Of a DNA stretch of 36,054 nt, positions 1-36,054 are shown one piece after another; the first letter of the stretch is position 1, and each line of letters starts with the position of its first letter. A model generated the notes under the pieces. It searched no databases. It was not told the origin of the DNA and saw only the letters and a program-made list of their open reading frames with translations. The translations under genes were made by a program, and so were the position numbers. The stretch comes from Acidobacteriota bacterium (lineage in GTDB: Bacteria > Acidobacteriota > Terriglobia > 2-12-FULL-54-10): NCBI GenBank assembly GCA_009691245.1, contig SHUM01000035.1, positions 1 to 36,054 of the forward strand, read 5' to 3'.

Positions 1-60
1 TATGCGCGCAAAAAAGAACCCCCGCTCCCCGACGGTCGCGGCTCTGATCGAGCGGAGTCC
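1..60. repeat. Half of a palindromic intergenic repeat at the window edge
   Basis: Bases 12-50 resemble the right arm of the palindrome at 16945-17042. Both read CCCC, a pyrimidine/C-rich block, then GGTCG, then GCTCTGATC. Only one arm is visible, so the partner arm probably lies to the left of the window. The element lies immediately upstream of the ABC ATPase gene. A dispersed acidobacterial-type repeat is the simplest reading. Confidence 0.5.
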
Positions 61-224
61 TTTCATTAGGAGGGCCCTTGCAGTATGATGAAAATCTGGT
101 CTTATACCTGTATTTAATGTGGATTATGGCGTGGTGCGATGCGCTTTGCAAACCGGTCCGCCGGCCTGGCAGCGAAGACCTTTTCAGCCTTCCGCCAGCG
201 CCAACCGACCCTCTGGAGACTACC

Positions 225-1601
225 TTGACGACCGCCGTCCGCATCCAGCAAGTCTCCAAGAGCTATCCCATATATGACCGCCCACACGACCGTTTGAAAG
301 AGCTGCTCACCGGGAATCGTCGCAGCTTTCACCGCGATTTCTGGGCGCTCCGCGATGTTTCGCTGGAGATCGAGCGCGGGATCACCTACGGCCTGATCGG
401 TGAAAACGGCTCCGGCAAGAGCACGCTGTTGCAGTTGATCGCTGGAATACTGCAACCAACCTCCGGCACAGTGGAGGTCGCGGGCCGCGTATCGGCGCTG
501 CTGGAGCTGGGGTCGGGCTTCAACCCGGAGTTCACCGGTCGTGAGAATGTCTTCCTGAGCGGCGCGATTCTGGGCATCCCGCGTGCGGAGATGGAGCAGG
601 TTTATCCCGACATCGCGGATTTCGCCGAGATCGGCGATTTCATCCATCAGCCGGTAAAGACTTACTCCAGCGGCATGATGGTGCGCCTGGCCTTCGCCAC
701 CGCTATCAGCGTGAAGCCGGAGATATTCATCGTCGATGAAGCGCTGGCCGTGGGCGACATCTATTTTCGCCAGCGCTGTATGCGGAAGTTTCACGAGATG
801 AAGCGCGCCGGCGTTACCATCCTCTTTGTCTCGCACAGCGCGGCCGACATCAAGAGCCTGGCCGAGCGCGTGGCCTGGCTGGATCACGGCCGGCTGGTGG
901 AGGCGGGAGACCCTGATCGCGTTGTGTCAAAATATCTGGCCGCGATGGTAACCAAGGATTCTCGATATCGCGAGCATCACCCCGCTTCGCAAGCTGCCTC
1001 CATGCTGGAGAGCGAATCGCTGGCGCGCGAGCACGCGCCGGAGCCGGCGTCGGAGCCAGCGCCCGAGATCGTCCAGATCATTCCGAATATCGATCATCGC
1101 TTTGGAAATGGCGACGCGGAGATTCTGGGCATCGCGGTCCTTGATGAAGATCACCGGCCGCTGGCGATGTTGCCGCAGCAGGGAACCATCCTCGTGCGCA
1201 TCAGCGTGCGCGCGCATCGCGAAATCGCGCATCCCATCATTGGCGTCCTGTTCCGCAATCATCTCGGGGTCGACCTGGCCGGGACCAACACCGCGCTGGA
1301 GGATACTCCGCTATCCGCGCTGCAGCCCGGCGACATGCAGACCATCGACTTTCGCATGGAGCTGCCCGAACTTTACCCAGCGCATTTTTCCTTCACGCCG
1401 GGAATCTCGAATGGGACGATCGATACCTACGAAGTCTGCGACTTCATCGACAATGCCATTTCGCTGCCGGTCGAGAAGGGACGCACGGTCTACGGGTACA
1501 TCCATCTACCTTGCCAGATACGCGTGCATGACATAAGGAGAGGCGCGCCGACGGCAACTGGCAATCGCGGCGGAGGAGATAAAGTGGGAGTGCAGCAATG
1601 A
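225..1601 (+). CDS. Wzt-like polysaccharide ABC transporter ATP-binding protein
   Basis: This is the ATPase subunit of an ABC-2 polysaccharide exporter; it would drive lipid-linked glycan across the inner membrane. Counting from a possible upstream TTG at 78, Walker A (GENGSGKST) is at residues 108-116, the signature YSSGM at 196-200, Walker B IFIVDE at 216-221 and the switch His at 253. After the nucleotide-binding domain comes a proline-rich linker (about 320-335) and a beta-rich C-terminal domain (about 340-485) of the Wzt type, which in O-antigen systems recognises the finished glycan end. I place the start at TTG 225 because GGAG lies six bases upstream and family homology begins there; an ATG at 117 is the alternative. 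The stop overlaps the next ATG by four bases. The permease (Wzm) partner is not in the window and should lie to the left. Confidence 0.9.
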   Translation: MTTAVRIQQVSKSYPIYDRPHDRLKELLTGNRRSFHRDFWALRDVSLEIERGITYGLIGENGSGKSTLLQLIAGILQPTSGTVEVAGRVSALLELGSGFNPEFTGRENVFLSGAILGIPRAEMEQVYPDIADFAEIGDFIHQPVKTYSSGMMVRLAFATAISVKPEIFIVDEALAVGDIYFRQRCMRKFHEMKRAGVTILFVSHSAADIKSLAERVAWLDHGRLVEAGDPDRVVSKYLAAMVTKDSRYREHHPASQAASMLESESLAREHAPEPASEPAPEIVQIIPNIDHRFGNGDAEILGIAVLDEDHRPLAMLPQQGTILVRISVRAHREIAHPIIGVLFRNHLGVDLAGTNTALEDTPLSALQPGDMQTIDFRMELPELYPAHFSFTPGISNGTIDTYEVCDFIDNAISLPVEKGRTVYGYIHLPCQIRVHDIRRGAPTATGNRGGGDKVGVQQ

Positions 1602-2821
1602 AGTTTACGGGTGAGCGCGTCGTCCCCGGCCAGGTGGAAGCGGACCTGCTGAATGAGCATCTGGCGCGTTATCATTTCGCGCGTCAGTTCGTGAAAGGCA
1701 AGCGCGTGCTGGACGCCGCCTGCGGGTCGGGTTACGGCACGGCGATGCTGGCGGAATCGGCCAGTTCGGTGATCGGCATTGACATCTCCCGCGAGGCCGT
1801 TGGCTACGCGCGCTCCAACTATGCCGCCGCCGCGGCAGCCGGGGCGGAGATTGACTTCTCGGAAGGTGACTGCCTGGCTCTGCCCTTCACCGATGAAAGC
1901 CTGGATGTCGTGGTGGCCTTCGAGATCGTCGAACATCTGAAAGACGCCACCGGATTCCTGCGCGAGTTGCGCCGCGTTCTGCGGCCCGGCGGACTGCTGC
2001 TGCTCTCCACGCCCAACCGCCTCTATTACACCGAGGACCGCGGCGAAGTGAACCCGTTCCACGAGCGCGAGTATACCTTCGCCGAAATGGATGCGCTGAT
2101 TGCGCCGTTTTTCGCGCATCGCCAGATCATCTTCGAGAACCATGTGGATGGTTTCGCCATCAGCGGCCCCGGCGCGGAGCTGAGCCACAGCGCAACACCA
2201 GCCGCCACGCTGCTGACGGACAACAGCGCTGGCGCGGCCACGGCCGGAACCATTGCCGAGCGCGGGCGCGACGCTTACTTCTTTATCGCCGTTTGCTCTG
2301 CGACCCCGATTCCACCCTTCAGTCCAATGCTCTTCGTGCCCTCCACCGGCAACGTGCTGCGCGAGCGCGAATTGCACATTCATAAACTGGAATCGCAACT
2401 CGACGGCGCCATCTCCGACCGCGACCTTGCGCGCGAGCAGTTCCAGAGGATGGAGCAGGAGTTGAATGACTTCCGCGCTTTTTTTACGAAGCGCGAGGCG
2501 GAACTCGATCAGTCGCTTGCTGAGCGCACCGCATGGGCGCAGAGCCTGGAGCAGGAAACCGGCCGCGCGCGCGACGCCCATGCCAGATTGGAAGAGGAGT
2601 TCACCAGGCTGCGCGGCGAATTTGATGAGCGCACGGCGTGGGCGCTGCGATTGAATGTTGATGTGGAGGAGCGCACCGCATGGGCGCGGCGTCTGGATGG
2701 CGAATTAGGCGAGGCCCGCACGGATCTCCAGAAAATCTACAGCTCGCGCTGGTATCGCATCGGCAAGAAGCTGGGGCTGGCGCCCTTCCCTCCCGAAACG
2801 CGCTCCGGTGACGGGACATAA
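1598..2821 (+). CDS. SAM-dependent methyltransferase with C-terminal coiled coil
   Basis: The N-terminal half is a class I methyltransferase. Motif I DAACGSGYG is at residues 39-47, the acidic loop GIDIS at 60-64, a post-I ALPF at 94-97, motif III-like EIVEHL at 109-114, and RPGGLLLLSTPN at 129-140. Residues about 253-380 form a charged heptad-rich coiled coil containing three ERTAWA blocks (309-314, 344-349, 358-363). The tail SSRWYRIGKKLGL is basic and possibly membrane-associating. Translation is probably coupled to the upstream Wzt-like ATPase through an ATGA overlap. In Wzt-dependent O-antigen systems a methyltransferase (WbdD) caps the chain and a coiled coil sets its length; a comparable role is inferred here, but no kinase domain is present. 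It could alternatively methylate a sugar in the repeat unit. Confidence 0.85.
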   Translation: MKFTGERVVPGQVEADLLNEHLARYHFARQFVKGKRVLDAACGSGYGTAMLAESASSVIGIDISREAVGYARSNYAAAAAAGAEIDFSEGDCLALPFTDESLDVVVAFEIVEHLKDATGFLRELRRVLRPGGLLLLSTPNRLYYTEDRGEVNPFHEREYTFAEMDALIAPFFAHRQIIFENHVDGFAISGPGAELSHSATPAATLLTDNSAGAATAGTIAERGRDAYFFIAVCSATPIPPFSPMLFVPSTGNVLRERELHIHKLESQLDGAISDRDLAREQFQRMEQELNDFRAFFTKREAELDQSLAERTAWAQSLEQETGRARDAHARLEEEFTRLRGEFDERTAWALRLNVDVEERTAWARRLDGELGEARTDLQKIYSSRWYRIGKKLGLAPFPPETRSGDGT

Positions 2822-5285
2822 GAGCGGCCTTTTGAAAATCATCCCCAAATTTATTTTTCTGTTGTTCGCCCCGCTGCTGCTCCTGGCGCTGTGGCTGGGA
2901 ATCACCGCGTGCGACATGGTCTGGAAACTGCAAGGCCGGCGGCGCTCCGCGCAACGGAAGGATCGCACCGCTCCGCACACGGAATTTGCGCCGCCACGCA
3001 ACGCCAGCGTCGTCATTCCCAACTGGAACGGCAAGGATTTGCTCGAAAAATATCTCTCGCCACTGCTCGCCGCCTGCCGCGACGAAGATGAGATCATCGT
3101 TGTGGATAACGCCAGCGCCGACGGCAGCGTGGAATATATCAGGAAAGTATTTCCCCGCGTGCGCGTGCTGGAGATGGAGCGCAATCTAGGCTTCGGCGGC
3201 GGATCGAATGCAGGCGTGCAGGCCGCGAAGCATCCGGTTGTAATACTGCTCAACAACGACATGCGCGTCCTGCCCGGCTTCGTCGAGGCGCTGCTTGCGG
3301 GTTTCGATGCGGCGGATGTCTTCGCCGTCTCCGCCCAGATATTTTTCTCCGACCCCAATAAACGCCGCGAGGAAACCGGGCTCACGGCGGGACAGTTCGA
3401 GAAGGGCTTCATCCGCGTCCGGCACATCATCGACCCGAACATCACGCAAATTGCCCCCACGCTCTACGCGGGCGGCGGCTCGACGGCGTATGACCGCGAG
3501 AAGTTTCTCTCGCTCGGCGGCTTCGATCCACTCTTCGAGCCATTCTACCTGGAAGACACCGACCTCTCCTTCAACGCCTGGCGGCAGCGCTGGCGCGTGC
3601 TCTACCAGCCCGCCGCGCACGTCTATCACGAACATCGCGGGACCATCGGCAAACACTTCACGCCGGAGACCATCTCGGCGTACCTGCAAAAAAACTATGT
3701 GCTAATGACTTGGAAGAACATCCACCGCCCCGCATGGATGGCCCTGCACTTCGCCTACACTTACGGCCACATGGTGATGAGCTTTCTGGGCCGCTGGACG
3801 CCGACGCGCACCACCATCGGCGCATTCAGCAGGGCGCTGCGCACTCTGCCTAAAGCGCTGCGGGCGCGGCGCCACGCGATTCTCAACGCCCGTCTTGAGA
3901 CCCTGAGTATTTTCAACTGCACCAGCCCGGCCCTCTACCGCGATCAATTTCTGCCGCTGGCCCCGCAGCGTGAGGCACCTGCTGCCCTGCCCGCCCCCCC
4001 CTCTGGACAACTCTCTCCGGCGCTGGCTCCGGCGCGCCGACTGAACATTCTCTTCGTCTCGCCCTACTCGATCTATCCGCCGCTGCATGGCGGCGCGGTC
4101 TTTATGTATCAGGCTCTGGAAGCGCTGTCGAAGCGACACAACATCCATCTGCTGACGTTTGTGGACCGCGCCGAGGAAGTCACCTCCAACGAAACATTGC
4201 GCGGGATGCTCCAGAGCGTGGATGTCCTCCTGCGCCGTTATCAGCCGCACCCGCTGTTTCGTCTGGAGTCCAACGCCGAGCAGACTTTCCGTGATCCTGC
4301 GTTTGCCGAGCGGCTGGAGCGCCTCATTCTGGAGCACCGCATTGATTTGGTTCAGTTCGAGTACACGCAACTGGCGCAGTTCCATCTGCCACTCCAGAAC
4401 GTCGCGCAATGCTTGTTTGAACATGACGTATACTTCCGTTCCGTGCAGCATCAGCTGACGGGCTCGCCGGGCAGGGCGATGGTAAAAGCGCGGGAGTTCC
4501 TCGAATGGTTGCGCGCGATCCGCTTCGAGCTGCGCGTGGCGAAGAAGTTTGACGCGCTGTTCACCTGCAATGTGGAGGAGCAGCGCTTGCTTCAGTCCTT
4601 TCTGAATGTGAACGACAAGCAAGCGCATTCGGCCACGAATAGACACGGTCCGCGCATCTACAGTGGCTTGCGCACGGCGGTGACTGTGGCCAGCTACACG
4701 TTCCCCGGCGGGCCGCGCACGCCGGACTCGCTGCTGTTCGTGGGAAATTTTAATCATCCCCCGAACCGGCAGGCGATCGAATATTTTTGTTCGCAAGTGT
4801 TGCCGGAGATTCGCCGCCTGCGCCCGCAAGCAAAGTTGACGGTGGTCGGCGCGAATGCGCCATCCGATTTGATGAAGAAATATACGACCGCCGATGGAGT
4901 GAGCTTCACCGGGCAGGTACCGGACATCCGCGATCCGCTCGGATCACATGCCATCTTCGTCGCGCCCATCCTGACCGGCGCTGGCGTGCGCGTGAAAATA
5001 CTCGAAGCGTTCGCCTCGGGCATTCCCGTTGTCTCCACGCCGTTCGGAGCAGAGGGCCTCGAAATCATCTCCGGCGAAAATGGATTCCTTGCGTCCACCC
5101 CGCGCGAGTTCGCGCAGCACGTCCTCACGCTGCTCGAAGACCCGGCCCGCGCCACACGCATGGCCGCCGCCGCGCACCAGATGGCGTTGAGCCAATACGA
5201 CTGGTCAACGGTGGTCAGCCATCTCGATGAAATTTATCAGGAATTAGTGGATGAAAAACTGCGCGCGGCGGACCAGCGTTGGTGA
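2808..5285 (+). CDS. Two-domain glycosyltransferase (GT2 plus GT4), membrane-anchored
   Basis: A single 825-residue protein carries two glycosyltransferase modules. Residues 11-35 form a hydrophobic N-terminal segment. A GT2 (GT-A fold) domain follows: VVIPNWNG at 68-75, VVDNASADGS at 98-107, the DxD-like NND at 149-151 and the acceptor-site ED at 249-250. From about residue 412 a second module starts (LNILFVSPYS, then PLHGG) and ends in a GT4-type donor site (FVGNFNHPPN, later GAGVRVKILEAFASGIPVV, STPFGAEG). The start is GTG 2808, overlapping the methyltransferase by 14 bases; TTG 2832 is the alternative and neither has a strong ribosome site. It probably adds two successive sugars to the glycan exported by the upstream ABC system. 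Sugar specificity cannot be read from the sequence. Confidence 0.9.
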   Translation: MTGHKSGLLKIIPKFIFLLFAPLLLLALWLGITACDMVWKLQGRRRSAQRKDRTAPHTEFAPPRNASVVIPNWNGKDLLEKYLSPLLAACRDEDEIIVVDNASADGSVEYIRKVFPRVRVLEMERNLGFGGGSNAGVQAAKHPVVILLNNDMRVLPGFVEALLAGFDAADVFAVSAQIFFSDPNKRREETGLTAGQFEKGFIRVRHIIDPNITQIAPTLYAGGGSTAYDREKFLSLGGFDPLFEPFYLEDTDLSFNAWRQRWRVLYQPAAHVYHEHRGTIGKHFTPETISAYLQKNYVLMTWKNIHRPAWMALHFAYTYGHMVMSFLGRWTPTRTTIGAFSRALRTLPKALRARRHAILNARLETLSIFNCTSPALYRDQFLPLAPQREAPAALPAPPSGQLSPALAPARRLNILFVSPYSIYPPLHGGAVFMYQALEALSKRHNIHLLTFVDRAEEVTSNETLRGMLQSVDVLLRRYQPHPLFRLESNAEQTFRDPAFAERLERLILEHRIDLVQFEYTQLAQFHLPLQNVAQCLFEHDVYFRSVQHQLTGSPGRAMVKAREFLEWLRAIRFELRVAKKFDALFTCNVEEQRLLQSFLNVNDKQAHSATNRHGPRIYSGLRTAVTVASYTFPGGPRTPDSLLFVGNFNHPPNRQAIEYFCSQVLPEIRRLRPQAKLTVVGANAPSDLMKKYTTADGVSFTGQVPDIRDPLGSHAIFVAPILTGAGVRVKILEAFASGIPVVSTPFGAEGLEIISGENGFLASTPREFAQHVLTLLEDPARATRMAAAAHQMALSQYDWSTVVSHLDEIYQELVDEKLRAADQRW

Positions 5286-5298
5286 AATTAAAATCGCT

Positions 5299-5377
5299 GT
5301 CATCCTGAGCGCAGTGAAGAACCTGCTTTTCCTCTGTAGGAAAACAAAAGCAGGTCCTTAGCTGCGCTCAGGATGAC
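5299..5377. repeat. Intergenic inverted repeat, 16-bp perfect arms
   Basis: The outer arms 5299-5314 and 5362-5377 are perfectly complementary (GTCATCCTGAGCGCAG type). Inside them ACCTGCTTTT (5321-5330) pairs with AAAAGCAGGT (5346-5355). The result is a long hairpin between the glycosyltransferase gene and the convergent barrel gene. A partial third copy (CAGGATGACATCG) follows at about 5389-5401 and again near 32966-32978, so it belongs to a dispersed family. It may also act as a bidirectional terminator, although no U-tract follows. Confidence 0.8.
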
Positions 5378-5420
5378 GATGTGATAATCAGGATGACATC
5401 GTAATAATAATGGGCGCTCG

Positions 5421-6059
5421 CTATTTTCCGAAGGTTAGCCCGACCGACAGCAAAATGCGGTGCCAGCTTCCGCCGGGTTGAAAGAAGTCCTCAGGCGCGC
5501 GCGTATATTCATCGCGCACTTCCACCTTCCAACGCACTCCGGCGAGAAATTGATGCTCGATGCCGCCGCCCAGCGCGACTACCGGCACCACGATCTGATC
5601 CGGCGGTCCGGAGGGAAACGGGTTTTCCACCTGCCGCACGACCTCTACGACCTTGAAGTTCCCCACGCCCCCACCCACGACGCCAAACAGGCGGAAGCCC
5701 TTCGCTTGCGGTGTGTGCAGGCCGAGATCAAACGTGAGCGTATGCGCAGTCAGCTCCAGATCCGCGCTCGATCCGAACGCATCGCCACGCGAGAGAAACC
5801 CTTCCGGCCGCGAGTAGCCGTAGTGAACGCCGGCGCGCATGACACGGAGAAAATCTCCTCCGCCTTCCAGCGTCAGGACGTTCCCTTTTCGGATGCCCGC
5901 CGAAAACGGATCCAGCGCGGAAGGAACCGCGGTGGCGGCGGCGCTCAAGTCGTCACCGAAACTGCGCCCCAGCCCAACTCCGAAATATTGCGCGTGCCCG
6001 ACAGCAGCGCCGCCGAGCATTCCCACCAGAAGCAAGATTACAAGTCTGACTCGATTCAT
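5421..6059 (-). CDS. Outer-membrane beta-barrel-like hypothetical protein
   Basis: The 212-residue product begins with a classic signal peptide (positive MNRVR, hydrophobic LVILLLVGMLGGAAVG, cleavage near HAQ). The rest alternates polar and hydrophobic residues as in small 8-stranded barrels (VGLGRSFG, LTFDLGLHT, GVVGGGVGNFKVVEV, LLSVGLTFGK) and has no visible catalytic motif. The start is supported by AGAGGA about six bases upstream of the ATG. It lies downstream of the 6164-6562 gene on the same strand with a gap of about 100 bases, so co-transcription is possible. The function is unknown; an OmpA-barrel-like or porin-like surface role is inferred from pattern only. Confidence 0.7.
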   Translation of the reverse strand: MNRVRLVILLLVGMLGGAAVGHAQYFGVGLGRSFGDDLSAAATAVPSALDPFSAGIRKGNVLTLEGGGDFLRVMRAGVHYGYSRPEGFLSRGDAFGSSADLELTAHTLTFDLGLHTPQAKGFRLFGVVGGGVGNFKVVEVVRQVENPFPSGPPDQIVVPVVALGGGIEHQFLAGVRWKVEVRDEYTRAPEDFFQPGGSWHRILLSVGLTFGK

Positions 6060-6163
6060 TTTGGTCCTCTCGAAATTTTCATATGTGCAGCGGCAGGCTC
6101 GGCTGTGCCAATTGCCTGTGCCGATTCTATCGTCAAGCGCGATGCCCGGGAAGGTACCAAAAT

Positions 6164-6562
6164 CTATTCAGGAGCGGCGCGCTCCACGCGGACCTCCACC
6201 TCGATCGCTTCATCGGCCTTCACGGTAATCTTCGCGGGACTCTTCACCAGATACAGCGCGGGCGAGAGCTTGAAGATGTAGGTTCCGGGATAGACATCGG
6301 CAAACTCAAACTGGCCGATGGGATTGACGTCCTTGCGGTAGATCATGCCGAGTTCGAGGTTCTCGATCATCAGCCACACCCCGCCGAGCGGCTTACCGTT
6401 CACCTTGAGCACTTTGCCGTAAACAATACCCACGCCCTGCGATCCCTTCCGTTGCTGCGCGATGGCGGGCCACGCCAAAATAATCAGAATCACCGACGCG
6501 ACCAGCGCGGGAATATATCGCGCTGGACGGAATCCCTGCGGTCTACTTATCGGCTTGCTCAT
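6164..6562 (-). CDS. Small secreted carboxypeptidase-regulatory-like domain protein
   Basis: This 132-residue protein has an N-terminal signal or anchor segment (YIPALVASVILIILAWPAIA, cleavage near AQQ). It then has one beta-sandwich of the carboxypeptidase regulatory type: VYGKVLKVNGKPLGGVWLMI, then GQFEFADVYPGTYIFKL, then a final strand ending VEVRVERA. Such domains bind carbohydrate or serve as adhesive modules in the periplasm or at the surface. A GGGGAG ribosome site lies about nine bases upstream of the ATG. It is divergent from the 6820 gene and is probably the first gene of a two-gene unit with the barrel protein. No catalytic residues are visible. Confidence 0.65.
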   Translation of the reverse strand: MSKPISRPQGFRPARYIPALVASVILIILAWPAIAQQRKGSQGVGIVYGKVLKVNGKPLGGVWLMIENLELGMIYRKDVNPIGQFEFADVYPGTYIFKLSPALYLVKSPAKITVKADEAIEVEVRVERAAPE

Positions 6563-6819
6563 GGATCAGGTCTCCCCAGTCACTTTTGATTACGCCTGCA
6601 CCCTTTACGATTCCCCGCCAAATTATGTAGAATCCCAATTGGGCCTATACACGGCCCGTTCCACAGGATGCCGCGGCGAATCGAAGTACACCTGTGGAGT
6701 ACATCTGGCACGTTACTCCAGTCAGGGCTTTGGCTCAAGCGGACGCGCCCGCCGATGGATCAAGTTCGCAGGACGTCCGCTATCATTTATCATTCTGATT
6801 GTTTGAAACGAGGGGAACA

Positions 6820-7632
6820 ATGGCAACACTGCAAAAGCAAGTGAAGACGGAGATCGCCGGCATCATGGACCGCTACACTGGCGCGATGGATACGCTGGTG
6901 AAGGCGTTCGCCAAGCGGCGCAACAGCACGCGCGATATTTATTGGCTGGCGCTGCAAGCGTCCAAGGAGTTCGGAGCCATCCGCACGCACGCCCGCGTTA
7001 TGATGTCCCGCGCCAAGCGGATGGAGCCGCTCGCCGACATCAAGAAATCAGCGCATGACTCGGCCGAGGAGATTGACCACTACTACGGTTATCGCCAGAT
7101 ACTTGATTGGAAGCTGAACGGCAAGACCTGTACTGTGAACCGCTGGTGGGATTACGGCGATTTCGCCGAAGAGGGCGGCGCGGGTCCGAAGATGTCCGCC
7201 AAGCTGTGGCCGGAGCACGTCGGCTATCTGGAACTGAACAAGAAGCTCGCCAGGCAGACCAAATCACAGTGGGTGCGCGACGTGATTCTCTCGAATCGCG
7301 AAGGCGCAGCCGTGGCTTTCCATTTTGTGATGAGCCACCTGCCCGCGAAAGACGCGTACATGAAGAAGATTACCAAGCACGAGCATGCCGTCGCTGTGGA
7401 TGAACTGCATCATGGCCCCGAGATGATCGACGAGCTGGCCAAGACGGTCAAATCGCCGAGGGACCTGGAGACCGCCAAGAAGGCCATCATGCAGATGCGC
7501 ATTCAGGAGCTGCGCCAACGCAACGAGCAGTTCCTCTATCCGCTGTCGGCGCGCGAACTGGCCAAGCTGGAGAAGGATTTCCTCGCGGGTAAGACCCCGG
7601 CGATCCCTCTGTTCTCCACCGGCAAAGTGTAA
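6820..7632 (+). CDS. Uncharacterised all-helical protein, possible diiron ligands
   Basis: I do not recognise this 270-residue protein as a named family. The start is ATG 6820 with AGGGG five bases upstream; the TTG at 6799 in the same frame is less likely. It is rich in Lys, Glu and Ala, predicted mostly helical, and has no signal peptide. Possible metal ligands are spaced as in ferritin-like or heme-oxygenase-like diiron proteins: E84-x2-H87 (EIDH), E161 (REGAAVAFH, with H168), and E195-x2-H198 (ELHH), plus H187 and H189. A tryptophan-rich insert (NRWWDYGDF, 107-115) sits between the first and second candidate helices. It is monocistronic, ending 33 bases before an intrinsic terminator. The diiron reading is inference from spacing only. 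Confidence 0.75.
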   Translation: MATLQKQVKTEIAGIMDRYTGAMDTLVKAFAKRRNSTRDIYWLALQASKEFGAIRTHARVMMSRAKRMEPLADIKKSAHDSAEEIDHYYGYRQILDWKLNGKTCTVNRWWDYGDFAEEGGAGPKMSAKLWPEHVGYLELNKKLARQTKSQWVRDVILSNREGAAVAFHFVMSHLPAKDAYMKKITKHEHAVAVDELHHGPEMIDELAKTVKSPRDLETAKKAIMQMRIQELRQRNEQFLYPLSARELAKLEKDFLAGKTPAIPLFSTGKV

Positions 7633-7665
7633 CAAGCAAGGTTGTAACTTCCAACCTTACAGCTA

Positions 7666-7697
7666 GCAAAGGCCCGGCGTCACTGCCGGGCCTTTGC
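7666..7697 (+). terminator. Intrinsic terminator after the 6820-7632 gene
   Basis: A perfect 13-bp GC-rich stem (7666-7678 with 7685-7697) closes a six-base loop, 33 bases after the stop codon. The following T-run is short and interrupted (CTTTAC), so efficiency is uncertain, but the stem is very stable. Confidence 0.75.
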
Positions 7698-7701
7698 CTT
7701 T

Positions 7702-7723
7702 ACAGTGCCGCGCGCGGCACTGT
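7702..7723. repeat. Perfect 22-bp palindrome
   Basis: ACAGTGCCGCG at 7702-7712 is followed immediately by its exact reverse complement at 7713-7723. There is no loop, so it resembles a protein-binding site or a repeat end more than an RNA hairpin. It starts five bases after the terminator stem. Confidence 0.6.
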
Positions 7724-8084
7724 GACGTTAGCCGCTGATGGCCAGCGCTTCCTGATCAACACGCCGCTGGACGGCGAGTCAATGGGGGAAATTCGGAATC
7801 TTTGGGCGCTGTCGGGAAAGGCGGGGGGTAGGGTGTTGGGGGTGGCCGGCAAATTCCGACGCTGCCGCGAATCTTGTCAGGTTGGTCGATTTGGATCATT
7901 TGACGCGCGAGACGGGTGCCAGCGGCGGGAAAGCTGATCTGAAGTTCCTCCCGCCCCCCCACCCCGAATCCCTAATCCCCAGTTTGTCAATCTGGTCAGA
8001 GTGGTCAGAACCGTGAACGTTTGCACTTTGGGTAGGACCGCGAATTTGGGCAAGTTGTGGTGTACCGCGACGACGTTTTTCAGC
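7724..8084. other. Gene-free stretch with a dispersed repeat copy
   Basis: No convincing gene is seen between the palindrome and the miaA stop. The stretch holds G-rich and C-rich runs (about 7810-7845 and 7948-7965). At 7986-8057 it carries a degenerate repeat whose core, CCGTGAACGT then TGCACTTTGG, recurs inverted at 31171-31238. Confidence 0.55.
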
Positions 8085-9068
8085 CTATGTTTTCCCTGTG
8101 AAGTCGGCGACCAGCGCGATGGCTTGCTCGATGACAGATGGGTCGGAGCCGAAACCGCGCAGCCAGTGGACGTCTGGCTCCTTGCGGAACCAGGTCATCT
8201 GGCGCTTGGCGTACTGGCGCGTGCGGGTCTGCGCGTGGTAGAGCGCCTCGGGCAGCGTGATGCGCCCTTCCAGATGATCCACCGTCTGGCGGTAGCCGTG
8301 CGCCTGAAAGGGCGGCAACGTGGAGGCGTAGCCGCGGGCGATGATCGACTGGACCTCTTCCAACAAGTTGGACCCCAACAGGGCCGGTTCCCGCAGGCCC
8401 TTGTCGAACATCGCGGCAGTGCGCAGGTTGATTCTCCCGTAGAGCGCCTCGCGCGGTGCGTCAATGCCGAGCTTCAACACGCGGAAGCCGGTCAGCGTGT
8501 CGCGGCCTTCGCTAAACAACACGGAGGCGGGGCGACTGCCCAGCAGGCAGACCTCGATGGCGCGGATCAGCTTGGGCGTGTCGTTGGCGTGGATGGTCGC
8601 CGCCGTCGTGCGATCGATGCGGCGGAGCAGGCGGTGCAGATAATCACCTTCTCCCTGGCTGGCCCGCTGATTGGCCCGTGTTTGCAGCCGTTGGCGCAAC
8701 TCCACATCGCGCGTTGGTCCGGGCGTCAGTCCGTCAATCAACGCGCGCAGATAGAAGCCCGTTCCGCCGGCCACGATGGGCAAGCGGCCACGCGCGAAGA
8801 CCTCGCGCAGAACCGCTCGGCCCAGCCGCATATACTCGCCCGCGGCGAACTGCTCGTCGGGATTCAGTATGTCCATGAAGTGATGCGGGACGCCGCGCCG
8901 CTCGGCTGGCGGAAGTTTCGCCGTGCCGAGGTCGAACCAGCGGAACATCTGTAACGAGTCGCAGTTGAGTATCTCGCCGCCAAAGCGGCTGGCGAGTTCG
9001 AGCGCGAGATGGGATTTCCCGCTGGCCGTCGGCCCCACCACGGCCAGCAGCGTGGGATCATGATTCAT
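8085..9068 (-). CDS. miaA: tRNA dimethylallyltransferase
   Basis: MiaA transfers the dimethylallyl group of DMAPP to N6 of A37 in tRNAs that read UNN codons. The 327-residue product shows the P-loop GPTASGKS at residues 12-19, the substrate-binding D37-S38-x-Q40 (DSLQ), LGTAK at 47-51, GGTGFYLRAL at 101-110, and the C-terminal QYAKRQMTWFR block that contacts tRNA. The start is ATG 9068 (MNHDPTLL), which matches family length; the frame stays open upstream to 9323 but that extension has no family homology and overlaps the divergent gene. It appears monocistronic. Confidence 0.96.
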   Translation of the reverse strand: MNHDPTLLAVVGPTASGKSHLALELASRFGGEILNCDSLQMFRWFDLGTAKLPPAERRGVPHHFMDILNPDEQFAAGEYMRLGRAVLREVFARGRLPIVAGGTGFYLRALIDGLTPGPTRDVELRQRLQTRANQRASQGEGDYLHRLLRRIDRTTAATIHANDTPKLIRAIEVCLLGSRPASVLFSEGRDTLTGFRVLKLGIDAPREALYGRINLRTAAMFDKGLREPALLGSNLLEEVQSIIARGYASTLPPFQAHGYRQTVDHLEGRITLPEALYHAQTRTRQYAKRQMTWFRKEPDVHWLRGFGSDPSVIEQAIALVADFTGKT

Positions 9069-9205
9069 AACTTTGAGTATTGCATAGCTCGACCCCAGCG
9101 AACACCGACGTAACCAACCCGGAACAGCACGGTGCCGCAGGAAGACTTTCGCTTGACCCCTAGGCGACTGGTTGCGATAAAATGGTGTACACAAAGGTGA
9201 AGCAG

Positions 9206-9544
9206 ATGAGTCCTGCAATTTCCAGTCCGACCATGTCCACGCGGCAGTGTAGCTACTGTGGCAAACTGTCTCCCGACTATTTACGCACCTGCCCAGGATG
9301 TCGTGAAGATTTCCCCGATGCACCCACCACCCGCAAGGAATACTCCGCTGGCAGAGGCGAGATGCGCCGTGGGCTTTTGTATCTTCTCCTGGCCGGAGTG
9401 ATTCACTACTTTGCCAGCGGCTACAGCAGTATGGAACTACCGGTGGAAGTTTCGCCCATGATCACTCTCTACCTGACGCCCGCGTTGGCTGTTGGCGGGC
9501 TGGGGTTTGTCATCTTCGGATTCGTCTCCCGCCGCACCCGATAG
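9206..9544 (+). CDS. Small zinc-ribbon membrane protein
   Basis: This 112-residue protein has an N-terminal rubredoxin-like or zinc-ribbon knuckle pair (CSYCGK, then CPGC). A basic linker follows, then two hydrophobic segments (LLYLLLAGVIHYFASGY and a final ALAVGGLGFVIFGFV). I chose ATG 9206 because AAAGGTGA lies five bases upstream; ATG 9182 is in frame but has no clear ribosome site. It is divergent from miaA across about 140 bases. The pattern matches the many zinc-ribbon/double-TM proteins of unknown role. Confidence 0.65.
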   Translation: MSPAISSPTMSTRQCSYCGKLSPDYLRTCPGCREDFPDAPTTRKEYSAGRGEMRRGLLYLLLAGVIHYFASGYSSMELPVEVSPMITLYLTPALAVGGLGFVIFGFVSRRTR

Positions 9545-9571
9545 TGTAGTCCGAACCGAGCCGCAACAGGA

Positions 9572-9670
9572 CTAGGCTGGCAGATTCAGATATTTCCAAA
9601 CAACGTAGAGCGTCAGCAGAACCAGCAGCAGCACGGTTCCAGCAACTTGTTGGGGAGAGGGAGTGGACAT
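9572..9670 (-). CDS. Candidate 32-residue single-pass membrane peptide
   Basis: An ATG at 9670 opens a 32-codon frame ending in TAG at 9572, beginning MSTPSPQQ and continuing with a hydrophobic helix (VAGTVLLLVLLTLYVVWKYL). It starts 15 bases after the stop of the TonB-like gene on the same strand, so it would be the last gene of that unit. No strong ribosome site is adjacent (GGAGTGAG is about 15-17 bases upstream), so expression may rely on coupling. The frame is short and could be chance; the clean TM helix and tight spacing favour a real small protein. Confidence 0.45.
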   Translation of the reverse strand: MSTPSPQQVAGTVLLLVLLTLYVVWKYLNLPA

Positions 9671-9685
9671 GATGAAGGTTACGAC

Positions 9686-10681
9686 TCACTCCATGCGCAG
9701 GTTGTAGAAATAGACGAAGCGCAGGCGGATGTCCGCGCCGGGAAACTCACTGGGCAGCGGCGGAAACGGGTCCGACAATCGAATGCTGGACAGCGCCGCG
9801 GAGTCCAATGACGTCGTCCCCGATCCGTCCTCCAGCACGAGTTGCTCTACGCCGCCGTCGCGCAGGATATGAAACTGCACGACCGCTCTGCCCTTGCGAC
9901 CCAGCCGCGCAATCTCCGGGATCACCGCATACCAGTTGCGCCGGACGGCCAGGTAGACGCGCAGCAGATAGGGATTAAAGTCCACTCCCATGGTATCGGA
10001 GAGAATCTGCGGCCCGGGCAGATTGAAGTTGGGATCGCTGGCGCCTTTCCCCACCCCCGGCAATCCCATTCCCGTCCCCGGCCCTTGGCCGGAGGCGCGC
10101 TGCTTGGCCATCTCACGGAGCAGCGCGTCGGTACCGCGACTGGCTGATCCAATGGGAGGCAGCGAAAGCGAAGAGGGGGGCGTCTCCGGAGGCAACTGTA
10201 CGGATTCAAATCCCGGTCGCTTCGGTGGGTTCTTGATTTCTTCCGGATAGTTGGGAATGCCTGGCGTCTGCTGACCGCGAATGATACGGTCCCCTCCGCC
10301 ACCGCCTCGGTTCTCGGCGAGCAGTTCGCGCTCGGGCGGCGGCTCCGCCTCGCGCGGAGCGGGCGGCGGCTCGCGCATGGCGTCGGGATTCTGTTGCGCG
10401 CGCTCAACGGGAGCCTGTGGCTGTGCGGGCGGCTTGGGCAGCGGCGGCGCACGCAGTTGTTCGCGCGACTTTTGAGGAGGCTGATAGACTAACTGCACGG
10501 CGTCTTCCGGCCTCACCATTTCAACCGGCTTGGGCGGAGAGAAAAGCATTTCCGGATGCGCCACCAGGACCATGACGATGGCGATGTGCGTCAGCACCGA
10601 GACCAAAAAGGTATCGCGTCCGTGCGGCTCTTCCGGCTCGGGGTAGTCATCGCTCAGAAGATGTCTGATCTCATCAGCCAT
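9686..10681 (-). CDS. TonB/TolA-family energy-transducer protein
   Basis: The 331-residue protein has the classical TonB plan. It has a short cytoplasmic start, one TM helix (TFLVSVLTHIAIVMVLVA, residues about 24-41), a long proline/glutamate/arginine-rich periplasmic spacer (about 55-125), a Gly-rich stretch, and a C-terminal TonB-like fold (about 240-331) with VDFNPYLLRVYLAVRRNWY and GRAVVQFHILRDGGVEQL. It would pass proton-motive energy to outer-membrane receptors such as the one at 18708-21512. No exbB/exbD lies beside it. It is in line downstream of the Gfo/Idh oxidoreductase with a gap of about 50 bases. Confidence 0.85.
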   Translation of the reverse strand: MADEIRHLLSDDYPEPEEPHGRDTFLVSVLTHIAIVMVLVAHPEMLFSPPKPVEMVRPEDAVQLVYQPPQKSREQLRAPPLPKPPAQPQAPVERAQQNPDAMREPPPAPREAEPPPERELLAENRGGGGGDRIIRGQQTPGIPNYPEEIKNPPKRPGFESVQLPPETPPSSLSLPPIGSASRGTDALLREMAKQRASGQGPGTGMGLPGVGKGASDPNFNLPGPQILSDTMGVDFNPYLLRVYLAVRRNWYAVIPEIARLGRKGRAVVQFHILRDGGVEQLVLEDGSGTTSLDSAALSSIRLSDPFPPLPSEFPGADIRLRFVYFYNLRME

Positions 10682-10732
10682 GAATTGCCGTCGTTTCCAT
10701 TGCTCTGCTGTGGTTCCATTAGGATATTGCCG

Positions 10733-11764
10733 CTACTTTCCGGCCATTGGTCCCGCGGACGCATGGAGCGGATGGTCCATGCTGAAACTATCCTGCGCCT
10801 GCATCAGGCGATCTCCATGCAGGGTGATCTCACTCAATATCAGATGCGCCAAATGCAGCGCACGCCGCCCGTGAGTCCCATCCACCTGTGGATTCTTCCG
10901 GGTACGAACACTTTCAATGAACGCTTCCAGTTGAGCGCGTAGTGGCTCCTGCTTCACCGGATGCAACTGGCGCGGCTCGAGGCTGGGCCCCTCGGGTGTC
11001 CTGCGCACGGCGATGGCAAATGCGTCCTGACGATCGTAGTCGAGTGAAACGTATTCGCTGGCCTGAAACCAGCGCAGCTTACGCACGCGCTCCGTGCTGA
11101 CACGGCTGGCAGTGAAATTGGCGACGCAGGCGTTGGCGAACTCGATGCGCACGTTGGCGATATCAATCTTTGGCGTCAGCACGGGCAGGCCAACGGCGCG
11201 AATCTCCTTAACCTCTGAGTCAATCAATGACAGAACAATATCCAGATCGTGAATCATTAGATCCAGAACCACGTCGACATCCAGGCTACGCGGCGAAAAC
11301 GGCGAGAGGCGATGCGCCTCAAAGAACAACGGTACACGCGCCACACTGCGCGCAGCCGCGACGGCTGGGTTGAAGCGTTCCAAGTGCCCCACTTGCAGGA
11401 TGCGGTTATGACCACTGGCCGTCGCGACCATCTCGTCGGCCTCGGCCACGCTGCTGGCCAGCGGCTTTTCCACCAGCACGTCCACGCCGGACTCCAGCAA
11501 CTCCACCGCGATGGCGGAATGGCTTTGGGTGGGCACCGACACCGTTGCGGCATCGACTTGCCCCTTCATATCCTGAAGACGCGCGAACGATTGGCACTGA
11601 TACTTCGCGGCCATCTCCCGCGCGCGCGCAGGATCGGCATCGAAGATGCCCACCAGGTCCACGTCGGGCAGCTCACTATAAATGCGCGCGTGATTCTCGC
11701 CGAAGCGACCGACGCCGACCACGGCCACGCGAATTGTTTTTGCCATAGTTTGGGATTCGCCCAT
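10733..11764 (-). CDS. Gfo/Idh/MocA-family NAD(P)-dependent oxidoreductase
   Basis: An N-terminal Rossmann fold (VAVVGVGRFGENHARIYSEL, GIFDADPARA) is followed by the family EKPLA motif (VLVEKPLASS) and the middle LDVDVVLDLMIHDLDIVLSL helix. This is a sugar or sugar-nucleotide dehydrogenase. The start is ATG 11764 with GGGGAAG about seven bases upstream, three bases beyond the lpxI stop; ATG 11746 is an alternative. Its place directly behind lpxI and lpxA suggests a lipid A role. In GnnA/GnnB systems a Gfo/Idh/MocA enzyme oxidises UDP-GlcNAc at C3 before amination, but no GnnB aminotransferase is visible here. Substrate assignment is therefore inference. Confidence 0.88.
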   Translation of the reverse strand: MGESQTMAKTIRVAVVGVGRFGENHARIYSELPDVDLVGIFDADPARAREMAAKYQCQSFARLQDMKGQVDAATVSVPTQSHSAIAVELLESGVDVLVEKPLASSVAEADEMVATASGHNRILQVGHLERFNPAVAAARSVARVPLFFEAHRLSPFSPRSLDVDVVLDLMIHDLDIVLSLIDSEVKEIRAVGLPVLTPKIDIANVRIEFANACVANFTASRVSTERVRKLRWFQASEYVSLDYDRQDAFAIAVRRTPEGPSLEPRQLHPVKQEPLRAQLEAFIESVRTRKNPQVDGTHGRRALHLAHLILSEITLHGDRLMQAQDSFSMDHPLHASAGPMAGK

Positions 11765-11767
11765 CAA

Positions 11768-12643
11768 TTACTTCCCCGTAAGCGCACGAATAGTTCCCTG
11801 AAGTTCGGCTGCTGCAAGCGGCGTGCCCACCATGGCGATTCCCGCTTCGTCGGCGGCAGCAAGCAGAGCGTCGCGATCAAACAGCAACGCCTTTCCGGCA
11901 TCTATACTGAGGGCGGTCGCGCCGGACTCGCGCATCACTTCAATCGTGGACATTCCCACCACGGGCACGTCAAAGCGCATGTCCTGCGCGGGCTTGGACA
12001 CCTTCACCACGGTGAGCGGCTGCCCGGCTGCCAACTGCGCGGCACGGCGAATCACCGCGTCGGTGCCCTCCATGGCCTCGACAGCCACGCAAGCCTGACC
12101 GGCCACGACGATGCTCTGGCCGATATCCCAGCGCGCCAGCTCCCGCGCAACCTTCAGTCCATACTCAATGTTGCGCATCTCGTCCTCGTTGGGAGCGCGG
12201 CGCGTCAGCACGCCCGCGCCAGCCAGCAGCGGTTGCAGGAACAGCGTTGAGTCTTCCAGCACGATGCCCTCTTCCAGCAGCACCTTGGCCACGCCGCCGA
12301 TCAGCGCATCCGTATTCTTCTCGCGCAGGGACATGAGCACCTTCACCAGTTTCCAGTCGGGACGGATGGATGAGAAGATTTTGTTGTGGCGCACCTGCCC
12401 GGCCATCACGGCGCGACTGACCCCCTCTTGCTTAAATACATCGATCAAGCGGGAGAGCTCGCCGAGACTCAGCCAGTGCAGCCGCGAAGCGTGCGCCGCC
12501 AGGTCCGGTGAGGCCTCTTCGCGGATGGCCGCCACCACCATCTCAATGCCGCGACTGCGCGCCGCTTCCAGCACCAAAAATGGAAATTGACCATTGCCTG
12601 CGATCAGGCCATAACGAATTGTGCTTGCTGACTGACTCGTCAT
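11768..12643 (-). CDS. lpxI: UDP-2,3-diacylglucosamine diphosphatase LpxI
   Basis: LpxI (DUF1009 family) hydrolyses UDP-2,3-diacylglucosamine to lipid X in lipid A synthesis, replacing LpxH in many phyla. Family motifs are visible: GLIAGNGQFPFLVLEAAR near the N-terminus, GQVRHNKIF, REKNTDALIGGV, AGAGVLTRRAPNEDE, and GQACVAVEAMEGTDAVIRRA. The start is ATG 12643 with GGGAAG six bases upstream; further upstream codons run into the inverted-repeat region. It lies in the fabZ-lpxA direction but is separated from lpxA by a 182-bp inverted repeat, and it is followed after three bases by the oxidoreductase gene. Confidence 0.93.
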   Translation of the reverse strand: MTSQSASTIRYGLIAGNGQFPFLVLEAARSRGIEMVVAAIREEASPDLAAHASRLHWLSLGELSRLIDVFKQEGVSRAVMAGQVRHNKIFSSIRPDWKLVKVLMSLREKNTDALIGGVAKVLLEEGIVLEDSTLFLQPLLAGAGVLTRRAPNEDEMRNIEYGLKVARELARWDIGQSIVVAGQACVAVEAMEGTDAVIRRAAQLAAGQPLTVVKVSKPAQDMRFDVPVVGMSTIEVMRESGATALSIDAGKALLFDRDALLAAADEAGIAMVGTPLAAAELQGTIRALTGK

Positions 12644-12703
12644 TGCTCTTCCCTGATGACCATCGCGTAATCTTGCGCGATCGTTCGGCGCCATAGTTCG
12701 GCG

Positions 12704-12885
12704 CAGGGCACGACTTTACAGGTTGCTGAAAAACTCTCACTCGTCGTCATTCCGAAGTCCGGCGCCTTTTGCCGGGCAGAGGAACCTGCTTTGTTTTCAG
12801 TCGGGCGGATTAAAAGCAGGTTCCTCGCTCCGCTCGGAATGACGACGAGCGAGAGTTTTTCAGCAACCTCTTTAGTCGTGCCCTG
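12704..12885. mobile_element. MITE-like long inverted repeat between lpxA and lpxI
   Basis: Arms of about 52 bases face each other: 12704-12755 and 12834-12885. The terminal 12 bases (CAGGGCACGACT) pair perfectly. The next few are imperfect, and 36 inner bases (12720-12755 with 12834-12869) match at all but one position. The centre contains AACCTGCTTT and AAAGCAGGTT, shared with the repeat at 5299-5377. It encodes no protein. Length and structure fit a MITE or repetitive extragenic palindrome; I see no clear target duplication. Transcribed, it would form a very stable hairpin inside the lpx operon. Confidence 0.75.
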
Positions 12886-12939
12886 ACGAGAGATCGGCGC
12901 GCCATATCTTTTCAATGACCGATTTTCGCTCGACGGGAC

Positions 12940-13749
12940 CTACTTCACAAAGCCGCGCTCGGCGGTGGCGATGAAGGACAGCAACTCCTCCACGTCGGAT
13001 GAGCGAATGCCGTCCTCGCGTATCTTCTCGAGCGCCTGCGTGGTGTTCAGTTTCTTTGACATCAAGTGCCGAAACACGCTCGCTAATTTCTCGCGCCGGT
13101 CCTCACCGAATCCTCCGCGCTCGAGGCCCACCTTATTGACACCGAACAAACGGACTTCGCGCTTCATCACGGTCATTGAGAACGGGAGGACATCCTGTGT
13201 GATGACGCTATAGCCGCCGACAATACTGTGCCGTCCAACGCGGCAAAACTGATGCACGCCCGAGAAGGCGCCGATATTAGCGTAGTCTTCAATCACCACG
13301 TGGCCTGCAAGCGTGGTGGCGTTGGCCAGAATGGTGTGGTTGCCGACGCGGCAGTCGTGCGCGATGTGGGTGTAGGCCATGATCCAGTTATCGTCGCCGA
13401 TGCGGGTCAGCGCACCGCCGACCTCGGTGCCGCGATTCACGGTAACAAATTCCCGGAAGGTATTGCCCTTCCCGATGATGGTCTCTGAACGCTCGCCGTG
13501 AAACTTCTTGTCCTGCGGGACCACGCCGATGGAGCTGTATGGGAAAAACTTATTGCCCGGCCCCACGCGCATAGGACCTTCCATGAAAACGTGCCCCATC
13601 AGCTCGCTGCCTTCGCCGATGGCCACCTCAGCGCCGATCACGCAATAAGGACCGATGCGGACGTCCGCGCTGATCTCCGCGCCGGGATGAATCACAGAGC
13701 CTGGATGAATCACGGCAGAGGGGTGAATCCCCGGCGAGAACTGAATCAT
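12940..13749 (-). CDS. lpxA: Acyl-[ACP]--UDP-N-acetylglucosamine O-acyltransferase
   Basis: LpxA performs the first step of lipid A synthesis, moving a 3-hydroxyacyl chain from ACP to UDP-GlcNAc. The N-terminal two thirds are hexapeptide repeats of the left-handed beta helix. The catalytic His is H131 in HIAHDC (E. coli H125), followed by [10 protein letters not shown], the VHQFC block and [13 protein letters not shown] near the acyl-length ruler. The 269-residue length is typical. The ATG overlaps the fabZ stop by four bases, the usual fabZ-lpxA coupling. Whether the acceptor is GlcNAc or GlcNAc3N cannot be read directly. Confidence 0.97.
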
Positions 13750-14252
13750 CCGGCGGCCTCGCGGGATGCTGCCACGCTGCGTTGCGTGATGGCGCAGATC
13801 ATGATGGCCTCCGCCGCCAACTGGCCAGCGACGTATGCCTTGCCTTCCAGGCGAATAAACGTGCTCCGCTTCGAGAGCACGTTCACTTCCATCCGCAACT
13901 GATCTCCCGGCACAACGGGGCGACGGAAACGCGCCTTCTCGATGGAAGCGAAGAACACCAGCTTGTCGGAATGATCGCCGCCATCGCCCAGCGCGAGGAT
14001 ACCGCCGGTCTGCGCCATGGCCTCCACGATCAACACGCCGGGCATGACCGGAAAATCCTGGAAGTGGCCGACAAAAAACGGTTCGTTAATGGAGACATTT
14101 TTCAACCCCACCACACGGTTGCCTGGATCGATCTCGATGATGCGATCCACCAGTAAAAATGGCGGGCGGTGCGGAAGTATCTTCTGTATCTGATGGATGT
14201 CGAGGACCACACTGTTGGCCGAATTCTTTGTATCCAAAACCCTGATACTCAT
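13746..14252 (-). CDS. fabZ: 3-hydroxyacyl-[ACP] dehydratase FabZ
   Basis: FabZ dehydrates 3-hydroxyacyl-ACP in fatty-acid elongation and competes with LpxA for the same substrate. The hot-dog fold is recognised by [12 protein letters not shown] (residues 26-37), the catalytic H63 in [13 protein letters not shown] and the catalytic E77 in VEAMAQ. At 168 residues it is slightly longer than the usual 140-155 because of an N-terminal extension of about 15 residues. The upstream region carries two copies of AAGGAGTATC. It heads the minus-strand lipid A block visible here. Confidence 0.97.
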
Positions 14253-14260
14253 TCTTGATA

Positions 14261-14279
14261 CTCCTTGTCGATACTCCTT
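14261..14279 (-). promoter_or_regulatory. Duplicated Shine-Dalgarno upstream of fabZ
   Basis: Read on the minus strand, AAGGAG occurs twice, at 14279-14274 and 14266-14261, each followed by TATC. The nearer copy is eight bases from the fabZ ATG and should be the working site. The farther one is a 13-base-shifted duplicate with no start codon of its own at normal distance. Confidence 0.6.
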
Positions 14280-14435
14280 GACAGTGGCGCCGGTGGCCCC
14301 GTCCTGGCAAATTGCCCCCAGGAATAAAACATCAGCCCGCCGACGGCCACGTGGCTACTGTAGAATCAATTGATTATATTCGATTCCATCGGGTGTCGAG
14401 TGAGTTTTCAAGCCAGGGACCGCCCAGGAGATGTC

Positions 14436-15623
14436 ATGGGCCGAGTATGGAACCGCATGCGCGCCCAGCAGGACGAGATGCTGGCGCTGTTGCGCCAAAT
14501 GGTGGAGATAGAGTCACCCAGCACGGACAAACAGGCCGTGGATCGCTTGGGCGCGTTCGTGGCGGGACATCTGAGCGAGTTGGCGGGGACGGTGGGCGGT
14601 AAGGTAAAGGTTCATCGCTCGCGGACAACGGGCGACCACCTACAGGCCGAGTTTTTCGGATCGTCCGCGGACCGACCAGCGGGACGTTCGCGAGCGAATA
14701 AAAAGATACTGCTGCTCGGACATCTTGACACCGTTTGGGACATGGGCACACTATCCGGCATGCCGTTTCGAGTGGCTCGTGGCAAGGCCTATGGGCCGGG
14801 TGTTTACGATATGAAGTCCGGCATCGTGGTCGCCCTGTTCGCGCTGCGGCACCTCATTGAAACGGGTGCCCGCATGCCCAGGCCCGTAACATTGTTGCTC
14901 AACGCCGACGAAGAGATCGGCAGCCCATCATCGCGATCGCTCACCGAAGCCACCGCCCGGCGCAGCATCGCCGCGCTTGTTCTGGAACCTTCTTACGGCG
15001 CAAGTGGAGCCTTGAAGACTTCTCGCAAGGGCACAGGAGAATACCGCATACACGTGCAGGGCCGCGCCGCCCACGCCGGATTGGACCCTGAAAAGGGAGC
15101 CAGTGCGATCAATGAACTTTCCAGGCAACTTATCTTTTTACAACACATTGCAGACATAAAAAGAGGCATTACATTAAACCCTGGCGTAATCACCGGAGGA
15201 ACTCGAACCAACGTGGTGGCGGCCGCAGCGGAGGCGTCGATTGACGTCCGCATACGCCATCTCGCCGATGGCCCGCGCGTCGACAAGCTGCTGCGCGGAC
15301 TTCGCCCGCACGACCGGCGCACGCGGTTGCGCATCACCGGAGGAATGAACCGCCCGCCCTTCGAGGTAACTCCAGCGGGAGCGGAGCTTTTCAGCAGAGC
15401 GCGGCATCTGGCACGCCCATTGGGAATTTCTCTGGAGCAGGCTGCGGTCGGCGGCGGCTCGGACGGCAATTTCACCGCCGCGCTGGGCGTGCCCACCCTC
15501 GATGGTCTGGGCGGTGTGGGCGATGGTGCGCACGCCAGCCACGAGCACATCATCATTTCAGAGCTGCCCCGTCGCGCCGCATTGCTCGCGCATCTTATGG
15601 CCAACCTCGCGGGCGAGGATTAG
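14436..15623 (+). CDS. M20-family metallopeptidase (carboxypeptidase G2-like)
   Basis: This is a dizinc hydrolase of the M20 clan with a lid domain. Metal-site motifs are in order: GHLDTVWDMG, YGPGVYDMKSG, NADEEIGSPSSR (with the catalytic Glu), LEPSYG, and the C-terminal ASHEH. The dimerisation lid includes GRAAHAGLDPEKGASAI, as in carboxypeptidase G2 and related aminoacylases. No signal peptide is visible, so it is probably cytoplasmic. I chose ATG 14436 with CAGGAG five bases upstream; the frame extends to a TTG at 14370 without support. The substrate is likely an N-acyl amino acid or dipeptide; its neighbour argJ handles N-acetyl intermediates, but a shared pathway is only inferred. Confidence 0.88.
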   Translation: MGRVWNRMRAQQDEMLALLRQMVEIESPSTDKQAVDRLGAFVAGHLSELAGTVGGKVKVHRSRTTGDHLQAEFFGSSADRPAGRSRANKKILLLGHLDTVWDMGTLSGMPFRVARGKAYGPGVYDMKSGIVVALFALRHLIETGARMPRPVTLLLNADEEIGSPSSRSLTEATARRSIAALVLEPSYGASGALKTSRKGTGEYRIHVQGRAAHAGLDPEKGASAINELSRQLIFLQHIADIKRGITLNPGVITGGTRTNVVAAAAEASIDVRIRHLADGPRVDKLLRGLRPHDRRTRLRITGGMNRPPFEVTPAGAELFSRARHLARPLGISLEQAAVGGGSDGNFTAALGVPTLDGLGGVGDGAHASHEHIIISELPRRAALLAHLMANLAGED

Positions 15624-15696
15624 CCACAGAGACACGGAGCCACCGAGCGGCAAAACTTATTGCAACGAATTTCTCTGGGCCTCTGTGCCTCCGTGG
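15624..15696. repeat. Dispersed CACAGAG/CACGGAG repeat
   Basis: The segment starts with CCACAGAGACACGGAG at 15624-15639 and ends with CTCTGTGCCTCCGTGG at 15681-15696. CACAGAG pairs with CTCTGTG and CACGGAG with CTCCGTG, but in parallel order, so the two halves cannot pair along their full length. This word pair is common between genes in many environmental genomes. It fills the gap between the M20 peptidase gene and argJ. Confidence 0.6.
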
Positions 15697-15720
15697 CGGA
15701 ATCCGTTAAACTGAGAAATT

Positions 15721-16929
15721 ATGAAAAGCGAATTGAAGATGAATGTACCGAATGGATTTCTGTTTGCCGCCGGCCACGCCGGTTTGCGCAAGCATGGCAC
15801 AGGCCCTGACGTCGCGTTGATGTACTCGACGGTTCCGGCGCAGGCAGCCGCGGTGTTCACCACCAATCGCGTGAAGGCGGCTCCGGTGCTTCTCTCGCAA
15901 GCACGGTTGCAGCGCGGCACTCATTTGGCGCAGGTGATTTTAGTGAATGCCGGCAACGCCAACTGCGCTACCGGCAGTCAGGGCATGAGGACCGCTCGCC
16001 AAACCACTCGTGTCGCGGCGTCGTTGCTAAAGGTGGGGGTCCACTCCACGCTGGTGGCTTCCACGGGAGTGATTGGCGTGCCGCTCGATGCCACAAACAT
16101 TACCGACCAGCTTCCCTCGCTGATTCGCCAGTTGCACCCGGATGGTTATGCGGCGGTGTCGCGGGCCATCATGACCACCGACACCGTGCCCAAGCTCTCC
16201 AGCCGCGCGGTGCGCATCAGCGGACGAACCGTCAATCTGCTGGCCTTCTGCAAAGGCGCAGGGATGATCTATCCGCGCATGGCCACCATGCTGGGCTTCT
16301 TCTTTACAGATGCGCTGGTGGAGCCACGCTTCCTGCAACGCGCCGTGAAGCGTATGGCGGACCTGAGCTTCAATCGCATCTCGGTTGACGGTGACACCTC
16401 CACCAATGACACGGTTTTCCTGCTCGCCAACGGCCTGGCAAAGAATCGCGCTATTCGCGAAGGCGGCCCCGGCGCAAAAGAATTTTTCTCCGCGCTGGTG
16501 GAGCTGGCGCAGGAGCTGGCCATCCGCATGGTACGCGACGGCGAGGGTGCCAGTAAGGTCGCCGAGATTCGCGTGGAGGGTGCGCGCAACGCGAAGCAGG
16601 CAGAGGCCATTGCCCGTGCTATCGCGCTATCGCCGCTGGTGAAGACCGCCTTGGCCGGCGCTGATCCCAACTGGGGACGCATTCTCTCCGCAGCCGGCAA
16701 CGCGGGGGTGGAACTGAATCCCGCAAAGGTGGACATCTACCTGAACCGCATGCGCGTGTGCCGCTCCGGCGGTGCAGCGGACTTCAACGAAGCGGCGGCC
16801 AGCAAATTGTTGCAGGCGAAAGACGTGCTGATCCGCGTCGTCATCGGCACAGGCAAGGCCGCCGCGTGTTTCTGGACCTGCGACTTCACCAACGAGTACA
16901 TCCGCATCAACGCCAGCTACCGGACCTAA
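15721..16929 (+). CDS. argJ: Bifunctional ornithine acetyltransferase/N-acetylglutamate synthase
   Basis: ArgJ recycles the acetyl group from N-acetylornithine to glutamate in the cyclic arginine pathway and can also use acetyl-CoA. The 402-residue precursor self-cleaves before a conserved threonine: KGAGMIYPRMATML is present with the nucleophile at T189. Other family blocks are VFTTNRVKAAPV, NAGNANCATG, DGDTSTNDTV, GADPNWGRIL and the C-terminal FTNEYIRINASYRT. The start at 15721 has no strong ribosome site; Met7 is an alternative. No other arg gene is nearby. Confidence 0.96.
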   Translation: MKSELKMNVPNGFLFAAGHAGLRKHGTGPDVALMYSTVPAQAAAVFTTNRVKAAPVLLSQARLQRGTHLAQVILVNAGNANCATGSQGMRTARQTTRVAASLLKVGVHSTLVASTGVIGVPLDATNITDQLPSLIRQLHPDGYAAVSRAIMTTDTVPKLSSRAVRISGRTVNLLAFCKGAGMIYPRMATMLGFFFTDALVEPRFLQRAVKRMADLSFNRISVDGDTSTNDTVFLLANGLAKNRAIREGGPGAKEFFSALVELAQELAIRMVRDGEGASKVAEIRVEGARNAKQAEAIARAIALSPLVKTALAGADPNWGRILSAAGNAGVELNPAKVDIYLNRMRVCRSGGAADFNEAAASKLLQAKDVLIRVVIGTGKAAACFWTCDFTNEYIRINASYRT

Positions 16930-16944
16930 GGTATGCAGTTATTC

Positions 16945-17042
16945 CCGGATCAGAGCCTCGGCCGCCAGGGAGGGGGTACGCTAGACGATCAGCATTGCCC
17001 GTTGAACGTGCCCCCTCCCTGGCGGTCGGGGCTCTGATCCGG
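16945..17042. repeat. Large palindromic intergenic repeat
   Basis: The left arm 16945-16979 (GGATCAGAGC, then GCCGCCAGGGAGGGGG) and the right arm 17008-17042 are near-perfect reverse complements around a 28-base centre, with about four mismatches. It lies between argJ and the permease gene. The right arm matches bases 12-50 of the window, so this is a family. It ends 22 bases before the permease ATG and could influence its translation. Confidence 0.8.
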
Positions 17043-17064
17043 AAGACAGTACAGACGCTCAAGA

Positions 17065-18486
17065 ATGGTGCCGATGCCCGCTCATACTACTTCCATTGAC
17101 GCACCCTCGACTCGCCGTTCCCTGCCTCGCAGCATTGGATATTTCACCGCCACCAGCGTCGTCATCGCCATTGGTTCGGGCATCTTCACCACCACGGGAT
17201 TTCTAGCCCGCGATCTGGGCAGTCCCTTTGCGATACTAGCCATCTGGCTGGTGGGCGCGTTGCTCGCGTTGGCCGGCGCACTTTGCTACAGCGAGTTGGG
17301 CGCGGCGTATCCGCGCGCGGGCGGCGAGTACGTCTATCTGCGCCAAGCCTATGGGCCGCTCACCGGCTTTCTGTCGGGGTGGGGTAGTTTCGTCGCGGGC
17401 TTCTCCGCGCCCACCGCGGCGGCGTGCATTGGATTCGCCGCATACCTGGCTCACTTCGCTCCGGCGCTGGGGACCGCACACATCGTCGGCGCGATCCCTC
17501 TGGGATATTGGACCCTGCGGATCAACGGAGCACAGATTGTGGGGTTGCTCGCCCTGTGGACGCTGACCTTTTTTCACGCGGCTGGCACGCGCCGTGGCGG
17601 CCAACTGCAAGTGATGCTGACGGTCGTGAAGACGCTGGCCATCGTCTCGCTGATCGCCGCGGGATTACTCTATGGCCACGGCGATTGGACGCACTTGCGA
17701 ACCAGCTCCACGGAACTGATCTCGTCATCCGCTTGGACGAACGCGCCGGTGTCGCTGATCTTCATCCTGTTTTGCTACAGCGGATGGAATGCCGCGGCGT
17801 ACCTCGCCGGTGATGTCCGCGAACCGCATCGCACGATCCCACGGTCATTGCTGTCTGGAACGGCGGTGGTCGCCACACTCTACATGGGCATGAACATTCT
17901 GTTCCTCTACGCGCTTCCCGTGGAGCAGATGATCGGAGTGTTGACCATCGGCGAGAAAGCGTCGCAGGCGCTCTTCGGCGATCTGGGAACCAGTATCGCC
18001 TCGGCCTTCATGGCTGTGTCGATCCTGTCATCCGCCAGCGCCATGACCATGGCGGGTCCGCGGGTCTATTACGCGATGGCCACCGACGGAGTTTTCCCGA
18101 GGAAGCTCGCTGAATTGCGCGCCACACAGGGCAGTCCCGAAGCCGCCCCAGTGGCTGCTATCGTCGCTCAGTCGGCCTGGGCCTCGGTGCTGATGCTGAC
18201 CGGCACCTTCGAGCAGCTCATTGTCTATTCAGGATTTGTGCTGGTGTTCTTTTCGGCGCTGGCGGTGGCAGCGGCGATGGTATTGCGATTTACTCAGCCC
18301 AATATTCCCCGTCCATTTCGCGTGCCACTTTACCCGCTGCCTACTCTGTTGTTCATAGGCTTCTCGGCATGGATACTCATCTTTACGCTCAAGGGACGAC
18401 CGCAGGAGTCGCTCGCCGGCATCGCCATGGTCCTGGCTGGGATACCGCTCTACTGGCGCTGGAACCGAAAGCATCGCGCGAATTAG
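17065..18486 (+). CDS. APC-superfamily amino-acid permease
   Basis: An inner-membrane transporter of 473 residues with about 12 hydrophobic segments. It shows the APC signature in TM1 (VVIAIGSGIFTTTGFLA), the TM2/TM3 block GALCYSELGAAYPRAGGEYVYL, and TM6-type FCYSGWNAAAYLAGDVREP. These point to an amino acid/polyamine/organocation permease working by H+ or Na+ symport, or by exchange. The start is ATG 17065 or 17074; neither has a good ribosome site. It probably imports a neutral amino acid, but specificity cannot be read. Confidence 0.92.
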   Translation: MVPMPAHTTSIDAPSTRRSLPRSIGYFTATSVVIAIGSGIFTTTGFLARDLGSPFAILAIWLVGALLALAGALCYSELGAAYPRAGGEYVYLRQAYGPLTGFLSGWGSFVAGFSAPTAAACIGFAAYLAHFAPALGTAHIVGAIPLGYWTLRINGAQIVGLLALWTLTFFHAAGTRRGGQLQVMLTVVKTLAIVSLIAAGLLYGHGDWTHLRTSSTELISSSAWTNAPVSLIFILFCYSGWNAAAYLAGDVREPHRTIPRSLLSGTAVVATLYMGMNILFLYALPVEQMIGVLTIGEKASQALFGDLGTSIASAFMAVSILSSASAMTMAGPRVYYAMATDGVFPRKLAELRATQGSPEAAPVAAIVAQSAWASVLMLTGTFEQLIVYSGFVLVFFSALAVAAAMVLRFTQPNIPRPFRVPLYPLPTLLFIGFSAWILIFTLKGRPQESLAGIAMVLAGIPLYWRWNRKHRAN

Positions 18487-18707
18487 TCCGTTTTGCGGGG
18501 TGTTGATGAGTAGCGCTCGCGCAGGGCACAACACGGGAAGTGTCATCAAAATTGTGCAGCGGAAAGAATAAGGTGCAGCAGAAAGGTGCAACCCTCGAAG
18601 CCATCGCTGCGTCAATAATAGTGTATGGTTGAATACAGCCACATTGAGGAGAAACAGGCCATTCGTAATTTTCGCAATGCGATAATCCCCAGCAGTCCGA
18701 AGGTCTC

Positions 18708-21512
18708 ATGAACTGCAAAATCGAGTTGCCGCAATCTATAAGATTATCCTCGAAGGTTCTACCCGTTCTCTTATTTTTGTTGTTCTCCCAGGCGATGCTT
18801 TTCGCTAAGTCCATCCCTGTCCGTGGCACTGTTGTCGACGCCACCGGTGGGCCGCTCGAAGCCGCGCAAGTAACGGTCACTTCCGGCGACAAGCAGGCAG
18901 CCGCCACTCTCACCAATCAGCACGGCGAGTTTACGGTGTCTCTCCCATCCGGTGAGTATCGCATCTCCGTCACGACTGCCAATTTTTCCACCTTTGAAGA
19001 GACGGTGATTGTCCGTCGGGGCATGAAGGCGCTTTCTTTCAGCATGAGCCTGGCGCCCTTCCCACAGACCATGGATGTGGAAGATCAGCCCTACGAGATC
19101 GCGCTCGACCCGGATCGCAATCTTTCCGGCCTGACTTTCAGCGACTCCGACATCGAGAATATTCCCGAGGATGAAGATGAGATGGCGCAGTATCTAGCCG
19201 ACCTGGCCGGGCCGGGAGCCAGCGCCGTGGGCGGCGCCGAGACCTTGGTGGACGGCTTCAACGGCGGACGCCTGCCGCCGCGCGATCAGATTCAGGAGAT
19301 TCGCATCAACAACAATCCCTACAGCTCCGAGTTTTCCCGCCCCGGTCACGGTCGCATTGAAATCCGCACGCGCGCCGGCTCCGATGCGCTGCGCGGCAAC
19401 CTCGGCTTCAATCTGCGCGACGACGCGCTGAACGCCCGCAACGCCTTCGCGGACCAGAAGCCTCCCTACCAACGGCGCAACTTGCGCGGCAGCCTGAGCG
19501 GACCGATCATCAAGAACCGCATGTCGTTCTCCGTGAATGGCCGCCGCTCCGACGCGCAGGACAACGACTCGGTGAACGCCTTCACGATAAATGGCGATCC
19601 ACTCAACTACTCGATTACCCGTCCGAACATGAGCCAGGAGTTCGGCGGACGCACGCAGATCAATCTGCCCAGGAATCAATCGCTGAATCTCAATGTGGAG
19701 TATCAATCGGACCGCCGCTCGAACGAGGGCGTGGGCGGCTTCACGCTGCTCGATCGCGCCACGTCGTCCGATTCCCGTGAGATCAGTTTCCGCGCCAGCG
19801 AGACTGCGGCGCTCAGCGAACGCATGGTGAACGAATTTCGCTTTGGTTTTGAGCGGCAGGTTTCCAGCACCACGCCGCTCACCTCTGCCATCGCCATCAA
19901 CGTGCAGGACGCCTTCCAGAGCGGCGGCGCGCCGCGGCTGAACGAAGCAACCGAGCGCAACTTCCAGTTCGCCGATCAGATGAGCTGGTCGCGCGGCAAT
20001 CTCAGCATGAAGGGTGGATTCCAAGGTAATCTACATCAGTTCCACACGCTTTCACGCGATAACTTTCTGGGAACCTACGAGTTCGCCTCGCTCGATTCCT
20101 ATCGCGCCGGCGCTCCGATCACCTTCACCGTCAACTCCGGCAACCCCGCTCTGGATATGAACCAGTTCGAGTCTGGCATGTTCCTGCAAAGCGACTATCG
20201 CGTCGCCCCCACGCTGATGCTCTCCTTCGGCGCGCGCTATGAGGCGCAGAATAATATCTCCGATGCGAACAATGTCGATCCACGTTTTGGTTTTGCTTTT
20301 AGCGTGGGCAAATCCTCTGTGCTGCGCGGCGGAGCGGGTCTGTTTCACCAGCGGCTGAATGCCAATACCGTGCAGTCGGTGCTGCGTCTTGACGGCACTC
20401 GGCAGATACAGACCGTCATTCAGAATCCCGCGTTTCCTAATCCGCTGGCTGGTGGTGGAGTTGCCGAGGTTCGCCTGCCCAGTTCCTTGCGCGAGGCCGA
20501 CGCCGATCTGGCGCTGCCTTACACCATGAACTCGTCCATCTCCTATGAAACACGCCTGCCGCGCGGACTGTTTGTCTCGTTAAACTACGATCACATTCGC
20601 GGCGTGCATCTCTACCGGAACCGTAATCTAAACGCTCCGCTGCCGGGATTTACCACGCGGCCTGATCCCTCGCGCGGCAACATCCTGCTGCTGGAATCAA
20701 CCGCCGCCTCGCGCTACCAGGGAGTAAGCATCAACATCAATCAGCGGCTGGGCCGCCGCAGCGTGAACGGCAACTACACGTACTCGCTGAGCAACAACAA
20801 CTCGGACGGCCCATTCTCATTGCCCGCCAACAACTATGACCTGCGCGGCGAGTGGGGCCGCTCCGCTGACAATCAGCGGCACACCGCCATACTCGGATTC
20901 AATACGCCGCTGCCGCTCGGCATCGAAGGCAACACGCGCATTCGCACCACCTCGTCCCGGCCCTTCAACATCACCACGGGGACGGATGATAATTTCGACA
21001 CCACCACCAACGATCGCCCGGTTGGAGTGGAACGCAATACTGGCATCGGCCCGGCGTTCTTCCAGCTCGATGTTACGCTGCGCAGGAGCTTCAGCTTGCG
21101 CCGCGCGCAACCCGTGCAAGCGGCTCCGCAAGGTGGCCAGGGGGGACGGCAGCGTGGAGGACAAGGTGGAAGACAGGGTGGAGGGCAGGGTGGCCCTCAA
21201 GGTGGCGGGCAGCACGGCGGGCAAGCACCCCCGGTATCCAACTTCGTTTCAAACTTCCAGCGCCCCGGCGGTGGTCCCGGCGGACCTCCGCAAACTGGCA
21301 ATGGTGGCGGACCGGGTGGCGGGGGCGGCGGTCGCGGTGGAAACAATCAGCGTGTCGGGCCGCAACTGGCGCTTACTCTTAATATCACCAACCTCTTTAA
21401 TCACACCAATCCATCCCGCTATAGCGGCGTGCAGACTTCACCCTTCTTCGGACGCGCCAACTCCGCTCGCGCGCCGCGCGAGATTGAAATCGGCGTGCAG
21501 CTCAGCTTCTAG
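18708..21512 (+). CDS. Oar-like TonB-dependent receptor, carboxypeptidase-regulatory N-terminus
   Basis: An outer-membrane receptor of 934 residues. A signal peptide (VLPVLLFLLFSQAMLFA) is followed by a CarboxypepD-regulatory-like domain (about 36-115, VRGTVVDATGGPLEAAQVTV). A divergent plug comes next (about 150-225, including LVDGFNGGRLPP, EIRINNNPYSSEFSRPG and GRIEIRT), then a long beta barrel ending in Phe (EIEIGVQLSF), the usual BAM recognition end. Near the C-terminus (about 803-885) is a low-complexity Gly/Gln/Pro/Arg stretch with repeated GGQGG-type units that interrupts the last strands. Acidobacteria carry many such receptors for glycans and other large substrates. Partners would be a TonB such as the 9686-10681 product. 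Confidence 0.9.
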   Translation: MNCKIELPQSIRLSSKVLPVLLFLLFSQAMLFAKSIPVRGTVVDATGGPLEAAQVTVTSGDKQAAATLTNQHGEFTVSLPSGEYRISVTTANFSTFEETVIVRRGMKALSFSMSLAPFPQTMDVEDQPYEIALDPDRNLSGLTFSDSDIENIPEDEDEMAQYLADLAGPGASAVGGAETLVDGFNGGRLPPRDQIQEIRINNNPYSSEFSRPGHGRIEIRTRAGSDALRGNLGFNLRDDALNARNAFADQKPPYQRRNLRGSLSGPIIKNRMSFSVNGRRSDAQDNDSVNAFTINGDPLNYSITRPNMSQEFGGRTQINLPRNQSLNLNVEYQSDRRSNEGVGGFTLLDRATSSDSREISFRASETAALSERMVNEFRFGFERQVSSTTPLTSAIAINVQDAFQSGGAPRLNEATERNFQFADQMSWSRGNLSMKGGFQGNLHQFHTLSRDNFLGTYEFASLDSYRAGAPITFTVNSGNPALDMNQFESGMFLQSDYRVAPTLMLSFGARYEAQNNISDANNVDPRFGFAFSVGKSSVLRGGAGLFHQRLNANTVQSVLRLDGTRQIQTVIQNPAFPNPLAGGGVAEVRLPSSLREADADLALPYTMNSSISYETRLPRGLFVSLNYDHIRGVHLYRNRNLNAPLPGFTTRPDPSRGNILLLESTAASRYQGVSININQRLGRRSVNGNYTYSLSNNNSDGPFSLPANNYDLRGEWGRSADNQRHTAILGFNTPLPLGIEGNTRIRTTSSRPFNITTGTDDNFDTTTNDRPVGVERNTGIGPAFFQLDVTLRRSFSLRRAQPVQAAPQGGQGGRQRGGQGGRQGGGQGGPQGGGQHGGQAPPVSNFVSNFQRPGGGPGGPPQTGNGGGPGGGGGGRGGNNQRVGPQLALTLNITNLFNHTNPSRYSGVQTSPFFGRANSARAPREIEIGVQLSF
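21112..21350 (+). repeat. Gly/Gln-rich in-frame repeat region inside the receptor gene
   Basis: Imperfect units built on GGTGGACAGGGT-like triplets encode GGQGGRQGG, GGPQGGGQ and GGGPGGPP stretches. The run lies between predicted late barrel strands. It is likely to vary in length among relatives through slippage. Confidence 0.65.
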
Positions 21513-21543
21513 GGCATTTATGGAGATGATGTAGCCGAGTTGA

Positions 21544-21852
21544 TTAGTGTCCGCTGGAGGGGTCTTCCGCGGTGGGCTCCATGCGGATGCGCAGCGACTT
21601 CATGAACTGAGCATCCTGGCTGGTCAGGATCAGTTCACCCGAAGGCCAGTTGGAAATTTCAGCGGGGGTGGCAGCGGCTTCATCGTCGCGGCGGTGAAAG
21701 CCGATGGTAGCTTCCAGAATCATGAACACATCGTACCCGGCCTCGTGAATTTCCTGGATGGCCTGTGCGACCTTCTCCGACTCGCCCACCGATTCGTTTA
21801 TGGCTTGGCCCAGATTCTTGAGCAGTTCTTTCAGACTATCATCCAGTTCCAT
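21544..21852 (-). CDS. Small acidic hypothetical protein
   Basis: A 102-residue soluble protein beginning MELDDSLKELLKNLGQAINESV, with an amphipathic helical N-terminal half (to about residue 50: SEKVAQAIQEIHEAGYDVFMILEA). A second part follows with SGELILTSQDAQFMKSLRI. No signal peptide, TM helix or catalytic motif is visible and I do not recognise the family. It is convergent with the receptor gene (31-base gap) and divergent from rplU. The coherent start and amphipathic helices support a real gene. Confidence 0.6.
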   Translation of the reverse strand: MELDDSLKELLKNLGQAINESVGESEKVAQAIQEIHEAGYDVFMILEATIGFHRRDDEAAATPAEISNWPSGELILTSQDAQFMKSLRIRMEPTAEDPSSGH

Positions 21853-22062
21853 GGTTCGGGCCCTCTACCATCCGCGAGACATCTCCGAAAGGAATGCCGC
21901 GCTCGCCAGCGGCCCCACGCCTACCCTCCATGGCTAATACCATCCCTAAACAATCATACGGAAGAGCCGCAAGAGGTTGTTGCGACAACTGAAACCATTG
22001 TAGTGACAGGACGCGAAGCGTGTCAATTTTACTTCACGCCGGTAAATATTTCTGCATGCTGT

Positions 22063-22091
22063 TTGACGTGCCCCAGCAGGTTGGCTATAAT
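22063..22091 (+). promoter_or_regulatory. Sigma-70-type promoter for rplU-rpmA
   Basis: TTGACG (22063-22068) and TATAAT (22086-22091) are separated by exactly 17 bases, close to the sigma-70 consensus. Transcription should start near 22098, giving a leader of about 85 bases before rplU. Confidence 0.85.
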
Positions 22092-22097
22092 CGTAAG

Positions 22098-22181
22098 GTT
22101 CAGCAGGTAAGTTAGGAATAGACTGGCCGGGGCAAGCGCTTCCGGCCCATCAAGTTAGCTCTGGTTACAGGAGAGTTCAGG
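22098..22181 (+). promoter_or_regulatory. rplU 5' leader with hairpin
   Basis: The leader contains GGCCGG and CCGGCC facing each other across an 11-base loop (about 22125-22147). The ribosome site CAGGAG follows, about ten bases before the rplU ATG. L21 leaders in other phyla carry autoregulatory structures; whether this hairpin is one is inference. The rest of the 21853-22181 gap shows nothing else I can name. Confidence 0.4.
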
Positions 22182-22493
22182 ATGTACGCCATTGTTGAGA
22201 CGGGTGGAAAGCAGTACCGTGTCGCCCCCGGTGATGTAATTCGCGTGGAGACCTTGGAAGGCGAGACAGGCACAACTACCGCCATCGGGCGCGTGCTGGC
22301 AGTCTCCCCCGAGGAAGGCACTATCGTCAGCGGAAAGAAAGTGGAAGGCGCCACTGTCGAGGGCACCATTCTGGGCAATGATCGCGCCAAGAAGATTCTC
22401 GTATTCCACTACAAGAAAAAGAAGCAGTACAAAAAGATGCAAGGGCATCGCCAGAACTATACCGAAGTGCGCGTTGATAAGGTCAACCTGTAA
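22182..22493 (+). CDS. rplU: 50S ribosomal protein bL21
   Basis: Large-subunit protein that binds 23S rRNA. The 103-residue product begins [19 protein letters not shown], the diagnostic bL21 start, and contains [21 protein letters not shown] near the end. It is first in the rplU-rpmA unit behind a strong promoter, 61 bases before rpmA. Confidence 0.99.
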
Positions 22494-22554
22494 CGCCGCA
22501 AAACTTCGCGCAATTGACTTCCAGATATGCCGGTAAGGCACGGAGAGTTTTGTA

Positions 22555-22842
22555 ATGGCACATAAAAAAGGGTTAGGCAGTTCAAGAAACGGGCGGGACT
22601 CCAACGCGCAGCGGCTGGGCGTGAAGCGCTTCGGCGGCCAGTTGGTCTCCGGCGGCTCCATCATCGTCCGCCAGCGCGGCACACCGATCAAGGCCGGCGC
22701 CAATGTCGGGCGCGGCAGCGATGACACGCTGTTCGCCAAGATCACCGGCACGGTGCGCTTCATTGATAAGGGCCGCTCGGGCCGCTTTGTGGCAGTTGAT
22801 CCAGTGGGCGCGGCTTCAGTCGCCGCCACTCCAGCTAATTAG
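22555..22842 (+). CDS. rpmA: 50S ribosomal protein bL27
   Basis: bL27 reaches the peptidyl-transferase centre with its N-terminal tail. The product begins [20 protein letters not shown] and contains [11 protein letters not shown], both family hallmarks, in 95 residues. The N-terminus starts directly at AHKKG, so no Firmicute-type cleavable extension is present. An intrinsic terminator follows eight bases after the stop. Confidence 0.99.
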
Positions 22843-22849
22843 TCAGCAG

Positions 22850-22884
22850 CGGAAGACGGCCGTAGCGCCCTCTTCCGTTTTTTT
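22850..22884 (+). terminator. Intrinsic terminator after rpmA
   Basis: CGGAAGA (22850-22856) pairs with TCTTCCG (22871-22877). An inner GGC/GCC pair extends the stem past one mismatch, and seven T residues follow (22878-22884). It separates ribosomal-protein expression from obgE. Confidence 0.88.
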
Positions 22885-22976
22885 GTATCCGCACGCCGGC
22901 GCCGCCAACGGATTCATTGCAGAGCATTCCTTCGGCGGCAATTGTTTCTTGGCGGTAGGCAGAGCGGACTCCACAC

Positions 22977-24113
22977 GTGTTTGTTGATGAAGCAGTCATT
23001 ACGGTGAAGGCGGGCGACGGCGGCAATGGCTGCCTGGCCTTTCGCCGCGAGAAGTACGTTCCCCGCGGCGGCCCCAGCGGCGGCGACGGTGGACGCGGCG
23101 GCTCCATCATCTTCGAGAGTACTCAGCAGCACAACACACTCATCCACTTCCGCTTCAATCCCGAGCATCGCGCCGAGCGCGGTGAGCACGGCCTGGGCAG
23201 CAATTGCAAGGGCAGCGATGGCAAAGATACCGTCGTGCGCGTGCCCGTGGGCTGCGTGGTTACCGACGCGGAAACTGGCGAACCGGTTTTTGACTTCGAC
23301 CGGCAGGGGCAGCATGTGGTGATCGCGCGCGGCGGGCGCGGCGGACGTGGCAATTCCCGCTTCACCAGCTCCACGCATCAAGCTCCCCGCGAACATGAAG
23401 ACGGCAAGCCCGGCGCGTTCCGCCGATTGCGGCTGGTACTGAAACTGCTGGCCGATGTGGGTCTGGTAGGTTTGCCCAACGCGGGAAAGTCCTCGCTGCT
23501 GGCGCGCATCTCCTCCGCCAAGCCCAAGGTCGCCGACTATCCATTCACCACGCTGGAGCCGGTGCTCGGCATGGTCCGCGTGAACGACGACGAGAGCTTC
23601 GTGGTGGCCGACATCCCCGGTCTCATTGAGGGCGCGCATGAAGGCCACGGCCTCGGCACGCGCTTCCTCCGGCACATTGAGCGCACGCGATTGCTCATTC
23701 ACTTAATCGACGTCAGCGAGCACCTGCCCGCCGATATCGCGCACGACTTTGATGTCATCATGACGGAGTTGGCCAGCTTTGAAGCCACTTTTAATGGCGG
23801 TCTCGATGAGAAGCCGATGATCCTGGCCGCCTCGAAGATTGACCTGGCCGGAGATGGCGAGAAGCTGAAGAAGCTCGAAAAGTTGGCGAAGCGCAAGAAG
23901 ATTCCCTTCCTCAAGTTCTCTTCCGCAACGGGCGAAGGCATCGAAAAGCTGATCTGGACCATGGCCGCGCACCTGCGCGAGATGCGCGCGGCGGATGAAG
24001 TTGCCAGAGTGGCCGAGCTGCTGCCCGGCGTGCCCGTCGCGTCCAGCTTTACAGTGGATCAACTCTCGAACGACAGTTTTAACGACGATGAGGATAACGA
24101 GGATCCCGCGTGA
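22977..24113 (+). CDS. obgE: GTPase ObgE/CgtA
   Basis: Obg is an essential GTPase linked to 50S subunit maturation and stress signalling. The 378-residue product has the glycine-rich OBG fold (residues 1-160, including GDGGRGGS and [11 protein letters not shown]). The G domain follows with P-loop GLPNAGKS at 165-172, switch [14 protein letters not shown] near 212, and a G4 motif reading SKID rather than the usual NKxD. The C-terminus is short and acidic ([10 protein letters not shown]). The start is GTG 22977. The stop overlaps the nadD GTG by four bases. Gene order rplU-rpmA-obgE is widely conserved. Confidence 0.97.
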
Positions 24114-24778
24114 AGATCGCGCTGTTCGGAGGCACCTTCGACCCTATCCACTCCGGCCACCTTTCCGCGGCGATGGCGGCGCAGTCGGCCTTCGCACTGG
24201 ATGAGATTAGCTTCGTGCCCACCGGCGTCCCTCCGCATAAGCGTGCGCGAACGGTTACAGCCTTTGCTGACCGTTACGCGATGGTGGCGCTGGCCTGCAA
24301 TGATGTTCCGCACCTCGCGCCCTCGCGCCTCGAAGACCCGGAGCATCACGGCGGCGAACCGAATTACTCGATCGACACCATCCGCCGTTTCCACCAGCAA
24401 ATGGCCGATGACGATCATCTCTACTTCCTGATCGGTGTCGATGCGTTTCTCGACATCCCCACGTGGCACGACCCGGTGGCCTTGCTCGATTCCTGCGACT
24501 TCATCGTGGTGAGCCGGCCGGGATTCGAAATCGGGAAGATCAATTCCATTCTTCCTGCTGTGCTTCGCAGCGAGCAGCCGTTACAGGAAAATCGCATCGA
24601 CCTGCGCCGCACATCGGTTCATCTGCTGACCACGGTGGAGGCGGACATCTCCTCATCCAACATCCGGCAGCGCTCCGCGCACGGTGAATCGCTGACGGGA
24701 CTGGTGCCGCAACCCGTGGCGGACTATATTAAGAAGCGGAACATCTATGCCCAAGACACCTATGCTGAAAAAAACTAA
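24110..24778 (+). CDS. nadD: Nicotinate-nucleotide adenylyltransferase
   Basis: NadD makes deamido-NAD from nicotinate mononucleotide and ATP. The 222-residue product shows the nucleotidyltransferase start [11 protein letters not shown] (residues 7-17), PTGVPPHKR, the central PNYSIDTIR and the C-terminal [11 protein letters not shown]. The GTG start lies within the obgE stop (GTGA), so translation is coupled. Its own 3' end overlaps rsfS by 32 bases. Confidence 0.96.
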
Positions 24779-25346
24779 ACCTAAAAACACAAAGCCCCGC
24801 GCGGCAACGCCCAAGGCCGCTGGAACCAAGCCGCCCAAGCCGCGAGCCGCAAAGCCCACCGGGCTACGCGCCAAATCCCAGAGCGCCGAAGCTCCGAGCA
24901 TCAAGGCCAGCAAGGCCACCAAGGCCAGCACGCCCCGGAAGCCTAAGCTGCTCCCCGTGGCGTCCCTGGCTGAGCTGGAACCAGTTGCCGAGGCCAGAAA
25001 CGAGTCGCTCGAAATCGTCATGATCGCAGTCGAGGCGGCTAAGGAAAAGCAGGCGCGCAAAATGCATCTGCTCGAACTGAAGGGGGTGGCCGACTTCACC
25101 GACTACTTCTTGGTATGTAGCGGAACGAATCCCCGGCAGGTGCAGGCCATCTGCGATGAGATTGACGCGAGCATGCGCCGCGCCGGATTGCGCCCCGCTC
25201 ACATCGAAGGCTATAATCACGCCGAGTGGGTGCTGCTGGACTACGTCGATTTCGTGGCCCACGTATTCACGGAGCAGGCGCGGGAATACTACGATCTGGA
25301 GCGGCTCTGGCGCATGGCGCGCCGTATTCCAGTGGGTGAAGAATAG
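24747..25346 (+). CDS. rsfS: Ribosomal silencing factor RsfS with long basic N-terminal extension
   Basis: RsfS binds uL14 and blocks subunit joining when nutrients fall. The conserved domain (about residues 86-195) is clear: VEAAKEKQARKMHLLELKG, ADFTDYFLVCSGTNPRQVQAI, HIEGYNHAEWVLLDY, DFVAHVFTEQAREYYDLERLW. Ahead of it is an unusual tail of about 85 residues rich in Lys, Ala, Pro and Thr (KPRAATPKAAGT, KASKATKAST). The start at 24747 overlaps nadD by 32 bases; ATG 24762 also gives the tail. A start nearer the domain, which would restore normal family length, lacks a clear ATG before Met101. The tail may bind RNA or be disordered. Confidence 0.93.
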   Translation: MPKTPMLKKTKPKNTKPRAATPKAAGTKPPKPRAAKPTGLRAKSQSAEAPSIKASKATKASTPRKPKLLPVASLAELEPVAEARNESLEIVMIAVEAAKEKQARKMHLLELKGVADFTDYFLVCSGTNPRQVQAICDEIDASMRRAGLRPAHIEGYNHAEWVLLDYVDFVAHVFTEQAREYYDLERLWRMARRIPVGEE

Positions 25347-25360
25347 GCCGGACGGCTCGG

Positions 25361-25831
25361 ATGCGAATCGCGGTTTACTGGATCGGCAAAACGAGGCTTC
25401 CCGGCGTTAGTTCGCTCACCGATGAATATGCGAAGCGCCTGAAACACTATTGCGAGTTTGCGGCATTGGAAGTTCGCGGTGGAAAGCGGAAGTCGGCGAC
25501 AGTGGCAGGAAGCACCGGCCTCTCCGCTGAAGAAGACAATATGATCCGCCGCTCGCCGCAAGCGTTGCGTGTCGCGCTGGACCCGGATGGCCGGGCCTGG
25601 AGTTCCGCCGAGTTCGCCGCGTATCTCGGCAAGCAGCGCGACCAAGGTTCGCGTGAACTGGCATTCTGCGTGGGAGGAGCCGACGGATTCTCGCCTGCGT
25701 TTCGCAAACAGGCGCATCTGAAATTCTCGCTCTCGCCCATGACCATGCCGCATGAACTGGCGCGCGTGGTATTGCTCGAACAGCTCTACCGCGCATTTAC
25801 GATCTTGGCGAATCATCCCTATCCGCGATAG
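25361..25831 (+). CDS. rlmH: 23S rRNA (pseudouridine1915-N3)-methyltransferase RlmH
   Basis: RlmH is a SPOUT methyltransferase that modifies helix 69 of 23S rRNA in the assembled 70S ribosome. The trefoil-knot motifs are present: CVGGADGFSPAF (usual GGPxG), then FSLSPMTMPHELARVVLLEQLYRA. The extreme C-terminus reads NHPYPR, whereas the family normally ends HPYHR or HPYHK. The 156-residue length is typical. It starts 14 bases after rsfS, an arrangement often conserved with nadD and rsfS. Confidence 0.95.
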   Translation: MRIAVYWIGKTRLPGVSSLTDEYAKRLKHYCEFAALEVRGGKRKSATVAGSTGLSAEEDNMIRRSPQALRVALDPDGRAWSSAEFAAYLGKQRDQGSRELAFCVGGADGFSPAFRKQAHLKFSLSPMTMPHELARVVLLEQLYRAFTILANHPYPR

Positions 25832-25848
25832 GAGTTAATTTGACGTAA

Positions 25849-25971
25849 GGGCATGGCTTCAGCCATGCTGATAGAGTTTGGCTTAGTGAAGGGCTTTAGC
25901 CCCTGAGGTGCGTCCCTCAGCGGTTAAAACCGCCCCAGTAGTCCACGTTACGGCACGGTTGAAACCGTGCC
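25849..25971. repeat. Cluster of four small hairpin repeats
   Basis: Four consecutive inverted repeats lie between rlmH and accD: GCATGGCT/AGCCATGC (25851-25868), GGGCT/AGCCC (about 25891-25902), GCGGTT/AACCGC (25920-25933) and GGCACGGTT/AACCGTGCC (25952-25971). Each has a tiny TC-, TT-, AA- or GA-type centre. They look like a composite of dispersed intergenic repeats. Confidence 0.7.
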
Positions 25972-25997
25972 CTTACCGGTTAGCAACAGAGGATTTA

Positions 25998-26840
25998 ATG
26001 GCGTGGTTTCGTAAAGAGAAAGAACCGTTGAAGGCCGCCGAAGGCGAACGCCTGCGCACGGAAGGACTGTGGATCAAGTGCGACGGTTGCCGAGCCATCA
26101 TCTGGAAAAAAGACCTCGACGCCAACTGGAACGTTTGCCCCAAGTGCAGCCATCATTTCCGCATCGACGCGCGCACGCGCCTGCGGCTGCTGCTGGACGA
26201 CGAAAATTACACCACTCATGATAGCGACGTGGAAACATCCGATCCACTGAACTTCGTCGATCTAAAATCATACCGCGACCGCATCGCCGCCGCGCAACGG
26301 ACCACGAAATTGAAAGACGCGGTCATCACGGCGGAAGGCACCATCGGCGGAAGGCGAGTCTTCGTCTGCTCCATGGAATACGGCTTCATCGGCGGCAGCA
26401 TGGGCGGAGTGGTGGGAGAGTTGATCACACGAGCCGCCGAGCGCGCGCTCGACCATCGCATTCCACTCATCATCATCTCGGCCTCCGGCGGCGCACGCAT
26501 GATGGAGGGTACCGTCAGCCTGATGCAAATGGCCAAAGTCAGCGCGGCGCTGGCGCGCATGGACACGGCGGGCGTCCCCTACATCAGCGTGCTCACCGAC
26601 CCCACAACGGGCGGCGTTACGGCCAGCTTTTCCATGCTGGGCGATCTGAACATCGCCGAACCTGGCGCCCTGATTGGCTTTGCCGGTCCGCGCGTCATCG
26701 AGCAAACGATTCGCCAGAAGCTGCCCGCCGGTTTCCAGCGAAGCGAATTTCTGCTGACGCACGGCATGTTGGACGCCGTCGTACTGCGCACGGAAATGAA
26801 ATCCTACATTATCAACGCCCTCAACTTTTTCCTCGACTAG
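25998..26840 (+). CDS. accD: Acetyl-CoA carboxylase carboxyltransferase subunit beta
   Basis: AccD forms the carboxyltransferase with AccA and produces malonyl-CoA, the entry to fatty-acid synthesis. The start is ATG 25998 (MAWFRKEKEP) with AGAGGA upstream, giving 280 residues; the frame stays open through the hairpin cluster but is not coding there. The N-terminal zinc ribbon uses C28, C31, C47 and C50. The crotonase-like core shows FIGGSMGGVVGE, SASGGARMMEG, TDPTTGGVTASF and IGFAGPRVIEQTI. accD is followed by folC after four bases, a conserved pair. Confidence 0.98.
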   Translation: MAWFRKEKEPLKAAEGERLRTEGLWIKCDGCRAIIWKKDLDANWNVCPKCSHHFRIDARTRLRLLLDDENYTTHDSDVETSDPLNFVDLKSYRDRIAAAQRTTKLKDAVITAEGTIGGRRVFVCSMEYGFIGGSMGGVVGELITRAAERALDHRIPLIIISASGGARMMEGTVSLMQMAKVSAALARMDTAGVPYISVLTDPTTGGVTASFSMLGDLNIAEPGALIGFAGPRVIEQTIRQKLPAGFQRSEFLLTHGMLDAVVLRTEMKSYIINALNFFLD

Positions 26841-26844
26841 ACCA

Positions 26845-28197
26845 ATGAATTACGCCGAGTCAACGCGTTATCTGATCTCGCTCGGCAATGAGATCCGCGC
26901 AGCCGGCGCCGATGGCGTGATGGCCGCGAAGCTGGGCCTCGAAAACATCACCCGCCTGCTGGAGGACCTCGGGACCCCGCAGCATTCTTACCCCAGTGTT
27001 CTCATCGCCGGGACCAACGGCAAAGGTTCGGTATCGGCGATGATCGATGCGATCCTGCGCGCGGCGGGCCTGCGCACGGGCCTCTACACGTCGCCTCATC
27101 TGGTCGAGATCACCGAGCGGATTCGCTTGAATGGCGAGATGATTCCGCAGCAGGCTTTCGCCGAACTCTTCCTCACGCTGCGTGAGCGCATCGAGCGATT
27201 GCTGGCAAACGGGACACTGCAATTCCATCCCACATATTTCGAGTGTCTGACTGCCATGGCCCTGGAATACTTCCGCCAGCAGCGCGTGGAGTTCGCGGTG
27301 CTGGAGGTGGGCATGGGCGGGCGGCTCGACGCCACCAACACAGTCCATCCGCAGGTCTCCGTCATCACCCAAATCGACTTCGACCATGAGCGATTTCTCG
27401 GCTCCACCATCACCGCCATCGCCGCAGAAAAAGCGGGAATCATCCAGCCCGGTGGCAGGCCGAATGGCGTCGTTGTTTCATCCGCATCCCATCCCGAAGC
27501 CGTGGCCGTAATTCGCAACCGTAGCGCCGAGTTGAATGCCCGGCTCGTGGAAATCCGGGAGGAATATTCGACCTACGGCAGAGATTTGGGCGATGGATTC
27601 TATCACCTGATCGCTGGTGATCGCGCAGGTTGGCGGCTGGAGGTGTGGCCATCCTTAAGAGGTATGCATCAAGTGGAGAACGCGATGACCGCCATCGCGG
27701 CGGTGCGTGAGTTATCCCGCGCAGGCTTCAGCATTCCCGACGCAGCCATCCAGCAGGGCCTCGCCACGACAAGCTGGCCAGGCAGGCTTGAGCTGATTCA
27801 CAATGATCCGCCTACGTTCGTCGACGGAGCACACAACCCCGCCGGGGCGCGCGCGCTCGCTCGCTTCTGGGACGAACATTTCTCTGATCGCCCCATCATA
27901 CTCGTGTACGGAGCGATGCGAGATAAGGCCATCAGCGAAATTGCGGAGATTTTATTTTCCAAAGCGCACGCGGTAGTCATCACGCAGCCTCAGCAAGAGC
28001 GGGCAGCCTCGCCTGAAGCGATCCGCGAATTGAGCCATCACCTGAACGCGCATCTCGTTCTTGAACCCAGTCCAGTCCGTGCGATGGAGCGGGCCGCTGC
28101 ATTGGCGTTGGAGGCGCCCGGCGGAAAAGCGGTTATCTTCGCGACCGGCTCGCTATTTCTGGTGGGAGACTTGCTAAAATCCAATGCTTCGGCCTGA
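26845..28197 (+). CDS. folC: Bifunctional folylpolyglutamate/dihydrofolate synthase
   Basis: FolC attaches glutamate to dihydropteroate and extends the polyglutamate tail of folates. The P-loop GTNGKGSV is at residues 56-63, followed by TSPHLVEITERIRLNG, the Mur-ligase EVGMGGRLDATN at 154-165, QIDFDH at 176-181, EKAGI at 195-199, and the C-terminal DGAHNP at 327-332. The length of 450 residues is typical. It is translationally close to accD. Confidence 0.97.
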   Translation: MNYAESTRYLISLGNEIRAAGADGVMAAKLGLENITRLLEDLGTPQHSYPSVLIAGTNGKGSVSAMIDAILRAAGLRTGLYTSPHLVEITERIRLNGEMIPQQAFAELFLTLRERIERLLANGTLQFHPTYFECLTAMALEYFRQQRVEFAVLEVGMGGRLDATNTVHPQVSVITQIDFDHERFLGSTITAIAAEKAGIIQPGGRPNGVVVSSASHPEAVAVIRNRSAELNARLVEIREEYSTYGRDLGDGFYHLIAGDRAGWRLEVWPSLRGMHQVENAMTAIAAVRELSRAGFSIPDAAIQQGLATTSWPGRLELIHNDPPTFVDGAHNPAGARALARFWDEHFSDRPIILVYGAMRDKAISEIAEILFSKAHAVVITQPQQERAASPEAIRELSHHLNAHLVLEPSPVRAMERAAALALEAPGGKAVIFATGSLFLVGDLLKSNASA

Positions 28198-28214
28198 ACT
28201 TGGAAATTGCTGGA

Positions 28215-28706
28215 TCACGAGCTGGGTGGATTTGGTGCGGGACTTTGCGTCGATGGCGGAGCCTGAACCCACTGCACTTCCTTCACATTGGCGTTAACCA
28301 CATACACGCGGATAATTTTTCCCGTCGGGTCTTCCGGCACGATGAAGAAACCCTGACGTTCCTTGCTGTAGCCCTCCGTTGTTCCTTCCAGCCGCTCACC
28401 ATCGCGGAACAACACCTCCAGGCGGCGGCGTTGCGGCCCACCAGGCGGGTGGGTAGGAGGTGCCGTGCCTTCCCCCGCATCCTGCAAGAAAAAGATGGCT
28501 TTCAAATCCCGAATATCCACTACTTCGCCTTCGCCCGCCTGGGTCTTCTGGGCGGGGAAAATCCTGCATCGATCTTTCATTGGTGAAAAGTCAAAAACAG
28601 ATCCGCTCAAACGGCGGCCGTCCAAAAAAGCAATCACTACCTGAGGCGTTTTTAGTCCGGGCGTGGTTTGAGTCGTCAAGAAACTATCTCGTCTACTTTT
28701 ATCCAT
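28215..28706 (-). CDS. Duplicated small-domain protein (DUF6982-like)
   Basis: A soluble 163-residue protein built from two similar halves of about 50 residues. Half one reads VVIAFLDGRRLSGSVFDFSP and ends DIRDLKAIFFL. Half two reads LEVLFRDGERLEGTTEGYS and ends VNANVKEVQWV. The domain (F-x-D-G-R/E-R-L-x-G and a closing V/IK-x-V/I strand) resembles a short beta-barrel module common in acidobacterial and deltaproteobacterial proteins, often fused to PilZ or regulatory parts; the family name is from memory and not verified. A Pro/Ser tail follows. It is convergent with folC (17-base gap). The function is unknown. Confidence 0.7.
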   Translation of the reverse strand: MDKSRRDSFLTTQTTPGLKTPQVVIAFLDGRRLSGSVFDFSPMKDRCRIFPAQKTQAGEGEVVDIRDLKAIFFLQDAGEGTAPPTHPPGGPQRRRLEVLFRDGERLEGTTEGYSKERQGFFIVPEDPTGKIIRVYVVNANVKEVQWVQAPPSTQSPAPNPPSS

Positions 28707-28848
28707 TCGCCAATGCGTTCAAGCATCCGCTCGGTTCAGTGTACGGCCCATCGCGTTGAGGATCAATAGGCACATGGCCACATTGAAAATGTGGAGAGAG
28801 GGAACAGCGAGACAGCGAACAAGCGGATCAATTTAGCAATGGGAAAGG

Positions 28849-28854
28849 TATAAT
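28849..28854 (+). promoter_or_regulatory. Likely -10 element of tRNA-Leu
   Basis: TATAAT lies 19 bases before the mature tRNA 5' end, correct for a short tRNA leader. No good -35 is found 16-18 bases upstream. Confidence 0.45.
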
Positions 28855-28873
28855 CGGGGTAAGCTGCGGGCTT

Positions 28874-28960
28874 GCGAATGTGGCGGAATTGGCAGACGCG
28901 CCAGACTTAGGATCTGGTGCCCGAAAGGGCGTAGGGGTTCGAGTCCCCTCTTTCGCACCA
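28874..28960 (+). tRNA. tRNA-Leu (anticodon UAG)
   Basis: An 87-base class II tRNA with encoded CCA. The anticodon stem CCAGA/TCTGG encloses CTTAGGA, giving anticodon TAG. The long variable arm is TGCCC-GAAA-GGGCG. The T-arm is AGGGG-TTCGAGT-CCCCT. The acceptor stem GCGAATG/CTTTCGC pairs at six of seven positions, with a T-T mismatch at pair 6-67. The tRNA decodes CUA and, by wobble, other CUN leucine codons. Confidence 0.95.
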
Positions 28961-28984
28961 TCGAAGTTCTACATGAGCAACGCG

Positions 28985-29689
28985 CTAGCTGAAGCGCATC
29001 AGCAGCGATTTGACGTCCGCTTCCCGCCCCTGTGCGCGATACACATCGGCCAGACAATTCAGGCGATTCCAGACCTTGGGATGATTCTTGCCGAGAAGTT
29101 TCTCCACCAGCGAGATCGACTTCAGGTAGAGCTGCTCGGCGTCCATGTAGCGCTTTTGATCGCGATAAAGGTTCGCCAGATTATGAAGAATGCTGGCCAT
29201 CTCACGCCGCTTGTCGCTCGACGAGTTCTCGCTCTTCTGTAGCGCCTGCTTGTAAAGCTTCTCCGCCGCGTCGTACTTCTCCTGCGAGTGGTAGAGTACC
29301 GCGAGTTTGTTCAACATGCCCGCCGTCCGAGGCAGCTCCGGAATCATGCGCAACGAATCCTGCTCTGGCAGCAGGATCAATACAGCATCGCCACGCGAGG
29401 CGGGAGAATAGGAAGTCGGCAGTTTGTGCAAAGGAGAGGTTGCAGCGGTTATTACTTCGGTGCTTACCAACGCCTCGCCGGGCAGCAACTCTTCCGTGAG
29501 TGTTATCACGTTGACATGCGGAGACGCCGCCTTCAGGACACGACGAATGTCCTCCGCATTGGCCTCACCAATCGTGGCGTCGGTGAGCACCAGCGTGCAC
29601 GTATGGTCCTTCGTCAAATGATCCACCGCAGCGTCCAGGGTCCCTACGTCCGCGCATTGGTGCCCCGCCAATTCCATCACCAGCATCAA
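28985..29689 (-). CDS. Degenerate receiver domain plus tetratricopeptide repeats (5'-interrupted)
   Basis: The C-terminal half holds at least two TPR units: AGMLNKLAVLYHSQEKYDAAEKLYKQAL, and ASILHNLANLYRDQKRYMDAEQLYLKSI ending LLGKNHPKVWNRLNCLADVY, the kinesin-light-chain style. The N-terminal half looks like a response-regulator receiver: LAGHQCADVGTLDAAVDHL, then TLVLTDATIG with a possible phospho-Asp, then VNVITLTEELLPGEAL. The first receiver strand is missing from this frame but continues upstream beyond a single in-frame TAG (29693-29695). Initiation could be at TTG 29689 or ATG 29686, but this would lack the first strand. It may be a pseudogene or a restart product. Confidence 0.6.
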   Translation of the reverse strand: MMLVMELAGHQCADVGTLDAAVDHLTKDHTCTLVLTDATIGEANAEDIRRVLKAASPHVNVITLTEELLPGEALVSTEVITAATSPLHKLPTSYSPASRGDAVLILLPEQDSLRMIPELPRTAGMLNKLAVLYHSQEKYDAAEKLYKQALQKSENSSSDKRREMASILHNLANLYRDQKRYMDAEQLYLKSISLVEKLLGKNHPKVWNRLNCLADVYRAQGREADVKSLLMRFS

Positions 29690-29692
29690 ACC

Positions 29693-29737
29693 CTACCGCT
29701 CGGGCATCCGTTTTCCAAGTATCAAAATGTTTGCCAT
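29693..29737 (-). pseudogene. Detached 5' end of the receiver-TPR gene, ending at an amber codon
   Basis: ATG 29737 encodes MANILILGKRMPER and then TAG at 29695-29693. The same frame continues directly as GLMLVMELAGHQ into the 28985-29689 gene. ANILILG is a good first strand of a receiver fold, so one complete gene from 29737 to 28985 is the likely ancestor. The acidic pair that normally follows the first strand is already absent. A CAG-to-TAG transition would explain the break; a sequencing error or readthrough are the alternatives. Confidence 0.6.
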
Positions 29738-30110
29738 GGCACTCCATTCCATTCCGCTGCAAGCCGGTGGGGCTAGTAGCCAACACCATCCATCCATGCT
29801 AGTAAACACCTTTGAAGAGTCCGTGGTCAAGCGGCACACTTCGCCGGTAGTCTTGTCAGCACGCGAGGGGCCAATCATTTTCCTGGCGTCCAGTCCACGG
29901 GCGTACTGATCGCAAGCCAATATCCATAGGAGTTTGGTCATGTACGCAATTTTTCCTGAGGATTTCTCAGACTAGGACTTTCTTCTCCATCCGAGGAACG
30001 GTACAATTCATGTCTTCTCTTGTGACAAGAATTGTCCTGTTCACTGAGATGATTTCAGCTTCGCTCATGGCCACCGCCCCACTGCGGAATAGCCTGCAAA
30101 GGAGTTTGTC
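29738..30110. other. Gene-poor stretch between the receiver-TPR gene and the dehydrogenase
   Basis: No recognised gene is seen. The minus-strand frame of the receiver gene stays open to 29941, but its product (MTKLLWILACDQ and so on) matches nothing I know. ACAATTC (30003-30009) and GAATTGT (30029-30035) form an inverted repeat 75 bases before the dehydrogenase start and could be an operator. AAGGAG at about 30099 is its ribosome site. Confidence 0.4.
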
Positions 30111-31142
30111 ATGCCAACCATGAAAGCAATTCGCATCCACGCCCACGGAGGACTCGATCAACTCCGCATCGACGACATCGCACGCCCCACGCCGGGTCCC
30201 GGTCAGGTGCTGGTCGAGATCAAGGCCGCTGCGCTGAACATGCTGGATCTCTGGGTGCGCCGCGGCATTCCCGGCGTGCCGCTGCCCGTCATCCTCGGCA
30301 GCGACGGCGCGGGCATCGTGCGCGAAGTCGGCCAGGGCGCATCGCAATTCAAGCCGGGCGACGAAGTGCTGGTGCATCCCGGCGCGGGTTGCGGCTCCTG
30401 CGGCGACTGCCAGAATGGGCGCGAGCAGTATTGCCAAAAATATTCCATCCTCGGCGAACATCACGATGGACTGATGGCCGAGTTGGTTGCGCTCGACGAA
30501 GCGCAACTCATCCGCAAGCCTGCAAACATTGGCTTTGAAGAGGGTGCCGCAATTCCACTGGTCTTTCTCACGGCGTGGGAGATGGTCGTCAACAAGGGAC
30601 AGATTAAGCCGTGGAATACCGTACTCGTCTGGGGCGCGTCAAGCGGCGTGGGTAGCGCGGCGGTGCAGATCGCCAAAGCCTACGGCGCGCGCGTTATCAC
30701 CACGGCCGGCACGGCGAAGCTCGACCGCGCGCGCGCGCTGGGCGCCGATGTCGTGCTCGATCACTACACTCAGGACATCGCCAAGGAGATCAAACAACTC
30801 ACCGGCGGGCGCGGCATCGACCTCATCATCGACCACACCGGCGTGAAGAGCTGGGGCGCCAGCACGCGCAGCCTGGCTCGGGGCGGCAAGCTGATCGTCT
30901 GCGGCTCGACCACCGGTTTTGAAGTCTCGATGGATCTGCGCTTCCTCTACATCCGCCAGCAGTCCATCCTGGGCTCGACCATGGGTCCGCGTGGTGACAT
31001 GACCCCCATCCTGAAACTGGTCGAGGCTGGCCGGCTCCGTGGCGTCGTCGACCGGGTCTTCCCCTTCACCGAAATCGCCCAGGCGCACGAGTACATCGAG
31101 ACTGGAAAACACTTCGGCAAAGTTTGCCTGGGGTTCGCTTAA
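30111..31142 (+). CDS. Zinc-type medium-chain dehydrogenase/quinone oxidoreductase
   Basis: A 343-residue MDR-superfamily NAD(P)H-dependent oxidoreductase. The N-terminal GroES-like domain contains four structural-zinc cysteines (C94, C97, C100, C108 in the CGSCGDCQNGREQYC block). The Rossmann domain shows GASSGVGSAAVQIAKAYGA, LGADVVLDH and GRGIDLIIDHTG. The usual catalytic-zinc Cys is replaced by Asn (ALNMLD, N43) and the GHE motif by GSDGAG, so it is probably a zinc-independent reductase closer to quinone oxidoreductases. AAGGAG is about seven bases upstream. No neighbouring pathway gene points to a substrate. Confidence 0.92.
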   Translation: MPTMKAIRIHAHGGLDQLRIDDIARPTPGPGQVLVEIKAAALNMLDLWVRRGIPGVPLPVILGSDGAGIVREVGQGASQFKPGDEVLVHPGAGCGSCGDCQNGREQYCQKYSILGEHHDGLMAELVALDEAQLIRKPANIGFEEGAAIPLVFLTAWEMVVNKGQIKPWNTVLVWGASSGVGSAAVQIAKAYGARVITTAGTAKLDRARALGADVVLDHYTQDIAKEIKQLTGGRGIDLIIDHTGVKSWGASTRSLARGGKLIVCGSTTGFEVSMDLRFLYIRQQSILGSTMGPRGDMTPILKLVEAGRLRGVVDRVFPFTEIAQAHEYIETGKHFGKVCLGFA

Positions 31143-31787
31143 GTTTCGCCTCCTGACGGCCCAAATTCCGCCCGACAGATTGACCAAATTGTCGGCTCTG
31201 ACCAAAGTGCACACGTTCACGGAATTGACCAGATCCGGCGATTTCCGTTCCCTATTTGTCCGCCGACTTCCTCGGACCTGCGACAGCCCATGTGCGTTGG
31301 CAAATTCCCACTGTACCCCAATCAGTCCCGCCAAGGGGACGTCCCGTAGTAGTTACCTGACAGATTATCCGAACTGTCCAACTTTGCGGAATTATCAACA
31401 TTTTCCAATCTTGCGGTATAGTCAACAGCTTCCAACTTGCCGAAATTTTCCAAATTTCTCCTCTAGACACTTCGCGAAAATACCTGAACGGTCCGCCAAA
31501 ATGCCCGTAGGGCATCGTCTCCCCACAAGATGCCCACAGGGCATCACCGTGAATAGCCGTAGGTTTCAACCTACGGAATCGACGCACCAATATGAAACCA
31601 ACCCCGCAGAGGTTGACCGGACGTTGTCTCGTCACGCACGTGGATAGTGGAGTGGATAGTGGAATTGTCCGGCCCCGTCAGGGCCGTGAATTGTGTTGGG
31701 GTTTCGCACCCGTCCCGGCACGCCGGGACGGCTATTCACGGTCTTGCCCTCCGGGCAAGTGGATTTCCCCATTCGCCGTTCCCTGCT
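31143..31787. repeat. 645-base gene-free region packed with repeats
   Basis: In order: the inverted copy of the 7986-8057 repeat (31171-31238); three degenerate 26-27-base tandem units (31375-31454); hairpins ATGCCCGTAGGGCAT (31501-31515) and GATGCCC/GGGCATC (31529-31545); ACCGTGAATAGCCG (31546-31559); hairpin CCGTAGGTT/AACCTACGG (31557-31576); CAACCCCGCAGAGGTTG; hairpin CCGTCCCGGC/GCCGGGACGG (31711-31732); CGGCTATTCACGGT (31730-31743), the exact reverse complement of 31546-31559; and hairpin CTTGCCC/GGGCAAG (31744-31760). No protein-coding frame is credible. It separates the dehydrogenase gene from the convergent bicupin gene. Confidence 0.75.
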
Positions 31788-32813
31788 CTATTTTCCCGCG
31801 GCGGGCTTGTTGGTCATCAGGTAGGGGTCTAATCCGATGTCGTGGAAGTAGCCGCTGGGCTTGATTTGCAGGAAGCGGGGGAGCGAGCCGGCGCGCGGTT
31901 TGTGGTTGTGCCACTCGTTGGAGCCAACCAGGAACACATCGCCTTCAGTCCAATCGAGGCGGCGCTCGGGGCCGTTTTGGTCCTGTAATGTAGCATAGCC
32001 ATCGCCGCTCAAGATCAGGTAGAACGTCTCCCAGACGTGGCGGTGCTCGGGCGAAGTCGCCTCAGGGCCGGTGAACTCGCGGACCTCCATCTCGATCAGG
32101 TGATTGCTGGCCATGTCGCCCTCTGGCGTGATGGTGATGCCGTCCATGCCGTTGCCGCGGAACAGCATTTTGCGGTCGCGCAGATTCGGCAGCAGATGTC
32201 CGACCTTCATGCGCACCGTCTCGTGGCCTTCCGGACCAGGCGTGTAGCGCGGCTCCAAGCCGAGCGAATCTTTCCAGCGATCATCAAAGGTGTAATTCAC
32301 GCCGGTGAGGAAACCCGCGTTGCGGAACATGCGTTCCGTAAGCGGCGCGGTGGAGACCACGATGTAGCGCGCCGTCTCAGTGGCCGAGGCGTTGCTATGC
32401 TGCCGCCAGGAGTTCATGCTGGGCGAGAGCAGGTCGCCCGCCTTCCAGTTGTAGCGAATCTTGGCGCTGTCCTTCTCGTTCGACATCTTACTATTCCACA
32501 TCAGCGTGTAACCCTGACCGGAGACAATGTAGATCATCTCCTCGGCCAGCTCGCGGCGCGGCGCAAGTTGCTTGCCCGGCGGCAGCTCAATCAAAGTGAC
32601 GGCGATCTGGCGCAGCCGGTCTTCACTCAGCACGGCCACGCCCGCGCCGAGCTTCACGTCGAACTTCACGGGATGCGTCCGAGTGCGGATCAGCTCGGAT
32701 TTTGCGGACGGCGTCTGCGCCTGTAGCGACACTGCCGTTGCCAGCACTGCGCCAAGGAAACAGTTGCCGGCGAGATGGCGCAAGCGGGTGATGCGCTGTG
32801 GGCGGTTGGTCAT
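31788..32813 (-). CDS. Secreted bicupin-domain protein
   Basis: A 341-residue protein with a signal peptide (LAGNCFLGAVLATAVSLQAQ) and two cupin barrels. The first (about 65-160) has LIELPPGKQLAPRRELAEEMIYIVSGQGY; the metal-ligand histidines are largely replaced by Arg and Glu. The second (about 235-325) is more canonical: SPEHRHVWETFYLILSGDGYATL and a later EGDVFLVGSNEWHNH, giving H-x-H, Glu and His ligands. The plan resembles gentisate-dioxygenase-like bicupins, but export to the periplasm makes a sugar- or phenolic-related role equally possible. GGAG about nine bases upstream supports the ATG at 32813. Confidence 0.82.
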   Translation of the reverse strand: MTNRPQRITRLRHLAGNCFLGAVLATAVSLQAQTPSAKSELIRTRTHPVKFDVKLGAGVAVLSEDRLRQIAVTLIELPPGKQLAPRRELAEEMIYIVSGQGYTLMWNSKMSNEKDSAKIRYNWKAGDLLSPSMNSWRQHSNASATETARYIVVSTAPLTERMFRNAGFLTGVNYTFDDRWKDSLGLEPRYTPGPEGHETVRMKVGHLLPNLRDRKMLFRGNGMDGITITPEGDMASNHLIEMEVREFTGPEATSPEHRHVWETFYLILSGDGYATLQDQNGPERRLDWTEGDVFLVGSNEWHNHKPRAGSLPRFLQIKPSGYFHDIGLDPYLMTNKPAAGK

Positions 32814-33010
32814 GACACACTCTCCTGCGGGCTGGGATGTTCACAGCCACGGGAGAGCAGTTTAGCGCGCTTCAGTACAGAGAGCAAATGGGGCAGAAAG
32901 CAAATGGATGCCGTGGATTAAAGCGAAAGCGGGGCTTCGCTCCCACGGCGCGCCGGGACAGGCCGCTCAGGATGACATCGCAATCAATAAAATCTAATTG
33001 GCAGCAACCG

Positions 33011-33733
33011 TCAACGCGCGGCGCACAATACCGGCGATCCGGTGCGAGCGGGCGGCGTGCTCATCTCCCGCATGGAGCCGGGCCCGATGGCCGTAGCGGC
33101 GCGACCCGTAGAGTTGTCGACGCTGGCGAGCATGGAGCGGGCGGCCTGCAGCACCACTGCCTGATCCGTCGGCTGCATCTCCTCAAACACATTCAGGATG
33201 CGGCGGCTGATGCCGTCCCAGCGGCGGTCGCCGTCTATCTGCGCCGCGAAGCTTGGCAGCATATCGGAAACATTGAGGCCGAGGTCGAAGGCAAACTTGG
33301 CGATCATCAACGGGCCGGGCAGCAGGCGATCGTTCTCGATGCGCGACAGATAGGTGCGAGGGATATTCAGACGCGCGGCCATTTCGATTTGCGTGAGGCC
33401 CATCTTGATGCGGCAGGCACGCAGACGGCTGCCCATGGCTACACGGCGATTGCGCTCAGCGCGGGCAACGGGCTGGCCGTCGTCCAGATCGCCGAAGGGA
33501 TCGGTGGCAACATGCAGCGCGGCTTCCGGCTCGGCTTCCGGCGCGCGGAGCAGCGATGGCAGCGGCTTGGTGCAGCGGCGGCACATATCCGAAGCAGTGC
33601 GGAACTGCACCAGCGAGCAATCGCCGCAGCGAACAACTTCGCGCGCGGCGCTGGAGCCGACTCCGCTCTGCACACCCGCCGAGCCAGTCCCTAGCGGGTT
33701 GCTGCTTTCCATCTGTCCAATCATTGTGCCCAT
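33011..33733 (-). CDS. Zinc-ribbon plus XRE-type HTH regulator
   Basis: A 240-residue protein with two cysteine knuckles (C36, C39 and C51, C54: CGDC and CRRC), an acidic linker, and an XRE/Cro helix-turn-helix (residues 101-160: LRACRIKMGLTQIEMAARLN, IPRTYLSRIENDRLLPG). A helical C-terminal region follows (RRWDGISRRILNVFEEMQPTD). It should bind DNA as a dimer; the ribbon may sense metal or mediate contacts. GGAGG six bases upstream supports ATG 33733. It is divergent from the MetX-like hydrolase gene across 289 bases, so it may regulate that gene or itself. Targets are unknown. Confidence 0.82.
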   Translation of the reverse strand: MGTMIGQMESSNPLGTGSAGVQSGVGSSAAREVVRCGDCSLVQFRTASDMCRRCTKPLPSLLRAPEAEPEAALHVATDPFGDLDDGQPVARAERNRRVAMGSRLRACRIKMGLTQIEMAARLNIPRTYLSRIENDRLLPGPLMIAKFAFDLGLNVSDMLPSFAAQIDGDRRWDGISRRILNVFEEMQPTDQAVVLQAARSMLASVDNSTGRAATAIGPGSMREMSTPPARTGSPVLCAAR

Positions 33734-34022
33734 GCTGTCCTCCGTAACTCGATCTGTTCCACTTTTGCCTGGGGTCCATCCTGTCTGCAGGCAGCCCCGG
33801 TTCCTTCTATCGGTCTATCCGTCCCAACTATTAATACTGTCTCTGGGTGCATAGCCAAAATAACGATCCAAGAAACAGGGTGAACTACCGGAGAGAACCA
33901 ATCAATAGAGCTAAAGTACTGATTTTCAGGGTATGGTCCTACCAGCTCTGGCAGCCGCGCTGGCGATTCAAGCATGACTATGGCAGGATAATCGCAGCAA
34001 AAGCATCAGTTAGGGAGCCGTT
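33734..34022. promoter_or_regulatory. Divergent intergenic region, regulator and hydrolase
   Basis: Promoters for both neighbours must lie here if they are independently expressed, but I find no convincing -35/-10 pair. AGGGAG at 34012-34017 is the hydrolase ribosome site. Nothing else is recognised. Confidence 0.35.
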
Positions 34023-35144
34023 GTGCTTATTGTTCGTCTGAAAACCTGTCTTGTGATCATGGCCGCGCTGGTGTTGGTGTCAGCGTCGGTGTCAGCGGCT
34101 CCAATGCAGGCGCAGCAGGCCGCACCGCAAGAGGGCAGCTTCATCCTGCGCGATTTCCGCTTTCAGTCCGGCGAGACGCTGCCTGAGCTGCGCGTGTTCT
34201 ATCGCACTCTGGGAACGCCCGCGCGCGACGCACAGGGCCGCGTTATCAACGCCGTGCTGCTGCTGCACGGGACCAGCGGGAGCGGTGCAAGCTTTCTCAT
34301 CCCCGCTTACATGAACGGCATGTTTGGTCCGGGACAGTTGCTCGACGCGGCACGCTACTACCTGATCATCCCGGACAACATCGGCACCGGCGGATCGAGC
34401 AAGCCGAGCGACGGCCTGCGCATGAAGTTTCCCAAGTACGACTATGACGACATGGTCTTGTCGCAATTCCGCCTGCTCACCGAGCATCTGAAGGTGGATC
34501 ACTTGCGCCTGCTGCTCGGGACTTCGCAGGGCTGCATGCACTCCTACCTGTGGTCCATCCAGCACGCGGCGTTCATGGACGCCACGTTCGCCATGGCCTG
34601 CCAGCCGGTGGAGATCGCGGGCCTGAACCGCATGAGGCGCAAGATGATGAACGACGTCATCATGAACGATCCGGCTTGGATGGGCGGGAACTACACAGCG
34701 AAGCCGAAAGCGGGGCTGGCCTCCGCGCTGCTGATGAGCGCGCTGGTCGGCGTCTCGCAGTTGAACTTCCAACAGACCTATCCCACGCGCGCCGCGATGG
34801 ACAAGTATGTGGATGACTACATCAAGAGTGAGCTGCCCAAGCGCGACGCCAACGACGTGATCTATCAGTACGATTCCTCGCGCAACTACGACCCGCGCGC
34901 GGAACTGGGCAAGATCACCACGCAATTCCTGCATGTTAATTCAGCGGACGACATCATCAATCCGCCGGAGCTGGGCAGCGTGGAGCGCGAGATCAAGAAG
35001 GTGAAGAACGGCCGCTTCGTGCTGATCCCCATCAGCGAAAAGACGCGCGGCCACCAGAGCTACAACTACCCGGAGCTCTGGAAGCAGTATATGGAGGAAC
35101 TGCTGAAGGCTTCTGTCCCATCGCAATTATCAGGACGACAGTAG
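34023..35144 (+). CDS. Secreted MetX-like alpha/beta hydrolase
   Basis: A 373-residue alpha/beta-hydrolase of the homoserine O-acetyltransferase (MetX) type with an N-terminal signal peptide (CLVIMAALVLVSASVSAAP). The fold is marked by LLLHGTSGSG, IPDNIGTGGSSKPSDG, the nucleophile elbow GTSQG with S168, the acid D309/D310 in VNSADDIINPPE and H344 in RGHQSYN. Cytoplasmic MetX has no signal peptide and carries GGSxGGM with a long conserved block; here the elbow is GTSQGCM. It is therefore more likely a periplasmic esterase or acyltransferase than a methionine enzyme. GTG 34023 is the start, with AGGGAG five bases upstream. Confidence 0.85.
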   Translation: MLIVRLKTCLVIMAALVLVSASVSAAPMQAQQAAPQEGSFILRDFRFQSGETLPELRVFYRTLGTPARDAQGRVINAVLLLHGTSGSGASFLIPAYMNGMFGPGQLLDAARYYLIIPDNIGTGGSSKPSDGLRMKFPKYDYDDMVLSQFRLLTEHLKVDHLRLLLGTSQGCMHSYLWSIQHAAFMDATFAMACQPVEIAGLNRMRRKMMNDVIMNDPAWMGGNYTAKPKAGLASALLMSALVGVSQLNFQQTYPTRAAMDKYVDDYIKSELPKRDANDVIYQYDSSRNYDPRAELGKITTQFLHVNSADDIINPPELGSVEREIKKVKNGRFVLIPISEKTRGHQSYNYPELWKQYMEELLKASVPSQLSGRQ

Positions 35145-35179
35145 CGTTGGATTAAGCGCATGAACCATGCGGAGAGCTA

Positions 35180-35860
35180 CTACTTAAACTGGACGCGCGA
35201 TTCCCACTCATTATCCAGATATACACAGAATTCCTGGACAATGCCGATGGCAATTCTCAGTTTTTCCGCTGTCACTTCAATTCGGTGGGGTTCAAATTTA
35301 GCAGAACTCGAGTAGACGTGCGGCCACGCATCCTTCTCCCAATCGCTTGCAAATAGCGAATCAGGAAACCTTACAAAGTACTTCGAATCTTGCTTTACGC
35401 TTAGGTCCCAAATGCTTCCGTCGTGCCAGATTGCGTTCCGTGCAAGTGCGATCTCCTCCAGAGAACTAAGACCAACAGGCGCTTTGTCCCAATCGATGTC
35501 GTAGCGGTTCTTATAAAAGTTCTTATATCTTTTAAAGTCGCTCTTCCCCGTAGCCTGTCGGCTGACGAACTCCGACACCTCGGTCAGATCCAATTGCTCG
35601 CTTCTGGAGATGAATCCGGGAAGAAATTCACCGAATGATCGTTGCACGAGCGATAAGCAACACTGGCCAAGAATATTTAGTGACTCTTGCGCATCCTGCC
35701 ATTCTCCTTCAAATGGAACAGAGTCCTCTGAATCGAAGTTGTCGTATGGTTCCTCCTGGTTTTCTATCTTAGAAATTACAGTTGTAAAGGACTCTGATGC
35801 GTTTGCATAGAACCGTTCCAAAAAACGAAGCTTTCGGCTGAGCATGTCAAGGATGTCCAT
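35180..35860 (-). CDS. Hypothetical protein with a HEPN-like R-N-x3-H motif
   Basis: I do not recognise this 226-residue soluble protein as a named family. It is helical and acidic, with an N-terminal amphipathic helix (MLSRKLRFLERFYANAS). The central EEIALARNAIWHDGS carries R141-N142-x3-H146, the spacing and Asn of HEPN-type RNases (R-x4-6-H). The gene is visibly richer in A/T, and in Lys, Asn, Tyr and Phe codons, than its neighbours, which suggests horizontal acquisition. It lies 39 bases downstream of the rho stop on the same strand and may be co-transcribed with it. No nucleotidyltransferase (MNT) or other toxin/antitoxin partner is visible beside it. The HEPN assignment rests on one motif. 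Confidence 0.7.
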   Translation of the reverse strand: MDILDMLSRKLRFLERFYANASESFTTVISKIENQEEPYDNFDSEDSVPFEGEWQDAQESLNILGQCCLSLVQRSFGEFLPGFISRSEQLDLTEVSEFVSRQATGKSDFKRYKNFYKNRYDIDWDKAPVGLSSLEEIALARNAIWHDGSIWDLSVKQDSKYFVRFPDSLFASDWEKDAWPHVYSSSAKFEPHRIEVTAEKLRIAIGIVQEFCVYLDNEWESRVQFK

Positions 35861-35899
35861 ACATACAATCCCCGAAAAAACTTCTACTTCGACGCAATA

Positions 35900-36054
35900 C
35901 TACCCGCCGCTCATGGAGGCGAGGAAGTCGGCGTTGGTGGCGGTCTTGCCGAGCTTGCCGAGGAGCAACTCCATTGCTTCGGTCGGCGACAATTGGTTCA
36001 GCACTTTGCGCAGCACCCACATGCGATTCAGCTCGTCCTTACTCAGCAGCAGCT
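35900..36054 (-). CDS. rho: Transcription termination factor Rho, C-terminal end (partial)
   Basis: The window edge cuts this gene. The visible last 50 codons read LLLSKDELNRMWVLRKVLNQ, then SPTEAMELLLGKLGKT, then NADFLASM and a final SGG before TAG. This is the conserved Rho C-terminus (usual E-A-M-E-L-L-x-D-x-L-x-x-T-K-T-N-x-x-F-L). Rho is the hexameric RNA-dependent ATPase that releases untranslated transcripts. The rest lies to the right of the window. Confidence 0.95.
   Translation of the reverse strand, partial: LLLSKDELNRMWVLRKVLNQLSPTEAMELLLGKLGKTATNADFLASMSGG

Follow-up and report, generated by a model that had tools for sequence, protein, structure and literature searches.

A HEPN-type protein gene beside rho in an Acidobacteriota genome: member of a conserved, uncharacterised family and probable stand-alone defence RNase

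The gene for the transcription termination factor Rho is followed, in the Acidobacteriota genome studied here, by a small gene of conspicuously low GC content, which raises the question of what its product does and how it came to lie there. The window, i.e. the whole stretch of DNA analysed (36,054 nucleotides), is a complete contig that ends inside rho (Table 1). Our analysis identifies the product as a member of a conserved, uncharacterised HEPN-type family, probably a stand-alone defence RNase, whose gene was probably acquired into a variable slot beside rho. A first-pass annotation, made from the sequence, had described an AT-richer gene with an R-N-x3-H motif 39 bases behind rho on the same strand. 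This description was confirmed in its position, its motif (residues 141 to 146) and its deviant base composition.

The open reading frame starts with ATG, in agreement with the family, most members of which open with M-D. Its upstream neighbour on the same strand was recognised as the C-terminus of Rho (TIGR00767, E 2.3e-11), and both neighbours, rho and a hydrolase gene, are non-defence genes. The GC content of 46.7% compares with a mean of 59.5% (SD 2.8) for 58 other mechanically called reading frames of at least 150 amino acids, taken from the window and from three further contigs of its genome (z -4.6; none of the 58 is as low). GC at third codon positions is low, too (52% vs. 71%, z -2.6, two of the 58 being lower).

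Table 1. Features of the window around the gene
Feature	Position	Strand	Evidence or remark
HEPN-type protein gene, 226 aa	35180..35860	-	ORF; 48-row family alignment; PHROG 28203, E 1.2e-27; AlphaFold model, pLDDT 90
R141-N142-A-I-W-H146 codons, Rx4H active-site motif at end of predicted helix 3 (131-146)	35423..35440	-	R, N and H in 47/48 rows; model helix limits
E135 codon, invariant, on the motif's own helix	35456..35458	-	47/48 rows, the exception truncated
E53 codon, near-invariant acidic residue in predicted helix 2 (51-88)	35702..35704	-	47/48 rows, one Q; model helix limits
39-nt gap from rho stop to ATG	35861..35899	-	No consensus promoter or terminator found in the gap
rho, C-terminal 50 codons and stop, at contig end	35900..36052	-	Stretch occurs twice in the genome's assembly
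Alpha/beta hydrolase gene (PRK06489), convergent; other border of the slot	34023..35144	+	Adjacent region also follows rho in genomes G001 and G003

Family, conserved motif and predicted fold

The window protein matched no Pfam or NCBIfam family at E ≤ 1, and PHROG 28203, a viral protein family without functional annotation, over its full length; this match places the two in the same family. The only HEPN match in the family libraries was a weak one to the PADLOC model RTasHEPN (PDLC03820, listed under DRT; E 8.5e-5, residues 110 to 220), which was also reached by 5 of 40 members. None of these 40 had an E-value below 0.01 against Pfam, and a single one reached HEPN_Apea (E 0.09). The profile search proposed in the first-pass annotation thus yielded a weak HEPN match and no HEPN family of Pfam or NCBIfam.

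Relatives were collected from other genomes of the class, from six plasmid records and from a scan of genome contigs, in which 119 candidate stretches led to 42 confirmed loci; the partial loci L050 and L051 were excluded from the alignments. Of 48 aligned rows, 47 (every complete copy) carry E135, R141, N142 and H146; the sole exception (L039) has an in-frame stop before the motif and a gap there. Furthermore, P38 and P49 occur in all 48 rows, and E53 in 47 with one Q. Because ARN was part of one search string, the 19 rows lacking this string were counted separately; 18 keep all four residues and the nineteenth is L039. Taken alone the motif is common by chance, R[NDH]x3H being found in 14 of 123 random control proteins, and it is its conservation in 47 of 48 members that lifts it above this background. 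The R141-N142-x3-H146 sequence corresponds to the Rx4-6H motif with a polar residue after the arginine which excerpts of PMC3710099 give as characteristic of HEPN proteins. The family tree broadly tracks class, and the window protein clustered with two others from its class (97% SH-aLRT, on long branches). One member (L020:6001-7266) carries a C-terminal extension of about 190 amino acids in which R-N-x3-H occurs again (RNTAEH); it may be a tandem HEPN fusion.

AlphaFold2 gave confident models for the window protein (40 rows; pLDDT 90.0, pTM 0.87) and for the relative L038 (27 rows; pLDDT 89.8, pTM 0.87); the structure alignment A3 also excluded L048, L039, the plasmid relatives and those from genome searches. 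The window model has helices at residues 3-33 (kinked), 51-88, 131-146 and 198-225 and a helical insert at 92-120. In both models the first helix is kinked or long, and the second, also long, starts just before the conserved glutamate (E53 in the window protein). A helical insert follows, then a third helix that reaches the motif histidine or stops beside it; the last helix is long. The predicted models reproduce the four-helix up-down bundle outlined for HEPN proteins in the same excerpts of PMC3710099, where helix 3 closes with the motif, helix 2 contributes an acidic residue and an insert separates these two helices.

In the structure comparison by VIA-align, ranks 1 to 15 for the window protein (Z 8.1 to 6.2) and ranks 1 to 10 for L038 (Z 9.0 to 6.4) were occupied by HEPN-fold toxins, NT-associated HEPN-fold proteins and Csm6, joined by HepS in the window-protein list only; the first unrelated rows followed at Z 6.1 and 6.4, respectively, and Z-values of 8 to 9 are modest for helical proteins, VIA-align's own note asking for about 13 for helical bundles. 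The titles of most of the top rows name HEPN or Csm6. The entries 6m6u, 6m6w, 7bxo, 1wty and 9oik we take to be HEPN-type. The entry 5yep was classed as HEPN after PMC11087260, as far as its available sections go. Plain Foldseek found no PDB match at E ≤ 0.001 for the window model; no entry among its best 50 is titled HEPN, and 3jrt, called HEPN in an excerpt of PMC3710099, is present. A BFVD structure search gave an unnamed phage protein as best match (E 0.017), and sequence searches of the PDB gave no credible match. Since the Z-values are modest and the Foldseek matches not significant, we based the fold call on how the matches rank for two models and on the motif geometry. Sequence and model show the window protein as a predicted HEPN-type helical bundle in which R141, N142 and H146 close helix 3, E53 lies in helix 2 and E135 is conserved. 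The HEPN fold and active site proposed in the first-pass annotation are thereby supported by both models, the VIA-align ranking and the conserved motif; neither a non-HEPN fold nor, apart from the truncated copy, variation of the motif residues among homologues was seen.

A HEPN fold does not necessarily imply RNase activity. Some HEPN families have lost the motif (PMC3710099, in part) and L039 contains an internal stop, so that the window protein might be a binding or regulatory protein or a decaying remnant. We regard this as unlikely, as the whole active-site set is kept even in members only 16-30% identical to the window protein and the window reading frame is intact.

A solitary gene and its neighbours

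Of 46 loci, at most 6 share any one neighbour family, the most frequent being a UmuC-like polymerase whose position varies and which was named by sequence reading and plasmid annotation. In 12 of 14 close pairs, DNA homology extends no further than 113 nt upstream and 43 nt downstream of the gene, the exceptions being L041/L046 (homology over 1055 nt upstream) and L012/L018 (1734 nt downstream). The gene is single-copy in 32 of 32 genomes, a count which excludes locus L012. It was found in 3 of 151 relatives; across the phylum it occurs in 2 of 396 genomes and across the class in 6 of 399, the window's own genome counted and one of the six (G084) being a short partial match. All six other genomes of the bacterial family that were searched lack a match, and all six have a match to rho. 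Relatives occur in the six plasmid records, where the proteins examined are labelled hypothetical, and one (L052) in viral contigs. The window protein itself matched neither the phage collection nor the viral contigs. The sequences show a patchy family with apparently gene-sized mobility. Two further proposals of the first-pass annotation gain weight here: a solitary gene without partner, from the neighbour, copy-number and homology-edge counts and the 51-locus survey, and a foreign acquisition, from the low GC content and the rarity among relatives and in the class. A second HEPN gene as partner was considered and rejected, the motif occurring scarcely more often in adjacent genes (9 of 72, one being the rest of L039) than in control proteins (14 of 123); a downstream neighbour in L013 carries RNAFAH and an upstream neighbour in L015 RHCCVH.

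When large neighbours (20 of 123) were tested singly with PADLOC, 13 gave no match and seven matched: PDC-M37B/DolB-like (L010), Hachiman HamB (L027), IetS (L038, L039), RT-protease XI (L041), a SIR2-Argonaute partner (L046) and Ppl/mad3 (L017). A pentapeptide-TIR protein adjoins L002, and a Vsr-like endonuclease and a DNA cytosine methylase, identified by sequence reading, lie beside L158. An IetS-kind serine protease was seen near the gene in L036, L038 and L039, and an IetA-like ATPase in two of these loci. At E ≤ 1e-10, 145 PADLOC models were matched among the 123 neighbours compared with 4 among 123 controls, but these counts are inflated by single proteins that are counted many times, one RT matching 39 models and one helicase 25. 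Counted per protein, there are at least nine named defence neighbours (the seven tested singly and two IetA) compared with at most five in the control, a modest enrichment in raw counts. The 123 neighbours are what remained of 130 after removal of seven (four of L048, a near copy of L035, and three of L050), five loci that lacked an assigned gene call contributing none; the control comprises 123 of 137 proteins, from 40 of 46 windows drawn as random stretches of the same contigs. Neighbours and mobility together suggest a role in defence.

The slot behind rho

In a congener (G001), a DUF4258 gene lies behind rho and overlaps one for an MqsA-like antitoxin, whose match falls just under the Pfam cut-off; next come a 50-bp copy of the rho 3' end, a short gene and the same hydrolase. 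The 50-bp copy after this cassette (L085:110-912, contig C197) is closer to the rho of the window genome than to that of G001 itself. Behind rho in G003 there is a partial repeat of the rho 3' end and, next, hydrolase-matching DNA; this repeat (L097, contig C175, reverse strand, 723-949 from the contig end) is out of frame and alters the predicted Rho C-terminus. The rho-hydrolase slot is thus variable, holding the HEPN gene, a toxin-antitoxin-like cassette or neither, in three genomes, which are too few to call it a hotspot.

The congener's cassette bears on a reading of the window protein as a HepT-like toxin of a toxin-antitoxin pair whose antitoxin lies elsewhere or went unrecognised. HepT toxins are the best structural matches, too. 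A nucleotidyltransferase motif of the MntA kind, searched with a pattern of our own making, was, however, not found within about 2.5 kb of the gene in 51 loci or in the final 6 kb of the window, and there is no conserved small partner gene, homology ending at the gene edges. We therefore give this reading a low probability, too.

Rho itself is nearby in none of the 51 other family loci. The survey of rho-downstream slots suggested in the first-pass annotation bore out a variable slot in the three genomes compared; the family gene is not linked to rho elsewhere. A functional tie to rho was rejected on this count and on the unrelated cassettes in the same slot of relatives. Read-through transcription from rho into the gene is possible. 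Housekeeping RNA processing tied to rho or transcription termination, which the 39-nt same-strand gap without a predicted terminator might suggest, is already contradicted by the absence of rho at 51 of 51 other loci, the lack of the gene in all six family genomes with a rho match and the foreign base composition, and is very improbable.

In its assembly, the window genome (G000) contains two rho N-termini, on contigs C13 and C44, which share a 149-bp end, and two C-termini, on C34 and C35, whose contig ends are identical over 149 bp. The N-terminus on C13 follows tig, clpP, clpX and lon (sequences so read). The N-terminal parts (L112, L113) differ, with 84% DNA identity over the shared 341 bp, and the middle and 3' parts are near-identical. 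This looks like gene conversion between paralogues, or a strain mixture. The identical ends of C34 and C35 had led us to consider the rho 3' end as an attachment site, an idea largely dropped because there are two rho N-termini as well. The ends are explained by two near-identical rho genes merged by the assembler; a strain mixture might produce them, too. Left over from the attachment-site idea are the 50-bp copy in G001 and the partial repeat in G003. Sequences of C44 and of a C35 gene, which resemble the single rho locus of G004, suggest that the window belongs to the C44 rho copy. Beside the other copy (L083 on C34; reverse strand, 836-911 and 3631-6839) lie a DinB-like gene, identified by eye, and a tRNA-Met; further along L083 there are two tandem paralogous stretches, 78% identical.

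Proposed role and comparison with known systems

The reading we prefer, with a probability of roughly 0.6, is that of a stand-alone, metal-independent HEPN RNase, latent until infection, which acts as an abortive-infection effector and was acquired between rho and the hydrolase gene. Its RNase activity, trigger and defence role are inferred as follows. The protein would form a homodimer in which two Rx4H motifs build one RNA-cutting cleft, as in HEPN RNases. It would be latent in healthy cells and be released by a phage-derived or damage signal, and RNA cleavage would then arrest or kill the cell before the phage matures. The conserved N-terminal stretch (residues 1-60) may be the likeliest place for self-inhibition or sensing. 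The gene, inserted between rho and the alpha/beta hydrolase gene, may ride on transcription from rho, which would have no part in the mechanism. A lone RNase needs to be silenced, and our finding no such mechanism counts against the stand-alone reading.

A wider reading, which we put forward tentatively, is that of a single-gene immune family without a name so far, whose one compact HEPN protein would be both sensor and RNase and whose gene would move bare between genomes; in this bacterial family, the space behind a duplicated rho would be a landing slot for interchanging toxin-type genes. We found no description of the family or of the rho-side slot in titles and abstract openings of the literature, subscription papers lying mostly outside this search. 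The curated family libraries searched omit the family, so defence finders likely miss it. Being small, self-contained and present in many proteobacteria, it is readily testable, and would offer a minimal example for studying how an RNase without a partner is silenced and set off. For further cargo in the bacterial family, the slot beside rho is a definite site to search.

Compared with known systems, the RTasHEPN match is weak and of half length, and no RT gene lies beside the window gene; an RT occurs near one relative (L041), not systematically across the family. AbiD/F co-occurs with the non-coding RNA RF03085 (PMC12165695, in part), which was not found, an Rfam scan of the whole window at gathering scores giving only a tRNA. 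HepS of the Gifsy-1 prophage, which the title of PDB entry 9oik describes as bound to the J tail tip of phage lambda, is listed for both models (Z 6.2 over 130 residues and Z 6.0 over 125), with Z-values no better than those of designed bundles and without a sequence match in the PDB searches.

The best structural matches of both models are to HepT of HepT-MntA (PDB 7ae8, 7ae6, 5yep, 6m6u), with a modest Z of 7.7-9.0 over 127-140 residues at 3.5-4.8 Å and 4-12% identity over the aligned part. HepT shares the Rx4H motif (R102/H107, from PDB titles), but the window protein is about 75-95 residues longer and has no MNT antitoxin gene with it. A functional parallel may be Tha, a HEPN protein of S. 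aureus prophages with R-N-x3-H (RNSIMH), which, in the available sections of PMC11087260, is described as an RNase that phage tail proteins activate and that no longer defends when the motif histidine is changed. In Tha (301 amino acids) the HEPN part (184-296) follows a separate N-terminal part, whereas the HEPN helices of the window protein span all 226 residues; Tha was compared by its description there. An RNase released from latency on infection is suggested by analogy with Tha, an analogy which spans active site and effector type, not sequence or trigger. Several validated defence systems contain HEPN domains (PMC13092281, in part).
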